The notes under the pieces were generated by a model that did not search any database, was not told the DNA's origin, and worked only from the letters and a program-made list of their open reading frames with translations. 64,000 nt of DNA from Roseospira goensis (lineage in GTDB: Bacteria; Pseudomonadota; Alphaproteobacteria; Rhodospirillales; Rhodospirillaceae): NCBI RefSeq assembly GCF_014197795.1, contig NZ_JACIGI010000002.1, positions 1-64,000 of the forward strand. Direction: 5' to 3'. The first letter of the stretch is position 1. The number at the start of each line of letters is the position of its first letter. Of this stretch, positions 1-64,000 are shown piece by piece. The position numbers and the translations under genes were made by a program.

Positions 1-72
1 CTCGTCCGCCAGCTTGCCGTGGGCCTCGCTGTAGCTCTTGGCGAGGGCTTCGATATCGCCGAGGCTCGGCAT
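1..72 (-). CDS. Prophage early protein, N-terminus only
   Basis: Reading leftward from an ATG at 72, the frame stays open to the window edge and begins MPSLGDIEALAKSYSEAHGK. A strong ribosome site, AGGAGG, lies just upstream on the minus strand. Short proteins with this kind of start (LAKxY followed by a charged helix) are common in Mu-like early regions, but the family cannot be named from 24 residues. It follows the preceding small gene with a few bases between, so it belongs to the same leftward operon. Confidence 0.6.
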   Translation of the reverse strand, partial: MPSLGDIEALAKSYSEAHGKLADE

Positions 73-75
73 GTC

Positions 76-252
76 TCAGATCCTCCTGAAAAGGCGATGG
101 AACAGGGCTCGAAGGGTGTTCGGCCGCCGCCGCACCGGCGCCGCGCGGAGGCTGCCGGCGGCGATCAGGCGGACCGTCAGGGCAGCGGGATCGCGGACGT
201 CGACCACGATGTGACGCGGCCGGACGCGATGGAGGCGTCGGGCGGCGGTCAC
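76..252 (-). CDS. Small basic prophage protein (58 aa), unknown function
   Basis: The frame opens with a GTG at 252 that overlaps the TGA of the preceding gene (GTGA), a translational-coupling arrangement repeated along this operon. The product is very Arg-rich (ends HRLFRRI), with one hydrophobic strand (HIVVDVRDPAAL). No domain is recognised. The overlap and the otherwise unused gap argue for a real gene, but a downstream non-coding stretch with a chance frame is possible at this GC content. Confidence 0.45.
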   Translation of the reverse strand: MTAARRLHRVRPRHIVVDVRDPAALTVRLIAAGSLRAAPVRRRPNTLRALFHRLFRRI

Positions 253-629
253 GGCCCGGGCTCCGGCTGCACGAGCGCCAGCAGCCCGGCGGTGACCGCC
301 ATGAGCTGTACGCCGACCGGTTCGCGCACCTCGGCGCCGGCGGCGATGGCCTCGGCGATGCGGATGGCGTGGCCCAGGGCCTCGCCGCCCACCGCGCACC
401 AGCCGGCGTCCGTGCGCTCCACGATCAGCGAGACCAGCTCGCCCTCGGGGTGGCGGGCGTGCGGCGTGGGCACGCGGACGGCCCACACCTGCCGGCCGCC
501 GCGCAGCTCCCGCGCCGTCTTGAGGCGGCCGCGCAGGGCGCGGCCTGGCGCCTGGCCCGGCAGGCGGATGACCACCGCGGCCTCGAACGGCGGCCGGGCC
601 GGCGGCGGGTGGGCGGCCGGGGCGGTCAT
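249..629 (-). CDS. Prophage early protein, 126 aa, unknown function
   Basis: The ATG at 629 overlaps the stop of the upstream gene (ATGA), giving tight coupling. The protein starts with a Pro/Ala stretch and then has an alternating strand and helix pattern (AAVVIRLPGQ, LVSLIVERTDAG, GHAIRIAEAIAAGAEV, VQLMAVTAGLLALV), consistent with a small alpha/beta domain. It has no transmembrane segment or signal peptide. It is not a family I can name. Its place between the zinc-ribbon gene and the window-edge gene suggests an accessory early function. Confidence 0.65.
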   Translation of the reverse strand: MTAPAAHPPPARPPFEAAVVIRLPGQAPGRALRGRLKTARELRGGRQVWAVRVPTPHARHPEGELVSLIVERTDAGWCAVGGEALGHAIRIAEAIAAGAEVREPVGVQLMAVTAGLLALVQPEPGP

Positions 630-1210
630 GCCGCGCCGTCCCGGGCATCGGCGCCCTCGGGCCGATCGTGGTCAGCCGGGGTGGGCATCGGGCACTGGCA
701 GTGCGGGCACAGGGCCGCGCCGTCCGGCACCGGCCCCCCGCAGTCGGGGCAGGCGGTGGGGTCCCCGCGATGGGTGCGGCGCGCCTGATCCATGGCCCTC
801 ACCACCTCGCCGTCGGTGATCCGGGTCTGCGCCCGCCGCTGCGCCTCCGACAAGTCGACGACGGGAATGACGTCGCAGCCGCTGTCCCGCGGCGGCACCA
901 GCCCGGCCTCGACCCGCGCCAGGCGCGCCGCCAGGCCGGCGCAGTCGGCCCGGGTCAGGGGCAGCGTCTCGCCGGTGGCCGTGGCCTCCAGCTCGGCGCG
1001 CACGGCACCCACCGTCCGGGCCATCAGCCGGTCGATGGCGCGGATACCGTCGACCGGCGCGCCGGCGCATTCGAGACCCTCCGCCTGGCGGACGGCGTTC
1101 GCCACCACGCGGTCCCAGTCGGCGAGCCGGCTCGCGTCGGGTCGCGGCAGATCGCCGCGGATCGTCGCGCACAGCACGTGGTGGAGGCTCCTCAGGTCAT
1201 CGCTCAGCAT
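626..1210 (-). CDS. Prophage early protein with C-terminal zinc ribbon (194 aa)
   Basis: The body is helical (residues 1-150). A compact double-CXXC ribbon follows near residues 155-175 (CPDCGG and CPHCQC), which should bind one zinc. The last 20 residues are charged and probably disordered. The ATG at 1210 lies 12 bp after the stop of the MuB-type gene, so it follows B directly in the leftward operon, where transposable phages keep small semi-essential early genes. Nucleic-acid or protein binding by the ribbon is a reasonable inference. No specific family is recognised. Confidence 0.7.
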   Translation of the reverse strand: MLSDDLRSLHHVLCATIRGDLPRPDASRLADWDRVVANAVRQAEGLECAGAPVDGIRAIDRLMARTVGAVRAELEATATGETLPLTRADCAGLAARLARVEAGLVPPRDSGCDVIPVVDLSEAQRRAQTRITDGEVVRAMDQARRTHRGDPTACPDCGGPVPDGAALCPHCQCPMPTPADHDRPEGADARDGAA

Positions 1211-1222
1211 GGCGGCCCTCCC

Positions 1223-2179
1223 TCAGCTCGATGTGGACAGCCGCGACCAGGCGGCCTTGTAGTGGGTGATGTCGGGGGTCTCGGCGCCGGCACCGGTGGC
1301 CAGCATCGCCGCCACGCGCATGGTCTTGACCATGCCGCGCAGGGCGCCGGGTTTGGCGGCGACCCGCGCCAGGAAATCCCGGCTGTCCTTGGCCTCAATC
1401 CCCCACGCATCCAGAAGGGCTGTGGCGTCGCCAGCCCGGGGCTTGGCCTGGACCATCCGCATCCCGACGCGACTGAAGAGCTGGGCGAACTCGGCCGCGC
1501 GGCCCTGGCCTTCCAGGCGCGTGTAGACCGTTTCATTTCCGAGCAGCACGAGACCGCATCCGGTCCTGTCATGGATGGACCGCAGCGCATCCAGCGCGTT
1601 CGGCTGCAGGTGTTGGGCCTCGTCGATGATCAGCAGGCCATTCTTGCCGGCCACGTAGGACGAGATCGCGCGCGCATACCCCTGCGGGGACCGTTCGGTG
1701 AGCCCAAGGGCAATGGCGATCTCGCCCAGCGCGGTCGAGACCACGCGCGTCGTCGGGTCCATGGTCGCCAGCCAGGCGTTCGGGGTGGCCTCGGCGTACC
1801 GGCGAGCCGTGGTGGTCTTGCCGCAGCCCGCGCCCATGGCCACGACCGCGATATCCGGCGCGATGTGCGCATACTGGATCGTCTGCAAAATCGCGGCGGC
1901 GCTCTCCGTCTGGACCCACCCGATGTCGCGCGGCAGCACGGCCGAGGCGGTGCGGCGCTCCTCGCGCGCCGCCAGCCAGCGCTCGACCTTGGCCGCCATC
2001 TTGGCGTTGTCGCCTTGGTAGGCGTTGGAAAGCCACGCCGAAAAGCTGCTGTAGCCGATGTCCGCTTCGGTCGCGGCGGTTTTCTGGCTGATCGCTTCGT
2101 TGGCCAGGAGCGCCTTGACGCGCTCGCGCAGGGCTTCCTGCACGTCCGTCTCGTGTTGCATGATGTCGCCGTCCCTCAT
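1223..2179 (-). CDS. MuB-type transposition target-selection ATPase
   Basis: In transposable phages, B is an AAA+ ATPase that coats target DNA and delivers it to the transposase, and also gives target immunity. Residues about 15-60 form a helix-turn-helix-like N-terminal domain (around SQKTAATEADIGYSSF), as in MuB. Walker A is GAGCGKT at about 116-122 and Walker B is LLIIDEA at about 182-188. The length of 318 aa matches the family (about 310). It lies directly downstream of transposase A with 61 bp between. The start at 2179 is chosen as the first ATG; MQHETDV seven codons in is an alternative. Confidence 0.9.
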   Translation of the reverse strand: MRDGDIMQHETDVQEALRERVKALLANEAISQKTAATEADIGYSSFSAWLSNAYQGDNAKMAAKVERWLAAREERRTASAVLPRDIGWVQTESAAAILQTIQYAHIAPDIAVVAMGAGCGKTTTARRYAEATPNAWLATMDPTTRVVSTALGEIAIALGLTERSPQGYARAISSYVAGKNGLLIIDEAQHLQPNALDALRSIHDRTGCGLVLLGNETVYTRLEGQGRAAEFAQLFSRVGMRMVQAKPRAGDATALLDAWGIEAKDSRDFLARVAAKPGALRGMVKTMRVAAMLATGAGAETPDITHYKAAWSRLSTSS

Positions 2180-2240
2180 ATCCTTGTCTCCGTTGCATAT
2201 CCGTCCCGAGGGGCGTGTCCGGTGGCACCCGGCGCGCCCC

Positions 2241-4220
2241 TCACTCGTTCTGTGCCCGCCAGTCGGCGAGCGCAGTCACCCCCGCCGCGAAGGCGCGGTC
2301 GAAGTCCGCGCCCGTCGCCGCCTGGGTGTCCTCGTCCGCCGGGGCGGGCGCCGCCCGCGCGACGGTGTTTCCGATGATCCTGATGACCTTGGCGTCCGGG
2401 TCCGGCGTCTCGTCCGGCGCTGGCAGCGCCGCCGCCACCTGGGCGGCCGTCATGCGCTTCTCGGCCTCGGCCATCTCCTTGACCGCCCGCCTGAACCGAC
2501 CTTCATCGGCCTTTTGCCGCTTGACCGCTTCGGTGTCCGCATACCCGCTGTCATCGCGGCACTCGGCCTCGCAGACGGCCGTGCCGTCCAGCAGCGAGAC
2601 ATGAACGGGCTGGTGCAGGGCCTCGGGATCGAACCGCGCGATCACCTTCCGCCCGACCAGCCGGGCCAGCTCGGGCGCCCAGTACCGGTTGCCGAACAGT
2701 TCGATCCGACCGTCAGGCACCCGGCAGGTGACGCCCTCGGCGGCCAGCAGCCACAGGCGGCGCATCTCCGGCGAGGCTCGGCGGATGATGGTGTCCTCGG
2801 CCTCGTAGCTGGCCTGGAACGTCTCGTCGAAGCTCCGCCCCCGGCAGGCCGCCGCCTTGCGCCCGGGCCGCGCGTTGTGATGACGGATTTCCCGGTCCAC
2901 GATGGCGATGAACTGGTCGATGGGCACGGCACGCTGGCCGTAGGTGTGCGGCTTGTGCTCGGGGCTCCGCCCGGTGTAGGCGCCGCTGCAGTCCGGCCCC
3001 TTGGCCACGTACTCCGCCATGTCGCGGAACGCCCGCTCGATCGGCTTCGACTGCCCGTGATAGGGCTCGGTGAAGTGCACCTCGCAGCCGCATTGCCGGA
3101 ACAGCCCGACCGGATCGTCATCCCGCACCTTCCAGCGGAAGCGGTTCGGGGTGCCCCCGGTCAGCCACTTGCTTGACGCGGCGCGCGTGTTGTCCAGCCA
3201 GACGTGCTCGGGCAGGCCGTAGTCCTCGACCAGGTCCCCGAAGGCCAGCCGGAAGGCGGTCGCGTTCTCGCTGCGGTCGATCCGCCAGCTCAGCACCTTG
3301 CCCGAGAACAGATCCTGGAAGGTGACCATCATGGGCCGGGAGACGGTGCCGTCCGCCCATTCCACGAACACGTCAAAACGGTGGCCGTCGAAGTTCACGG
3401 CCTCCAGGGCCTTGAAGGCACTGCGGTCGCGGCGCTGGGCCGGGAACCGGCGCATCAGCGCCTCCCGCCCCTCGCGGAACCAGCACACCAGCAGCGGATC
3501 CAGGTCCGCCAGCCGGCGTTGAAGGGTGCGGGTGCTGGGCAGGGACCAGCCGCGGGCGGCGGCGACCCGGCGCAGGCGCTCGATACAGGCATCCACCGCC
3601 GGCTTCTCGGCCCGCAGGTAGTCCGCCTTCAGCATCGCCCACGCCTCGGGCTCCAGATCCGTCGTCGTCACCCGCCCGGACCGCTGGTCCACCAACATGG
3701 GCAGGCGGTGCTCACGCGGCGTGTTCCAGGTGCGCTTCTCAAAATTGAAGTAGCTGCGCGCGCTGATCCCCGCCGGCGCCGCCACCAGTTCGACGGCGGC
3801 CGTCTTGCTCATGCCGCCGCGCACCAGGGTCTCGACCTGATCGATCAGCGCCAGACGCTGGCGGGCCGTCTCCCGGCGGCTCTCGGGCAGGGCCTCGAAG
3901 CGCGCCCACATCTCGCGCCACTTCGGATCATCGTTCGCGGCCTCCGGCGCTTCGGCGGCGGCTGCCGGTGTTCCCTGGCGCCGCAGGAACGCCGCGCGCG
4001 CCCGGGCCGGCAGAGCGCTGATGTGGTACTCCACACCGCCGCCCTTGCCGCGCCGCCGCCGCCACACGCCGGACGAGCGTCCCTCCGACCACTGGCGATC
4101 GGGGGATTGCCACTCCTTGCGCGCCCGCCGCACCACGGCCTCGCGGGTCTTGGGCAGCCCGGGCAAGGACAGTTCGGCGATCTCGGCGGCGGTCAGCCAA
4201 TGTTCGGTCGCCGTCGTCAT
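2241..4220 (-). CDS. MuA-type DDE transposase
   Basis: This enzyme would cut and join phage ends during lysogenisation and replicative transposition. The N-terminal 80 residues (HWLTAAEIAEL, then REAVVRRARKEW) match the Mu-type winged-helix enhancer-binding domain. The integrase core has the acidic triad in VNFDGHRFD (D278), WLDNTR (D343) and SKPIERAFRD (E395), close to the Mu A positions D269/D336/E392. A beta-barrel Mu-transposase C domain follows to about residue 560, and a charged tail may contact the B protein. At 659 aa it has the usual length (Mu A is 663). The start overlaps the previous gene's stop by four bases. Confidence 0.95.
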   Translation of the reverse strand: MTTATEHWLTAAEIAELSLPGLPKTREAVVRRARKEWQSPDRQWSEGRSSGVWRRRRGKGGGVEYHISALPARARAAFLRRQGTPAAAAEAPEAANDDPKWREMWARFEALPESRRETARQRLALIDQVETLVRGGMSKTAAVELVAAPAGISARSYFNFEKRTWNTPREHRLPMLVDQRSGRVTTTDLEPEAWAMLKADYLRAEKPAVDACIERLRRVAAARGWSLPSTRTLQRRLADLDPLLVCWFREGREALMRRFPAQRRDRSAFKALEAVNFDGHRFDVFVEWADGTVSRPMMVTFQDLFSGKVLSWRIDRSENATAFRLAFGDLVEDYGLPEHVWLDNTRAASSKWLTGGTPNRFRWKVRDDDPVGLFRQCGCEVHFTEPYHGQSKPIERAFRDMAEYVAKGPDCSGAYTGRSPEHKPHTYGQRAVPIDQFIAIVDREIRHHNARPGRKAAACRGRSFDETFQASYEAEDTIIRRASPEMRRLWLLAAEGVTCRVPDGRIELFGNRYWAPELARLVGRKVIARFDPEALHQPVHVSLLDGTAVCEAECRDDSGYADTEAVKRQKADEGRFRRAVKEMAEAEKRMTAAQVAAALPAPDETPDPDAKVIRIIGNTVARAAPAPADEDTQAATGADFDRAFAAGVTALADWRAQNE

Positions 4221-4696
4221 CGGCCGGCCCTCCGCGCCATGCGCCGCGCCAGCTCATACGCACGGTCCACCTCGGCCTTGACATCCGCCAGTTGCCCCAC
4301 CTCGATCCACGGCTTGAAGTGCTGATCGACGCAATCCCGGCCCACCTCTTCGGCGCCGAGCTGCATGAGGCGCGCGTCACCGGTGACCTTGCACAGCGCG
4401 ATCTGCCGGTGCGCGGGGATCGTGTGGCCCTCGCTGCCCTGGCTGGCGTATTTGTCCAGCATATCCTTGCTGACCCTCTCACCCAGGTATGTGCTCATCG
4501 CCTGGGCGATCTCTTCGCGGGGCCGTCCGCACTCCTTCAGGGTCGCCGACACCGCCAGCGCGATCCGATCTCGCAGGTTCGCCGCCTGTGTCGTCGCCGG
4601 CGCGAACCGTTCCACCGGGTCGCGCGGCTGCCAGTCCGCCAGCAGGTCGAGCGTGTGGTGGTCGGCGGGATCCCGGCCCGAGCGGCGGCGGCCCAT
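4217..4696 (-). CDS. Conserved Mu-like prophage early protein (159 aa)
   Basis: The ATG at 4696 is preferred over one at 4738 because GGAGGGCTGAGGCC precedes it at good ribosome-site distance. The protein has a central segment (LLADWQPRDPVERF) followed by a helical region with TYLGERVSKDMLDKYASQ, then HRQIALCKVTGDARL. This pattern is typical of a protein family found directly upstream of transposase A in many alphaproteobacterial transposable phages. Part of it looks like a helix-turn-helix, so DNA binding is possible, but its biochemical role is not known to me. Its stop overlaps the start of A. Confidence 0.75.
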   Translation of the reverse strand: MGRRRSGRDPADHHTLDLLADWQPRDPVERFAPATTQAANLRDRIALAVSATLKECGRPREEIAQAMSTYLGERVSKDMLDKYASQGSEGHTIPAHRQIALCKVTGDARLMQLGAEEVGRDCVDQHFKPWIEVGQLADVKAEVDRAYELARRMARRAGR

Positions 4697-4700
4697 GGCC

Positions 4701-4928
4701 TCAGCCCTCCGCCGGGCCGGCGCCGAGGCGCTGTACAAAGACGCGGGCCGGTGCCGCAGGAACGGTGACGTCGCTCACCCATTGGCGAGCCATGGTCAGC
4801 CCCTGGCCATCGGGCTCCGACCCGACCTGCACATGAAGCCCGTCCGGCGTGGACAGGAGGGGCAGGCTCACGATTGAGCCGTCGCTGAAATTGACGATCA
4901 GGGACGGGCCGTCGGCATTAGGCCGCAT
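4701..4928 (-). CDS. Small prophage early protein (75 aa), unknown function
   Basis: The frame from ATG 4928 overlaps the end of the ParB-like gene by 11 bases and ends four bases before the next gene's start. The product is mostly beta (LIVNFSDGSIVSLPLLS, then RVFVQRLG), without signal peptide or membrane segment. An upstream ATG at 4949 would add seven residues but lies deeper inside the preceding gene. No family is recognised. The operon position supports expression. Confidence 0.6.
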   Translation of the reverse strand: MRPNADGPSLIVNFSDGSIVSLPLLSTPDGLHVQVGSEPDGQGLTMARQWVSDVTVPAAPARVFVQRLGAGPAEG

Positions 4929-5871
4929 CGTCGCCTCCCGCGTCCGCATCGGCCCGCAGGGCCTTTTCCGCCTTGACGCCGATCTGCGTTTTCAGCGCGC
5001 CGATCTGCGCGAGATGGGCGACGAAGTCCCGCTGGGCGCGCTTGTCGGCGCGGCTCCACGCCGACATCAGCTTCTGAAGCCCGCCGTCGTCCGGCGCGTC
5101 CTGCGGCCCCTCGCCCTTGCGCGCCCGCAGCGCCGCGCCCAGGTCGGGCCGGTCATCCGGCCCGGCGCCATCCAGCAGGCCCTCGACCACGGCGATCTGT
5201 TCGGCATGAGGCAGCTTCGACAGGGCGTACAGCTCGCCCTCGCGCCAGTGCGCCCACCGCTGCATGCGGCGACGGACGTCCGGCGCCAATCCGCCGGCCA
5301 CCTGTACGGCACGGAAAATGGTGCGTTCGCTCAAACCGATGCGTTCGCGGACCTCGCGCGCGAAACCGATGGCCGGGCCACCGTCTGCAACTGCAATTTT
5401 TGCAGTTGCATCATTTTTGTGCAGCTTGGCGGCGGCGCCGGCCGCACCCTGAACGGCCTCCGGGTGCAGGGCTTCATAGACGGCCTTGCGCTCGGCCAGG
5501 AACACTGCCCGGTCCAGAGGCTCCAGGCCGCGCCGGCACAGGTTCTCGTCGATCTCCACCAGGCGCGCCTGCAGATTGTCCATCTCGACGACGACGACCG
5601 GGATGTCGCTCCATCCCAGGATCTCGGTCATGGCATGGTGCCGGTGCGCCCCGGCGACCAGGGTGAAGCCGCTCGTGTCCGGCCGCACCACCGGCGGCTC
5701 GACAAGGCCCTGTTGCCGGATGCTCTCGGCCAGGGTCGCGGCCCACGCCTCGTCGATCACCCGCAGCCGGTCGGTCACCCGAATGCTGGTGCGGGGCACC
5801 ACCCGCCGCTCGCCCTGCCACGCGCCGGCCGGTGCTGCGGCCTCTGGCGCGGCCTCCTTGCGCGGCGCCAT
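4918..5871 (-). CDS. ParB/Spo0J-like nuclease-domain protein of the prophage
   Basis: Residues about 25-110 form a ParB N-terminal domain, with the family boxes ESIRQQGLVEPPVVRP and AGAHRHHAM. A helical segment that resembles the ParB helix-turn-helix region follows (FAREVRERIGLSERTIFRAVQ), and then a coiled, charged C-terminus. Many transposable phages of Alphaproteobacteria carry such a gene in the early operon, where it probably acts as a DNA-binding regulator rather than in partitioning, since no parA is present. The start at 5871 overlaps the stop codon of the upstream gene. Confidence 0.8.
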   Translation of the reverse strand: MAPRKEAAPEAAAPAGAWQGERRVVPRTSIRVTDRLRVIDEAWAATLAESIRQQGLVEPPVVRPDTSGFTLVAGAHRHHAMTEILGWSDIPVVVVEMDNLQARLVEIDENLCRRGLEPLDRAVFLAERKAVYEALHPEAVQGAAGAAAKLHKNDATAKIAVADGGPAIGFAREVRERIGLSERTIFRAVQVAGGLAPDVRRRMQRWAHWREGELYALSKLPHAEQIAVVEGLLDGAGPDDRPDLGAALRARKGEGPQDAPDDGGLQKLMSAWSRADKRAQRDFVAHLAQIGALKTQIGVKAEKALRADADAGGDDAA

Positions 5872-6536
5872 TACGCCCGCCCTCCGGCCAGACCGCGCGC
5901 CCCATCCAGGCGCTGCCAGAACCTCCAAATGGCCGTGCGGCTGGGTGTCCGCGCCGCGCCGAACCGCTCCAGGCATTCCGCACGCGCGCGGTTGATGGTC
6001 GTCTGGCGGTGCTTCTCGATCAGGAACGCCCGCACCTCCCGGTCGTGCCAGAAGCGCGGTCGTGTCCCGTCCGACCAGATCGGCAGATAGGTGACGCGAT
6101 CCTCCAGCCGGCTGTCGTCCATGCCCAACGCGCGTTCGACTGCGTCCAGCCGGGCGCACATCGCGGCCCAGGGGTCCGGGACTTGGGGCGGCGGCGGTGG
6201 AGCCATGCCCCGCCGCCACGCCATGAAGACCGTGATCACCTCCTCGCGGACGTCGGCGGCCCGGTCGGTGCGGGCGAACATGCACAGCAGCAGCGCCTGC
6301 CCCTCGTTGAGGAAATACTCGTCGATTTCGTGGGTGCCGCCGTTCCAACGGAGTTGCGCCCCACGGTGGGGCGCAAGGTCTCCGTACCGGTGAAACTCCG
6401 ACAGGTTCCGCTGGATCAACTCCCGGATTTTGCGTGGACGCCGAAACCCGAGCCGTTCCGCCAGCCGCAAATCATGGATGCGCGGCTCGTTTTCCATCAC
6501 GGACAGGTCGTCCGCACTCAAAACCTGGCTGCCCAT
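5871..6536 (-). CDS. Rha/KilA-N-like phage regulatory protein (221 aa)
   Basis: Residues about 15-105 carry a domain typical of phage antirepressor-like regulators (NEPRIHDLRLAERLGFRRP, then YFLNEGQALLLCMFARTD, ending at VITVFMAWRRG). The C-terminal half contains a second region (HDREVRAFLIEKHRQTT, then ARTPSRTAIWRFWQRL) that looks like a DNA-binding helix-turn-helix. The island protein at 35533-35895 is a clear homologue of the N-terminal domain. The start at 6536 has GAGAGGGCAG upstream. The coding sequence contains a perfect 11-1-11 inverted repeat at 6354-6376. A regulatory role is inferred from the family. Confidence 0.75.
   Translation of the reverse strand: MGSQVLSADDLSVMENEPRIHDLRLAERLGFRRPRKIRELIQRNLSEFHRYGDLAPHRGAQLRWNGGTHEIDEYFLNEGQALLLCMFARTDRAADVREEVITVFMAWRRGMAPPPPPQVPDPWAAMCARLDAVERALGMDDSRLEDRVTYLPIWSDGTRPRFWHDREVRAFLIEKHRQTTINRARAECLERFGAARTPSRTAIWRFWQRLDGARGLAGGRA
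6354..6376. repeat. Perfect 11-1-11 palindrome inside the Rha-like gene
   Basis: TTGCGCCCCAC, one G, then GTGGGGCGCAA. On the coding strand it encodes LAPHRGAQ. A homologous palindrome with two exactly paired base changes lies at 35716-35738 in the island gene. It may be a binding site for the encoded protein or a structured mRNA element. Confidence 0.8.
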
Positions 6537-6537
6537 G

Positions 6538-6834
6538 TCAAGCTGCCCTCTCGTTTTTGACTGCACGTCGCGTGCGTTCGTCTGTAGTGTGGTCCTTGCG
6601 GCGTCGGTCGATCCGCGTGCCGTCGGGCAACCAGCGGTCCGGCCACAGCTCGTGGAGGGGCACGCCCAGAAACGCGGCGATGGCCCGCTCGGCGGACTGG
6701 CTTTTGAGGACCAACGCGTTGCGGCAGGCCGGCTCCGCAAGGCCGGCGTTGATCGAGATGGCGCCCAGGGTTGACCCCCGGCGCTTCACCTCGGCCGCGA
6801 TCCGATAGCGATCCCAGGGCTCGCTCGACGTCAT
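6538..6834 (-). CDS. ner: Ner-like helix-turn-helix regulator, first early gene
   Basis: Ner proteins are small lambda-Cro-like repressors that turn down early transcription and the c repressor gene in Mu. This 98-residue product begins MTSSEPWDRYRIAAEVKRRG, followed by TLGAISINAGLAEPACRNAL and an AIAAFLGVPLHELWPDRW segment, the hallmark of the Ner/Nlp family. The start at 6834 has GGAGGAGAGC directly before it. It is the first gene of the leftward early operon and is divergent from the repressor gene, with two palindromic operators between them. The basic C-terminal tail (RIDRRRKDH) is usual in the family. Confidence 0.88.
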   Translation of the reverse strand: MTSSEPWDRYRIAAEVKRRGSTLGAISINAGLAEPACRNALVLKSQSAERAIAAFLGVPLHELWPDRWLPDGTRIDRRRKDHTTDERTRRAVKNERAA

Positions 6835-6852
6835 GCTCTCCTCCGCTCCGGG

Positions 6853-6872
6853 CACCGGGTGGCTACCCGGTG
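6853..6872. promoter_or_regulatory. Palindromic operator next to ner (8-4-8)
   Basis: CACCGGGT, GGCT, ACCCGGTG is a perfect inverted repeat 18 bp upstream of the ner start. Being different in sequence from the second palindrome at 6901, it probably serves a different regulator. Which protein binds which site is not shown by the sequence. Confidence 0.6.
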
Positions 6873-6900
6873 TCAAAAACCTACCTTCGAAATGACAGTA

Positions 6901-6916
6901 CCCCAGTATTCTGGGG
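6901..6916. promoter_or_regulatory. Palindromic operator next to the c repressor (6-4-6)
   Basis: CCCCAG, TATT, CTGGGG is a perfect inverted repeat in the divergent ner/c intergenic region, 26 bp before the proposed repressor start at 6943. Its AT-rich centre in otherwise GC-rich DNA fits a repressor operator overlapping a promoter. Confidence 0.6.
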
Positions 6917-6942
6917 TCGATCAAGCAAAAAGCTGGAATCTT

Positions 6943-7674
6943 ATGCCAAAGCCCACTGCCAAATCCGAAAAACCTCGCGCCAAACCATGCCAAGAAATTG
7001 CTGGGCGCGTGCGGACTTTGGCGGATCGCTTTCCAAATAGAGCAGCCGCCGCCGAAAAAGCTGGTATATCGGTATCGACCCTACAAAACTGGATCGACGG
7101 CAAATACGCGCCATCGTTCGAGTCCATCGCGCATTTGGCGCAAGCGGCGGGTATTCGGGTCGAGTGGATCGCGACTGGTCGGGGGCCAATGGAAGCCGAC
7201 GTTTCGTCCGCCAGGCAGCAGCAAGCCATGGGGGCGGCGCCGCCCCCAGCCGTCGCGCCGCTCAATGCCGATGAGGACCTGGACGCCCTCGAATCGCGTC
7301 TAGATACCGCCGATGCCGAGCAGCTCGAACAGGCCCGGAGAGACCTGCTCGCTATCGCCGGCAACGACCGGCTGTCGCCCGCCACGCGGGCGCGGGCCGA
7401 TATGCTGCTGGACGTTCGGTTCGGGGACGAGGCGGCCGCGCAAAGGCGGGCGGCGGTCGAGCGCGTCGTCTCCGATGATATCCGCGACCTCGGGCGCCGC
7501 CTTCAGGCGTCGGAGAGAGAGGCCGCCTGGCGGCCGCCGCCCCTCGTGCGCGCCATGCTCAAGGAATTGCTTTACAGCCACCCCGGCATCGGTGACGACG
7601 AGATCACTTCGCTCCTGCGCGCCATGAAGGCCGAACTGGTTCCCGAACCGCGAGACCCCGCTCAGGGGCCTTAG
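6943..7674 (+). CDS. c-type prophage repressor, N-terminal HTH
   Basis: It should maintain lysogeny by repressing the early operon. The N-terminus contains a helix-turn-helix (AAAEKAGISVSTLQNWIDGK, then IAHLAQAAGIRVEWIATGRG), as in CI-like and Mu-like c repressors. A Gln/Ala/Pro linker follows, and then a charged helical C-terminal region without an obvious peptidase dyad. The start at 6943 is chosen because the frame could also open at 6859, but that would place the 6901 palindrome inside the gene; no start has a strong ribosome site. It is divergent from ner. The product is 243 aa. Confidence 0.8.
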   Translation: MPKPTAKSEKPRAKPCQEIAGRVRTLADRFPNRAAAAEKAGISVSTLQNWIDGKYAPSFESIAHLAQAAGIRVEWIATGRGPMEADVSSARQQQAMGAAPPPAVAPLNADEDLDALESRLDTADAEQLEQARRDLLAIAGNDRLSPATRARADMLLDVRFGDEAAAQRRAAVERVVSDDIRDLGRRLQASEREAAWRPPPLVRAMLKELLYSHPGIGDDEITSLLRAMKAELVPEPRDPAQGP

Positions 7675-8091
7675 CGGCCGAAAAACAGGTCACAGTTCGG
7701 TGGCGTATAGTATGTGAGGAAGTGCCTGCTAACCGCTTGAAATCACGTAACTGTGATCTGAATTGTGGCAACATTGTGTCATGTCACAGTTCGGCGACCC
7801 TCGGACGCCGCATCGACGCCCTTCCGCCGGCCCAAAATATGTTATGAGGTGTTGGCCTAAGAGGCGGTTTTCCGCCGTTTAAGAGGCCTCCCAGGCATCC
7901 CTGAAAGGCCCCTCAAACCGGGTCACAGATCTGCAGGATCAAATGTCGGATCGGGGCGCCAGATCACAGATCTGCAGGGTTCACCGGCATGCCGATCGAC
8001 CCAAATTTTGTTGGTAGGGGTTTGAAATCCCAATATCTTTCGGTATAGCCCCCAAAGTCCCGGTTTCTGCAGGTTCATGTGTCAGACAACA
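7675..8091. other. Non-coding left end of the prophage
   Basis: No credible gene is seen here. The stretch is less GC-rich than its surroundings and holds repeated TCACAG-type motifs (see the separate entry), a small hairpin at 7863-7876 (GGCGG, TTTT, CCGCC) that may end repressor transcription, and a short inverted repeat ATCAC...GTGAT at 7742-7757. The minus strand reads TGTTGTCTGACACATGAACC from 8091, a plausible phage terminus starting with TG; 8088 is an equally possible terminus. Confidence 0.6.
7689..8079. repeat. Repeated transposase/repressor-site candidates at the phage end
   Basis: GTCACAGTTCGG occurs at 7689-7700 and 7783-7794. TCACAGATCTGCAGG occurs at 7923-7937 and 7964-7978, and a third related TCTGCAGGTTCA lies at about 8066-8077 near the terminus. 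In Mu, three transposase sites (L1-L3) are arranged at the left end with L1 next to the terminus, and the TCTGCAGG series fits that layout. Assignment to the transposase is inference. Confidence 0.55.
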
Positions 8092-8103
8092 GCCCCCGTT
8101 GCC

Positions 8104-8151
8104 GTTTCGGGGGCCATTTCGGGGGCCGCTTCGGGGACGGCTTCGGGGGCC
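8104..8151. repeat. Four 12-bp tandem repeats beside the prophage end
   Basis: The units are variants of GCTTCGGGGGCC. They lie just outside the inferred phage terminus, between it and nifA. No frame through them looks like a gene. Confidence 0.6.
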
Positions 8152-8321
8152 GCGACCTTCGAAGGGACCCGGAGTCGCCCTGTCCTGCTCCAAAAGACGG
8201 AGTCCTGCGTCTCATGCAGTCTGAGGCTGTGCGATGGGACCAACCGGGCCGCGCCCAGGACTAAAAAATGCCTATAACATGAGCAATATAGGGCGATGCC
8301 TGCAACGATGATTGATTCTGA

Positions 8322-8336
8322 GGCATGTTCATCGCA
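8322..8336 (+). promoter_or_regulatory. Weak sigma-54-like -24/-12 candidate before nifA
   Basis: GGCATGTTCATCGCA has GG and GC separated by ten bases, the sigma-54 spacing, about 40 bp before the nifA start. The match around the -12 element is poor (ATCGC rather than TTGC), so this is only a candidate. Confidence 0.25.
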
Positions 8337-8374
8337 TTGTGGTGCGGTGCACACATCATCCGGGAGCGCCGCCC

Positions 8375-10153
8375 ATGGATGCATCACCGTTGCTCGCCGC
8401 CCCGCCGCGTCCGTCCACCGATCCCGCGCCCGACGAACGGCGGGAGGAGTCGCGGGCGCTGCTGACGCTGTATGAGATCAGCAAGATTCTCTCGGCCTCG
8501 CTGAACCTGGATGCGACGCTGCGCGACGTGCTGAACGTCCTGTCATCCTACCTGGAGATGCGGCGCGGCACCATCACCCTGGCGGGCGAGGAGGGCGAAC
8601 CGCTGACCGTGGTGGCGGCCGTCGGCCTCTCGCTGTCGGTGGCGCGCGCCGGCGCCGGTGCCTATCCACTGGCGGTGGCGAGCGAGGTCCGGCGGTCCAA
8701 CGTGCCGCTGGTGGTGCGGCGCATGGCCGACGACTCCCGGTTCTCGGACTATGCCGCCCACGCCGGCGCGCTGGAAACCGACCGGGTCTCGTTCCTGTGC
8801 GTGCCGATCCGCGCGGGGGACAGTGCCCTCGGCACGCTGTCGGTGGAGCGCGATCAGACCGCCGCCGCCGGCCGCCCGGTAGACGCGGAGCTCCAGTTCC
8901 TGACCATGGTCGGCAACCTGGTGGGGCAGACGGTGCGGCTGCACCGACGCGTCGCCGCCGATCGCCGCACCCTGCTGGCCGACGCCGCCCGGGCGCAGAA
9001 GCAGGCGCGCGCCCGCCAGGGCGGCGAGGCCGGGCGCGGCCCCCGCTTCGGCGACATCGTCGGCCGCGGCGCCGCCATGACCGCGGTGCTGGACCAGGTG
9101 CGCCACGTGGCGCGCACCCGCGCCCCCGTCATGCTGCGGGGCGAGAGCGGCACCGGCAAGGAGATGATCGCGCGCGCCATCCACCGCGTCAGCCCGCGCG
9201 CCGACAAGGCCTTCGTGTGCGTCAACTGTGCCGCCCTGCCGGACACCCTGCTGGAGGCGGAGCTGTTCGGCCACGACAAGGGCGCCTTCACCGGTGCCGG
9301 CGGCGAGCGCAAGGGCCGCTTCGAGGCCGCCGACGGCGGCACCCTGTTCCTGGACGAGATCGGCGAGATCTCCCCCGCCTTCCAGGTCAAGCTGCTGCGG
9401 GTGTTGCAGGAAGGCCAGTTCGAACGCCTGGGGTCGTCGCGCACCCGCACCGTCGACGTGCGCATCATCGCCGCCACCAACCGCAACCTGGAGGACGCGG
9501 TGGCGCGCGGCGAGTTCCGCGCCGACCTGTATTACCGGATCAACGTCGTCACCCTGGTGATGCCGCCGCTGCGCGACCGGCGCGAGGACATCGAGCCGCT
9601 GGCGCGCCACTTCCTCGACCGCTTCAACGCCGAGAACGGCGACAACCTGGGCTTCGCGCCTGATGCCCTGGAGCTGCTGCGCGGCTGCGCCTTTCCCGGC
9701 AACGTGCGCGAGCTGGAGAACTGCATCACCCGCGTCGCCACCATGGTGCGTGGCGATGTCATCCGCGCCGAGGACTTCTCCTGCCGCGAGGCCGGCTGCC
9801 TGTCGTCGGTGCTGTGGCGCGAGACCGAGGGGCCGACCCGCGCCGTGGGGGGGCTGGCCGCCCCCACCGCCTTGCGGGCGGACGGCGGCGGGGCATGCGC
9901 CCGCGCCGGGGCAGCGGTGCCGCCGCGCGCGCCCGAGCGGGACGACGCCGGCGCCGACACTGACGCCGACGTCGACGAGGGGAGCGGCGAGGGTGGCGGC
10001 GCCAGCGGCCGCCTCCCGGACCGCGAGCGTCTGGTCGCCGCCATGGAGCGCAGCGGCTGGGTGCAGGCCAAGGCGGCCCGCCTGCTGGGCCTGACGCCGC
10101 GCCAGGTGGGCTACGCCCTGCGCCGCCACGGCGTCGAGATCAAGCGGCTCTGA
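8375..10153 (+). CDS. nifA: NifA, sigma-54-dependent activator of nitrogen fixation genes
   Basis: NifA binds upstream activator sites and drives sigma-54 RNA polymerase at nif promoters. Domains in order are an N-terminal GAF (about residues 30-190), an AAA+ centre (Walker A GESGTGKE, sigma-54 contact loop GAFTGA), a long Ala/Gly/Asp linker, and a Fis-type C-terminal helix-turn-helix ending [17 protein letters not shown]. The interdomain cysteines follow C-X11-C-X19-C-X4-C exactly, the signature of oxygen-sensitive alphaproteobacterial NifA. Start 8375 has GGGAG upstream; an earlier in-frame start at 8312 is less likely. At 592 aa it has family length. The Mu-like prophage ends about 285 bp upstream, so its natural promoter may be altered. 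No nif structural genes are in view. Confidence 0.95.
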
Positions 10154-10267
10154 GATGGTCCGGCGACGCCACCTTTCCCGGCGCCCTCCGAACCCCCACA
10201 TGCCTGCCAACGGCCCGGGTCCAGCGGACCAGGGCCGTTCGGATCCGGCACAGGGCAGGGGGCGGTC

Positions 10268-10624
10268 ATGCGGGATCGCGACCGGACCTTCGACAGCTTC
10301 GAGGCGTTCTGGCCCTTCTATCTCTCCCAGCACGCGCGGCCGGGGACGCGCCGGCTGCACCTGATCGGCACCGCGGTGGCGGTGTACTTCCTGGCGCGGG
10401 CCCTGATCGCCCTGGAGCCGGTCTCGCTGGGGCTGGCCGTCGTGGCGGGCTACGGCTTTGCCTGGCTCGGGCACGCCGCCGTCGAGCGCAACCGCCCGGC
10501 CACCTTCAGCTATCCGCTGTGGTCGCTGGCCGGGGACTTCCGCATGTTCTTCCTGTGGTGTGCCGGCCGCCTGGACAGCGAGGTGCGGGCCGCCGGCGGC
10601 GCCCGCGTCGCGGACGGAGGATAG
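10268..10624 (+). CDS. DUF962 / Mpo1-like membrane protein
   Basis: The 118-residue protein begins with FDSFEAFWPFYLSQHARPGT followed by RRLHLIGT, the conserved DUF962 opening with its histidines. Two hydrophobic segments follow (VYFLARALIALEP and LAVVAGYGFAWLGH), and then HAAVERNRPATF and YPLWSLAGDFRMF. Yeast Mpo1 of this family is an iron-dependent dioxygenase acting on 2-hydroxy fatty acids; whether the bacterial members do the same is not established here. It is followed four bases later by the NAD(P)-binding protein gene, so the two are probably co-transcribed. Confidence 0.85.
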   Translation: MRDRDRTFDSFEAFWPFYLSQHARPGTRRLHLIGTAVAVYFLARALIALEPVSLGLAVVAGYGFAWLGHAAVERNRPATFSYPLWSLAGDFRMFFLWCAGRLDSEVRAAGGARVADGG

Positions 10625-10627
10625 AGG

Positions 10628-11269
10628 ATGGCTCATGTCCTGGTGATCGGCGGCAGTCGCGGCATCGGCCTGGAGGCCGTCCGACAGGCGCTGGAGGCCG
10701 GGCACCGCGTGCGCGTGCTGGCCCGGACGGCGCGGCGCATCCCGGTGCGGCATCCGAACCTGGAGACGATGGCGGGCGATGCGCTCGACCCGGTGACCCT
10801 GCGCCGGGCGCTCGACGGCGTGGATGCGGTGATCCTGGCGCTCGGGATCGCGGCCGGGCCTGGCATGGTGCTGCGGCCGGTGACCCTGTTCTCGCGCGCC
10901 ACCCGGCTGCTGCTGCCGGCGATGCGTGAGGCCGGGGTGCCGCGCCTGATCTGTGTGACCGGGTTCGGCGCCGGCGACAGCCGCGACCGTGGCGGCTGCC
11001 TGCACCGGCTGGCGTTCGCGGTGTTCCTCAAGCGGGCCTACGACGACAAGGACATCCAGGAGCAGTTGATCCGTGACAGCGACCGCGAGTGGGTGATTGC
11101 CCGCCCCGGCATTCTCACCGATGGCCGCCGGACCGGGCGCTACCGGGTCATGGTCGAGCCGGAGACGTGGCGCCTGGGCACCATCTCGCGGGCCGACGTG
11201 GCCGATTTCCTGGTGCGCCAGATCGACCAGGACCGCTACATCGGCACCACGCCGGCGCTGGCGGGCTGA
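10628..11269 (+). CDS. NAD(P)-binding atypical short-chain dehydrogenase (NmrA/YwnB-like)
   Basis: A Rossmann fold starts at the N-terminus (VLVIGGSRGIGLEAVRQALE, glycine pattern GxxxGIG). The acidic or basic region after the second strand reads RVLARTARRI, which suggests NADP preference. The segment LICVTGFGAGDSR and later WVIARPGILTDGRRTG match the atypical SDR group (NmrA, biliverdin-reductase-like), and no classical YxxxK active site is clear. This points to a reductase, isomerase-like or redox-sensing role without a known substrate. It follows the DUF962 gene closely. GAGGATAGAGG precedes the start. Confidence 0.75.
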   Translation: MAHVLVIGGSRGIGLEAVRQALEAGHRVRVLARTARRIPVRHPNLETMAGDALDPVTLRRALDGVDAVILALGIAAGPGMVLRPVTLFSRATRLLLPAMREAGVPRLICVTGFGAGDSRDRGGCLHRLAFAVFLKRAYDDKDIQEQLIRDSDREWVIARPGILTDGRRTGRYRVMVEPETWRLGTISRADVADFLVRQIDQDRYIGTTPALAG

Positions 11270-11312
11270 GGCCCGCGCCGGCGGCGGCGCCTCGCCCCGG
11301 ACGGTCTCCGCC

Positions 11313-12896
11313 CTACTCTCCGGTCACGATCGGGAACGTGACCGCGACACACCAGGCGAACACGAACGCGCTGGCCAGCCCCGACACCCACGGGTGGTGG
11401 GTGCGCCGCCAACTCCAGGTGCTGAACAGCCCGAACACGATGAAGTACAGCACGATCACCGGGAACAGGATGATCAGGAAGAACAGGTTCGACAGGTCGA
11501 GCGCGATCGCCGGCACCAGCGACAGCAGGAACAGCGCCTTGGTCGTCGCGTAGCCGCCGCGCGCCCGCGCGGGGCCGCGCGTCAGCCATTCGTCGACCAG
11601 GAAGAAGGGCAGGGTACCGAGCATCATCTCCGGCACCAAGAGGGCGCGCTCGGCGGTCGGGATGAACGAGGCCACGAACAGCTCGATGGTGCCGCCCAGC
11701 CCGATCATCACGAAGGCCGCGACCATGAGGGTGGCGAGCGCCAGCCGGCCCCAGGCCGTGGGCGGCGGGTCCACGGGCCGGGTGTCGGGGAACCGGCGAT
11801 GGATCCACCACAGGCCCAGCCCCGTCAGGGCACCGTACAGCGCGAAGTGCATCAGCAGGTAGTCGCCCACCAGCACCGGCAGCCAGTCGGTCGGCAGCGG
11901 CCACAGGATCAGCGGGGTGAGGATCGCGGGCGCCACCGCCACCGGCCACAACCGGCGCCAGGGCAGCGCCGCCCCCACCGGCCGCGCCGCCACCACCGGC
12001 AGCAGACGCGAGGCCGGCCAGGCCAGCACCACCACCGCCGCCAGCAGCACCAGGATCCACACCCCGCGCGGCGGCGGCACCGTTACCTCTGCACCGGCCC
12101 GCCCGAACGCCCGGTCGAGCCACGCCACCGCGGCGGCGATCCCGTCGGTGCTGTACAGCACGCCGATGTGCTCGACCCCCGGCGCGATACGCCATTGCCG
12201 CGCCGTGCCCGCCGCGAACGATCCGTAGGTCTGCCCGGGTTCGGCCGTGGTGCCGGGCGGCGCCACCAGGCCCACCACCCGTTGGGCCTCGTCCTTGAGC
12301 ACCTGGGGCTCCAGGCCGCCGACGATGACCAGGATGTTGGGCGGCACCTCTTCGGTCACGGCGGTGGAGAACATGGAGACCGCCACCAGCCCGGCGTAGG
12401 TGTCGTGGTCCGCCCCGGCCTGGCGCACGATGATGTCGGAGGCCATGGAATGCCCGAGCAGGCCGATGCGGTCATGGTCCGGGGCCAGGTCGCGCGCGAA
12501 CGCCACGATGCCGTCGAGCTGGCGCAGCAGGTAGACCGTGGCGCCGCTCTCCTCCGTCAGGTTGCCGCCCAGCGGGTCCGGGTGGCGGCCGTGTCCGAGC
12601 GCGTCGTAGGTCACCGCCACATAGCCGTTGCGCGCCAGCGCCAGGGCGTAGGCCTGCATGAGCTGGCGCGATCCGGCGAACCCGTGCGCCACCACCACCG
12701 CCGGCCCCGCGGGGCCGTCGGCCGGGCGGTAGACCGTCACGGGTGTTCGCTCGACGGTGGCGGAGGAGACCGCCACCTCGGTCATGGGCGCGAACAGGCG
12801 CCACAGGGCGACCGCGATGGCGAGCAGGGCCACGGCGGCCGTGATGGCCGCGATGGCCGGCACGGCGGCCTGGGCGAGGGAACGGCGCGGCGCCAT
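11313..12896 (-). CDS. Membrane-anchored alpha/beta hydrolase with polytopic C-terminal domain
   Basis: The 527-residue protein has an N-terminal membrane anchor (AAVPAIAAITAAVALLAIAV), then a serine-hydrolase domain: oxyanion region VVVAHGFAGSRQL, DALGHGRHPDP, and nucleophile elbow GLLGHSMASD, where the last glycine of GxSxG is alanine. A C-terminal half with about seven hydrophobic segments follows from residue 280 (for example ILVLLAAVVVLAWPASRLL and FFLIILFPVIVLYFIVFGLF). The start at 12896 is chosen because CCGGAGG lies upstream. The substrate is unknown. The combination of extracytoplasmic esterase-like domain and polytopic tail is unusual but known in alphaproteobacterial hypothetical proteins. 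Confidence 0.8.
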   Translation of the reverse strand: MAPRRSLAQAAVPAIAAITAAVALLAIAVALWRLFAPMTEVAVSSATVERTPVTVYRPADGPAGPAVVVAHGFAGSRQLMQAYALALARNGYVAVTYDALGHGRHPDPLGGNLTEESGATVYLLRQLDGIVAFARDLAPDHDRIGLLGHSMASDIIVRQAGADHDTYAGLVAVSMFSTAVTEEVPPNILVIVGGLEPQVLKDEAQRVVGLVAPPGTTAEPGQTYGSFAAGTARQWRIAPGVEHIGVLYSTDGIAAAVAWLDRAFGRAGAEVTVPPPRGVWILVLLAAVVVLAWPASRLLPVVAARPVGAALPWRRLWPVAVAPAILTPLILWPLPTDWLPVLVGDYLLMHFALYGALTGLGLWWIHRRFPDTRPVDPPPTAWGRLALATLMVAAFVMIGLGGTIELFVASFIPTAERALLVPEMMLGTLPFFLVDEWLTRGPARARGGYATTKALFLLSLVPAIALDLSNLFFLIILFPVIVLYFIVFGLFSTWSWRRTHHPWVSGLASAFVFAWCVAVTFPIVTGE

Positions 12897-13063
12897 GGGG
12901 CGTTGTCCTCCGGCGGTAACGGGTGCGAGGGGGATGCATGCGTGCAAGACATACGGGCCGGTCCCCTGGCAGGATCGCCGCATTGCGTCAAGACGCCCAC
13001 GGCGTCACCATCGGCGCCCGAGCGGGCGTGCGTCCGTCCCAATCCCGACCGCGGAGGGTTCCC

Positions 13064-13723
13064 ATGCGTCGATCCATCGTTGCCGCCACCGCCGCCACCG
13101 CCGTTGCCGGCCTGGTCCTTGCCGGCTGTGCGAACCAGGGCGGCGGCTATCACACCGCCCAGGGGGCCGGGGTGGGGGCGCTCGGCGGCGCCGCCACCGG
13201 GGCCGCCGTGGGGGCCATCGCCGGCGGCGACGTGGCCCGCTCGGCTCTCATCGGCGCCGGCATCGGCGTGCTCGCCGGCGGGGCCGTGGGCGCCTACATG
13301 GATTCGCAGGAGCAGGCGCTGCGCGAGGATCTGGCCGGCACCGACGTGCAGGTGCAGCGTCAGGGCGACACCCTGCTGCTCACCATGCCGGCGAACGTGA
13401 CCTTCGCCTTCGACTCCGCCGATATCAAGCCGGGCTTCCGGGCCCCGCTGTCGCAGGTCGCGCAGACCCTGCGCGACAACCCGCAGACCTACATCCAGGT
13501 GCACGGCCACACCGACGCCATCGGCTCCGACGCCTACAACCAGGATCTCTCGGAGCGGCGCGCGCGGTCCGTCGTGGACTTCTTCAAGACCCAGGGCATC
13601 CAGCCGGCGCGGTTGTACTGGCAGGGCCACGGCGAGCGCCAGCCGGTCGCGACCAACGAGACCGAGGCCGGCCGCCAGCTGAACCGCCGGGTCGAGTTGC
13701 GCATCATCCCGCACACGGCCTGA
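13064..13723 (+). CDS. OmpA-family outer-membrane lipoprotein (YiaD-like)
   Basis: A signal peptide ends in lipobox LAGC (cysteine at residue about 22), so the protein is lipidated and probably anchored in the outer membrane. Two glycine-zipper segments follow (GAGVGALGGAATGAAVGAIA and LIGAGIGVLAGGAVGAYM). The C-terminal OmpA domain (residues about 105-215) binds peptidoglycan and has VTFAFDSADIKPGF, HGHTDAIGSDAYNQDLSERR and NRRVELRI. At 219 aa it matches E. coli YiaD. CGGAGGG precedes the ATG. The gene stands alone, divergent from the hydrolase gene. Confidence 0.92.
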   Translation: MRRSIVAATAATAVAGLVLAGCANQGGGYHTAQGAGVGALGGAATGAAVGAIAGGDVARSALIGAGIGVLAGGAVGAYMDSQEQALREDLAGTDVQVQRQGDTLLLTMPANVTFAFDSADIKPGFRAPLSQVAQTLRDNPQTYIQVHGHTDAIGSDAYNQDLSERRARSVVDFFKTQGIQPARLYWQGHGERQPVATNETEAGRQLNRRVELRIIPHTA

Positions 13724-13761
13724 GGGGACGGGCGGCGCCGCCGGGACCGATCCGGGAGTGG

Positions 13762-13817
13762 GCCGTTAACGGCTCCTCCACGTTTGGCCCGGCATGCTGT
13801 CCGGACCTGAGTCCGGA
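13762..13817. other. Two short palindromes downstream of the OmpA-lipoprotein gene
   Basis: GCCGTTAACGGC (13762-13773) is a perfect palindrome. TCCGGAC, CTGA, GTCCGGA (13800-13817) is a hairpin without a T-run. They may mark the 3' end of the OmpA transcript. Weak evidence. Confidence 0.3.
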
Positions 13818-13924
13818 TCCCCACGGTGCGCCGCGCCGGGTCCGGCCGGGCGGGCGTCGTCGGGCGGCGCCGTCACCGGAAGGACCCCGCAGCGGGCGGG
13901 GTCACCGCCGCAAGGGGACGCGTC

Positions 13925-15745
13925 GTGTCGGGACCGCACACCACCATGTTGGGCCAGCAGCTCGCGGCGACCGTGCAGGTCGGCGGGCGCACCGTGGGCC
14001 GCGAGGTCCTGGTCGGCATCCACGACGCCAGTCGCAAGACCGGCATGGACTTCGCCTACATGCTGGCCAAGGCCAACCAGGAAAGCGGCCTGCGCCCCGA
14101 CGCCGTCAACAGCCGCGGCACCGCCAGCGGGCTGTTCCAGTTCACCGAGCAGACCTGGCTCGACACCCTCCGCCGCCACGGCGACAAGCACGGCCTGGGC
14201 GAGGTGGCCGAGCGCATCCACACCGGCGTGCGCGGCCGGCTGGTCATCGACGACCCGGAACTGTCCGACCGGGTCATGGCGCTGCGCGCCGATCCGCGCC
14301 TGTCGGCCATCATGGCGGCGGAATACGCCGGCCAGAACAAGCACCACCTGGAGCGCGCGCTCGGCCGTCCGGCGCGTGCCGCCGACATCTACCTGGCCCA
14401 CTTCCTGGGACCGGGCGGGGCGGTGACCTTCCTCACCGCCGCCGCGCGCACCCCGCACCGGCCGGCCGAGGAGGTGCTGCCCGAGGCCGCCGCCAGCAAC
14501 CCCGGCCTGTTCCGGCAGAACGGCCGCCCGCGCACCCTGCAGGAGATGCGTACGCTGCTGGACGGCACCATCAACGACGCCGTGCGCCGCTTCTCCGGCG
14601 TGGCCCGCCTGGCCGAGGCCGGGCCGCCGCCCACCCCGCCCGGCGTCAAGCCGGCGCCGCCGCCGCCGGAGGACATGGGCCGCATCCGGCTGGGGGCGTT
14701 GAGCGCGCCGCTGCCGCCCGGCGTGCGGCCGCTGCCGCCGGGGGTCGAGGACATGGGCCGCGACACCGCGGTGGCACAGGCTCCGCTGCCCCCCGGCGAT
14801 CGCCCGGTGCCGCCGGGCTACGAGGACATGGGCGCCGTCCGTTTCGCCGCGGCCGGGCCGCCGGTCCCGCCGGGGCCGCGCCCGTCCGCGCCGCTCCCGG
14901 ACGCCCTGGGTCCGGCCGGGCCGACGCTGGTGGCGGAGGGCGACGCCCCCGCCGACTCCGGGACAACGGTCACGGTGGCCGTGATTCCGACCGTGGCCGG
15001 CGATGCCCCGCCGCCGGCGGAGATGCCGGCGGCGGCGCCGGTGCGGACCGCCGCGACCGCCGCGACCGCCGCGACCGCCGCGACCGATGCGGCGGGCACC
15101 GACGATGCGGATCCGCGGCCGGGCCTGTCGCCGACCGAGGCGGAATCCGCGATCACCGAGATTCTGATGGCCACCCGGGCGGTCGAACAGGCCGGCGCCG
15201 CGCGCGGCCTGACCCTGCCCGGTCCGTCGGCGCTGGCGGTGGCGGCGATGCTGGAACGGCCGGTCCCGGAGCGCCCGGCGCGCCCGGAGACCCCTGGTGC
15301 GGTGTCCGCCGCGCCCGCCGCCACCACCCCGCCGGCGGCCGATGCGGCCTCCGCGGCGGCGTCCGCTGAGGACGTGGAGGCGCCGCGGGTCACGGTTCGC
15401 GACGGGCCGGTGGCGGTGCCGTTCCTGCCGCTGACCCGGGCCGCCCCGGCCGCCTTCGAGGCGGCCGCCGCGACGCCGCTCGCGCCAGCGGTGCCGGACG
15501 GGGCGGGCACGGCCCGTGCCGCCGTGCTAGGGGCGGGTGCCCCGCGCAGCGGGGCGGCGGGCGAGACCCGGGTCAGTCTGGCGGTCCCGCCGGGCGCCCC
15601 GGCCGAACCGGCCTCGACCGCCGGATCCGAGCCAACGCCCGCGCCGGCGGAGATGGCCGCCCGCGCCGTGCCGGCGGGTTACCTCACCGATGACGAGGCG
15701 GCGCGCGCCATCGCCGCCATCCTGGGGCGCGCCCGTTCCGGCTGA
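13925..15745 (+). CDS. Lytic-transglycosylase-like protein with long Pro/Ala-rich tail
   Basis: Residues about 20-170 form an SLT-type lysozyme-like domain: DFAYMLAKANQESGLRPDAV contains the catalytic-glutamate motif (QESGL), followed by RGTASGLFQFTEQTWLDTL and later MAAEYAGQN, DIYLAHFLG. It would cleave peptidoglycan glycan chains, although no signal peptide is evident. A tail of more than 400 residues follows, with PPG...EDMG repeats (about residues 235-310) and (AAT)n runs, so it is disordered and low-complexity. A GTG start at 13925 with AAGGGG upstream is chosen; an ATG at 13826 is in frame but lacks a ribosome site. Confidence 0.75.
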   Translation: MSGPHTTMLGQQLAATVQVGGRTVGREVLVGIHDASRKTGMDFAYMLAKANQESGLRPDAVNSRGTASGLFQFTEQTWLDTLRRHGDKHGLGEVAERIHTGVRGRLVIDDPELSDRVMALRADPRLSAIMAAEYAGQNKHHLERALGRPARAADIYLAHFLGPGGAVTFLTAAARTPHRPAEEVLPEAAASNPGLFRQNGRPRTLQEMRTLLDGTINDAVRRFSGVARLAEAGPPPTPPGVKPAPPPPEDMGRIRLGALSAPLPPGVRPLPPGVEDMGRDTAVAQAPLPPGDRPVPPGYEDMGAVRFAAAGPPVPPGPRPSAPLPDALGPAGPTLVAEGDAPADSGTTVTVAVIPTVAGDAPPPAEMPAAAPVRTAATAATAATAATDAAGTDDADPRPGLSPTEAESAITEILMATRAVEQAGAARGLTLPGPSALAVAAMLERPVPERPARPETPGAVSAAPAATTPPAADAASAAASAEDVEAPRVTVRDGPVAVPFLPLTRAAPAAFEAAAATPLAPAVPDGAGTARAAVLGAGAPRSGAAGETRVSLAVPPGAPAEPASTAGSEPTPAPAEMAARAVPAGYLTDDEAARAIAAILGRARSG

Positions 15746-15884
15746 TCCGGATGATGGGGGCGCGCCGCCGGCGGGTGCGGCCCTGCGCGGCCCTCGCGCG
15801 ATTTGACCGCGCCGGCGTTTGCGCTACCATGCGCGCCCCCGCCCCGCCCGGAGGGGGGGACCGCCGCACGCACGGGAGCCTGGC

Positions 15885-17018
15885 ATGACCAGCCGCATCA
15901 TCGTCACCTACCATGTCACCGCCCCGGCCGATGCCATCGAGGCCCGCGCCCGTGGCATCGCCGTCGAACAGTCGGTCGAGATGCCGGTGGAGGCCGTCAC
16001 CGACCAGCGCGTGCTGGACGAGATCGTCGGCGAGGTCCGCGACATCACCGAGCTGTCGCGTGGTCTGTACGAGGTGACGCTGGGGCTGGCGACCGAGACG
16101 GTGGGGCTGGAGGCCGGTCAGCTCCTCAACATGATCTATGGCAACACCTCGATTCAGCCGGACACGGTGCTGGTGGACGCCATCTTCCCGCCCGAGATCC
16201 TGGAGGCCTTCGGCGGCCCCCGGCACGGCATCCAGGGCCTGCGCGACCGCGTCGGCGTGCCCGACCGGGCGCTGACCTGCTCGGCGCTGAAGCCTCAGGG
16301 GCTGCCGGTGCCCGGGCTGGCGGACCTGGCCTACCGCTTCGCCCTCGGCGGCTTGGACTTCATCAAGGACGACCACGGCCTCGCCAACCAGCACTACAGC
16401 CCCTATGCGGAGCGGGTACCGGTGATCGCCGCCGCGGTGCGCCGCGCCAGCGCGGAGACCGGGGTGCCGACGCGCTACATCCCCAGCCTGACCGGCGACC
16501 TCGATCAGTTGCGCGAGCAGATGCGGATCGCGCGCGCGGAGGGGCTGGACTGCGTGATGATCCAGCCCATGATCGCGGGCCTGCCCGCCATGCATACCCT
16601 GGTGCGCGAGAACCCCGAGGTCGCCTTTTTCACCCACCCGACCATGACCGGGGCGGCGCGCATTGACCCGCCGTTCCTGCATGGCTCGCTGTTCCGCCTG
16701 ATGGGCGGCGATGCGGTGATCTACACCAACCATGGCGGCCGGTTCGCCTTCACCCGCGAGACCTGCGTCACCCTGGGCCAGCACGCCACCCGGCCGTGGG
16801 GCGCGCTCAAGCCGGCCCTGCCGGTGCCGGCCGGCGGCATGACCCTGGACCGGGTGCCGGAGATGATCGAGTGCTACGGCACCGACGTCATGCTGCTGAT
16901 CGGCGGCGGCCTGCTGCTGGCGCGCGAGCGGCTGGTGGAGGAGACGCGGACCTTCTGCGACCATGTCGCCGCCCTCAGTGCCGACGCAGCGCCGCCCCCG
17001 GCGGCCGTGGCCGATTAA
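15885..17018 (+). CDS. RuBisCO-like protein (form IV), methylthioribulose-1-phosphate isomerase type
   Basis: The 377-residue protein has the RuBisCO large-subunit fold. The segment TCSALKPQGLPVPGLADLAY corresponds to the Lys175 region, and GGLDFIKDDHGLANQ keeps the lysine that is carbamylated in true RuBisCO but has His in place of the metal-binding Glu. The loop-6 lysine region is absent. These features mark a form IV enzyme. In Rhodospirillum rubrum the homologous protein isomerises 5-methylthioribulose-1-phosphate to methylthioxylulose-5-phosphate and the next step is done by a cupin, whose gene follows here after 15 bp. The start at 15885 has CGGGAG upstream. Confidence 0.9.
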   Translation: MTSRIIVTYHVTAPADAIEARARGIAVEQSVEMPVEAVTDQRVLDEIVGEVRDITELSRGLYEVTLGLATETVGLEAGQLLNMIYGNTSIQPDTVLVDAIFPPEILEAFGGPRHGIQGLRDRVGVPDRALTCSALKPQGLPVPGLADLAYRFALGGLDFIKDDHGLANQHYSPYAERVPVIAAAVRRASAETGVPTRYIPSLTGDLDQLREQMRIARAEGLDCVMIQPMIAGLPAMHTLVRENPEVAFFTHPTMTGAARIDPPFLHGSLFRLMGGDAVIYTNHGGRFAFTRETCVTLGQHATRPWGALKPALPVPAGGMTLDRVPEMIECYGTDVMLLIGGGLLLARERLVEETRTFCDHVAALSADAAPPPAAVAD

Positions 17019-17033
17019 GCCTGGACCGAACCC

Positions 17034-17528
17034 ATGCGCGACGACGAGACCTCCGCTCCCCCCGCCACGCCCGGCGTTCGCCCCAGCACGGCGCCGTTCC
17101 GCTGGGCCGGCGTGGAGTGCCGCCCCTACAAGGAGGAGGGCAGCGCGCCGTTCAAGGCGGTCTCCCGCCAGGTGCTGTTCTCCGAGCCCTGGCTGGCCGG
17201 AGAGTTGCGCTATTTCGAGGTCGAGGCCGGCGGTCACACCACCCTGGAGCGCCACCAGCACGCCCACGGGGTCATGATCCTGCGCGGCGAGGCGCTGTGC
17301 CTGCTGGGGGACGCGGTGCACCGGGTCGCCCCCTACGATCTGGTGCAGATCCCGCCCATGACCTGGCACCAGTTCCGCACCCGGGGCGACGGACCGATGG
17401 GCTTTCTGTGCATGGTCGACGCCGCGCGCGACCGGCCTCAGCTTCCCACCCAGGCCGATCTCGACGGCCTGCGCGCGACGCCGGCGGTGGCCGCGTTCCT
17501 GGAGGGCCAGGACCCCACCGGGACCTGA
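17034..17528 (+). CDS. Cupin, 1-methylthio-D-xylulose 5-phosphate methylsulfurylase type
   Basis: A single-domain cupin of 164 aa. Metal ligands are visible in motif 1 (LERHQHAHGVMILRGEA: HxHxH and Glu) and motif 2 (PPMTWHQFR). In R. rubrum the cupin next to the RLP gene removes methanethiol from methylthioxylulose-5-phosphate, giving deoxyxylulose-5-phosphate for isoprenoid synthesis. Immediate linkage to the RLP gene (15 bp) supports this assignment. It is soluble, with no signal peptide. The speD-speE genes that produce the methylthioadenosine feeding this route lie 2.6 kb downstream. Confidence 0.85.
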   Translation: MRDDETSAPPATPGVRPSTAPFRWAGVECRPYKEEGSAPFKAVSRQVLFSEPWLAGELRYFEVEAGGHTTLERHQHAHGVMILRGEALCLLGDAVHRVAPYDLVQIPPMTWHQFRTRGDGPMGFLCMVDAARDRPQLPTQADLDGLRATPAVAAFLEGQDPTGT

Positions 17529-17563
17529 CCCCGGGGAGTCGTCGCCCTCAGGTGTCGGCGCCC

Positions 17564-17836
17564 TCAGGTATCGGCGCCGGGGGGCGCGCCAGCCTCCTCG
17601 GCGCGGGCGATGGCGCGGCCGCGGGGGCGCAGCGTCACCTTGTAGACGCCCGGGCTGATCTCGGTGCGGTCCACCCAGCGTTGCGCCACGCATTCGTCGA
17701 GCGTGCGCCACAGAATCGACGACGGCGCCGTGTGGGTGACGGCGATGTCCCCCGACATGGCGACGAGTTGCAGCAACAGGCGTTGCTGCGGCAGCACCAG
17801 GGCCGGAACGGGCGTGGTGGGGAGCGGCGGCGGCAT
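17564..17836 (-). CDS. Small conserved protein (90 aa), possible winged-helix fold
   Basis: The frame runs from ATG 17836, 14 bp after the moaB stop and in the same direction, so it is probably the second gene of a moaB operon. After a Pro-rich start the protein shows helix-helix-strand pattern (QQRLLLQLVAMSGDIAVTH, ILWRTLDECVAQRWVDRTE, GVYKVTLRPRGRAIARAE) resembling a winged-helix DNA-binding domain. No named family is recognised. The opposite-strand frame over this region is an antisense shadow. Confidence 0.6.
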   Translation of the reverse strand: MPPPLPTTPVPALVLPQQRLLLQLVAMSGDIAVTHTAPSSILWRTLDECVAQRWVDRTEISPGVYKVTLRPRGRAIARAEEAGAPPGADT

Positions 17837-17850
17837 CGTCCCGGGACCCG

Positions 17851-18465
17851 TCAGGCAACGTCCGGGCGCATGGGGTCCGTCGGACCGGCCGCGCCTTCCA
17901 CCCCGGGGGCCACCCCGGGGGTCACCCCGGGGGCCAGGTGTTCCTGGAGCCGCGGCATCAACTCCACGAAATTGCAGGGCCGGTAGCGGCTGTCGAGCTG
18001 GGTGGCCAGGATGCCGTCCCAGGCGTCCTTGCAGGCCCCGGTGGAGCCCGGCAGCGCGAACAGATACGTGCCGCCCGCGACCCCCGCGAGCGCCCGCGAC
18101 TGGATCGTCGACGTGCCGATGGACTGGTAGCTCAGCCACCGGAACAGCTCGCCGAAGCCCGGGATCTCCTTCTCCACCACCCGGCTCAGGGCTTCGGGTG
18201 TCACGTCGCGCCCGGTCACCCCGGTGCCGCCGGTGCAGATGACCGCGTCGATGGCCGGATCGGCGATCCACACGCTCAGCCGGGCGGTGATGGCGTCGGC
18301 GTCGTCGGCCACGATCGCCCGCCCGGCCAGCACGTGCCCGGCGCCCTCCAGGCGCGCCACCAGGGTGTCGCCGCTGCGATCGTCGGCCAGGGTGCGGGTG
18401 TCCGACACCGTCAGGACCGCGATGCGGACCGGCAGGAACGGCCGGGCGGGGTCGATGCCGGGCAT
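17851..18465 (-). CDS. moaB: MoaB/MogA-family molybdenum cofactor protein
   Basis: This family adenylylates molybdopterin or acts as its paralogue in cofactor synthesis. Typical motifs are [17 protein letters not shown] near the N-terminus, [20 protein letters not shown] (molybdopterin-binding GGTG loop) and [12 protein letters not shown], plus [16 protein letters not shown]. At 204 aa it is longer than E. coli MoaB (170) because of a C-terminal [13 protein letters not shown] repeat encoded by near-identical 15-bp DNA units. The start at 18465 is chosen because TCGGAGG precedes it; an in-frame ATG at 18486 lacks one. Supply of Mo cofactor is separate from the nitrogenase FeMo pathway. Confidence 0.92.
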
Positions 18466-18670
18466 GGATGACAACCTCCGAGACATAGGCGGAACCCCCC
18501 GACCATAGCGCGCACCGTCCGGCCGGTGAAGACCCCGACCCACGCCGGGGCGCGCCGACGCCCGCGAAAGCCGTCCGGATGATCGCGCGTGGCGTCATTC
18601 CACTCGTGGCCGCACGTCTCGCCTGTTACTCTGAGTGTGTCCCCTCGATGCCTGCGCGATGGAGCGTGCC

Positions 18671-19855
18671 ATGGTCATGCGATTCTCGTCCGCCCCGAGG
18701 CCAGAACACCGGCCTACCCACCGGTCCCCCCGCCGTCCCCGCGCCCCACGCGCCCTGGTCCTGGGCGCCGCCGGGTTCCTCGTCACCCTGGTGGTCTCGA
18801 TGCCGGCGCTGGCCGGCCTGGAGGTCTGCAACCAGACCAACGTCACCCGCTGGCTCGCCATCGGCTACATGCAGGACGGCTTGTGGACGTCCGAAGGCTG
18901 GTGGGAGCTGGAGCCCGGCGACTGCGCGACCCCGATTCAGAGCGACCTGACGCAGCGCTACTACTACTATCGTGCCGAAGACCCGGATGAGCGGTTCGAG
19001 GGCGACGGGTACGTGTTCTGTGCCGTGGACGATGCCTTTACCATCGCCGGCGACACCGACTGCGTCGCCCGCGGGTACGAGGAACTGGACTTCCGCGAGA
19101 TCGACACCGGGGCCGCCGCGACCACCTTCACCCTGGTGCTGAGCCCGCGCACGGTGCCGGGGGCGCAGCCCCTCAGCTTCGAGGGTCCGGACGATCGGGG
19201 CGCGCCCGCCGCGCCGGTCGCGCCCGAGGAGCAGTCGGCGGCGCTGCCGTCCGTCTCCCCCGCCACGCCGGCGGCCCCGCCCGAGCCCGCAGCCCCCGCG
19301 ACGGCCGTCGCGCCCACGTCCGATCCGCCGGCGGCGGCGCCCCCCCAGGCCCCCGAGACGGGGGCCGCCGAGACGAGGGCCCCCGAGACGGGAACCGCCG
19401 AGACAGAGACCGCCGAGACGGGGGCCGCCGAGACGGGGGCCGCCGAGACGGGGGCCGCCGAGACGGGGGCCGCCGATGCCGGGTCGGCGACCGGGACCAA
19501 CCCGTTCGGTGGTCCGGTGGCGGCGCTGCCGGGCGACAACGGCGATCCGCTGGCCGCCACCTATCGGGCGGTGCTGGGCACTTGGCGCTCGCTTGACGAC
19601 CGCGCCAACCGCATCCGCTTCGACGAGGACCTGTACGCGGCCTATCACGCCGGCGACCTGATGGAGACCGGCCCGTTCGAGGTCGCCGAGCGGTGCCCGG
19701 TCGGGGATGGCGGCGGCGGCGAGCCCACCGTCGTGGTCCGGCTGCCGGGGGCCGACGCGCCCCAGTGCTACGGCGTGCTCTACGTGGACGAAACCACGCT
19801 GGAACTGCTGGCGCTGCCGCGCGGCAACCTGCTGCGCTACGAAGCGGTGGAGTAA
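18671..19855 (+). CDS. Exported DUF1036 protein with repetitive Ala/Glu/Thr linker
   Basis: A long basic N-terminus leads into a signal/anchor segment (LVLGAAGFLVTLVVSMPALA). The DUF1036 domain follows (residues about 55-165 from this start), with LEVCNQTNVTRWLAIGY, WTSEGWWELEPGDC and YYYYRAEDP, a membrane-associated or periplasmic family of unknown function with conserved Cys and Trp. A linker rich in Pro/Ala contains tandem PETGA/AETGA repeats (DNA unit about 15 bp, about 19360-19480). The last 110 residues form a second globular region (GTWRSLDDRANRIRFDEDLY). The ATG at 18671 has GGAGCGTGCC before it; earlier starts at 18635 and 18659 are possible. Confidence 0.8.
   Translation: MVMRFSSAPRPEHRPTHRSPRRPRAPRALVLGAAGFLVTLVVSMPALAGLEVCNQTNVTRWLAIGYMQDGLWTSEGWWELEPGDCATPIQSDLTQRYYYYRAEDPDERFEGDGYVFCAVDDAFTIAGDTDCVARGYEELDFREIDTGAAATTFTLVLSPRTVPGAQPLSFEGPDDRGAPAAPVAPEEQSAALPSVSPATPAAPPEPAAPATAVAPTSDPPAAAPPQAPETGAAETRAPETGTAETETAETGAAETGAAETGAAETGAADAGSATGTNPFGGPVAALPGDNGDPLAATYRAVLGTWRSLDDRANRIRFDEDLYAAYHAGDLMETGPFEVAERCPVGDGGGGEPTVVVRLPGADAPQCYGVLYVDETTLELLALPRGNLLRYEAVE
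19361..19480. repeat. 15-bp coding repeat in the DUF1036 gene
   Basis: Units close to GCCGAGACGGGGGCC recur about eight times and encode AETGA. Copy number is likely to vary between strains through slippage. Confidence 0.7.
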
Positions 19856-20064
19856 CCGCCCCGCGATCCGGCCGCCCCCGCCGGCGACCATTGACCGCAC
19901 CGCCCGACACCCCACATTTAGGCTTGCGCCGGGATCGACGATCCCGCACAACCGGGGTGGATTGCGCCGCTGTCGCCCGTCTGACGATGGGGGCGGCGTT
20001 TGTCATTCGGCAGATCTCTCTCGCCAGAGGTCGGGCCGCCGGCCCCGGTCTCGTTCCGCACCGT

Positions 20065-20098
20065 TTCCATTCAAAAGCGACTTCCATTCAAAAGCGAC
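20065..20098. repeat. Exact 17-bp tandem duplication upstream of speD
   Basis: TTCCATTCAAAAGCGAC occurs twice head to tail, ending 49 bp before the speD start. It is AT-richer than its surroundings. It could be a paired regulator site or a recent duplication in the speD leader; no known polyamine riboswitch is recognised. Confidence 0.65.
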
Positions 20099-20147
20099 CA
20101 GGTCCGCGTCCCGCTGCGCCGCCGCGGCCTGGGAAGGGGAGACAGCC

Positions 20148-20672
20148 ATGGCGACCTCGGCCTTCCGCCCCGACGCCACCCGCCCCGGGACAGCCGCCCA
20201 GGGAGAAGCCTCGCGAGAGACCCCGGCCGAGGGTCTGCATGTGGTGCCCGGTCCTGACCCTGACCCTGAGCCTGAGCCCGGATCGCCCGAGGGGAACGGC
20301 AAGGATTACTTCATCGAACGCGACGGGGTGCGCTTCGCCGGCACCCATCTGCTGGTCGACCTGTGGGGCGCCTCCGGGCTCGACGACCTGGACCGCACCG
20401 AGCGCGCGTTGACCGACGCGGCCCGCGCCGCCGGGGCAACCCTGCTGCATACCCACCTGCACCACTTCACGCCGAACGGCGGTATCTCCGGCGTGCTGGT
20501 GCTGGCCGAGAGCCACATCAGCATTCACACCTGGCCGGAGCGGTCCTATGCGGCGCTCGACATCTTCATGTGCGGCGCCGCCGATCCCTACAAGTCCATC
20601 CCCGTGCTGCGCGCGGCCTTCACCCCGGAGACCGTGACGCTGGCCGAGAACAAGCGAGGCCTGGTTCTGTGA
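20148..20672 (+). CDS. speD: S-adenosylmethionine decarboxylase proenzyme
   Basis: SpeD makes decarboxylated SAM, the aminopropyl donor for spermidine. The self-cleavage site ESHISIHTWPE (Glu-Ser bond, with Ser converted to pyruvoyl) is intact, and the flanking LLHTHLHHFTPNGGISGVLV and ALDIFMCG match the short bacterial class. A 45-residue Pro/Glu/Asp-rich N-terminal extension precedes the domain. The ATG at 20148 follows GGGAAGGGGA. The TGA stop overlaps the GTG start of speE, so the two genes are translationally coupled. Confidence 0.95.
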   Translation: MATSAFRPDATRPGTAAQGEASRETPAEGLHVVPGPDPDPEPEPGSPEGNGKDYFIERDGVRFAGTHLLVDLWGASGLDDLDRTERALTDAARAAGATLLHTHLHHFTPNGGISGVLVLAESHISIHTWPERSYAALDIFMCGAADPYKSIPVLRAAFTPETVTLAENKRGLVL

Positions 20673-21535
20673 GCGAGGATACGGCGCGCCCCGAGCGCTT
20701 CGAGGAAACCCTGTACCCCGGATGGCGACAGGTCTTCGCCGTCGACCGCATCGTGCACCGCGAGCGCACCGAGCACCAGGATCTGGTGATCTTCGAATCG
20801 CCGGTGTTCGGGCGGGTGCTGGCCCTGGACGGCATCGTGCAGATCACCGAGGGCGATGAGTACATGTACCAGGAGATGATGGTGCACGTGCCCGTCATCG
20901 GCCACGGCGACGCGCGGCGCGTGTGCATCGTCGGCGGCGGCGACGGCGGCTGCCTGCGCGAGGCGCTGAAGCACCCGCAGGTCGAGCCGACGCTGGTCGA
21001 GATCGACGCCGGGGTGGTCGAGTTCTCCAAGCGGTGGCTGCCGTCCATCGGCAAGGCCGCGCTGGAGGATCCGCGGTCGCGCCTCGTGATCGCCGACGGC
21101 GTCGACTTCATGCGCACGACCGACGAGACCTTCGACGTCATCATCATCGACAGCACCGACCCGCAGGGACCGGGCGCGGTGCTGTTCACCCAGGAGTTCT
21201 ACGCCGCCTGCCACGCCCGCCTGACCGAGCGCGGGGTGCTGGTGACCCAGAACGGCGTGCCGTTCACCCAGGGCGCGGAAGTGACCACCTCGTGGCACCG
21301 GCTGCGCGGCGCCGGCTTCGCCGACGTCGCCTTCTACGGGGTGCCGGTGCCCAGCTACGTGGGCGGGTTCATGGCCCTGGGCTGGGCCAGCAAGGATCCG
21401 GCCACCCGCGACCTCTCGGCCGAGACGGTGACCGATCGGGTGGCCGGGCTGGACCTGCACACGCGCTACTGGACGCCCGAGATCCAGCGTGCCTGCTTCG
21501 CCCTGCCGCAGTACATCAAGGACCTGATGCGGTAG
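20669..21535 (+). CDS. speE: Spermidine synthase
   Basis: SpeE transfers the aminopropyl group from decarboxylated SAM to putrescine, releasing spermidine and methylthioadenosine. The protein has TLYPGWRQVFAVDRIVH at the start, FGRVLALDGIVQITEGDE and YQEMMVHVP, the nucleotide-binding VCIVGGGDGGCLREALKH, TLVEIDAGVVEFSK and the catalytic-loop IIDSTDPQGPG. At 288 aa it is of normal length. It starts at GTG 20669 inside the speD stop. Its by-product can feed the RLP/cupin genes 2-5 kb upstream. Confidence 0.96.
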   Translation: MSEDTARPERFEETLYPGWRQVFAVDRIVHRERTEHQDLVIFESPVFGRVLALDGIVQITEGDEYMYQEMMVHVPVIGHGDARRVCIVGGGDGGCLREALKHPQVEPTLVEIDAGVVEFSKRWLPSIGKAALEDPRSRLVIADGVDFMRTTDETFDVIIIDSTDPQGPGAVLFTQEFYAACHARLTERGVLVTQNGVPFTQGAEVTTSWHRLRGAGFADVAFYGVPVPSYVGGFMALGWASKDPATRDLSAETVTDRVAGLDLHTRYWTPEIQRACFALPQYIKDLMR

Positions 21536-21617
21536 CGGCGAGCGCACGGGACAGGCCGACGCGGCGCCGCTATCCTGAGAGGCCGCAACCCGACGCGGCG
21601 AAGGGGGGCCGGGAGCC

Positions 21618-24326
21618 ATGGACAGCCTGTTCCTGCTGGCCGCCCTGCTGGTGCTGGGGCCGCCACTGCTTGCGATCTGGGCGCTGGTCTGGGTGGCGGG
21701 GGTGGCGCGCGACCAGCGCGCGACGGCGGCGCGCCTGGCCCGGCTGGAGGCCGCGCTGGCCGGTCGGGCCGCGCCCGAAGCCGCCGCGGCGCCGCCGGTC
21801 GAGCGCGCGCCCGAAACCGGCGCGACGCCGGCCGAGGACCATCCGCCCGGGCCGGCGGCGGCGCCCGAGGGCGATGCGCCGTTCGAGACCGAGGCCTCCG
21901 GTGCCGCCCCCGCGCCGGGGCGTGGCGCCCGCGCCGGCACCGGGCCGGGGGGTGTCGAACGCGCCCTGTCCGAGCGCTGGCTGATCTGGCTGGGCGGGGT
22001 GGCGCTGGCCCTGGGCGGCGCGTTCCTGGTCAAGTACGCCGTCGACGAGGGTTGGTTGACCGAGGCCCTGCGCTGCGTCCTGGGTGGGCTGCTGGGGTTC
22101 GGCCTGCTGGTCCTGGGCGCGTGGGTGCGCCAGCGCAGCGCGCCGGATTCGGGCGGCCTGCCCGGGCGCCGCGCCGCCGTCGCCCTGACCGCCGCCGGCC
22201 TGTCCAGCCTGTTCGCCAGCCTGTACGCCGCGCACGGCCTGTATGGCCTGATTGGCGCCCCGGTGGCCTTCGTGGGGCTGGGGGCGGTGGCGCTGGCCGG
22301 CCTCGGCCTGGCGCTGCTGCACGGACCGTTCGTGGCCGGGCTCGGCCTGCTGGGCGGCTACGCCGTGCCGGCCCTGGTGCAGGCCACGGCGCCGGCCCCG
22401 GAGCCCCTGTTCGGATACCTGCTCGCGCTGACGCTGGCGGCGGCGCTGCTGCCGCGCTGGCGCCCGTGGCCGTGGACCGGCGCCCTGGCTCTGGCCGGCA
22501 ACACGCTGTGGCTGGTGCTGTTCCTGGCCGGCCCGATGAAGCCCGGCGACGAGGGCGTGCTGGCGCTGTTCCTGCTGGCGGCGGTGGCGATCGCGACGGT
22601 GGCCCGGGTCGGGCTGCCGCTGGCGGGGCTGCCGGCGGCCCTCGCGGCGCCGCGCGACGACGCGGCGACGCGGCGGCTGACGGAAGCGGTCTGGGCCTTC
22701 ACCGCCGCGCTGCTGGCGCTGATGGCGCTGGCGACCGACCAGGCGGCGGCGCCGCTGGCCGCCCTGCTGGCGCTGACGGCCGGCGGCCTGTGGATCGGCG
22801 GCCGTGATCCGGCGCTGTGGGGGCCGCCGACGGCACCGGTGGCGGCCGCGCTGGTGACGCTGGCCGGCTGGGATCTGGTCGGCACGCCGCCGACGACGCC
22901 GAACGCCTTGCTGAGCCCGCCGCTGCCGGACAGCGTGCGGGCGTTCCTGGTCTTCGCCACGGCTCACGGTGCGCTGGTGGCCCTGGGGGCCCATCTGCAG
23001 ACCCCGCGCACGACCCGGCCCATGGCCTGGGCCGGGCTGGCGACGGCCACGCCGCTGCTGCTGCTGGCGGTGGCCTACTGGCGTGTGGGCGGGGCCGGGA
23101 TCGACCTGGCCTGGGCGGCGCTGGCCCTGGCCCTGGGCGGGCTGTCGCTGCTGGCGGCGGGGCGGCTGGCGGGCCGGCAGCCGGGCGCGCTGGGCGTCCA
23201 CGCCGTGGGCGTGCTGGCGGCCGTCGCCATCGCCGCTGCGCTGGCGCTGGAGCAGGCGTGGTTGACCGTGGCGCTCTCCCTCACCGTGCCGGCGGTGGCC
23301 TGGGTCGAGGGCCGCCTGGGCCTGGGGCGGGTGCCGGGCCTGCGCGGCGCCGCGCTGGTGATGGCCGCCCTGGTGCTGGTTCGGCTGGTCCTGAACCCCT
23401 ATGTGCTCGACTACCCGATCGCGGCCGGCGGTGTGGCGACCTGGCTGCTCTATGGCTACGGCGTGCCCGCGCTGGCCTTCGCCTGGGCGGCACGGGCCTT
23501 CCTGTCGCGCGCCGACGGCCGTGTGGTGATGGTGCTGGAGGGCGGGGCGGTGGCGCTCGCGGTGCTGCTGGTGTCGCTTCAGGTCCGCCACCTGATGGCC
23601 GGGCCGGGGCTTGCCGGCGGACCGGTGACGGCGGCGGAATGGGCGGCCCACGTCAACGCCTGGCTGCTTGGCGCGGTCCTGCTCCAGGGGTGGCGGTCCG
23701 CCGATGCGCGGATCGACCGGCCGGCGATTCGGGGCGCGGAGATCGTGCTGGCGGGGGGCGCCGCGCTGGCCGTGCTGGTCGGCCCGGTCACGACCGGGAA
23801 CCCCGTGCTCACCGGGGATCCCGTCGGGTCGTGGCCGCTGATCAACCTGCTGCTGCCGCTATACGGGACGCCGGCCGCCCTGCTCGGGGGGTGGGCCGCG
23901 CGGGCGCCGGCGGGGTCGTGGCCGCGGCGGGTCGGCGCGCCGGTGGCGGTCGGGCTGCTGGGCCTGTGGCTGACCCTGTGCGTGCGGCACGGCTTCGCCG
24001 GATCGGATCTGTCGGCGGCCCCGGTCGCGGACGCGGAACTCTACGCCTATTCGGTGCTGTGGCTGCTGTTCGCCGTGGCGCTGCTGGGCGCCGGGGCGCG
24101 CCTGGGCCAGGCGGCGATGCGGCGCGCCGGGCTGGGGCTGCTGCTGGCGGTGACGCTCAAGGTGTTCCTGGTCGACATGGCCCAGCTCACCGGGTTGTGG
24201 CGGGCGTTGTCGTTCCTGGGGCTGGGCGCGGCGCTGGTGGGCCTGGGTGCCCTGACGCGGGCGCTGGAGAGGCGTGGGCACGGAGGGGGTGCTGGGGCGT
24301 CGGCGGCGAGTGGGGACGGGACCTGA
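21618..24326 (+). CDS. DUF2339 polytopic membrane protein
   Basis: This 902-residue protein starts with a membrane helix (LFLLAALLVLGPPLLAIWAL), a short coiled segment (AARLARLEAALAG) and a Pro/Ala linker. The typical DUF2339 core then begins at ERWLIWLGGVALALGGAFLV and continues with more than twenty hydrophobic helices to the C-terminus (LWRALSFLGLGAALVGLGAL). Proteins of this family are integral inner-membrane proteins of unknown function. The start at 21618 has GGGAGCC before it. It ends about 100 bp before tRNA-Glu and seems to be a single-gene unit. Confidence 0.88.
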   Translation: MDSLFLLAALLVLGPPLLAIWALVWVAGVARDQRATAARLARLEAALAGRAAPEAAAAPPVERAPETGATPAEDHPPGPAAAPEGDAPFETEASGAAPAPGRGARAGTGPGGVERALSERWLIWLGGVALALGGAFLVKYAVDEGWLTEALRCVLGGLLGFGLLVLGAWVRQRSAPDSGGLPGRRAAVALTAAGLSSLFASLYAAHGLYGLIGAPVAFVGLGAVALAGLGLALLHGPFVAGLGLLGGYAVPALVQATAPAPEPLFGYLLALTLAAALLPRWRPWPWTGALALAGNTLWLVLFLAGPMKPGDEGVLALFLLAAVAIATVARVGLPLAGLPAALAAPRDDAATRRLTEAVWAFTAALLALMALATDQAAAPLAALLALTAGGLWIGGRDPALWGPPTAPVAAALVTLAGWDLVGTPPTTPNALLSPPLPDSVRAFLVFATAHGALVALGAHLQTPRTTRPMAWAGLATATPLLLLAVAYWRVGGAGIDLAWAALALALGGLSLLAAGRLAGRQPGALGVHAVGVLAAVAIAAALALEQAWLTVALSLTVPAVAWVEGRLGLGRVPGLRGAALVMAALVLVRLVLNPYVLDYPIAAGGVATWLLYGYGVPALAFAWAARAFLSRADGRVVMVLEGGAVALAVLLVSLQVRHLMAGPGLAGGPVTAAEWAAHVNAWLLGAVLLQGWRSADARIDRPAIRGAEIVLAGGAALAVLVGPVTTGNPVLTGDPVGSWPLINLLLPLYGTPAALLGGWAARAPAGSWPRRVGAPVAVGLLGLWLTLCVRHGFAGSDLSAAPVADAELYAYSVLWLLFAVALLGAGARLGQAAMRRAGLGLLLAVTLKVFLVDMAQLTGLWRALSFLGLGAALVGLGALTRALERRGHGGGAGASAASGDGT

Positions 24327-24370
24327 CCGGCGCCGGGGCCCGGGCCGCACGGCGCGTCAAAAAAAACCGC

Positions 24371-24399
24371 TTGCATCGCGGGGGCCGGATCCTCTATCC
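24371..24399 (+). promoter_or_regulatory. Candidate sigma-70-type promoter of tRNA-Glu
   Basis: TTGCAT at 24371-24376 and CTATCC at 24394-24399 are separated by 17 bp and lie about 35 bp before the tRNA 5' end. TTGC-type -35 elements are common at stable-RNA promoters in Alphaproteobacteria. Confidence 0.5.
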
Positions 24400-24432
24400 A
24401 TCACGACCCGACGCGATCGCGTCCGGCCTCGG

Positions 24433-24508
24433 GTCCCCTTCGTCTAGAGGCCTAGGACACCGCCCTCTCACGGCGGCAACAGGGGTTCGAATCCCCTAGG
24501 GGACGCCA
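24433..24508 (+). tRNA. tRNA-Glu (anticodon CTC)
   Basis: The 76-nt sequence folds as a cloverleaf. GTCCCCT and AGGGGAC close the acceptor stem, CCGCC-CTCTCAC-GGCGG carries anticodon CTC, and AGGGG-TTCGAAT-CCCCT is the T arm. The CCA end is encoded. Its last 47 bases are the attachment site of the following island, which recreated the 3' end of the gene on integration, so the tRNA stays intact. Confidence 0.97.
24462..24508 (+). repeat. attL: 47-bp tRNA-Glu 3' end
   Basis: Identical over 47 bp to 37680-37726; identity stops at the next base on both sides. It spans the anticodon loop to CCA of tRNA-Glu, a common crossover segment for tyrosine integrases. Confidence 0.93.
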
Positions 24509-24535
24509 TAACTTAAGGGTTTCTGCGGGGTTGCC

Positions 24536-24555
24536 TTACTACAGACCTTTACTAC
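24536..24555 (+). promoter_or_regulatory. Left integrase arm-type site candidates
   Basis: Two TTACTAC motifs at 24536-24542 and 24549-24555, 13 bp apart. The same pair with the same spacing and orientation occurs near the right end at 37612-37631. Matching short repeats at both ends are typical integrase arm sites. Confidence 0.6.
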
Positions 24556-24607
24556 AATGGCCCTTCCCGGCGGTTGTCAGAAGATGGTCTGTCAAGGAAA
24601 TCCTCCC

Positions 24608-25879
24608 ATGCCGGAACCCTCCCTCCCGGGCCGGAGTCGAGCCCGGTCCCGCACCCAGGCGGACACCTCCAAACCGGATCGGCGCTACCTCTACCGCATC
24701 GGCGGTCGCTGGTACGCGCGCATCCCGGTCCCCAGCCAATTGCGCAAAGCCTTCGGCAGCCCGGTCTATCAACGGGCGCTGGGCACGGCCGATCTCAACG
24801 AGGCCCGTAAACGCCGCTGGGACGTCCTGGAGGAGGCGCGAGCCGTCTTCGCACGTCACCTCCAGGGACAGGCGGACAGCCCTCCAGACGCCTCCTACGA
24901 GGCGTGGCGTGCCCATCTGAAGCGCATGGGATCGGTGACCCCGGCACCGGACGGGGACGACATCACGCCCCCGGACCTTCAGCGGATCATGGATGCCCTG
25001 ACGGCCGAAGACGCGGACGAGGATGATCCCCGGGTGCGGGCCGTGCGCGACCACCTTCAGGGCCTTCCGGTCGCCTCCGAGGTTCTGGACGACTACCTGA
25101 CCCACAACCCGAAGCGCAGCGCCACCACCGAGACGAACTATCGGGCCTCCCTGCGGCAATGGGCGCAGGGGAACGGCGATCACCCCCTGACCGGCGTCAC
25201 CCGGCGACAGGCGGTCCAGTGGCTGGATACGGTCGCCCAGGGCAAGGCCAGGGACACCGTGAAGCGCCATGTGACGGTCATGTCGCACCTCTGGGACTGG
25301 GCGCACCGGCTGGAGGAGAACCCACCCAGCAACCCCTTCCGGGGCCTTCAGCAGGCGGCCGGGAAGCGTGGGCACGCGGCCAGGGGCTACGAAGTGTTCA
25401 CCGGGGATGAACTCCAGCGTCTGTTCGCGGCGCTGGAAGCCGATCCGGCCTTGCACGCGGTGGCGCTGGTTTCGCTGTACTCCGGCCTTCGGTTGAACGA
25501 ATGCCTGACCGCCAAGCGGCATACGGTGGGCGGGGTGGAATGCTTTGACCTGGAGGGCGGCAAGACGGTCAACGCCCGCCGCATTGTCCCCGTCCATCCC
25601 CGGCTTGCCGATGTCACCGTGCCCCAGGACGTGAACGCCAAGGCGCTGTCGGTGCGCTTCAGCCGCCTGGGCAAGACGCTGGCGCTGCCCGAGGGCAAGA
25701 CCTTCCACTCCCTGCGGAAGTGCTTCACCACCGCCCTGGAGCGGTCGGGCTGCCCCGAGGACATCGCCGTGCGCCTGTTGGGCCACCGCCCGGTCAGCCT
25801 GTCCTATCGGGTCTATTCCGCCGGGCACGACGCGGCCGACCTGAAGCGGTGGGTGGAGACGGTGGCGTTCGGGGTGTAG
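24608..25879 (+). CDS. Tyrosine-type site-specific integrase of the island
   Basis: It should excise and integrate the island at tRNA-Glu. The N-terminal 60 residues (RRYLYRIGGRWYARIPVPSQ) form the short domain usual in tRNA-site integrases, and a SAM-like core-binding domain follows (about 165-260). The catalytic domain shows SLYSGLRLNECLT (Arg I), HSLRKCFTTALE (His/Arg II), LLGHRP and the nucleophile region SYRVYS. The start at 24608 is chosen for its AAGGAA ribosome site; the frame is open upstream to 24557. At 423 aa it is complete. Confidence 0.93.
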   Translation: MPEPSLPGRSRARSRTQADTSKPDRRYLYRIGGRWYARIPVPSQLRKAFGSPVYQRALGTADLNEARKRRWDVLEEARAVFARHLQGQADSPPDASYEAWRAHLKRMGSVTPAPDGDDITPPDLQRIMDALTAEDADEDDPRVRAVRDHLQGLPVASEVLDDYLTHNPKRSATTETNYRASLRQWAQGNGDHPLTGVTRRQAVQWLDTVAQGKARDTVKRHVTVMSHLWDWAHRLEENPPSNPFRGLQQAAGKRGHAARGYEVFTGDELQRLFAALEADPALHAVALVSLYSGLRLNECLTAKRHTVGGVECFDLEGGKTVNARRIVPVHPRLADVTVPQDVNAKALSVRFSRLGKTLALPEGKTFHSLRKCFTTALERSGCPEDIAVRLLGHRPVSLSYRVYSAGHDAADLKRWVETVAFGV

Positions 25880-25897
25880 GGGGGGGCGGGCGGAGGA

Positions 25898-28800
25898 TCA
25901 GGCCGCCTCATACACCGGCGCCCGGTTGCCCGCGTACTTCTCGAAAAAGTGCTGGAAGGCCATGTTGCACTTCTTCTCGTACACCGCCTCGGTGTAGGTC
26001 TCGGGAAGGCCCTGGTCCAGAACGATCTCGATGGTCCGCAGCACGTCACCGATGGCCTGGGGTTTGCGGCGCCAGTCCAGAACCAGCTTCTCCGCCTTCA
26101 GGGTCTCCAGCAGGGCCTTGCAGACCTTCTTGACCTCCGCCTTCTCCGCCTTGGTCAGGTCGGGTTCGGGCTTGGTCAGGATGTCGAACAGGGCCAGTTC
26201 CTCCTCGGTCAACTCCTCCCGCACGGCCCGCTGGTCCTCCTCGGACAGGTCCTTGGTCAGCGTCACCAGTTCCCGGAAGAAGGCTTCGATGTTCAGGCTG
26301 GCCTCGTTGTAGGCGTCGATCAGGCGCTGGAACCGCTCCAGGAAATCGGCCCGGGTCGGGTTCTGGGCCACCATCTTCTCCAGCTTCTGGTTCAGCAGGG
26401 ACCGCAGCTTCTCCGCCTCCGTCCTCTTGCGGCCGGTGGCGAACTGCTCCTGGAGCGTCTCGAAGTCGATCTGACCAAGATCAAACAGCGGCTCATCCGA
26501 TGACGTGTCGATCACGTAGGGCACCGGGGCCACGGAACGGTCCAACAGGTCTTCCACGTCCTGCATCACATGGGAGATGTCCGGCGCTGGCGTCAGGGCC
26601 TTGATCTTCTGGGCCAGCACGGAAATCAGCACGGCGTCGGGGGCGACCGCGTTGGCCACCGTGTCCGGCAGGATGGCCCGATAGACCCGCGAGACCACCC
26701 GGGCATGGTTCAGGTACGCCTTCTTGGTGTCGTCGGAGTCGATCAACGTGTCCACCGCGTCGTCCAGGCGGGCGATCTTGTCCAGGCCATCGGCGGCCCT
26801 GATCGCTTCAACGTCGATCCCGCGTTCATTCAGGAAGGCGTGGGTCTGGGCGATCAGGTGCTTCAGGTACTCCACAAGCTCGGACTTGTCCTTGATCGGC
26901 GTGTCGTCCTTGCCCGCCCCCGGAACCCCGCCATAGAGGGCCAGGGCCTCCTGGAGCTTCCGAAACACCCCGACATAGTCCACGATCAAGCCCGCTTCCT
27001 TGCCCGGATACCGCCGGTTGGCGCGGGCGATGGTCTGCATCAGGGTGTGATTCTTCATCGGCTTGTCCAGGTAGATCGTCGAACACGACGGCACGTCGAA
27101 GCCGGTGATCCACATGGCGCACACGAACACCAGCCGCAGCGGGTCGTCCGCGTCCTTGAACTTCTCGTCCAGGTCCTCCTCGATCATCCGCTTGCGGTGC
27201 GGTTTGATATCCAGGCCCTTTTCGGCCAGTTCCGAGACCTCGTTCTGGGCCTGGGAGACCACCACCGCCATGTCGGTCGTTTCCATGCGGGCGATGGTGG
27301 CCTGGAGGGCGTCCCGCTCCACCGCGTCCACGGTGGGGAGCGTGGCCTTCAGGGCCGCGAGGTGGGCCGCCCAGTGCGCCCGGACCTTGTCGTGCATGCG
27401 AACGGCGGTCGCCTTGTCGATGCAGACCATCATGGCCTTGCCCTGGTGGCCCCGACCCGTGAAGTGGAGCACCAGGTCCCGGGCGATGGCCTCCAGGCGG
27501 TCCTCCCGAGTGATCAGGTGGTATTCCCGGGCGAAGACCCGCTGCACCTTGTGTTCCTGATCCTCATCAAGGGCCGCGTCCTCCAGGAGCTTTTCCAGGT
27601 CGTCCCCGAGGGCACTGTTGGTCAACTGCAACTCGGGAATGCGATTCTCGTAGTACAGAGGCACCGTGGCCCCATCGGCGATGGATTGGGCGAAGTTGTA
27701 GATGGAGATGTAGTCGCCGAAGACCTCCCGGGTCCGCTCCTCACCCGCGATCAGCGGCGTCCCCGTGAACCCCAGGAAGGCCGCATGGGGCAACGCTGTC
27801 CGCATGTTCATGGCCAGGGTGTCGTACTGGGTGCGGTGGGCTTCGTCCGTGATGACGATGATGTCCCGCCGGTCGGAGAGCTTGGGATAGGCGGCACCGT
27901 CCCGGGTGCCGAACTTGTGGATCAGGGTGAAGACAAAGCGGTGATCCTGGGTCAGCAGTTCCTTCAGGTGTGCCCCGCTGGTGGCGTGGGTCTCCACCCC
28001 CTGGACCGCCCCGGTGACCGCGAAGGTCTTGTAAATCTGATCGTCCAGTTCGTCCCGGTCGGTGACGATGACGAAGGTCCAGTTGCCCGGCACGGTGCGC
28101 AGGATTTTGCGCGAGAAGAACACCATCGACAGCGACTTCCCCGACCCCTGGGTATGCCAGAACACCCCCAGGCGCCCCGGCTCCCCCTCTGGCCTCTGGT
28201 TGACCCGCCCCACCTCGGCGATGGCCTTGTTGACGCCCAGGTATTGGTGGGTCTTGGCGATCTTTTTGATCAGGCCGCCCTTGGCCTCCTCGAACACCGT
28301 GAAGTTCTCGACGATGTCCAGCAGCCGCTCCCGGGTGCAGGTGCCCCGGATGACGGTCTCCAGGGAGACCACGCCGGTCTCCCCCTCGTCGTTGATCCGC
28401 GTCCAGTCGTGGAAGTGGTCCCAGGGGGCGAAGGTGCTGCCGATCACCGTCTTCGACCCGTTGGACAGGATCACGAAGCCGTTGGCGACGAATAGCTGGG
28501 GGATGGTGTCGCGGTAGTCGGTCAGGTTGTCGTCATAGGCGGCCTTCAGGGTCTTGTGGCTGGCCTTCAGTTCCACGAACAGCACCGGGATGCCGTTGAC
28601 GAAGCCGATCAGGTCGCAGCGGCGTGTGTACATCTCCCCCTGAACCCAGACCTGGGAGGCCAGCAGGAAGTCGTTGGCGGCCGGGTCGCGCCAGTCGATC
28701 AGGCGCACGGTCTCGGTAACCATTCCGCCGCGCGGATCGGTCACCCGCACCTTCACCCCGTCCCGCAACAGGGCGTGGACCTCGCGGTTGGCGTTGACCG

Positions 28801-29071
28801 GCACCATGCGGGAGCGGTCGCGCGTCACCTCCTCGATGGCCTGATCCAGGGCATCGGACGGCAGGGTTGGGTTCAGGCGCTCCAGGGCGGCCCGAAGGCG
28901 CGCCGTCAGCACCACCTCGGTCCTGGCCCGGCGCCCTATGCTGGACGTCCCCGATGCCCATTCGTGATACAGGGTAGCCGTCTCCCATCCCAGGGCCTCG
29001 AACAACGCGATGGCCGGTTGTTCCACCAGCGTGTCCTCGGAGTAGTCATGGGCGGGAGACGGCGGGGTCAT
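25898..29071 (-). CDS. hsdR: Type I restriction enzyme, endonuclease/translocase subunit HsdR
   Basis: HsdR translocates and cuts unmethylated DNA as part of the HsdR2M2S complex. The N-terminal nuclease has CDLIGFVNGIPVLFVELKAS (D...ExK catalytic motif). The SF2 motor has Walker A TQGSGKS, DEAH box ITDEAHRTQ and FTGTPL, and further motor motifs include FVCAMWITGFDVPSC and QTIARANRRYPGK. The C-terminal helical domain binds the methylase core. At 1057 aa it is full length. It is the last gene of hsdMSR, its start overlapping the hsdS stop by four bases, and it converges with the integrase gene. Confidence 0.95.
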   Translation of the reverse strand: MTPPSPAHDYSEDTLVEQPAIALFEALGWETATLYHEWASGTSSIGRRARTEVVLTARLRAALERLNPTLPSDALDQAIEEVTRDRSRMVPVNANREVHALLRDGVKVRVTDPRGGMVTETVRLIDWRDPAANDFLLASQVWVQGEMYTRRCDLIGFVNGIPVLFVELKASHKTLKAAYDDNLTDYRDTIPQLFVANGFVILSNGSKTVIGSTFAPWDHFHDWTRINDEGETGVVSLETVIRGTCTRERLLDIVENFTVFEEAKGGLIKKIAKTHQYLGVNKAIAEVGRVNQRPEGEPGRLGVFWHTQGSGKSLSMVFFSRKILRTVPGNWTFVIVTDRDELDDQIYKTFAVTGAVQGVETHATSGAHLKELLTQDHRFVFTLIHKFGTRDGAAYPKLSDRRDIIVITDEAHRTQYDTLAMNMRTALPHAAFLGFTGTPLIAGEERTREVFGDYISIYNFAQSIADGATVPLYYENRIPELQLTNSALGDDLEKLLEDAALDEDQEHKVQRVFAREYHLITREDRLEAIARDLVLHFTGRGHQGKAMMVCIDKATAVRMHDKVRAHWAAHLAALKATLPTVDAVERDALQATIARMETTDMAVVVSQAQNEVSELAEKGLDIKPHRKRMIEEDLDEKFKDADDPLRLVFVCAMWITGFDVPSCSTIYLDKPMKNHTLMQTIARANRRYPGKEAGLIVDYVGVFRKLQEALALYGGVPGAGKDDTPIKDKSELVEYLKHLIAQTHAFLNERGIDVEAIRAADGLDKIARLDDAVDTLIDSDDTKKAYLNHARVVSRVYRAILPDTVANAVAPDAVLISVLAQKIKALTPAPDISHVMQDVEDLLDRSVAPVPYVIDTSSDEPLFDLGQIDFETLQEQFATGRKRTEAEKLRSLLNQKLEKMVAQNPTRADFLERFQRLIDAYNEASLNIEAFFRELVTLTKDLSEEDQRAVREELTEEELALFDILTKPEPDLTKAEKAEVKKVCKALLETLKAEKLVLDWRRKPQAIGDVLRTIEIVLDQGLPETYTEAVYEKKCNMAFQHFFEKYAGNRAPVYEAA

Positions 29072-30264
29072 TGGGCGGCGATCTCCCGGGTCGGTAACGG
29101 GGCCTCGCTTACGTCGATCTCTCCCGAAACCAGCTTGGGTAACAGAAGGTCGCGTTGGGCGCGGAGGTTGGCGTTTTTGCGCTGAAGTCGGAGGACCAAA
29201 TCAAACATTGGCGCGACATTTAACTGATATTGCTCTGTAACGGGCCTTGGCGGCACCAAAACTGGAATGGTCTTGAATGTACCCTTTGTTATCTCCTTGA
29301 AGGTCGCTCCAGTGCCCAGGCCAACAAACTTTTCGACGTTCGCATGGAGCCAATGGAAAAGAAGGTACAGCGGGAAACTGCTGTTCGGCAGACACGTTAT
29401 AAATCCCTGGTTCGTACATGCCGTAGTCGTGTTGATAGAAATAGCTCCGATGGTAGCGCGGCTTGTCATCATCACAGACATAGCAGGAAACAGCTTGGCG
29501 GAGCTTTTCTTCAGCCCTATTTCCGTAATCTGATTCCCCGACTTGTCCATGAAGGCCGTGCCTTCGCGGGTCAAATCCGTCGGCGCGTACCAGTTGATCG
29601 TTCCGCCGTCCCAGTACTCGACTTGTTTTTTCGAAGGAGTGCCACCCCCGACGATGTCAAACGTTTCAGACACCGGCCTGATTTCCCACCCCTCAGGCAC
29701 CCGGCCAAGCTCGGTGTCCCTGAAGGTGGCGTCCTCATGCCCCGGGAAGCGGAACCGAACGAACCACTCCTCGTACAGCCGCCGGGCCATTTCCTCCAGG
29801 ATGGCGATGCGCCGCGTGTTGTTTTCGATCAGGTCGTCATAGGCGGACAGGATGGAGGCAATGCGGCGCTGGGTGGGGAGAGGTGGGACTCGAAGTTTGC
29901 AGCTATACAAATAGTTCCTATTAAGAGATTGCTGTGCGCTACCTGAATTGTAACAATCGAAATCCTGAATTTTGAGCGCATACGCAACATATTTCGGGTC
30001 ATTTCCCAGAAAGTCTGTCACAAATAAAGCTGTATTGTGAGGCCAAAAATCATCGGATACAAAGCTAACTTTACCAAAGGACGCGCCACTTCTTCCGATG
30101 GCTACACCCGGACCTTTAACCCGAGCTACATTATGGTAACCATTGATGCCCGCAGACCCAACAACCGGAACATGCCCCCTGCATCGGCTTCGCTCCGGCA
30201 AGTCATATCCTCTCTGAAGCCTGACAAACTCCCCAAGTGGAACATTTTGCCAAGCCGCTCTCAT
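29068..30264 (-). CDS. hsdS: Type I restriction-modification specificity subunit HsdS
   Basis: HsdS recognises the bipartite target for both methylation and cleavage. Two target-recognition domains are visible, residues about 1-125 (start [19 protein letters not shown]) and about 185-345. They are separated by a conserved helical spacer ([20 protein letters not shown], then [20 protein letters not shown]) and followed by a C-terminal one ([19 protein letters not shown]). Both recognition domains are markedly AT-richer than the spacers, as expected from domain exchange. The ATG at 30264 overlaps the hsdM TGA. At 398 aa it is intact, so the recognition sequence is definable only by methylome data. 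Confidence 0.93.
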
Positions 30265-31817
30265 CTGCCCCCCTCCAACACCGCCACCACGTTCTCGGCA
30301 ATCCGGCCTTCCAACTCCCGCGCCTCGGTGTTCAGAACCTCCAGTTCCTCGTTCAACTCCTCCAGGCGGACGGCGAAGTCCACGTCCTCCGCCTCCCGTT
30401 CGGCGGCGCCCACGTAGCGGCCCGGATTGAGGGACCACCCCTGCGCTGCGATGTCCGCCCGGGTGGCCACCTTGCACAGGCCGGGCACGTCCACATACCC
30501 CTTGGTCAGGCCCTTCTCGGCCAGCAGGTCGAAGCTGCCCTGGATCAGTTCCATCTCCTCGCCCCGGTACAGGCGCACGATGTTGGCCAGGACCTCGATC
30601 TGCCCGGGGGTGAAGTCCCGATGGGCGCGGTCGATCTGGCGGTAGATGGCCCGGGCATCCACGAACAGCACGGTGTCGCCGCGTTCGGTCGCGGCCTTGC
30701 CCTTGTCCAGGAACCACAGGGTGCAGGGCAGCGTCACGGTGTAGAAGAAGTTCGGCCCCACCGAGACGATCACGTCCACCGCGCCGGACTCGATCAGCTT
30801 CTGGCGGATGGCCTGTTCGCTGCCCCGGGCGTCCCCGGCGGAGTTGGCCATGACGAACCCGGCCCGGCCTCGGTCGTTCAGGGCAGCGTAGACAAGCTGT
30901 ATCCACAGGTAGTTCGCATTGTCCGGCCTGGGGATGCCGAAGGGGAAGCGGGGGTCGCCCTCCAGGCGCTCCTTGTCCACCCCGGAGACGTTGAAGGGCG
31001 GATTGGCCATGACGTAGTCGAACCGGCCCCCCAGCTTGTCCACGGCCTTATGGGGGTCTTCGTAGTAGGTGTTGGCCACCACCACCTGACCGGACAGGCC
31101 ATGCACGGCGAGGTTCATCTTGTTCAGGTTGACGGTGGTCTGGTCCTTCTCCACCCCGAAGATGCTGATGTCCTGGACCGCGCTCTTGCCGTGGCGTTGG
31201 ACGAAGTCGGCGGAGTGGACGAACATGCCCCCCGACCCACAGGCGGGGTCATAGACGCGCCCGTGGTACGGTTCGATGATGTCCACGATCAGCTTGACGA
31301 TGGATTCCGGGGTGTAGAAGACCCCGCCCTTCTGGCCCTCCCGCAAGGCGAACTCGCCCAGGAAGTATTCATAGACCTTGCCGAAGGCGTCCCCGGTCAG
31401 GTCCACGGGACCGAGAAGGCGGAGGAGTTCCACCAGCACCCAGTTTTCGATCTGGGTGTAGGTCCTGGGCAGGGCACCCTTCAGGTCCGGGTTCTCCTCC
31501 TCGATGGCCTTCATGGCGTCGTTGATGGCCCGGCCGATGTTGTCGCCCTCGGTCAGGCTCTGGAGGTGAGAGAACCGGGCCTCCGGTCGCAGGAAGATGA
31601 CACCTTCGGCGTGGTAGTCTTCCTTCTTCACCTTGCGGCGTCCACCGGACCCCACCGGACCCAGCTTGGCCTCCGCCTCGGCGAACCGCTTCTCGGCATA
31701 GCGCAGGAAGATCAGCCCCAGGACGGGGGTGGAGAACTGCCCCGGCTTCAGGCCGGTATTGGCCCACAGTTGATCCGCTGTTGCCCACAGGCGTTTTGCA
31801 ACGTCTCCGTTGACCAA
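30261..31817 (-). CDS. hsdM: Type I restriction-modification DNA methyltransferase subunit HsdM
   Basis: HsdM is an N6-adenine methyltransferase. The SAM-binding motif is [18 protein letters not shown] and the catalytic motif is [10 protein letters not shown] (NPPF). The N-terminal HsdM domain ([18 protein letters not shown]) is present. The best start is TTG at 31817, directly after the ribosome site GGGAGGGAGATAGCC; no ATG is near, and upstream codons (to 32030) do not look like the family. The length from the TTG is 518 aa. It leads the operon hsdM-hsdS-hsdR with four-base overlaps at each junction. Confidence 0.93.
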
Positions 31818-31852
31818 GGCTATCTCCCTCCCCCTATACGGTTTGTCGGGCG

Positions 31853-31882
31853 AGCATACCGGCAATGGGGCGGAATGCTCAA
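31853..31882 (-). promoter_or_regulatory. Candidate promoter of hsdMSR
   Basis: On the minus strand TTGAGC (31882-31877) and TATGCT (31858-31853) are 18 bp apart and about 36 bp upstream of the hsdM TTG start. This is the only good sigma-70-like pair in the gap. Confidence 0.5.
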
Positions 31883-32045
31883 TGGGGGATGGGCGGGCGT
31901 GTGACCGGTTCTGGCCTTCCGAGTGGGGGCAGGACCAGGATGGGCTTGGTCCCCGACACTGGAGCGCCCCGGGCGGCCCGATGTCTATGGCAGACACCAG
32001 TGACCCCCCGGGAACGACACCAAGCGGCATCGCCGATGGCGACCG

Positions 32046-32270
32046 TCAGCAGGCCAGCGCCTTCAGGACACCGTGGACGGACGACGCTGTCCTCCCGGTT
32101 GTTGGGTTCGGAAACAGGGGCTGGCGGAAGTGGGCGAGGCGCTGTTCGATGGTGCGCGCCAGGGTGTTGGAGAAGTCGGAGAGGAAGCCCGCAGCTTCCG
32201 CCTTCCGCTTGATGTCCAGAAGCGACTGGTATTCGCTCATGGAGATTTCGATCTTGTTCGCGTGGGTCAT
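32046..32270 (-). CDS. Small island protein (74 aa), unknown function
   Basis: The ATG at 32270 overlaps the stop of the DUF3102 gene (ATGA), so it is translated as its partner. The product starts MTHANKIEISMSEYQSLLDI and continues with a helix (KRKAEAAGFLSDFSNTLART, then EQRLAHFRQPL). The N-terminal strand followed by helices hints at a small dimeric or coiled-coil protein, but no family is named. It precedes the hsd operon in the same direction, with about 230 bp between that carry the hsd promoter candidate. Confidence 0.6.
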   Translation of the reverse strand: MTHANKIEISMSEYQSLLDIKRKAEAAGFLSDFSNTLARTIEQRLAHFRQPLFPNPTTGRTASSVHGVLKALAC

Positions 32271-32980
32271 TTCGTTTCACCAAGTTTCGTGATGAGGTCC
32301 GCAATCACGGCAAGCAGTTGCTTGCGTGTGAACTTGCTGAACTTCCGTTCAAGCTCGTTGATGAGTGCGTTCATGCCCCGCTCGTGCGGGGTGGTGGGCT
32401 CAGGCGTGGGGTTCACCTGTTCGGCCTTCTCGACCACCTGTTCGCCGGTCATGCCGAACTGCTTGGCGAAGGTGTCCAGCTTGGTCTGGGCCACGGCGGC
32501 TTCATGCTCGGTGCCACGGGTGGACATGGCATGGAGCTTCTGGGCGTACTCAGCGTCCGCCTGGGTGAAGGGCTGGGTGGCCGGGGTGGGCTTGGGCTTG
32601 TCCTTGATGTCCAGGAACTGGCGGATGGACACGTCCGCGAGGTCCGAAAAACACCCCGCGGGGTGTTTTTGAAAACGCTTGGCCACCTGCATGTAACGGA
32701 GGGCGCTCGTGTAGCTGCACCGGCAGTGCGCCTCGATCCACGCCTGGAACTGGCCGTGGGGGATTTCGCCGGTGCGCTTACCCTCCTCCTTCGCCTCCAG
32801 CAGCTTCTCACCGGCCCTCTTGGCGGCCAGCAGCATCCCCTTGGCGTGGTCCTGGACCTCCTGGTGTGCGTCGTTGATCTCCCAGGCCAGGGCCGTCAGG
32901 GGCGGGACGGTCAGGGCGGTGGTCTTCAGGTGTTCCAGCGAAGCGTTGATGGTGTCCAGTGAAGCGGTGGTGTGGGTCAT
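32267..32980 (-). CDS. DUF3102-family protein of mobile elements
   Basis: The protein (237 aa) contains the DUF3102 pattern: INDAHQEVQDHAKGMLLAAK, then AGEKLLEAKEE, HGQFQAWIEAHCRCSYTSAL and RYMQVAKRF. Such proteins are widespread on phages and plasmids and appear DNA-binding-like, with unknown function. The C-terminal half is charged and ends in a helix (KFSKFTRKQLLAVIADLITK). The codons for FQKHPAGCFSDL hold a 24-bp perfect palindrome. It probably forms a two-gene unit with the next small gene. Confidence 0.75.
   Translation of the reverse strand: MTHTTASLDTINASLEHLKTTALTVPPLTALAWEINDAHQEVQDHAKGMLLAAKRAGEKLLEAKEEGKRTGEIPHGQFQAWIEAHCRCSYTSALRYMQVAKRFQKHPAGCFSDLADVSIRQFLDIKDKPKPTPATQPFTQADAEYAQKLHAMSTRGTEHEAAVAQTKLDTFAKQFGMTGEQVVEKAEQVNPTPEPTTPHERGMNALINELERKFSKFTRKQLLAVIADLITKLGETK
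32647..32670. repeat. 24-bp perfect palindrome inside the DUF3102 gene
   Basis: The half-site AAAAACACCCCG is followed immediately by its exact reverse complement. With A-rich and T-rich flanks it reads like a bidirectional intrinsic terminator without a loop, or a dimeric protein site, yet lies about 310 bp inside a coding frame. Confidence 0.85.
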
Positions 32981-33183
32981 GGTCGGTTTCCTTGGTTGAC
33001 TGGCCGGGCGGTGCCCGTGCCGATGACGGTGTTGGAAGACAGGGCCAGCGCCCCGGGGGTGGTCCAGCGGAGCGGCGAAGCCGTGGCCTCCACCACCGCC
33101 GATCAGGGCGCTGTTGACCTCAAGACAGCCTCCCCCCTCCCTTTACGGCAGGGGTCTGTAAGCTGTTGAAAGTGAATGGAAAA

Positions 33184-34590
33184 TCAGGCCGCTGAGGAAG
33201 CTGGCGTCCTCACCCCGCCGTCCAGGCGCTCCAGAAGCTCCGGGATGGTGTCGGTCTCCAGCCATGCCTTCAGCAGGGAGCGCATCCGTTCGGACGGGAT
33301 GAACACCGTCATGGACGGGCCATCCTTCACCCGGATGCACCCCCGCCACAGCCACTGGAGCATTTCCGACAAGGCGAACAGGTCGGCGGAATGATCCTGG
33401 CCCTTGTCCTGGATGTAGCGGGTCAGCACCGGGTTCGGGAACCTGTTGGCGAGGTAGATCATGGTGGTCTTGTGGCACCAGTCATTGGACGCCCGGGCAT
33501 TGACCGGGATGAAGCAATCGGGGTCGCTGAACCCTCGTCCGGTCAGGCGTTCCCTGAACTCCTTGAAGGTCGTCCAGGCCACGTCCTTCGCCGGGGCCTT
33601 GGCGTCCCGTTCGATGAAGAACCTGACGCTGTTCGCCACCGTCTTCATCTTCTCGGGCGACATGCCGCTCAGGTGGGCCACGGTGAACTTCTGACTGCCC
33701 CGCTTGGCACCCTTCGGCCTGAAGGCACCGATTGCGTTCTTCGGCCCCTCGTAGATGGTCAGCCGCTGGCGGATCACCGCCTTGATGGCCCCTTCGTTCA
33801 CCTCCTCCCGTGGCCGTAGGGTGCCGTCCCGGTCGATCCCCAGGACGTGATAGGGGTAGTCATTGGCCCGGAAGTAGGCCGACAGGGTGGAGCCCTCGAA
33901 AAGGTAGGTCAGGATGGTGATTTCCCGGAAGGCGTCCAGGGCCGCCTTGGGGAACTCCCAGACCAGGAACTTCCCTTCCACCAGGAACAGGGAGCCGGTG
34001 CGGGCCAGCCGCTGAACATCCTCGAAGCGGTGACCCTGGTGGTCACCATAAATCCACCGGACGGCCCCGGTGTCCGGGTCCACCACGATCCAGCGTTCCC
34101 GAAGCAGGTGGTCGATCTCCTTGGTGGTCAGGGTGCGGTGAAGGTCGATGCCCTCCAGGGCCTCGTCCACCACCAGCCTGTAGCCATGATCCCGGATGGC
34201 CTGGATGCCCTCGTCCGACAGGAAGGGCAGCAGGGCATGGGTGGTGGCGATGTTCTGGCCGTCCTTCAACAGGGCCTCGAAGTGTAGCCACTTCGGGCGA
34301 CCGTCGATGGACCGGGGGTCTTGGAAGTCCAGGTCGGGGCAGGCATCCTTGGCCCGCTGGACCTCATCCAGGAACGGGGTGACGTAGATGAACCGGGGGG
34401 CAGGAACGGGGCCGTTGTCGTTGGACGCTTCGCTGGACGCTTCGCTGGCGTAGTCGTCCCAGGTGGGGTTGGAAAGCCGCGAAGCGGCCTGGGTGTGGGC
34501 CGCCACGGTCTTCTTCATGGACGCATGAGCGAAGGTGGTCTTCCCCGCGCCCATGATGGCGTCGATCACGGTGATGGTCGGAGTGGTCAT
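33184..34590 (-). CDS. P-loop helicase-like protein of the island (468 aa)
   Basis: The start TITVIDAIMGAGKTTFA carries a Walker A motif (GAGKTT) in the form seen in phage SF2-type helicases and origin-binding-like proteins, and RLVVDEALEG provides a Walker B (DEA). FIYVTPFLDEVQRAK and NIATTHALLPFL match further motor motifs. The C-terminal half (from about residue 270) is not recognised, though NDWCHKTTMIYLANRFPNP and WLWRGCIRVKDGPSMTVFIP are conserved-looking. A role in island replication or DNA processing is likely but unproven. It is alone in its transcription unit apart from the small gene upstream. Confidence 0.65.
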   Translation of the reverse strand: MTTPTITVIDAIMGAGKTTFAHASMKKTVAAHTQAASRLSNPTWDDYASEASSEASNDNGPVPAPRFIYVTPFLDEVQRAKDACPDLDFQDPRSIDGRPKWLHFEALLKDGQNIATTHALLPFLSDEGIQAIRDHGYRLVVDEALEGIDLHRTLTTKEIDHLLRERWIVVDPDTGAVRWIYGDHQGHRFEDVQRLARTGSLFLVEGKFLVWEFPKAALDAFREITILTYLFEGSTLSAYFRANDYPYHVLGIDRDGTLRPREEVNEGAIKAVIRQRLTIYEGPKNAIGAFRPKGAKRGSQKFTVAHLSGMSPEKMKTVANSVRFFIERDAKAPAKDVAWTTFKEFRERLTGRGFSDPDCFIPVNARASNDWCHKTTMIYLANRFPNPVLTRYIQDKGQDHSADLFALSEMLQWLWRGCIRVKDGPSMTVFIPSERMRSLLKAWLETDTIPELLERLDGGVRTPASSAA

Positions 34591-34675
34591 GGTGGTGGTG
34601 ATCCGGTTGGTGTGGGCAAAGAAAAACCCCCAGACCCGGGTGGGGACTGAGGGCGATGACAGGGGACGGTGGCCC

Positions 34676-34930
34676 CTACGGATGACAGGGGCGAAGATCG
34701 GGGTGGAGCGGAAGGGTTCCCCGGCCAGCGGAGCGGCGGACCTCGGAGGCCAGGAGGTTCAGGGCGATGGAGTAGACCAGGGCCTGGGACGGGCTGATGC
34801 CCTTCTCGGTCTCATAGGCCCGGGTGATGCTGTCCAACACCCGGCGATCAGCGGGGGTGATGCCGAAGGTGTTGCGGGTGATCCCAGGGGTGGGCTTGAG
34901 GTAGACCTTGGTCGCTTCGCTGGTGGGCAT
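34676..34930 (-). CDS. Small island protein (84 aa), possible DNA-binding regulator
   Basis: The ATG at 34930 is preferred because AAGGAACCTGCCGCC precedes it; an in-frame ATG at 34963 lacks a ribosome site. The core FGITPADRRVLDSITRAYE, followed by EKGISPSQALVYSIALNLLA, suggests a short strand and two helices, as in ribbon-helix-helix-type proteins. It lies just upstream of the helicase-like gene and downstream of the direct repeats at 35087-35378, a typical place for a copy-control or origin-binding protein. The function is inferred from context only. Confidence 0.5.
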   Translation of the reverse strand: MPTSEATKVYLKPTPGITRNTFGITPADRRVLDSITRAYETEKGISPSQALVYSIALNLLASEVRRSAGRGTLPLHPDLRPCHP

Positions 34931-34963
34931 GGCGGCAGGTTCCTTGTTGAGAATGGTTGTCAT

Positions 34964-35532
34964 TTAAGGGGGCGATGGTGGTGCTGGGGTGGTGCTGTCA
35001 CCTTCGGAAAAGGACCGATACACCCACCCTGAGGCCCGCCCTTCTGCAAATGAGACTGGCTTGCAATTGGTGTGAACGCAGTGGCTGGACAGTGATCCGA
35101 AGGTGGCATCATCTTCCAAGGGGAAGGGGTAACCTCAGGGACACTGGCCCGAATGTCGCACCATCTTCCTAGAGTGAGGGGTAATAGATATGGTAGCCTC
35201 CACCCCCTCCACCCCACAACACCTAGACCACCTCATTCCTGCCCGTTTCCGGGCCACTGAGGGGCCTTCTCTCTCCGGGCTATGATGACACCAGGAAAGC
35301 GGAGAAGGCCACTCCTGGGGCTTCCTAGCGGGACACGGAGTCCGAAGGTCGCACCATTCTTCTAGAGTGGGCTTTAATTGGATCGGCCATCCACCACCCC
35401 ACCCACCCCCGTCCCGCTCGGGGATGATCTTGATGGACTGCGGGCCGCCAGCCGAAGGGGTGACCGTTTCGTTCACCCCCTTGCTCCACCGGCCGTAAGG
35501 ACCCGGTATTTCCCCGGCCCCGGCTCCGAACG
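34964..35532. other. Repeat-bearing non-coding stretch of the island
   Basis: Frames in this interval are out of keeping with the island's codon use and contain the repeats in different frames, so I see no gene. It holds three imperfect 47-bp direct repeats (35087-35378) and lies between the small regulator/helicase-like genes and the Rha-like gene. Its composition is lower in GC than the chromosome. It is a candidate origin or regulatory hub. Confidence 0.5.
35087..35378 (+). repeat. Three 47-bp iteron-like direct repeats
   Basis: Copies at 35087-35133, 35139-35185 and 35331-35378 all follow the pattern GGACA...CCGAAGGT.GCACCAT, CTTC.TAGAGTG and a final TAAT/TAAC. The first two start 52 bp apart, about five helical turns. 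Direct repeats of this kind beside a helicase-like gene resemble replication iterons, but a repressor array is also possible. Confidence 0.65.
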
Positions 35533-35895
35533 TCAAAGGTCGCGTTTCGCGACGTTAGGATTACCCCGGTGTTTCCCCGGGGAAATACGGTGACGTGCCG
35601 GACCTAACCCGTCATTTCGACGGGTTTGCCGTCCCGCCTGGGTGATGATGAAGAGGGCCTGCTTGCGGTTCAGGTAGTAGGCGTCAACGAAGTGAGTGGC
35701 ACCGTTTGACCGGAGTTGCGCCACACGGTGTGGCGCAAGGTATCCCAGGCTGGACAGGTGGGAGATATAACGCTCGATGATCTGGCGGATCGCACGGGGC
35801 CGCTCATACCCCAGCTTGACCGCAAGGTCGGTGTCCAGGATGCGGGGTTCGCCATTGATGGGGGTGATGGTCAACGCAGTGGCTTGGTCGTTCAT
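35533..35895 (-). CDS. Short Rha/KilA-N-like protein (120 aa), homologue of the prophage gene
   Basis: Residues 14-85 align throughout with the prophage protein at 5871-6536: NGEPRILDTDLAVKLGYERP against ENEPRIHDLRLAERLGFRRP, LAPHRVAQLRSNG against LAPHRGAQLRWNG, and YYLNRKQALFI against YFLNEGQALLL. The homologue's C-terminal half is missing and the last 35 residues are basic and unrelated, so this is either a minimal form or a truncated gene. It probably binds DNA or other regulators. AGGAAACCGG precedes the ATG at 35895. The coding sequence carries a palindrome at 35716-35738. Confidence 0.65.
   Translation of the reverse strand: MNDQATALTITPINGEPRILDTDLAVKLGYERPRAIRQIIERYISHLSSLGYLAPHRVAQLRSNGATHFVDAYYLNRKQALFIITQAGRQTRRNDGLGPARHRISPGKHRGNPNVAKRDL
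35539..35626. repeat. Cluster of three perfect inverted repeats at the 3' end of the Rha-like gene
   Basis: GTCGCG-TTT-CGCGAC (35539-35553), TTTCCCCGGGGAAA (35572-35585) and AACCCGTC-ATTTC-GACGGGTT (35606-35626) follow each other within 90 bp. Their density is unusual for coding DNA. Confidence 0.7.
35716..35738. repeat. Perfect 11-1-11 palindrome inside the island Rha-like gene
   Basis: TTGCGCCACAC, one G, GTGTGGCGCAA. It matches the prophage palindrome at 6354-6376 except for one base in each arm, and the two changes pair with each other. Confidence 0.8.
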
Positions 35896-36072
35896 GGTTC
35901 CGGTTTCCTGTTTGTCAGGGGCGCATCAGAATGCGGCAATGCGGCGAAGCCGCTAGGGAAGCCGCTAGGGTGGCGCTCGGTGACCGGATGCTGTCGTTCG
36001 ACCCCCAGAACCACGAAGGGGGCAGCCGACAATTCGGCCACCCCCTCCAGTTCCTTGCCCGCTTGATGAACG

Positions 36073-36627
36073 TCAGTCTTGTGCCACCTCCCCCAGAACC
36101 CGATAGACCGAAGACCGGGCGATCCCCAGTTCCTTGGCAATGGCACTGGGAGAAAGCCCCCGGTCCTGGTGCATCGCCTTCACCTGGGCAACATCAATGC
36201 TGGGCTTCCGGCCCCGATAGACGCCCCTGTTCTTCGCCTTCGCAATCCCTTCCCTCTGCCGCTCCTTGATGATGGCCCGCTCGAACTGGGCCACGGCCCC
36301 GATCACCTGAAGCTGAAGGGTCTGGAACGGATTGTCCTCTCCGGTGAACGTCAGGCGCTCCTTGTGGAACACCACGGACACGCCCTTGCCGGTGAAGGTC
36401 TGCAACAGGGACAGCAGGTCCCCCAGGTCGCGGGCCAGCCGGTCGATGGAGTGGACGTGCACGGTGTCCCCCTCCCGGACGTACTCAAGGAGGGCATGCA
36501 GGGCCGGTCTGTCCTTGCTGCCCCCGCTGGCCTTGTCGGTGAAGGTCTTCGCGACCGTCACGCCCTCCAACTGCCGGTCGGTGTTCTGGTCCACGGTGGA
36601 CACCCGGATGTAGCCAACGTCCGTCAT
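36073..36627 (-). CDS. Serine recombinase (resolvase/invertase)
   Basis: Resolvases of this family cut and rejoin DNA at res sites through a serine. The product begins MTDVGYIRVSTVDQNTDRQL, with the catalytic serine in YIRVST. HSIDRLARDLGDLL is the conserved Arg-containing motif, and QLQVIGAVAQFERAIIKERQ forms the E helix. A C-terminal helix-turn-helix follows (GLSPSAIAKELGIARSSVYR). At 184 aa it is a complete Tn3-type enzyme. A candidate res site lies just upstream at 36702-36736. It may resolve multimers or invert/delete DNA in the island; no transposase partner is present. Confidence 0.92.
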   Translation of the reverse strand: MTDVGYIRVSTVDQNTDRQLEGVTVAKTFTDKASGGSKDRPALHALLEYVREGDTVHVHSIDRLARDLGDLLSLLQTFTGKGVSVVFHKERLTFTGEDNPFQTLQLQVIGAVAQFERAIIKERQREGIAKAKNRGVYRGRKPSIDVAQVKAMHQDRGLSPSAIAKELGIARSSVYRVLGEVAQD

Positions 36628-36701
36628 GATCGCCCCCTTTGCGTCCGAATAGGGTCTAGACCACGGACCTTACCCCGTCCGAAAACCCAAAAGCAACCCA
36701 A

Positions 36702-36736
36702 ATCGGACACGGAAACCCTAGGGTCAGGTGTCCGAT
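36702..36736. promoter_or_regulatory. Candidate res site of the resolvase
   Basis: ATCGGACAC and GTGTCCGAT are perfect 9-bp inverted arms 17 bp apart, centred on a 10-bp palindrome ACCCTAGGGT (36715-36724). Further GTCCGAA/TTCGGAC motifs lie nearby (36678-36683 and 36763-36769). The layout, 75 bp upstream of the resolvase start, fits a crossover site that also controls the gene. Confidence 0.55.
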
Positions 36737-36787
36737 GAAAGTGACCGACTGGGGTACACCCCATTCGGACGCACGCGGACCATCGGA

Positions 36788-37081
36788 TCAGGCCGGATGC
36801 AGCGGCTTCGCCTCCAGCCGCACGCCGAGGGCATGGGCGACCTTGACCACGGTCTCGAAGCGCGGCTTGGCCCCCGGGGACAGCGCCTTGTACAGGCTTT
36901 CCCGGCCCAGCCCGGTGTCGCGGGCCAGTTGCGCCATGCCCCGGGCGCGGGCCACGTCCTTCACGGCGGCCAGGAAGGTGTCCGGGTCGGGGTCTTCGAG
37001 GGCAGCGGTCAAATACGCGGCGATGGACTCGTCATCGGTCAGATAGTCGGCCGCGTCGAAGGGGGCGGTCTTGATCGTCAT
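36788..37081 (-). CDS. HigA-like antitoxin (addiction module antidote family)
   Basis: The product (97 aa) starts MTIKTAPFDAADYLTDDESI and carries a Cro/C1-type helix-turn-helix (MAQLARDTGLGRESLYKALS, then PRFETVVKVAHALGVRL). This is the COG3636 type of antidote usually paired with a COG3657 toxin. It lies three bases after the toxin stop, in the toxin-first order of HigBA modules, with GAGGAG as ribosome site inside the toxin's end. It should neutralise the toxin and autoregulate the pair. Confidence 0.88.
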   Translation of the reverse strand: MTIKTAPFDAADYLTDDESIAAYLTAALEDPDPDTFLAAVKDVARARGMAQLARDTGLGRESLYKALSPGAKPRFETVVKVAHALGVRLEAKPLHPA

Positions 37082-37084
37082 CGC

Positions 37085-37399
37085 TTACTCCTCGCCCGGA
37101 AGGGCCTCGTCCAGATGGGCGGCCATGTCCTGGGCGCGCTTGATGTCCCGCGCCTGGGATGACTTATCGCCCCCGCACAACAGCACGTAAACGACGCTGC
37201 CTTGGCGGGTGAAATAGACGCGGTAGCCGGGGCCGACGTCGATGCGCATCTCCGACACCTTGCCGCCGACCGACTTGCAGTCGCCGAAATGGCCGCGTTC
37301 AGCCGACCGGACGCGGACCAGGATGCGGGCCTTGGCCGTGTGGTCCTTCAGGCCCGCCAGCCATGCGTCGAAGACGTCCGTGCGGAGGATCGTGTACAT
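37085..37399 (-). CDS. RelE/HigB-type toxin
   Basis: The product (104 aa) has the fold markers of the COG3657 killer protein family: [56 protein letters not shown] and [16 protein letters not shown]. Such toxins are ribosome-associated mRNA interferases. Being followed directly by its antitoxin near the island end, it probably stabilises the island against loss. A short inverted repeat (37410-37425) upstream is a likely autoregulatory operator. Confidence 0.88.
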
Positions 37400-37409
37400 G
37401 GCCCGCAGT

Positions 37410-37425
37410 GTATCCGCCTAGATAC
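37410..37425. promoter_or_regulatory. Toxin-antitoxin operator candidate
   Basis: GTATC, CGCCTA, GATAC is an inverted repeat 11 bp upstream of the toxin start, the usual place for antitoxin binding. Confidence 0.45.
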
Positions 37426-37611
37426 AAGCCTGCAATGACGATCCATCCCGGCGGTGGCCCAGAGGGGGCAGAGGGGGGACACGGGTGGTGCCGAGTCTTC
37501 GATGGGCGCTCGGATTTTTGCACTGGATAAAACGGGCATTCGGGGTCACCATGAGCGCGATGGTTCCGTTTGACCGTGGCCGTCAGGCCACACGGCCGAG
37601 AGCCCAAAACC

Positions 37612-37631
37612 TTACTACATCGCTTTACTAC
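37612..37631 (+). promoter_or_regulatory. Right integrase arm-type site candidates
   Basis: TTACTAC at 37612-37618 and 37625-37631, 13 bp apart as in the left pair (24536-24555); a degenerate third copy (TTACTAT) is at about 37655. They lie about 50 bp inside attR. Confidence 0.6.
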
Positions 37632-37679
37632 AGAATGGCGCTAACTCATTGTTTTTACTATGCATCGCCTGTTGCCGAT

Positions 37680-37726
37680 GCCCTCTCACGGCGGCAACAG
37701 GGGTTCGAATCCCCTAGGGGACGCCA
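37680..37726 (+). repeat. attR: 47-bp copy of the tRNA-Glu 3' end
   Basis: Exact copy of 24462-24508. It contains only the anticodon loop to CCA part and is not a functional tRNA gene. Confidence 0.93.
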
Positions 37727-37754
37727 ATGCCGAGCAAATCGGCGACAAGAAAAG

Positions 37755-37777
37755 AGCCGCCTCCGGGCGGCTTTTTT
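37755..37777 (+). terminator. Intrinsic terminator, probably the original one of tRNA-Glu
   Basis: GCCGCC-TCCG-GGCGGC followed by six T. It begins 29 bp after attR, so before integration it would have stood just behind the tRNA gene. The A-rich left flank could make it bidirectional. Confidence 0.85.
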
Positions 37778-37848
37778 GTCGTCTTGCACGCAAGATCTGC
37801 GGAACGGCGCCGCCCGAACGGCGCCGGATGACGCGGGCGCCTGACCTT

Positions 37849-37988
37849 AGAGCCGATTGTTCGAAATCGGAACCGCAGATGCGGTCCGGTTTCGAACGTG
37901 AATCGGCTCTACATTATTGATTTTAGAGCAGAGTCACGCGCCAAAATGGGATCGCGGCACGATTCCGTTTTGGCGCGATCTGCTCTAA
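37849..37988. repeat. Twin long hairpins (chromosomal repeat family)
   Basis: Hairpin A (37849-37910) has arms AGAGCCGATT...AATCGGCTCT and an inner TTCGAAATCGG segment. Hairpin B (37923-37988) has arms TTAGAGCAGA...TCTGCTCTAA and inner CGCGCCAAAA...TTTTGGCGCG. Related paired hairpins occur at 62485-62619. Neither has a T-run. The rest of 37727-38179 shows no gene. Confidence 0.75.
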
Positions 37989-38179
37989 GTCACGATGGGC
38001 CGGGGTCGTCCGGTCCGCTGCCGCCGCCGCGGAGTGCCGGCCGACCGACGACAGCGGCGCGCCTTTCGGTCTGTCGCGCGGCGACCTCGGGGCGCCGTGC
38101 CGGCATCGGGGCGCAACCCCCGTCACCTCTTGCGCGCCCTCGACCGCGCCAGCGATCCCCGGATAGGGCGGGACCGCGG

Positions 38180-38524
38180 TCAGTGCATGCGCCCGCCCAG
38201 GGGAACCGCGTGGTCGGGGCCGAGCAGCACCACCCGGCCCTCGGCGTCGGGCAGCCCGAGCACCAGGCATTCGCTCATGAACCGGCCGATCTGCTTGGCC
38301 GGAAAGTTGACGACGGCGATCACCTGGCGGCCCACCAGCGTCTCCGGGGTGTAGTGGTCGGTGACCTGGGCCGAAGTCTTGCGCTCGCCGATGTCCGGTC
38401 CGAAGTCGATGCGCATCTTGAACGCGGGCTTGCGGGCCTCGGGGAAGGGCTCGGCGGCGACGATACGGCCGACGCGGATGTCCACCTTCAGGAAGTCGTC
38501 GAAACCGATGGTCGTCTCGCTCAT
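38180..38524 (-). CDS. csaA: CsaA-like tRNA-binding domain protein
   Basis: The product (114 aa) is an OB-fold tRNA-binding domain: FDDFLKVDIRVGRIVAAEPF, PAFKMRIDFGPDIGERKTSA, VIAVVNFPAKQIGRFMSE and LGLPDAEGRVVLLGPDH match CsaA, which binds tRNA elbow structures and has been linked to protein export as a chaperone in Bacillus. It starts at ATG 38524. Sixteen bases upstream begins a run of nine CTGTTGC heptamers, which sits where promoter or leader elements would be. It is a single gene. Confidence 0.9.
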   Translation of the reverse strand: MSETTIGFDDFLKVDIRVGRIVAAEPFPEARKPAFKMRIDFGPDIGERKTSAQVTDHYTPETLVGRQVIAVVNFPAKQIGRFMSECLVLGLPDAEGRVVLLGPDHAVPLGGRMH

Positions 38525-38540
38525 CGCCGGGGCACCCTGT

Positions 38541-38606
38541 CTGTTGCCTGTTGCCTGTTGCCTGTTGCCTGTTGCCTGTTGCCTGTTGCCTGTTGCCTGT
38601 TGCCTG
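38541..38606. repeat. Heptanucleotide tandem repeat, (CTGTTGC) about 9.4 copies
   Basis: Sixty-six bases of uninterrupted perfect 7-bp units lie between the csaA start (38524) and the stop of the neighbouring reductase gene (38660). Perfect units indicate active slippage or recent expansion. Confidence 0.95.
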
Positions 38607-38659
38607 ATCCTGGGTCTGTCTGGCGCGGGCGTACAGACAAGCAGCGCGGGCGGCGGGCG

Positions 38660-39610
38660 TCAAGCCGCCCGCAGGCGGTCGCGACCATGGGGTGTCGCGT
38701 AGTCCACCGCGGGGCCCACGGGCACGATGCCGGTCGGGTTGATGCGGCGGTGACTGGCGTAGTAGTGCCGCTTGATCTGATCGAGGTCGACCGTCGCGGC
38801 CACCCCCGGCACCTGGTACAGCTCACGGACGTAGCCGGCGAGGTTCGGGTAGTCCTCGACGCGCCGGACATTGCACTTGAAGTGGCCGTGATAGACGGCG
38901 TCGAAGCGGATCAGGGTGGTGAAGGCGCGCCAGTCGGCCTCGGTGATCGCGCCGTCCACCAGGTAGCGCTGGTGCGCCAGCCGTGCCTCCATGGCGTCGA
39001 GGGTCTCGAATACGGCGGCCACGGCCTCTTCGTAGGCCGCCTGGGTGGTGGCGAACCCGGCCTTGTAGACCCCGTTGTTCAGGGTGTCGTAGAGCTTGGC
39101 GTTCATGCGGTCGATCTCGGCCCGCAGCGGCGCCGGGTACAGGTCCGGCCCCGAGGCCAGGGCGCCGAAGCCGTGGTTCAGCATGCGGATGATGTCGGCG
39201 CTTTCGTTGCTGACGATGGTGCCGGTCCGGGTGTCCCATAGCACCGGCACCGTCACCCGGCCGGTGTAGTCCGGACGCGCCCGGGTATAGATCTCGTGCA
39301 GGGCGCGGGCGCCGTTGATGGGGTCGGCGCCCTCGGGCAGCGTCCATCCGCTCTCCCCCATCAACGGGTCGACCACCGAGACGCCCACCGCGTCCGTCAG
39401 TCCCTTGAGCCGGCGCACGATTAGCGTGCGATGCGCCCACGGGCAGGCCAGCGAGACGTAGAGGTGATAACGACCGGCCGCCGCCGGGTAAGGGGTGGAC
39501 CCGTCCGCGCTGATCCAGTCGCGGAAGGTGCTGGCCTGGCGTTCGAAACGGCCGCCGCGGCCGGCGGTCTCGTCGTCGCGGTGCCAGACGCCGTCGATCA
39601 GCAGACCCAT
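38660..39610 (-). CDS. Glutathionyl-hydroquinone reductase (GST Xi class, YqjG-like)
   Basis: These enzymes reduce glutathionyl-hydroquinones with glutathione. The active-site motif SLACPWAHRTLIVRRLKGL contains the catalytic cysteine of the CPWAH motif. Other family marks are VPVLWDTRTGTIVSNESADI, RMLNHGFG, and the C-terminal ITEADWRAFTTLIRFDAVYHGHFKCN stretch (here in parts: ITEADWRAFTTLIRFD, VYHGHFKCN) and DLDQIKRHYYASHRRINPTG. At 316 aa it is of normal length. The ATG at 39610 has GGAGGGATGC upstream. It and csaA point the same way, with the heptamer repeat between them. Confidence 0.92.
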   Translation of the reverse strand: MGLLIDGVWHRDDETAGRGGRFERQASTFRDWISADGSTPYPAAAGRYHLYVSLACPWAHRTLIVRRLKGLTDAVGVSVVDPLMGESGWTLPEGADPINGARALHEIYTRARPDYTGRVTVPVLWDTRTGTIVSNESADIIRMLNHGFGALASGPDLYPAPLRAEIDRMNAKLYDTLNNGVYKAGFATTQAAYEEAVAAVFETLDAMEARLAHQRYLVDGAITEADWRAFTTLIRFDAVYHGHFKCNVRRVEDYPNLAGYVRELYQVPGVAATVDLDQIKRHYYASHRRINPTGIVPVGPAVDYATPHGRDRLRAA

Positions 39611-39856
39611 GCATCCCTCCGTGTGCCGCATCCATGTCGGTGGTCTCGTCACACATGAGGGCAGGGCGGCGGCGATGCCAGGGCGCGGGGTGCGGCCGGG
39701 GAGTGGGGCTCTGTCCCGCCGGCCAACCGGTCGGGCGCGCGCACCGGTGTTTGGTCGCGAACTCGCGCAAAAGACACGTTTTCGGGCGATCTTCCCTAGA
39801 TGAGGTCACGAGGCCGCGCGCACACTGAACCCTCCTACAACCAAGGAGGGAATATT

Positions 39857-40951
39857 ATGACTGATTCGGCGTTAGCGAGCCGACCCGATGGCGCCCCGGA
39901 GCCCGGCGCGGCGGTCCCCGCCTTCCGCTTTTCCACCGCCGAGGCGCCCCGGTCCGAACGGGTCGCGGCGTGGCGTCAGGCCATCGGGCCGCTCTTCGAT
40001 ATGGATATTTGCGATCTAACCGAAAACAGAGCCTTTGCCGCCACGTTTACGGCCTACCACTTCGGGGGTTTCCTGCTCTGCCACAGCCGCGTCGACGGCG
40101 GACGCTATACCCGGTCCGAGACGCGCATCCAAAGCGACGACCTGGACCATCTGTTGATCCACCTCGTGCTCGGCGGCGCCGTCGTCGCCGTTCGGCCCGG
40201 CGCGGCGATCGGCCTGCGGGCCATGGATATCGGCATCCTCGACCTGGCGGCCCCCGCCGCCCTCCAGATCCGGTGTGACGAGGCCATCAGCCTGATCCTG
40301 CCGCGCGTCGCGGTGCCGGCGGCGGAGCGACAGCCTGGGAGCCTGCACGGACGGGTGCTGGACCGGCGCACCGCGACCGGCGCGATCCTGGCGCGCCAGA
40401 TGGTCGCCCTGACGATCGAGGCGCCGCGCCTGCGGCTGCCCGAGGCGGTGCCGCTCGGCGTCGCCGCCGCCGGTGTGGTCGCCACCTGCCTCGGACTGGC
40501 GACCGCCGGCGTGGCGCTCCCGCCGGTGTCGGTGCGGCGCGACCTGGGGCGTCAGGTGCGCGCCTACATCGAAGACCATCTGGAGGCGCCCGAGCTGACG
40601 CCGGCCACCATCATGCGCGACCTGAATCTGTCGCGCAGTCAGCTCTACCGCCAGTTCGAGCCCTGGGGCGGGGTGCGGGCCTACATCCGCCGCCGGCGGC
40701 TGTGGCGCTGCCTGATGGCGCTCAGCCATCCGGTCTCGGCGGACCGGCGCATTGGCGACATCGCCTACGAACACGGATTCACGGACCTGGAGCATTTCAG
40801 CCGGCTCTTCCGCCAGGCGTTCGGCCTGTCGCCCAGGGCGGCGCGGGCGGCCGCCCGGCGCGGCGACGCCAGCGCGCTGGCGGCCCTGGCGCCCGGACCG
40901 GAGGACGGCGGCACCCTGGCGCGCTGGATCCGGACCCTGGCGGTCGGCTAA
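39857..40951 (+). CDS. AraC-family transcriptional regulator
   Basis: The N-terminal half (residues about 20-230) is an AraC-binding-like domain of the type with a 'cupin-like' sensor (FRFSTAEAPRSERVAAWRQA, then DDLDHLLIHLVLGGAVV). The C-terminal AraC DNA-binding domain has two helix-turn-helices, MRDLNLSRSQLYRQFEPWGG and RIGDIAYEHGFTDLEHFSRL followed by FRQAFGLSPRAAR. The ATG at 39857 follows AAGGAGGG. It is 182 bp upstream of, and co-oriented with, the RhiA-like genes, so it may control them; this is positional inference. The effector is unknown. Confidence 0.92.
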   Translation: MTDSALASRPDGAPEPGAAVPAFRFSTAEAPRSERVAAWRQAIGPLFDMDICDLTENRAFAATFTAYHFGGFLLCHSRVDGGRYTRSETRIQSDDLDHLLIHLVLGGAVVAVRPGAAIGLRAMDIGILDLAAPAALQIRCDEAISLILPRVAVPAAERQPGSLHGRVLDRRTATGAILARQMVALTIEAPRLRLPEAVPLGVAAAGVVATCLGLATAGVALPPVSVRRDLGRQVRAYIEDHLEAPELTPATIMRDLNLSRSQLYRQFEPWGGVRAYIRRRRLWRCLMALSHPVSADRRIGDIAYEHGFTDLEHFSRLFRQAFGLSPRAARAAARRGDASALAALAPGPEDGGTLARWIRTLAVG

Positions 40952-41133
40952 AGCCAGACGCGCATTTTGATTGGGATGCGTGTCCAGGTTTCCGGGACGC
41001 TGGCCCCCGGACTCGGCGTGTCGGATCCGGTTAGCATCCAAGGGTAAGGCAAGGCTGTCGACCCCGCGGCCCGCCGCGCGCGCTGGCCCCGGGCCCCGCA
41101 CGACGCAAGGACACATGCGCAAGGACACATGCC

Positions 41134-42039
41134 ATGGCGCCGACAGACTCCCTCTCTCCGCCGACCGGCGACACGCCCTCCGGCCCGCCCGCCAACGGCC
41201 CGCCCGCGTCCCGCGAGGCGAAGGCAAGCAGCCCCGGCCCCGGACCCGGCCCCGCCGCGAAGGCCGCCGCCGACGACACCGGCAGCCCCGGTGGCGCCGG
41301 CAGCGGCGGTACGCGCCCCGCCGGGGCCACCGGGGCCGCGCCCCCCACCCAAGGTTCGGCCCAGGGTTCGGCCCAAGGTGCGGCCCAAGGTTCGACCCAG
41401 GGTGCAACCGAGGGCGCAACCAAGGGCACGACCTACACCCTGAAAGCCATCAACCGGTCCACCGTCAGCGGCGCGCAATACTTCAACGTCTATCCGCCGG
41501 CGCTGACCGTGTCCCCGCCGCAGCCGCAGACCGTCATCCCTCTGGTGTCGGCCGCGACCGTGAGCGGCGGCAAGGACGGCGGCCAGGAGTCCGCCACGCT
41601 GAGCTGGGCGGGAGGGGCCGACGCCCTGGTGCTGATCGCCGTCGCCCCCGGACAGACCCCCGACGGCGCGGTCCGTCTGGACGTGACGCCTGGCAGCACG
41701 GTTGCCGTCGCCTGGAAGGACAACGCCTTCACCCTGACCGAGACCGGCCAGGGCAACGGGTCCGGCATCACCGTCACGTTTGGTCCCGATGTGCCGGGGT
41801 CGTCCCGTGTGGGGTTGATCGTGGGGCCCGGGACCATCCTCGTCTCGGTGCCGGTGAGCGGCGCGACCCTGATCATGACGCCGGACCTGAGCACGACCGT
41901 GGGGGTCGTGTTCGGCACCCCGGACCGGCCGGGCGGCGAGCAGGTCCGCGACGTCAGCCCCAAGGTCAGCGTCGAGTTCAAGACCACCCACGCGACCATC
42001 GTCGTCGGCCCGGACAACCTCATCACACAGAACCCATGA
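41134..42039 (+). CDS. RhiA-like paralogue with long low-complexity N-terminus (301 aa)
   Basis: The first 97 residues are Pro/Gly/Ala/Ser-rich and end in QGSAQGSAQGAAQGSTQG repeats encoded by 12-bp DNA units. The C-terminal 200 residues align in part with the neighbouring 202-aa protein: TYTLKAINRSTVSGAQYFNV against QYALTCVNNSDLHGSFAVF, then VGLIVGPGTILVSVPVSGAT against VGVGMSGAGTYVLQAAPNM, and a final PDNLI against LDNLI. It is beta-rich, lacks a signal peptide and has no catalytic motif that I recognise. It probably adopts the RhiA-type beta-sandwich. No function is known. Confidence 0.6.
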   Translation: MAPTDSLSPPTGDTPSGPPANGPPASREAKASSPGPGPGPAAKAAADDTGSPGGAGSGGTRPAGATGAAPPTQGSAQGSAQGAAQGSTQGATEGATKGTTYTLKAINRSTVSGAQYFNVYPPALTVSPPQPQTVIPLVSAATVSGGKDGGQESATLSWAGGADALVLIAVAPGQTPDGAVRLDVTPGSTVAVAWKDNAFTLTETGQGNGSGITVTFGPDVPGSSRVGLIVGPGTILVSVPVSGATLIMTPDLSTTVGVVFGTPDRPGGEQVRDVSPKVSVEFKTTHATIVVGPDNLITQNP

Positions 42040-42297
42040 GGGGGGACGGCCGCCCCGCCGGGGCGGCCGCGGCCTTCGTGACCCCATCCCGCCGGTCCTT
42101 CGATGGCGTGCGGTGACACCCCCGGTGTGTCCGCACGGGCCTTGCGGCCCGGTCGGAGGGCGGGATCCCGGTCGGCGGCGCCTCGGCCCAGGCCGCCGCC
42201 GACCGACTCCAGACCCGCGCCGGGCGCGCGGGCCAACCCTGGATCGCGCCTCGGACCCGATGCGGGGCCGATCCGTTCACTCCAGAGGAACACGACC

Positions 42298-42906
42298 ATG
42301 ACACAGTACGCGCTGACCTGCGTCAACAACTCCGACCTGCACGGCAGCTTCGCGGTGTTCCAGAAGCCGCCGCCCTCGACCGTCCCGGGCAACGTCTTCT
42401 CGCTGGCCTGGTTTGCCCGCCCGACGGCGCCCAACACCCAGGTGACGTTCACCTGGTCGGTCAACTACAACTTTGTGTGGTCTGAGACCGGCGTGCTCAA
42501 GCCTGGCATCAACTTCGATGCCTCGCAGGTGCTCAGCGCCGACCCCTATGGCCAGAACCTGGTCCAGCTCGGCGTGGACGAGTACGGCGCCACCTGCTTC
42601 TCCAACCCCAGCGGCAACGGCGCCGTGGGCTCGCTGACCATCCAGCAGCTTGCCAACGTGGCCCCCAACCGCACGTCGGTGGGCGTCGGCATGTCCGGGG
42701 CCGGCACCTACGTGCTGCAGGCGGCGCCCAACATGACGGCCGTCTTCACCCCCCACCCGAACTACTGGGTGCTGTTCGGCAACTACAAGACCGGCGACGT
42801 CATGGACATGGAGGACGTCACCGGGGCGGTCGAGGTCACCTACGGCGGCGCCCTGACCAAGCGCACCGCCACCCTGGCCCTGGACAATCTCATATCCGTG
42901 TCCTGA
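42298..42906 (+). CDS. RhiA-like protein (202 aa)
   Basis: Residues 1-80 (QYALTCVNNSDLHGSFAVF, FSLAWFARPTAPNTQVTFTW, NYNFVWSETGVL) and 125-165 (RTSVGVGMSGAGTYVLQAAP, FTPHPNYWVLFGNY) resemble, as far as I recall, RhiA of Rhizobium leguminosarum, an abundant rhizosphere-expressed cytoplasmic protein of unknown function. It is an all-beta, Trp-rich protein without signal peptide. The ATG at 42298 follows CCAGAGGAACACGACC. It lies between its larger paralogue and the EndoU gene, all in one direction with gaps of 258 and 90 bp. Confidence 0.6.
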   Translation: MTQYALTCVNNSDLHGSFAVFQKPPPSTVPGNVFSLAWFARPTAPNTQVTFTWSVNYNFVWSETGVLKPGINFDASQVLSADPYGQNLVQLGVDEYGATCFSNPSGNGAVGSLTIQQLANVAPNRTSVGVGMSGAGTYVLQAAPNMTAVFTPHPNYWVLFGNYKTGDVMDMEDVTGAVEVTYGGALTKRTATLALDNLISVS

Positions 42907-42996
42907 CCGGCGCCGGACGCCGCCGGTCCCGGATCGCCCGCCAGGGCGGGGGCCGGCGGCACCCGACGCGCCGTCTTCGCCCAAGGAGGCCCCATC

Positions 42997-43557
42997 ATGA
43001 CCATCCATGCTTCTCTTGCCCGCCGCGGCCTGGGCGCCGTGGTTGCCGGTGCGACCCTGCTGGCCCTGGCCGTCGCGGCTGCGCCGGCGTCCGCCCAGGT
43101 GGCGTGCAACCCGCTGCCCGGTCCCCAGGGCGCCAACCCGTCCGTCGACGCCGCCCACATCTTCTGCGGCGAGATCAACGCCGGCGGCCATGCCGTCGGC
43201 TTCCACAGCCGGCCCGGCGGTCAGAATCCGGTGACCGTCAATCACACCAACAACACCCAGGCGACGGGGACCCCCGGGGTCTACAATATCCGGCAGTTCA
43301 ACATCTTCCCGCCGGGCCAGCCGCAGAACGCGCGCGTGAAGGCGGTCTCGACCATGTTCCCGGACCACTGTTCGCAGGCCAACGTCCTCGCGGCCATCCG
43401 CAACGCGCAGGCGAACCCCGCGGGGGCGCAGCCCCAGGGCGGGTTCCGGGGTCCGTCGGGCAACAGCTGCCAGGACACCAACGGGAACGATTTCACGATC
43501 CAGGGCTTCTATGCCCCGAACAACCCGAACCTGATCCGGACCGCGTATCCGAACTGA
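42997..43557 (+). CDS. Exported EndoU-family ribonuclease
   Basis: A clear signal peptide (ARRGLGAVVAGATLLALAVA, cleaved after ASA, residue about 34) directs export. The mature domain has HIFCGEINAGGHAVGFHSRP (conserved catalytic-type histidines of bacterial EndoU), VYNIRQFNIFPPG, STMFPDHCSQANVLAAIRNA and NDFTIQGFYAPN, ending IRTAYPN. This arrangement is that of stand-alone bacterial EndoU proteins related to XendoU and to polymorphic toxin tips. The expected activity is endoribonucleolytic cleavage at uridylates. AAGGAGG precedes the ATG. No immunity gene is evident beside it; export may itself protect the cell. Confidence 0.8.
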   Translation: MTIHASLARRGLGAVVAGATLLALAVAAAPASAQVACNPLPGPQGANPSVDAAHIFCGEINAGGHAVGFHSRPGGQNPVTVNHTNNTQATGTPGVYNIRQFNIFPPGQPQNARVKAVSTMFPDHCSQANVLAAIRNAQANPAGAQPQGGFRGPSGNSCQDTNGNDFTIQGFYAPNNPNLIRTAYPN

Positions 43558-43605
43558 TCGCTTCGGCGTGATCCGCTGCCGTGATCCGAGTCCTCCCTGA
43601 GCCTC

Positions 43606-43642
43606 CGGCAGGGCCGACACACCATCGGTCCTGCCGCCTTTT
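43606..43642 (+). terminator. Intrinsic terminator of the EndoU gene, target of the group II intron
   Basis: CGGCAGGGCCGA pairs with TCGGTCCTGCCG (one G-T wobble) around a 7-nt loop, followed by CC and TTTT. The intron begins three bases later, at 43645. Confidence 0.85.
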
Positions 43643-43645
43643 CGG

Positions 43646-44112
43646 TGCGCCAGGCATGGCGCGTAGCGCCGTGACTGGCGCCGCCGGGACCGCTGTGGTG
43701 GCGGTTCGGGCGACTTGGGGGTGGAAGTCCCCTGCGGACCCTGGTGACGGGAACCGCTAGCCGAACAGCAAGGGCGTCGCCGCGAGGCGGGGTCTGAAGG
43801 AAGCTGTAAGCAAAGTCCTGGCCCGACGAACAGGAACCGCATACGAGGCGCCGAGACCCTGGGCGAGGGGGCCAGAAGACCCGAAGCCCGATGTCACCCG
43901 GAGGGTCTGGGCGTAGATGCGGCGGGTATGTGGGACGAAGGTCGCGCGTCTTACCCTGGGAGGCCTGCCGTTCCGCCCCTGATTTCAGGTGTGCACCCGG
44001 CGCCGAGAGGCGTCGGCATGGGGCGGCAGGAGTCAGCAGAGGCCATAGGAGCCGGTTTGACCAGCCGGCAAAGGGCCGAACATGAAGACCCGGAACGGAG
44101 CCCCGGACCTCG
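43646..44112 (+). ncRNA. Group II intron 5' ribozyme part (domains I-IV)
   Basis: No gene is credible here. The sequence shows many nested stems and AAGGAAGCTGTAAGC- and GAACAGCAAGGGCG-like segments usual in domain I of bacterial group II introns. Domain-level folding was not computed. Confidence 0.6.
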
Positions 44113-45519
44113 ATGACCCCTGAAGACACAGCAACGCGGGCCGGGATGCCCGCCTCCCACCCGGAGGGTAGCGGCCGGAAGCCGCGAGAGCATGGGCCGG
44201 GTGTGTCGGGGGTTGCGGCGGCCCGGGGGGGCTCCCGACCGGACGCGGAGTCCGGGCTGATGGACGCGGTTGTCAGCCGGGAGAACATGTGGGCGGCCTA
44301 CCGGAGGGTGGTCTCCAACAAGGGCGCGGCGGGCGTGGATGGCATGACCGTCGCGGACCTGGGAGAGCACCTGAAGGCCCATTGGCCGGCCCTCAAGGAA
44401 GACCTGCTGGCCGGCCGCTACCAGCCGGCGGCGGTGCGCAAGGTGGAGATCCCGAAGCCGAACGGCGGCGGGATGCGCCTCCTGGGCATCCCGACGGTGG
44501 TCGACCGGCTGATCCAGCAGGCGCTGCATCAGGTGCTGATGCCGCTGTTCGATCCGGAGTTCTCGGAGTCGTCGTTCGGGTTCCGGCCCGGGCGGAGCGC
44601 CCATCAGGCCCTTGTGGCGGCCCGTGGCCATGTGGCGGCGGGCCGGCGCTGGGTGGTGGACATGGACCTGGAGAAGTTCTTTGACCGGGTGAACCATGAC
44701 GTGCTGATGGCACGGGTGGCGCGCAAGGTCACTGACACGCGGGTTCTGGCCCTGATCGGCCGATACCTGCGGGCCGGATTGATGGACGGCGGGGTGGTCT
44801 CGCAGCGGACGGAGGGCACGCCCCAGGGTGGCCCGCTGTCGCCGCTGCTGTCGAACATCCTGCTGGACGAGCTGGACACGGAGTTGGAGCGGCGCGGCCA
44901 CGCCTTCGTCCGCTATGCCGACGACTGCAACATCTATGTGCGGTCGCGGGCGGCGGGCGAACGGGTGCTGGTCTCGCTGACCCGGTTCCTGTCCCGGCGG
45001 CTGAGGCTGACGGTCAACGCGGCGAAGAGCGCCGTGGACCGTCCGTGGAAGCGGACCTTCCTGGGCTACACCATGACCCATCACCACGCCCCGCGCCTCA
45101 AAGTGGCGGGGGCGTCGGTGAAACGGCTCAAGGCCGCGCTCAGGGACGTATTCCGGCAAGGCCGGGGGCGGTCCATCGGCCGGCTCATCGACGAGCTGAC
45201 CCCGAAACTGCGCGGCTGGATGGCCTACTTCCGGCTGGCGCAGGTGAAGGGCATTTTCGAGGAGCTGGACCAGTGGCTGCGCCGAAAACTGCGCGTCGTG
45301 CTCTGGCGCCAGTGGAAACGGCCACGCACCCGCGCCCACAAACTGATGCAACGCGGACTGGCACCCGACCGGGCATGGCAATCGGCCATGAACGGGCGTG
45401 GCCCCTGGTGGAACGCCGGGGCCCGCCACATGAACCAGGCGGTGCCGACGTCCGACTTCCGCTCTTTCGGCCTGATCCCGCTCATCGACCACTGGCACCG
45501 TTTCCAGCGGTCTCCATGA
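44113..45519 (+). CDS. ltrA: Group II intron reverse transcriptase/maturase
   Basis: The protein helps the intron fold and copies it into DNA at new sites. RT motifs are visible: GAAGVDGMTVADLGEHL, VRKVEIPKPNGGGMRLLGIP, SESSFGFRPGRSAHQAL, VVDMDLEKFFDRVNHDVLM, TPQGGPLSPLLSNILLDELD and the catalytic FVRYADDCNIYV (YADD). The maturase X domain follows (LRGWMAYFRLAQVKGIFEEL). No HNH endonuclease domain is present, as expected for class C. At 468 aa the frame is intact, so the element may be active. Confidence 0.95.
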   Translation: MTPEDTATRAGMPASHPEGSGRKPREHGPGVSGVAAARGGSRPDAESGLMDAVVSRENMWAAYRRVVSNKGAAGVDGMTVADLGEHLKAHWPALKEDLLAGRYQPAAVRKVEIPKPNGGGMRLLGIPTVVDRLIQQALHQVLMPLFDPEFSESSFGFRPGRSAHQALVAARGHVAAGRRWVVDMDLEKFFDRVNHDVLMARVARKVTDTRVLALIGRYLRAGLMDGGVVSQRTEGTPQGGPLSPLLSNILLDELDTELERRGHAFVRYADDCNIYVRSRAAGERVLVSLTRFLSRRLRLTVNAAKSAVDRPWKRTFLGYTMTHHHAPRLKVAGASVKRLKAALRDVFRQGRGRSIGRLIDELTPKLRGWMAYFRLAQVKGIFEELDQWLRRKLRVVLWRQWKRPRTRAHKLMQRGLAPDRAWQSAMNGRGPWWNAGARHMNQAVPTSDFRSFGLIPLIDHWHRFQRSP

Positions 45520-45641
45520 ACCGCCGTGTACGGAACCGTACGCACGGTGGTGTGGGAGGAGGGGAACCGAGAGGCCCCCTCCTACCCGATCCGATGCCCC
45601 ATCCCCGCGCCGCCATGACATGACATGAAAGGATCCCGCGC

Positions 45642-45935
45642 ATGGCCCCCGAGACCGACGAGTCCCACCGCGACGTGATGGCCCGCCTGGCCCAGTTCCT
45701 GACCGACGAGGTGAAGGGACGCGACTACGCCGATCTCCTCGCCACCCGGGCGGCGGCCGCCCAGCAGGGATGGGCGGCGCCGGGGGCCAGCGGCAACGCC
45801 TACTACGTAGGGTTCGGCCCCGAGGCGGTCGTGATCGAGCACCACTACGTCAAGGACTGGCCGCCGCTGTCCGTGCCGGTCGATCGCTTCATCGCGGCCG
45901 TGCGGGCCTGGCGCGAGACCCTGACCCACGACTAG
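45642..45935 (+). CDS. Small conserved hypothetical protein (97 aa)
   Basis: The product is acidic, starting with a helix (VMARLAQFLTDEVKGRDYAD) followed by strand-rich AYYVGFGPEAVVIEHHYVKD and a final helix (VDRFIAAVRAWRETL). This looks like a small alpha/beta cytoplasmic protein. GAAAGGATCC gives a good ribosome site before the ATG at 45642. It lies directly downstream of the group II intron and was probably separated from the EndoU gene by the insertion. I do not recognise the family. Confidence 0.7.
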   Translation: MAPETDESHRDVMARLAQFLTDEVKGRDYADLLATRAAAAQQGWAAPGASGNAYYVGFGPEAVVIEHHYVKDWPPLSVPVDRFIAAVRAWRETLTHD

Positions 45936-46004
45936 CCCGGTCGGGCCGCCCGGCGGGTTTCGACCCTGAGGGCATATCTTTCGCTTTTCCGCAGTGCAGC
46001 AATT

Positions 46005-46039
46005 AAAACGAAGCGCGCCGTTTTCGTTTTCCGTTGACA
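46005..46039 (+). promoter_or_regulatory. GlpR operator and -35 element before the glp operon
   Basis: AAAACGAA (46005-46012) and TTCGTTTT (46023-46030) form a perfect inverted repeat with 10-bp spacer, of the TTTCG-type sequence bound by DeoR/GlpR regulators. A further TTTCGCTTTTCC copy lies at about 45980. TTGACA at 46034-46039 follows at once, so a bound repressor would block the promoter. The start of glpR is at 46096. Confidence 0.6.
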
Positions 46040-46095
46040 GGCGCGCCCGTCCGGGCCACCGTTTGCGGGTCCCTGGGGCCGCAGAGGGCTAAAGG

Positions 46096-46896
46096 ATGAG
46101 CACCGCCCAGTCCCGCAAACGGCTGATCCTGGAGTTGGCGCGCGAGCACGGCCGCGTGACCGTGGAGGATCTGGCGGCGCGTCTGACGGTCTCGCCGCAG
46201 ACCATCCGCAAGGATCTGAACGACCTGTGCGACAGCGACCAGCTCGTGCGCACCCACGGCGGCGCGCTGTTGCGCACCGGCAAGGCCAACGTCGGCTACG
46301 ACGCGCGCCGGCTGATCGCGGCCGAGGCCAAGGACAGCATCGGCGTGCGCACCGCCCGCCTGATCCCGGACAACAGCTCGCTGTTCATCAACATCGGCAC
46401 CACCACCGAAGCGGTGGCGCGGGCGCTGGTGGATCGCACCGACCTGCTGGTCATCACCAACAACCTCAACGTCGCCACCATCCTGCGCCCGGCGCGCGGA
46501 CTGGAAGTGGTGATCGTCGGCGGCGTGGTGCGCCACAGCGACGGCGGCATCGTCGGCGAGGCGGCGCTGGACATGATCGCCCAGTTCAAGGTCGACACGG
46601 CGATCATCGGCACCTCGGCGATCGACGCAGACGGGACGCTGCTGGACTACGACTATCGCGAGGTGCGGGTCACCCAGGCCATCCTGGAGAACGCGCGCCG
46701 GCGTATCCTGGTGGCCGACTCGTCGAAGGTTTCGCGCCGTGCGCCGGTGCGAATCGCGCACCTGAGCCAACTCGACGCCTTCGTCACCGACGGCCTCCAG
46801 GACCCGGAGCTGCGTCGCCTGTGCGCCGAGGCTGGCACCGAGATCCACGAGACCGCCGGCGGCCGTGCCGGCGGGGAGCAGAGCGATGCCGCCTGA
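46096..46896 (+). CDS. glpR: DeoR-family repressor of glycerol-3-phosphate metabolism
   Basis: GlpR represses glp genes and is released by glycerol-3-phosphate. The N-terminal DeoR helix-turn-helix reads ILELAREHGRVTVEDLAARL, then TVSPQTIRKDLNDLCDSDQL. The sugar-phosphate-binding half has FINIGTTTEAVARAL, VITNNLNVATIL and VVIVGGVVRHSDGGIVGEAA. At 266 aa it is normal. It is the first gene of the operon, and its stop overlaps glpD. An operator lies upstream (46005-46030), so autoregulation is likely. Confidence 0.94.
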   Translation: MSTAQSRKRLILELAREHGRVTVEDLAARLTVSPQTIRKDLNDLCDSDQLVRTHGGALLRTGKANVGYDARRLIAAEAKDSIGVRTARLIPDNSSLFINIGTTTEAVARALVDRTDLLVITNNLNVATILRPARGLEVVIVGGVVRHSDGGIVGEAALDMIAQFKVDTAIIGTSAIDADGTLLDYDYREVRVTQAILENARRRILVADSSKVSRRAPVRIAHLSQLDAFVTDGLQDPELRRLCAEAGTEIHETAGGRAGGEQSDAA

Positions 46897-48493
46897 GACC
46901 GCCCCCATATCAACCGCCGGGCCGACCGCCGGGCCGTCCACCCCCGCGCGGCCGGACGGCAGCGCGACCGCGCCCTTCGACCTCGCCATCGTCGGCGGCG
47001 GTATCAACGGCTGCGGCATCGCCCGCGACGCCGCCGGGCGCGGGTTGTCCGTGTTCCTGTGCGACAAGGGTGACCTGGCCGGCGGCACCAGTTCGGCCAG
47101 CACCAAGCTGATCCACGGCGGGCTGCGGTACCTGGAGTATTACGAGTTCCGGCTGGTGCGGGAGGCGCTGAAGGAGCGCGAAGTCCTGCTGCGTGCGGCC
47201 CCGCACATCATCTGGCCCCTGCGGTTCGTGCTGCCGCACCATCGCGGGCTGCGGCCGTTCTGGCTGCTGCGCCTGGGCCTGTTCCTGTACGACCACCTGG
47301 GCGGACGCCGGCTGCTGCCGGGTACCACCGTGCTGGACCTGCACAACGACCCGCGCGGCGCGTCCCTGCGCGATGACTACGTGCGTGCCTTCGAGTACTC
47401 CGACTGCTGGGTTGAGGACTCGCGCCTCGTCACCGTGAATGCGCTCGATGCCGTCGAGCACGGCGCCGTGGTGCGCCCGCGCACCCGCTGCGTCTCCGCC
47501 GAACGCGCCGGCGGCCTGTGGCGGGTCACCCTGCGCCCGGCCGACGACGACGGCGGGCGGCCCGAGACCGTGCACGCGCGCACCCTGGTCAACGCCGCCG
47601 GCCCGTGGGTCACCACGGTGCTGTCAGAGGCGGTGCGCGCCAACAGCGTCGAGCGGGTGCGGCTGGTCAAGGGGAGCCACATCGTCACCCGCAAGCTGTA
47701 CGATCACGATCGCTGCTACATTTTCCAGAACAGCGACGGCCGCATCATGTTCGCCATCCCCTACGAGCGCGATTTCACCCTGATCGGCACCACCGACCTG
47801 GATTTCGAGGGCGATCCCACCGACGTGGCCATCGACGAGGCCGAGGTGTCGTACCTGATGACCGAGGCGGCGGAATACCTGCGCACCCCGATCCGGCGCG
47901 AGGACGTGTGCTGGACCTATGCCGGCGTGCGCCCGCTGTACGACGACGGCGCCGGCCAAGCGCAGCAGGCGACCCGGGACTACGTGCTGACCACGGACGG
48001 CGACGGCCGCGAGCGGCCGCTGCTGCTCTCGGTGTTCGGCGGCAAGATCACCACCTATCGCCGCCTGGCCGAGGCCGCGCTGGAGAAGCTGCGCCCGGCG
48101 CTGCCGTTCATGGGGCCGGCGTGGACCCGCGAGCGTGCCTTGCCCGGCGGCAATTTCCCAGTGGACGGCTTCGAGACTCTGGTTGCACAACTGCGCTGGG
48201 CCTACCCGTTCCTGGAGTCCGCCCATGCCCGCCGGCTGGCGCGGCTGTACGGCACCCGGGCGCGCGAGCTGCTGGGCACGGCGCGGTCGCGCCGCGACCT
48301 GGGGCGGCCTTTCGGCGCCGACCTCTATGAACGCGAGGTGGACTATCTGATGCGACGGGAATTCGCCCGCACCGCCGACGACGTGCTGTGGCGGCGGACC
48401 AAGCTGGGTCTGCGCCTGAGTGCCGCCGAGGCCGCCGACCTGGCGGCCTGGATGGCGGACAACGGGGCCCGCATGGCCCCACCCGCGGCCTGA
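46886..48493 (+). CDS. glpD: Aerobic glycerol-3-phosphate dehydrogenase
   Basis: GlpD oxidises glycerol-3-phosphate to dihydroxyacetone phosphate and passes electrons via FAD to quinone at the inner membrane. The FAD dinucleotide fold is FDLAIVGGGINGCGIARDAA, followed by TSSASTKLIHGGLRYLEYYE. Other marks are VRLVKGSHIVTRKLYDHDRC, AIPYERDFTLIGTTDLDFEG and VFGGKITTYRRLAE. From the ATG at 46886 (with GGGGAGCAGAGCG before it, inside the glpR end) the product is 535 aa. A 30-residue Pro/Ala-rich N-terminus precedes the domain. Confidence 0.96.
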   Translation: MPPETAPISTAGPTAGPSTPARPDGSATAPFDLAIVGGGINGCGIARDAAGRGLSVFLCDKGDLAGGTSSASTKLIHGGLRYLEYYEFRLVREALKEREVLLRAAPHIIWPLRFVLPHHRGLRPFWLLRLGLFLYDHLGGRRLLPGTTVLDLHNDPRGASLRDDYVRAFEYSDCWVEDSRLVTVNALDAVEHGAVVRPRTRCVSAERAGGLWRVTLRPADDDGGRPETVHARTLVNAAGPWVTTVLSEAVRANSVERVRLVKGSHIVTRKLYDHDRCYIFQNSDGRIMFAIPYERDFTLIGTTDLDFEGDPTDVAIDEAEVSYLMTEAAEYLRTPIRREDVCWTYAGVRPLYDDGAGQAQQATRDYVLTTDGDGRERPLLLSVFGGKITTYRRLAEAALEKLRPALPFMGPAWTRERALPGGNFPVDGFETLVAQLRWAYPFLESAHARRLARLYGTRARELLGTARSRRDLGRPFGADLYEREVDYLMRREFARTADDVLWRRTKLGLRLSAAEAADLAAWMADNGARMAPPAA

Positions 48494-48553
48494 GGGCCGC
48501 CCCCCGAGACCGCCCGAGAAGAGGCGGCTCGACCGGATGAGGATACGGACCGG

Positions 48554-49645
48554 ATGCTGACCCTGGACGCGGTGAGCAGTGTCGTCGACGGCGAGACCCA
48601 TATCGCCGATGTCTCGATGACCCTGGAGCACGGCACGCTCAACATCCTGCTGGGGCCGACCCTGTCGGGCAAGACCAGCCTCATGCGCCTGATGGCCGGC
48701 CTGGACGCGCCCACCGATGGGCGCCTGCTGTTCGACGGCCACGACGTCACCGGGGTGCCGGTGCGCCAGCGCAATGTCGCCATGGTCTATCAGCAGTTCA
48801 TCAACTACCCGACCCTCAGCGTTTACGAGAACATCGCCTCGCCGCTGCGGGTGGCGCGCCTGCCGAAGCCGGAGATCGACCGCAAGGTGCGCGACGCCGC
48901 CGGCCTGCTGCGCCTGGAGGGCATGCTGGACCGCACACCCCTGGAGCTGTCGGGCGGCCAGCAGCAGCGCACCGCGCTGGCCCGCGCGCTGGTCAAGCAG
49001 GCGGATCTGGTGCTGCTGGACGAGCCGCTGGCCAACCTGGACTACAAGCTGCGCGAGGAATTGCGCGCCGAGCTGCCGCGCATCTTCGCCGCCAGCGGCG
49101 CCATCCTGGTCTACGCCACCACCGAGCCGGAGGAGGCGCTGCTGCTGGGCGGCAACACCGCCACCCTGCACCAGGGCCGGGTGACCCAGATGGGGCCGAC
49201 GCTGGAGGTCTACCGCCGCCCGGTCAACCTCATCACCGCCCGCACCTTCAGCGATCCGCCGCTGAACATTCTTCCGGTTGCCAAGCACGGCCCGACCGTC
49301 AGCGCCGACGACGGCACCGTGGTGCCGCTGGGCGAGCGCATCGCCGGCCTGCCCGACGGCCGTTTCACCCTGGGCTTCCGGCCGCACGAACTGTCGCTGC
49401 GCCCGAGCGACGCCGCCACCGGGGTGCTGAGCACGCCCGGCCGGGTGGCGGTGACCGAGATCACCGGCTCGGAGAGCTTCGTGCACGTGGAGGCGCTGGG
49501 CCAGCGTTGGGTGGCGCTGGACCACGGCATCCACGAGGTCTCGCCCGGGCAGACCGTGACCGTCCACCTGGACACCCGGCGCTGCATGGTGTTCGACGCC
49601 GACGAGCGGCTGGCCGCCGAACCGATCGTCGCGGCAGCGGCCTGA
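48554..49645 (+). CDS. glpS: Glycerol ABC transporter ATP-binding protein GlpS
   Basis: One of two ATPases of the GlpSTPQV glycerol importer. Walker A is LLGPTLSGKTSLMRLMAGLD, the signature ELSGGQQQRTALARALVKQ is canonical, and Walker B is LVLLDEPLANLDYK. The H-loop is unusual: VYATTEPEEALLLGG has no histidine where most have THD. A C-terminal TOBE-like domain follows. At 363 aa it is of family length. The Walker A and signature with lost H-loop complement GlpT (see there). It follows glpD by 60 bp. Confidence 0.93.
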   Translation: MLTLDAVSSVVDGETHIADVSMTLEHGTLNILLGPTLSGKTSLMRLMAGLDAPTDGRLLFDGHDVTGVPVRQRNVAMVYQQFINYPTLSVYENIASPLRVARLPKPEIDRKVRDAAGLLRLEGMLDRTPLELSGGQQQRTALARALVKQADLVLLDEPLANLDYKLREELRAELPRIFAASGAILVYATTEPEEALLLGGNTATLHQGRVTQMGPTLEVYRRPVNLITARTFSDPPLNILPVAKHGPTVSADDGTVVPLGERIAGLPDGRFTLGFRPHELSLRPSDAATGVLSTPGRVAVTEITGSESFVHVEALGQRWVALDHGIHEVSPGQTVTVHLDTRRCMVFDADERLAAEPIVAAAA

Positions 49646-49677
49646 GCGACAGCATTCGAAAGGGAGGCGGCGCCCCC

Positions 49678-50769
<1,092 letters not shown>

Positions 50770-50772
50770 GCC

Positions 50773-51657
<885 letters not shown>

Positions 51658-51670
51658 GGGAGAGCGACCC

Positions 51671-52573
<903 letters not shown>

Positions 52574-52599
52574 CCTGAACCGAACCGGGAGCCTTGCCG

Positions 52600-52881
52600 A
52601 TGAGCCCCCTCGCCTGGATGGCCTGGACCTGGCCCACCGCCCTGTTCTTCATCGCCATCGCGCTGATCCTGGTGAGCTTCACGCTGTTGCAGCAGGTGCG
52701 GCCGACGGTGCCCCGGGTGGGCATCCTGGGCATTGAGACCACGCGCGGCGACCGCGTGTTCATCAGCCTGCTGGGCAGCGCCTTCATCAACCTGGGCTGG
52801 CTGGCCGTCCTCGGCCCGCCGCTCTGGGGGGCGCTGGTGCTGTGCCTCGTCTACGCCGCCTGCGTGTTCCGCTGGGTGTAG
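52600..52881 (+). CDS. glpU: DUF2160 small membrane protein GlpU
   Basis: The product (93 aa) has two or three membrane segments (WPTALFFIAIALILVSFTLL; FINLGWLAVLGPPLWGALV; LVYAACVFRWV) separated by GILGIETTRGDRVFISLLGS, the conserved DUF2160 block. In Rhizobium a gene of this family sits in the same place in the glycerol operon and is called glpU. Its exact job is unknown; it may assist assembly of the transporter. It lies 26 bp after glpQ. Confidence 0.88.
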   Translation: MSPLAWMAWTWPTALFFIAIALILVSFTLLQQVRPTVPRVGILGIETTRGDRVFISLLGSAFINLGWLAVLGPPLWGALVLCLVYAACVFRWV

Positions 52882-52984
52882 GCGGGCGGTCCCCGAAGGA
52901 TCCGGCCGGCACGCCGCGGCCCGGCCGGATCCGCCCGGTGTCCCATGCCGCGGCCACGGAGCATACAAGGGAGGACCTGTCCTG

Positions 52985-54706
<1,722 letters not shown>

Positions 54707-54719
54707 TGTTGTCCGGTTC

Positions 54720-54751
54720 GGCCCTGAAACGGACGTGTCCGTTTCAGGGCC
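54720..54751. terminator. Perfect hairpin between glpV and glpK
   Basis: GGCCCTGAAACGGAC, GT, GTCCGTTTCAGGGCC: 15-bp arms and a two-base centre, starting 14 bp after the glpV stop. It lacks a T-run, so it may end or attenuate transcription weakly, or stabilise the 3' end of the upstream mRNA and lower GlpK expression relative to the transporter. Confidence 0.6.
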
Positions 54752-54878
54752 GTCGGCGCGGGTCGCGGCATCGTCCATGTTGGGGTGAGGCCCCATGGGC
54801 CGAACCCCAACGCCCGGCCCCGGTCCGGGCGTCCGCGCGGCCCGTCTCCGCCCTCTCCCCACCCGAGGACCCGTCCCC

Positions 54879-56369
<1,491 letters not shown>

Positions 56370-56547
56370 CGCGCGGGCGGTCCTGTCCGGATCTTGCGGC
56401 TGGGTTGATCGGATCGGGCACCTGGTTTGAGCGACGATCGTGCTACGGTAAGGCGGTTCGGCGTCGGCCCCGCAGGGCGCGTGCCGTGTGGATAGGTGCC
56501 GGTGGACGACCGAACGCATCGTCAGTCAACGCGTGGGAGGAGCAGCC

Positions 56548-57183
56548 ATGAAACGCTTCACCGTTGTTATTGCCGCAGCCACCGCCCTTGCCGCGCTCGC
56601 CGTCCAGACCCCGGCCCTGGCGCAGAAGGGCATGGGCCAGACCGAGGGCGTGGTGCGCCAGGGCGCGGCCGTGGATCGGGTGGCGCTGTCCGGAACCGTT
56701 CAGGAGGTGCTGACGCAGCAGTGCGAGGCGACCACCGGTCGCGCAGGCGTTGGCGCCCACGTGCTGCTGGACACCGCCGACGGCCGCACCGTGAACCTGC
56801 ACCTTGGCCCCGTTGCGGCGCTCCAGGATCTGCTCAACACCCTGGACGCCGGCGTTGCGCTCGACTCGGCCGCGTTCAAGACCGCCGCCATGCCGGCCGA
56901 CACCTACGTGGCGCAGACGGTGACGGTTGCCGGGCAGACCTTCGACCTGCGCGACGACGGCCTGCGCCCGATGTGGCGGATCGCGCCGCGCGGCGGCATG
57001 GGCCAGGGGATGGCCCAGGGCATGGGCCGCGGCCAAGGCATGGGTCCGGGTCAGGGCATGGGTCCGGGTCAGGGCATGGGTCCGGGTCAGGGCATGGGTC
57101 CCGGTCAGGGCATGGGTCCCGGTCAGGGCATGGGTCCGGGTCAGGGCATGGGTCCGGGCAGCGGCGGCTGCTGGTGGTGGTAG
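56548..57183 (+). CDS. Exported protein with GPGQGM tandem repeats
   Basis: A signal peptide (FTVVIAAATALAALAVQTPA, cleaved after LAQ) precedes a globular region of about 115 residues (VALSGTVQEVLTQQCEATTG, GAHVLLDTADGRTVNLHLGP, VAQTVTVAGQTFDLRDDGL) that looks like a small beta-barrel. The tail has six 18-bp repeats encoding GPGQGM (57043-57150), ending GSGGCWWW. The function is unknown. The Met-rich, Gly-rich tail with a terminal Cys-Trp cluster could bind metal or mediate assembly; that is speculation. GGGAGGAGCAGCC precedes the ATG. Confidence 0.75.
   Translation: MKRFTVVIAAATALAALAVQTPALAQKGMGQTEGVVRQGAAVDRVALSGTVQEVLTQQCEATTGRAGVGAHVLLDTADGRTVNLHLGPVAALQDLLNTLDAGVALDSAAFKTAAMPADTYVAQTVTVAGQTFDLRDDGLRPMWRIAPRGGMGQGMAQGMGRGQGMGPGQGMGPGQGMGPGQGMGPGQGMGPGQGMGPGQGMGPGSGGCWWW
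57043..57150. repeat. Six 18-bp tandem coding repeats
   Basis: Units of GGTCCGGGTCAGGGCATG, two of them with CCCGG in place of CCGGG. Copies are nearly identical, so copy number may differ between strains. Confidence 0.9.
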
Positions 57184-57226
57184 CGCCGCAGCGCGGCGGT
57201 GTGATCCGACCCTGAGGAGGCACGGC

Positions 57227-57248
57227 GCCGGGCGGTTCGCCGCCCGGC
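57227..57248 (+). terminator. UUCG-loop hairpin downstream of the repeat protein
   Basis: GCCGGGCGG, TTCG, CCGCCCGGC: perfect 9-bp stem with a stable UUCG tetraloop, 44 bp after the stop. No T-run, so it is a weak or Rho-assisted terminator candidate. Confidence 0.55.
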
Positions 57249-57375
57249 CGTCGCCCGGGTTCCTGGGGCCGTGCCCGGTTGATAGACTGCGTCCTCCGGC
57301 GGCCGACGCGGCCCGTGGCGTCGCGCCGCTGGTTTCGTTGGATCGTTTCCCATGCGGTAAGGAGGGTTCTGTCTC

Positions 57376-58494
57376 ATGCGCATCGGCGTGCCGAAGGAAA
57401 TCAAGACCCACGAGTACCGGGTCGGCCTCACGCCCACGGCGGTTCGCGAGGTGTGCGCCCATGGCCACACCGTGCTGATCCAGACCGGGGCGGGGGCCGG
57501 CATCGACGCCGACGACGCCGCCTATCGCCAGGCCGGCGCGACCATCGCGGACACGGCCGAGGCGGTCTTCGCTGCCGCCGACATGATCGTCAAGGTCAAG
57601 GAGCCGCAGCCGGCGGAATGCGCGCTGATGCGCCCGGACCAGGTGCTGTTCACCTACCTGCATCTGGCCGCCGATCCCCCGCAGGCCCGGGCGTTGCAGG
57701 AATCAGGGTGTACCGCGGTGGCCTACGAGACGGTCACCGGCCCGCGCGGCGGCCTGCCGCTGCTGGCGCCGATGAGCGAGGTGGCCGGCCGCATGGCGGT
57801 CCAGGCCGGGGCGCACTGTCTGGAGAAGGCCCAGGGCGGGCGCGGCGTGCTGCTGGGCGGGGTGCCCGGGGTGCCGGCCGCCAAGGTGGTGATCCTGGGC
57901 GGCGGTGTCGTGGGCACCAACGCGGCGCGCATGGCGATGGGCCTGGAGGCCCATGTCACCGTCATCGACAAGAATGTGGAGCGCCTGCGCGCCCTCGACG
58001 AGCTGTTCGGCGCGCGCATCAGCACCCTGTACGCCACCGTCGATGCCATCGAACAGGAGGTGCTGTCCGCCGACCTGGTGGTCGGGGCCGTCCTGGTGCC
58101 GGGCGACAGCGCGCCCAGGCTGGTGTCGCGCGCCATGGTCGGGCGCATGCTGACGGGCGCGGTGCTGGTCGACGTGGCCATCGACCAGGGCGGCTGTTTC
58201 GAAACCAGCCGCGCCACCACCCACGACCGGCCCACCTACGAGGTCGACGGCGTGGTGCATTACTGCGTCGCCAACATGCCCGGCGCGGTGGCGCGCACCT
58301 CGACCTATGCGCTCAACAACGTCACGCTGCCGTTCGTGCTGGCGCTTGCCGACAAGGGGCCGACGGCGGCCCTGCGCGACGATCCGCACCTGCGCGCCGG
58401 CCTGAACGTGATGGCGGGCAAGCTGACCCACGACGGCGTCGCCCACGCTTTGGGCGAGAGCGCCACCGCGGCCGAGACGATGCTGGCGGCCTGA
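57376..58494 (+). CDS. ald: Alanine dehydrogenase
   Basis: Ald reversibly converts L-alanine to pyruvate and ammonia with NAD. The N-terminus [20 protein letters not shown] is diagnostic, then [11 protein letters not shown]-like [24 protein letters not shown] (substrate-site His), NAD fold [20 protein letters not shown], and [20 protein letters not shown]. At 372 aa it matches B. subtilis Ald (378). AAGGAGG lies 13 bases upstream of the ATG. Alone in its unit, it may serve nitrogen assimilation or alanine use. Confidence 0.96.
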
Positions 58495-58528
58495 GCGACG
58501 AGGGCGGCCGGGGACGGGCGGGTCATCG

Positions 58529-59353
58529 TCATGCCGCGCCGATGATGGTGTGGAAGAGATGCTCCGCCTCGCGCCGCGTTCGACTCTGTTGCTCCGGGCC
58601 GGGAGCGGCCCAGCGTTGCCACTGGGGATCGTCCAGCACGTCGCGGATCCAGTGGTCGAGAGCGGCGATGCGCGGGCCGGTGCCCAACTCGTTGGTTCGC
58701 GACTTGGCCTTTTTCAGGTCTTCGATCGCGGCCCGGACCGGTGCCGGTACGTTCAGACCTGCCATCAAGGCGTCCAGCGCCATCGGGGGCGGCGCGCCGG
58801 TCTCGACGACCCAGCGCAGGCACAGGCAGGGGCGAATGGCATAGAAGTATTTCTTGAGACGAACCGTCTCTCGATCGGCCAAACCAGACCGCCAGTTGGT
58901 GGCGGCGGTGCTGGCGTAGGCGTGGGCCAGGGTGCGGGGCGCCGCGTGGCGGTCGAACAGGGCGCGCGCTTCGGTCTGGAACGTCCCGGAGTCCTCATAG
59001 ACGATGGGCGAACGGAGCCACTCGGACAGGGCCGGGTTGGTCTTCAGAAGCAGCCGCAGGGCCTTGCGCACATCCCAGCCGGCGAGGTCGATGAGATGGG
59101 CGTCAAGAGGCGCCTCGATCACATCGCGGCCGGGATCCAATCCCAGGTACCAGCGCAGCGGCCGAGCGTAGATGAAGCGGACGTCGTAGTCGCTGTCCGG
59201 TGACGGAAAGCCCCAGGCCCGGCTCCCGGACTCGGCGGCGAAGAGAACGCGCACATCTTCGGTGCGCTCCACCTCCTGGAGGCGCGACCGTATGCGCGCC
59301 CTCATGGCCGTTGACACGGACGGGGCGGTGTCCGTTCGCGCGGGCTCGGTCAC
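58529..59353 (-). CDS. RlaP/YcgL-type nucleotidyltransferase
   Basis: The Pol-beta-like nucleotidyltransferase motif is [20 protein letters not shown] (GS-x-DxD) near residue 40-60. The rest ([50 protein letters not shown]) matches the COG3541 family, known as RlaP because many members accompany RNA ligases in RNA repair. No RNA ligase is in the window. The substrate is unknown. It overlaps nothing, but follows cobS by 19 bp in the same direction, so it is probably co-transcribed. Confidence 0.85.
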
Positions 59354-59372
59354 TGGGGCTGCGCCTCCGCCC

Positions 59373-60359
59373 TCACGTCACCGTCAGGTTGGCCGCGCTT
59401 TCCTTCAGCTCGGCCCCGAAGCAGCGCTGGTAGTATTCGGCGATCAGCGGCCGTTCGGTCTCGTCGCACTTGTTCAGGAACGTGACCCGGAAGGCGAAGG
59501 CGACGTCGCCGAAGATGGTGGCGTTCTCGGCCCAGGTCAGCACCGTGCGCGGGCTCATGACGGTCGAGATGTCGCCGTTGATGAAGCCGTTGCGGGTCAG
59601 GTCGGCGACCGCGACCATCTGGCCCAGCAGCTTGCGGCCCTCGGGTGTGTCGTACTCGGGCCGCTTGGCGGCCGAGATCTCCACCTCGGCGTCGTGCTCC
59701 AGATAGTTCAGGGTGGCGACGATGTTCCACCGGTCCATCTGGCCCTGGTTGATCTGCTGGGTGCCGTGGTACAGGCCGGTGGTGTCGCCCAGGCCGACGG
59801 TGTTGGCGGTCGCGAACAGGCGGAACGACGGGTGCGGGCGGATCACCTTGTTCTGGTCCAGCAGGGTCAGGCGGCCTTCGACCTCCAGCACGCGCTGGAT
59901 CACGAACATCACATCCGGGCGGCCGGCGTCGTATTCGTCGAACACCAGCGCGCAGGCATGCTGCAACGCCCACGGCAGGATGCCCTCGCGGAACTCGGTC
60001 ACCTGAAGGCCGTCGCGCAGCACAATGGCGTCCTTGCCGACCAGGTCGATGCGGCTGACGTGGCTGTCCAGGTTGACGCGGATGCACGGCCAGTTCAGGC
60101 GCGCGGCCACCTGCTCGATGTGGGTCGACTTGCCGGTGCCGTGATAGCCCTGGATCATGACCCGGCGGTTGTGGGCGAAGCCCGCCAGGATGGCCAGCGT
60201 GGTGTCGCGGTCGAACCGGTAGTTGGGGTCGAGGTCGGGCACGTGCTCGCTCTTCTGGGAGAAAGCGGGCACGCGCATGTCCGAATCGATGCCGAAGGCC
60301 TCGCGCACCGAAACCGCGGTATCGGGGGTGTCGAGGTGGGGCTCGGCCGGGATGTCCAT
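59373..60359 (-). CDS. cobS: CobS, ATPase subunit of aerobic cobaltochelatase
   Basis: CobS is the AAA+ subunit that with CobT and CobN inserts cobalt into hydrogenobyrinate diamide. Walker A is [20 protein letters not shown], Walker [21 protein letters not shown], and the sensor region [14 protein letters not shown] is intact. The start at 60359 is set by [20 protein letters not shown], the normal N-terminus. At 328 aa it is complete. The usual downstream cobT is absent; instead the RlaP-like gene follows. Upstream lie the J-domain gene and bolA, a known arrangement in Alphaproteobacteria. Confidence 0.95.
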
Positions 60360-60481
60360 GGGGGTCCTCGTCTCGCGGGGTCTCGAAAAGGTGGGCGGAG
60401 CGTACTGCAAAGCGCGACGCGCTGGGAACCGGTTTTGCCGTCGGTTGCCGGCGGGGCCGCCGGCGGTCGGGCCGGCGCGGG

Positions 60482-61135
60482 TCAACTGTCGACGACGGCC
60501 AGCAGGACCTTGTACGCCTCGTTGACGCGCTTGAATCGCTCCTCGGCGTGCTTGTCGCCGCCGTTGGCGTCCGGGTGGAAGCGCTTCACCAGGGTCCGGT
60601 AGCGCGCCCGCAGGTCGTCCCGGCTCAGCGGCCAGTCCAACTCCAGTTCGCGCAGCGCCCGGGCCTCGCGGCTGTCGCGCGGGAACGGTGATGCGGTCTC
60701 GCGCTCGGTCGCGCCGCCGCCCGGGGCGTGGGCGAACAGACCGAGCGGGTCATGCAGGGCGTCGGCGTCGAACCGTCGCGGGCCGTGCCCGCCGCGGCCG
60801 CCCATGGGCCAGGTCGGCCGGTCCCAGATGGTCGAGGTCCGCACCTGCTGCTCGATCTCATCCGGGTTCATCCCGGCATAATAGTTCCAGGCCTTGTTGT
60901 ACGCCCGAACGTGTTCCAGGCAGAAGGTATAGTAGCTGCCGAGGCTGCGGTCCTTGGGGGCGCGGTACTCGCCGGCGGCCTCGCATCCGGGCACCTCGCA
61001 CACGGGGGTCCGCGGCGCCGCGGCGAACCCGTCGCCAAAGCCGGCGAAGTCGTCCAGCTCCATCACGGGGTCGGGCCGGCGGCGCCGGGCGGTGGCAGCG
61101 CCTTGCGCGCCTGTTTTCCGTCCGTGAGCGACCAT
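60482..61135 (-). CDS. J-domain (DnaJ-like) protein of the cobS cluster
   Basis: The C-terminal 60 residues are a J domain ([20 protein letters not shown], then [20 protein letters not shown]), with the HPD motif that stimulates DnaK. The N-terminal part has [17 protein letters not shown] and [19 protein letters not shown], a Cys/His pattern that may bind zinc and is typical of the alphaproteobacterial J protein found next to cobS. The start is uncertain: ATG 61135 (217 aa) or ATG 61063 (193 aa), where the conserved part MELDDFAGF begins. It may assist cobaltochelatase assembly. Confidence 0.88.
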
Positions 61136-61255
61136 GCCCCTACTATGGTGTCGGGCCGGGCCGCTGGCAAGCGTGGGCAGGGCCGCTCGATGGCTTGATC
61201 CGCGCTCGGGCCGGCGCCATATCCGCGCCGAGCGAAACGAACCGGAAGGCCCGCC

Positions 61256-61612
61256 ATGACTGCCGCCCTCAGCTATCGCGACCGCATTGAGGCCAAGCTG
61301 ACCGAGGGCCTGGCCCCGGCCGCCCTGCGGGTCGTCGACGACTCGCACAAGCACGCCAGCCACGGCCCGCGCCTGGCGGCTCTCGCCGAGGCCGGCGGGG
61401 CGCACGGTCACGCCCCCCTTGATGGCCAGGGCGAAACCCACTTCCGCGTCGAGATCGTGGCGGCGGCCTTCGCCGGCAAGTCGCGGGTCCAGCGTCATCG
61501 TATGGTCAACGCCCTGCTGACCGACGAGTTGCGCGAGCGCGTGCATGCCCTGGCCATCAAGGCCCGCACGCCGGAGGAGGCCGCGGCGGCGCCGCCGCGC
61601 GCCCGCGCCTGA
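61256..61612 (+). CDS. bolA: BolA-family protein
   Basis: BolA proteins bind monothiol glutaredoxins and act in iron-sulphur and iron regulation. The fold is seen in DRIEAKLTEGLAPAALRVVD, DDSHKHASH and ETHFRVEIVAAAFAGKSRVQ followed by RHRMVNALLTDELRERVHAL. HASHG carries the conserved His, and the second His is in VQRHR. At 118 aa it has an insertion (RLAALAEAGGAHGHAPLDGQ) between the first strand and helix. It is divergent from the J-domain gene. Confidence 0.93.
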   Translation: MTAALSYRDRIEAKLTEGLAPAALRVVDDSHKHASHGPRLAALAEAGGAHGHAPLDGQGETHFRVEIVAAAFAGKSRVQRHRMVNALLTDELRERVHALAIKARTPEEAAAAPPRARA

Positions 61613-61699
61613 GGTGCCGACGCGCCCCCGCGCTCGTTGGCGATTCCCCCCGGGAGGACCGTCCGCTATGGTGTATCCGCCGTAGCCAGGAGCGCCGCG

Positions 61700-62404
61700 A
61701 TGTCCACCTTCGTCATTCCTCCGCACCCCACCACGAGCCTGCCGGTTGCCGGCGAGACCGGCCGCTTCCCGGTGCGCCGGGTGTTCTGCGTCGGCCGCAA
61801 CTACGCCGACCATACCCGCGAGATGGGGGGCGACCCGCGCACCCAGCCGCCCGTCTTTTTCACCAAGCCGGCCGATGCCGTCCGGCCCGAGGGCGGGACC
61901 ATCCCGTACCCGCCCGCCACGGAAGAGCTGCACCACGAGGTCGAGCTGGTGGCGGCGCTCAAGGGCGGTGGCCGTGGCATCCCGGTGGCGCGCGCGCTGG
62001 GCGCGGTGTACGGCTACGCCGTCGGCATCGACCTGACCCGCCGCGACCTCCAGGCTCGGGCCAAGGCCGCCGGGGAGCCCTGGGACGCCGCCAAGGGCTT
62101 CGACCTGGGCGCGCCGGTGGGGGTGGTGTCGCCGTGCGAGAGCCTGGACGGCCACCCGACGCAGGGCCGCATCCAACTGTCGGTCAACGGGCAGGTCCGA
62201 CAGAGCGGCGACCTGTCGCAGATGATCTGGTCGGTGGCGGAGATCATCCATCACCTGTCGGGCCTGTGGGAGCTGCGCCCGGGCGACCTGATCTTCACCG
62301 GCACGCCGTCGGGCGTGGGCGCCTGCGGTCCCGGCGATCATCTGGAGGCGGTCATCGCCGGGCTGGCCTCGCTGGAGGTGACGCTGGTCCCGCCGCGCCA
62401 TTAG
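61700..62404 (+). CDS. Fumarylacetoacetate hydrolase family protein
   Basis: Members split carbon-carbon bonds of acylpyruvates or related diketo acids using a divalent metal. The core has RRVFCVGRNYADHTREMG, PPVFFTKPADAVRPEGG, TEELHHEVELVAALKGGG (metal ligand E-x-E), YAVGIDLTRRDLQARAKAAG and LIFTGTPSGVGACGPGD. At 234 aa it matches the short acylpyruvase type (YcgM). CAGGAGCGCCGCG precedes the start at 61700. The specific substrate is not evident. Confidence 0.9.
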   Translation: MSTFVIPPHPTTSLPVAGETGRFPVRRVFCVGRNYADHTREMGGDPRTQPPVFFTKPADAVRPEGGTIPYPPATEELHHEVELVAALKGGGRGIPVARALGAVYGYAVGIDLTRRDLQARAKAAGEPWDAAKGFDLGAPVGVVSPCESLDGHPTQGRIQLSVNGQVRQSGDLSQMIWSVAEIIHHLSGLWELRPGDLIFTGTPSGVGACGPGDHLEAVIAGLASLEVTLVPPRH

Positions 62405-62412
62405 CACGGATC

Positions 62413-62452
62413 GCACCCCGTCGTGATCATGTCGTGGATCACGACGAGGTGC
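62413..62452. terminator. Hairpin after the fumarylacetoacetate hydrolase family gene
   Basis: GCACC-C-CGTCGTGATC and GATCACGACG-A-GGTGC form a stem of 15 pairs with one mismatch around an 8-nt loop, nine bases after the stop. No T-run follows. Confidence 0.5.
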
Positions 62453-62484
62453 GCGACTCCCACTTCGGACGATCGGCTGTCCTA

Positions 62485-62619
62485 AGAGCGGAACGCCCGA
62501 ATATGGAATCGCATGGTGATTTCGAATTCGGGCGTTCCGCTCTGAAACCAAACAGATCGCGCCGATTCACGCTCGAAATCGGCCCCACCCCGGTGGTTCC
62601 GATTTCGAGCGATCGGCGC
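62485..62619. repeat. Twin long hairpins, second copy of the repeat family
   Basis: Hairpin 1 has perfect 18-bp arms (62485-62502 and 62526-62543, AGAGCGGAACGCCCGAAT and complement). Hairpin 2 (62559-62619) has GCGCCGAT...ATCGGCGC and inner GCTCGAAATCGG...CCGATTTCGAGC arms. Hairpin 2 matches 37849-37910 in inverse orientation, with covarying stems. The 375-bp gap holds no gene. Confidence 0.78.
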
Positions 62620-62779
62620 TAACGTGCGTGACCCTGGGGGGCTCCGGGGTTCGTGGCGCGGACGGCGTGACGGGCGGCAAGCCCCGGCGCTGTCTGGGGA
62701 CGATGCGGGCGTTCGGGTGCGGTCGGATCCTGTGTCGGACGAGCGCTCGCGCCGCGCTTGCCCATCGAGGGAGGTGGTC

Positions 62780-63355
62780 ATGACCCGGTCCTGGCGTTGG
62801 GGGGCCGTCCTCGGCCTGGTGGGGGCGGTGGCGATCGGAGCGGCGGCCGTGGCCCAGAGCGTGCGGGAGCGCACGCCGGCCGATCTGACGGTGCGCTTCG
62901 AGGAGCGCCTGGGCGCCGATCTGTTCCACATCGAGAACACTGGCACCTGCGAGGCGGTGGTGACCGCCGTGACCATCGACCTGCGCGGGGCCGGGGGCGC
63001 GCTGGTGTTCGACACCGAAACCGGCGGCGGCGGGGTCGGGACCGCGTATCCCTTCGTGACCCTGGAGGGCGCCGACAGGATCGTGGCGGCCGAGGGCGGC
63101 GCGGACGGCGGCCACATCCTGACGCTGACGTTGAACGGCCTGGGGCGCGGCGAAAGGGTCGTGCTGTCCATCGACGTGGACGAGCAGGGCCGCGCCGGCG
63201 CACCGGGGCTGACGCAGATCCACGGCACCCAATTCGAGAACGGCACGGTGACCGCCACGCTGGTCAGCCCGGGCGGCACCGAGGCGGTGCACGCCGGGCG
63301 CTTCGACGGGGCCGGCTGGGCCTTCGTCAATCCCCGCCATTGCGCGCTGTCGTGA
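62780..63355 (+). CDS. Exported protein of unknown function (191 aa)
   Basis: A signal peptide (WGAVLGLVGAVAIGAAAVAQ) is followed by a beta-rich domain of about 160 residues: LTVRFEERLGADLFHIENTG, VTAVTIDLRGAGGALVFDTE and GRGERVVLSIDVDEQGRAG, ending NPRHCALS. One cysteine pair (TGTCEAV, RHCALS) could form a disulphide. It resembles an immunoglobulin-like or cupredoxin-like sandwich, without metal-site motif. GAGGGAGGTGGTC precedes the ATG. It is not a family I can name. Confidence 0.7.
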   Translation: MTRSWRWGAVLGLVGAVAIGAAAVAQSVRERTPADLTVRFEERLGADLFHIENTGTCEAVVTAVTIDLRGAGGALVFDTETGGGGVGTAYPFVTLEGADRIVAAEGGADGGHILTLTLNGLGRGERVVLSIDVDEQGRAGAPGLTQIHGTQFENGTVTATLVSPGGTEAVHAGRFDGAGWAFVNPRHCALS

Positions 63356-63386
63356 CGGGTGTCGCGGCGGTTCGCTCGCGGTCCCG

Positions 63387-64000
63387 TCAGGTCTCGTGCG
63401 GCGGCGCGGCGCGGTCGTCCAGGCCGGCGAAGCTCGTCAGGTCGTGCTTGGGGCGGGCGTGGCCCAGGGTCTCGCCCGTGACACGGTAGCAGGCCAGTTC
63501 GGCGATGTTGGTGGCCTGGTCGCCGATGCGCTCCAGGTTCTTGGCCACGAACAGCAGGTGGCTGCACACGCCGATGTCGCGCGGGTCCTCCATCATGTAG
63601 GTCAGCAGTTCGCGGAACAGGCTGGAGTGCACCGCGTCCACCTCCGCGTCGGCCTGCCACACCGCGTGCGCGGCCGCGGTGTCGCGCGTCAGGTAGGCCC
63701 GCACGCTGCGCCGCATCAGGTCGCCCACCATGCGGCCCATGCGCTGCACGGACGCGCCGCTGCGGCCCGGCGGCGGGGCGTGCTCGGCGATGCCGCGGCG
63801 CGCGGCACCGGCGGCGTAGTCGCCGGCCCGTTCCAGCATGGTCGCGCAGCGCAGGCCCGCGACCACGCTGCGCAGGTCGTCGGCCTTGGGCTGGCGCAGC
63901 GCCAGCATGCGCACGGCCTGTTCATTGACGCGCTGTTCCAGGGCGTCGACCGCGGCATCGGCGGCGGACACCGCGGCGGCGCGGTCGGCGTCGTGGTCGG
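63387..64000 (-). CDS. phoU: Phosphate-signalling protein PhoU, C-terminal part
   Basis: PhoU links the Pst transporter to PhoR and represses the Pho regulon when phosphate is ample. The visible part has the double PhoU repeats: QAVRMLALRQPKADDLRSVV, LRCATMLERAGDYAA, and LLTYMMEDPRDIGVCSHLLF followed by VAKNLERIGDQATNIAELAC, with the metal-cluster acids in RIGD and RAGD. It enters from the right window edge without its start. Its C-terminus ends RAAPPHET. Pst genes would be expected upstream of it, beyond the window. Confidence 0.93.
   Translation of the reverse strand, partial: DHDADRAAAVSAADAAVDALEQRVNEQAVRMLALRQPKADDLRSVVAGLRCATMLERAGDYAAGAARRGIAEHAPPPGRSGASVQRMGRMVGDLMRRSVRAYLTRDTAAAHAVWQADAEVDAVHSSLFRELLTYMMEDPRDIGVCSHLLFVAKNLERIGDQATNIAELACYRVTGETLGHARPKHDLTSFAGLDDRAAPPHET

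Follow-up and report, generated by a model that had tools for sequence, protein, structure and literature searches.

A palindrome within the codons of a winged-helix phage regulator is a probable operator of the encoded protein and has counterparts in Rha and Bro-N genes

A regulator gene of a Mu-like prophage in the window (the whole stretch of 64,000 nucleotides analysed here) carries a perfect palindrome within the codons of its winged-helix DNA-binding domain. This palindrome is very probably the operator of the encoded protein, which a homodimer of the regulator would read inside its own gene. Its position, an excess of symmetry over what codon usage predicts, the covariation of its half-sites with the helix encoded upstream and the outcome of a prediction test together make this the most likely explanation. 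A palindrome of varying sequence is present at the same place, the first wing strand, in many genes of the window family (alphaproteobacterial relatives of the window protein, gathered by protein search and from viral and genome contigs) and of the Rha (PF09669) and Bro-N (PF02498) families. Many genes of this phage-regulator family thus appear to carry their own symmetric binding site within the codons of the DNA-binding domain, with gene and site travelling and changing together; many homologues are without a clear palindrome.

The regulator gene and the palindromes of the window

The features relevant to the argument are the following:

1223..2179, minus strand: MuB-like ATPase gene (Pfam and PHROG matches)
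2241..4220, minus strand: MuA-like transposase gene (Pfam and PHROG matches)
4217..4738, minus strand: transcriptional regulator gene (phrog_2345)
4918..5868, minus strand: ParB-like gene, downstream of the regulator gene (PF02195; phrog_3264)
5871..6536, minus strand: Rha/Bro-N-like winged-helix regulator gene of the Mu-like prophage, 221 amino acids (phrog_2657, E 8e-4)
6318..6368, minus strand: codons 57-73, wing hairpin with strands 57-62 and 68-73 (AF2 model; covariation)
6354..6376, no strand: palindrome 1, 11-1-11, in codons 54-61 of the Rha-like gene and putative operator for that gene's product (covariation)
6408..6437, minus strand: codons 34-43, second HTH helix, the putative recognition helix (28-37 in model numbering; covariation)
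6538..6834, minus strand: Ner-like repressor gene, directly upstream of the regulator gene (HTH_35, E 2e-20; phrog_769)
6859..7674, plus strand: CI-like repressor gene, divergent, start codon uncertain (PF07022, PF01381)
35533..35895, minus strand: homologue in the second region, 120 amino acids, binding domain kept (protein search, L158)
35716..35738, no strand: palindrome 2, with two mutually opposite bases changed relative to palindrome 1 (sequence)

Pfam searches at 1e-3 recovered no family for either window protein, and the cut-offs of Phage_pRha and Bro-N were not reached. All ten relatives that were scanned matched Rha or Bro-N at E<=0.1, only L038 lying over the curated cut-off, and all ten matched anti-repressor or regulator PHROGs (PHROG 63, 518 and 2657 being the closest known groups). 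Judged from these matches, the window proteins are a distant branch of Phage_pRha and Bro-N, and not members. A sequence search for relatives with a solved structure returned none that was credible. The AF2 model of residues 7-116 of the window protein (mean pLDDT 88.8) displays an HTH followed by a two-strand wing, with the second HTH helix at residues 34-43 and the wing strands at 57-62 and 68-73; the first wing strand is for the most part encoded by the palindrome, which lies in codons 54-61. The AlphaFold model of one Rha protein (mean pLDDT 90.5) also contains an HTH and a two-strand wing, and from the first HTH helix onward the order of elements (HTH, two-stranded wing, helices) is identical in the two models.

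Palindrome 1, TTGCGCCCCAC-G-GTGGGGCGCAA, is centred 171 bp inside the prophage regulator gene and reads on the coding strand CTT GCG CCC CAC CGT GGG GCG CAA (LAPHRGAQ). Palindrome 2, TTGCGCCACAC-G-GTGTGGCGCAA, reads CTT GCG CCA CAC CGT GTG GCG CAA (LAPHRVAQ) and belongs to a short copy of the regulator, in which, by eye, the likeness to relatives stops soon after the wing. The initial annotation had described perfect 11-1-11 inverted repeats at the same codons of these two homologous genes, with two differing bases placed exactly opposite each other such that the palindrome is preserved, and the window sequence bears out both points. It had also held one of the two changes to be silent and its partner to alter the protein; this is correct, as the codons read on the coding strand give a silent CCC to CCA and a GGG to GTG that replaces Gly by Val. 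With up to three mismatches allowed, the palindrome pattern has two matches in the window and none in 100 shuffles, and in the genome from which the window comes (4.18 Mb, 81 contigs, 98.6% complete) it occurs at three places only, all in homologous genes. The third of these, a 9-5-9 repeat, occupies the equivalent codons in another homologue, which lies on contig C56.

Two more inverted repeats (6853-6872 and 6900-6917), differing from the intragenic palindrome, lie within or close to the stretch separating the Ner-like gene from the CI-like gene and are plausible candidates for early-promoter operators. Elsewhere in the window there are a tRNA-Glu gene at 24433-24508 and, at 43776-45590 on the plus strand, Rfam matches to pieces of a group II intron (RF02001, RF01998, RF00029).

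Distribution of the palindrome across three families

A relative of the window protein is present in 10 of the 74 genomes of the taxonomic family and in 22 of the 318 of the order, the own genome included. A search of 249 genomes by Pfam accession gave Phage_pRha in 46 and Bro-N in 54, and the best 30 loci of each were used; to these were added, from viral contigs, the best 80 of 353 Rha loci (73 distinct) and the best 80 of 110 Bro-N loci (71 distinct). The best inverted repeat of each gene yielded dozens of distinct arm sequences, with the centre in all three codon phases, and similar half-sites such as TTGCGCCCCAC, TTTGCGCCAC and CTCGCGCCAC translate as LAPHRGAQ, VCATVAQT and LAPRWRKS respectively. 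Long examples have 15 bases per side (L010), 17 (L055) or 19 with one mismatch (L053).

Repeats with a score of at least 10 are found at the wing place in 46 of 121 window-family, 31 of 103 Rha and 40 of 101 Bro-N genes, and elsewhere in the domain in only 5, 2 and 12 genes, the wing place making up 8%, 17% and 6% of the codons searched. At a score of at least 8 the wing place is filled in 83/121, 57/103 and 61/101 genes, leaving 38, 46 and 40 without such a repeat; the anchor itself could not be located in 3, 2 and 24. When the protein was held fixed and the codons were redrawn from sequences of similar G+C, the repeats scoring at least 10 that were expected numbered 3.1 against 48 observed in the window family (n=121), 0.1 against 10 in Rha (n=30) and 0.15 against 7 in Bro-N (n=30). 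Symmetry in the collected homologues hence exceeds the expectation from codon usage, the comparison that the initial annotation had proposed. As a background, other ORF starts in the same viral loci had a repeat of at least 10 in 22 of 531 cases on the forward strand (at least one family member, L357, among them) and in 46 of 637 on the reverse strand (antisense frames of family genes included). Seven of 11 named genes lack a repeat of at least 7, including the rha genes of phi80 and P22, both of which match Phage_pRha; among these seven, one Paenibacillus phage gene was cut, and ICP1 gp87.1, which has no Pfam match, may lie outside the family. Palindromic insertion elements, such as the rickettsial palindromic elements, are insertions that are either present or absent and lengthen the protein; here wing lengths, compared by eye, are similar, though not identical, in genes with and without the palindrome.

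Several individual loci depart from the common pattern or have neighbors of note. L055 possesses a second palindrome within its gene, as does L101, seemingly (by eye), and in L123, L125 and L126 the best palindrome (of the ATAGCGCGCCAC.g.GTGGCGCGCTAT type) is situated at least about 10 codons upstream of the usual place, in helix codons. The Rha gene at 1453-2091 of L230 adjoins ICP1 CRISPR-Cas genes and contains a 7-2-7 palindrome, AACGCAA.tt.TTGCGTT, at the wing place, which agrees with the prediction of the Rha table (see below) for an A-D-R helix. In L038, a C4 antisense RNA (1301-1386; RF01695, 70 bits) is encoded shortly upstream of a Bro-N antirepressor gene with a wing palindrome.

An operator elsewhere near the gene was considered and rejected on counts of matching places in the flanks, set against a reversed-pattern control. 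Flanks of 70 viral Rha loci contained 2 other places at up to one mismatch (control 0) and 17 at up to two (control 6); those of 77 Bro-N loci contained 2 at up to two (control 0) and 3 at up to three (control 9); and those of 107 window-family loci contained 12 at up to two (control 0), some of which are the own site found again on the other strand, and 18 at up to three (control 9). Thus, the intragenic site is the sole clear one near most of these genes. L048 does have genuine sites beyond the intragenic one: at 1327-1386, outside the regulator gene, there are two adjacent perfect palindromes with different types of half-site (GATCATCGCCCCAC... and GGGTTTTCGCCAC...), resembling an operator array, the second of which (GGGTTTTCGCCAC...) is similar to the neighboring regulator's own site.

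Correspondence between helix residues and half-site bases

In all three families the half-site follows residues of the preceding helix, which is encoded about 15-25 codons upstream. For Rha this was evaluated in the 92 of 103 genes with the NF anchor, using the variable residues 1, 2 and 5 of the segment 'H12VL5' and counting both half-sites. Residue 1 corresponds to base -6 (K with G in 128/130, R with G in 6/6, D with C in 25/30), residue 2 to base -4 (N with T in 137/142, D with G in 21/22, H with C in 10/10) and residue 5 to base -3 (R with C in 132/138, Q with G in 28/30, E with G in 5/6). When mutual information was computed over all columns of the Rha alignment (n=91), the same three residues ranked highest outside the palindrome, with a wing residue that couples to base -8 next in rank. 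For Bro-N (77 of 101 genes) the top residues are 35, 38, 39, 42 and 43 (numbered by the first row), in the corresponding segment 'NPxxA', over a higher background of up to 0.5 bit as against 1.3 at the top.

In the window family, where a repeat could be placed in 107 of 139 genes, residues 31, 33, 35, 36, 39 and 40, all in the second HTH helix or just before it, are coupled to bases -7 to -2; for bases -9 and -10 the coupled residues are 69-71, in the second wing strand. The AF2 model puts the residues coupled to the half-site at the second HTH helix and the wing. Arg35 accompanies G at -7 in 114 of 116 half-sites. Residues 36/39 correspond, in more than one codon phase, to the bases at -5 to -3: K/E with CCC in 17 of 20 half-sites (from 10 genes, the window's own included), A/Q with CAC in 10 of 10 (from five genes: the second copy in the window, the one on C56, and three foreign genes whose codon phase differs) and D/K with GCC in 38 of 42. 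The pairs N/K with TCC (6/12 half-sites) and K/D with CCC (11/18) are less uniform. Permuting half-sites within codon phase and wing residue 70 reached the observed association in none of 2000 trials for residues 31, 35, 36 and 39. Common descent of one stretch of sequence may be all that links the wing residues to the outer bases. The prophage protein has K/E at residues 36/39, where the second homologue has A/Q; given the preference of K/E for CCC and of A/Q for CAC, the C/G to A/T pair exchanged between the two palindromes is therefore what the code leads one to expect, and the change from Gly to Val is its price in the wing. The palindrome is, by covariation, a symmetric site whose bases depend on the recognition residues of the regulator that the gene encodes, one feature of an autogenous operator.

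The correspondence was also evaluated by prediction. A Rha table learned on viral genes gave the right base at 101 of 114 positions in the genome set (22 sites), shuffled pairings averaging 43% with a maximum of 62% in 2000; the positions had been picked with both sets already in view. For the window family the rule was fixed beforehand and applied to 17 homologues outside the training rows (plasmid and phage matches, and contigs). Four of these have no repeat, and for 11 of the other 13 the rule makes a call, with 61 of 70 bases right (shuffled pairings: mean 54%, maximum 77% in 5000). Two scored genes, L460 and L466, are on contigs already in the earlier set, and leaving them out gives 47 of 54 (shuffled mean 53%, maximum 81%). 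The rule did poorly on L489, with N/Q at 36/39, where 2 of 8 bases were right. On a tree of 91 Rha proteins, built from short sequences with helix and palindrome columns removed, the two-state traits change 10-12 times each, and the residue agrees with its base in 84/84 genes for residue 5, 79/80 for residue 1 and 79/79 for residue 2, other residues and bases being left out. Independent pairs on strongly supported branches number only 2, 2 and 1; across 200 random pairings, they agree every time for residues 5 and 2, and for residue 1 most of the time.

These observations bear on several other explanations. The ParB-like gene adjoining the regulator gene in the window raises the possibility that another protein (the ParB-like neighbor, CI/Ner or a host factor) binds the site in place of the gene's own product. 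This is very unlikely, given that the half-site bases covary with the regulator's own helix in three families and that the dinD gene of E. coli K-12, chromosomal and among host genes, has such a site too. The initial annotation had read the symmetry as a sign of selection on DNA or RNA structure, giving an autoregulatory site and an mRNA switch as examples. A hairpin acting as a switch of translation or decay would suit the long and often perfect arms around short loops, but is less probable still. Raw counts of arm mismatches on the coding strand of 149 distinct repeats give 15 G.T against 35 A.C and 31 others, whereas RNA pairing would favor G.U; moreover, RNA could not form the innermost pairs of a repeat whose centre is a single base, Rfam searches of the window and of 12 loci gave no family at the site, and the half-sites follow the helix residues of the protein. 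The suggestion of an mRNA switch is hence unsupported, and that of an autoregulatory site is supported by the symmetry above codon usage and by half-sites that covary with the protein's own helix residues, the two-base change included. Of the least probable explanations, template switching at quasi-palindromes, which would keep the arms alike without any function, might account for the perfect long arms of many sequences and for the second palindrome in some genes (L055), but leaves both the correlation with upstream helix codons and the fixed place across families unexplained. Coevolution of helix and wing at the protein level, with the palindrome as a by-product, is equally improbable: helix and wing residues do covary in Rha (Arg with Glu and Gln with Gln after NF), but comparable half-sites are translated in three codon phases into dissimilar wing residues, and where Leu precedes NF its codon tracks the helix through a synonymous change, 54 of 55 genes with a helix Arg having CTC and all 14 with Gln having CTG (Fisher p 1e-13).

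Possible function and comparison with known systems

The proposed mechanism is binding of the palindrome by a homodimer of the encoded winged-helix protein. Residues 31-40 of the window protein, in the second HTH helix or immediately ahead of it, would read the inner half-site, and the outermost bases, which go with residues 69-71 of the second wing strand, are perhaps read by the wing. The bound dimer could act as a roadblock or exert negative feedback about 170 bp inside the gene, either of which would, in the Mu-like prophage, reduce transcription of the ParB-like, MuA-like and MuB-like genes downstream as well; of the effects that such binding might have, feedback on this early operon is the likeliest. 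Because the site overlaps the wing codons, regulator and operator would be inherited together and exchanged together, and the protein sequence there might be altered to keep the DNA symmetric. Given that the site is almost identical in three genes of a single genome, elements may also recognize one another. It is also conceivable, if on balance somewhat doubtful, that Rha/Bro-N-type regulators are generally 'self-addressed', the binding domain and its operator forming one stretch of DNA that is exchanged as a cassette and defines a specificity (immunity-like) group, such that a resident copy can recognize and silence any incoming copy of its own kind.

The large phage antirepressor families thereby gain candidate DNA-binding sites and a first residue-to-base code, which can be tested at once. 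If the proposal holds, the coding sequence of a regulator doubles as its operator, and one set of codons displays the constraints on both protein and DNA; this would offer a simple reason why such domains can be shuffled between phages and still work, and would point to a possible self-recognition system between related phages.

The dinD gene of E. coli K-12 MG1655, which scores over the Bro-N cut-off, resembles the window gene in having a palindrome at the wing place, in dinD with arms of 15 bases that mismatch once; unlike the window gene, it is a chromosomal gene. Over codons 11-82 the K-12 and BL21-type (strain BLR) alleles share only 117 of 216 bases, and on either side they agree at 29 of 30 and 566 of 579, a pattern consistent with a cassette exchange in which binding domain and site moved together. 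Pfam assigns the BL21-type allele to Bro-N as well; this allele has outer arms only and no clear inner palindrome, and therefore counts against a universal rule.

The Phage_pRha (PF09669) and Bro-N (PF02498) antirepressor domains form the N-terminal winged helix of phage regulators, as in the window protein. Autogenous operators inside coding sequence are exemplified by E. coli PurR, a regulator that binds within its own gene. In comparison to operators of this type, the site described here overlaps the wing codons, recurs across families and changes together with the helix. Among the titles and opening parts of abstracts listed by searches of the open-licence literature, none names an intragenic operator in the Rha/Bro-N family, and the portions consulted of PMC6145125, PMC8263062 and PMC4936722, the last of which describes a Rha phenotype, mention neither an operator inside the gene nor targets of these antirepressors. 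Domain shuffling in or near these families is supported by parts of PMC6145125 and PMC8263062. According to the sections of PMC8263062 consulted, ICP1 Odn and PLE RepA_N exemplify the exchange of a DNA-binding domain and its cognate site between replicons; in that system the site consists of origin iterons in noncoding DNA, whereas here it lies within the codons of the binding domain itself.
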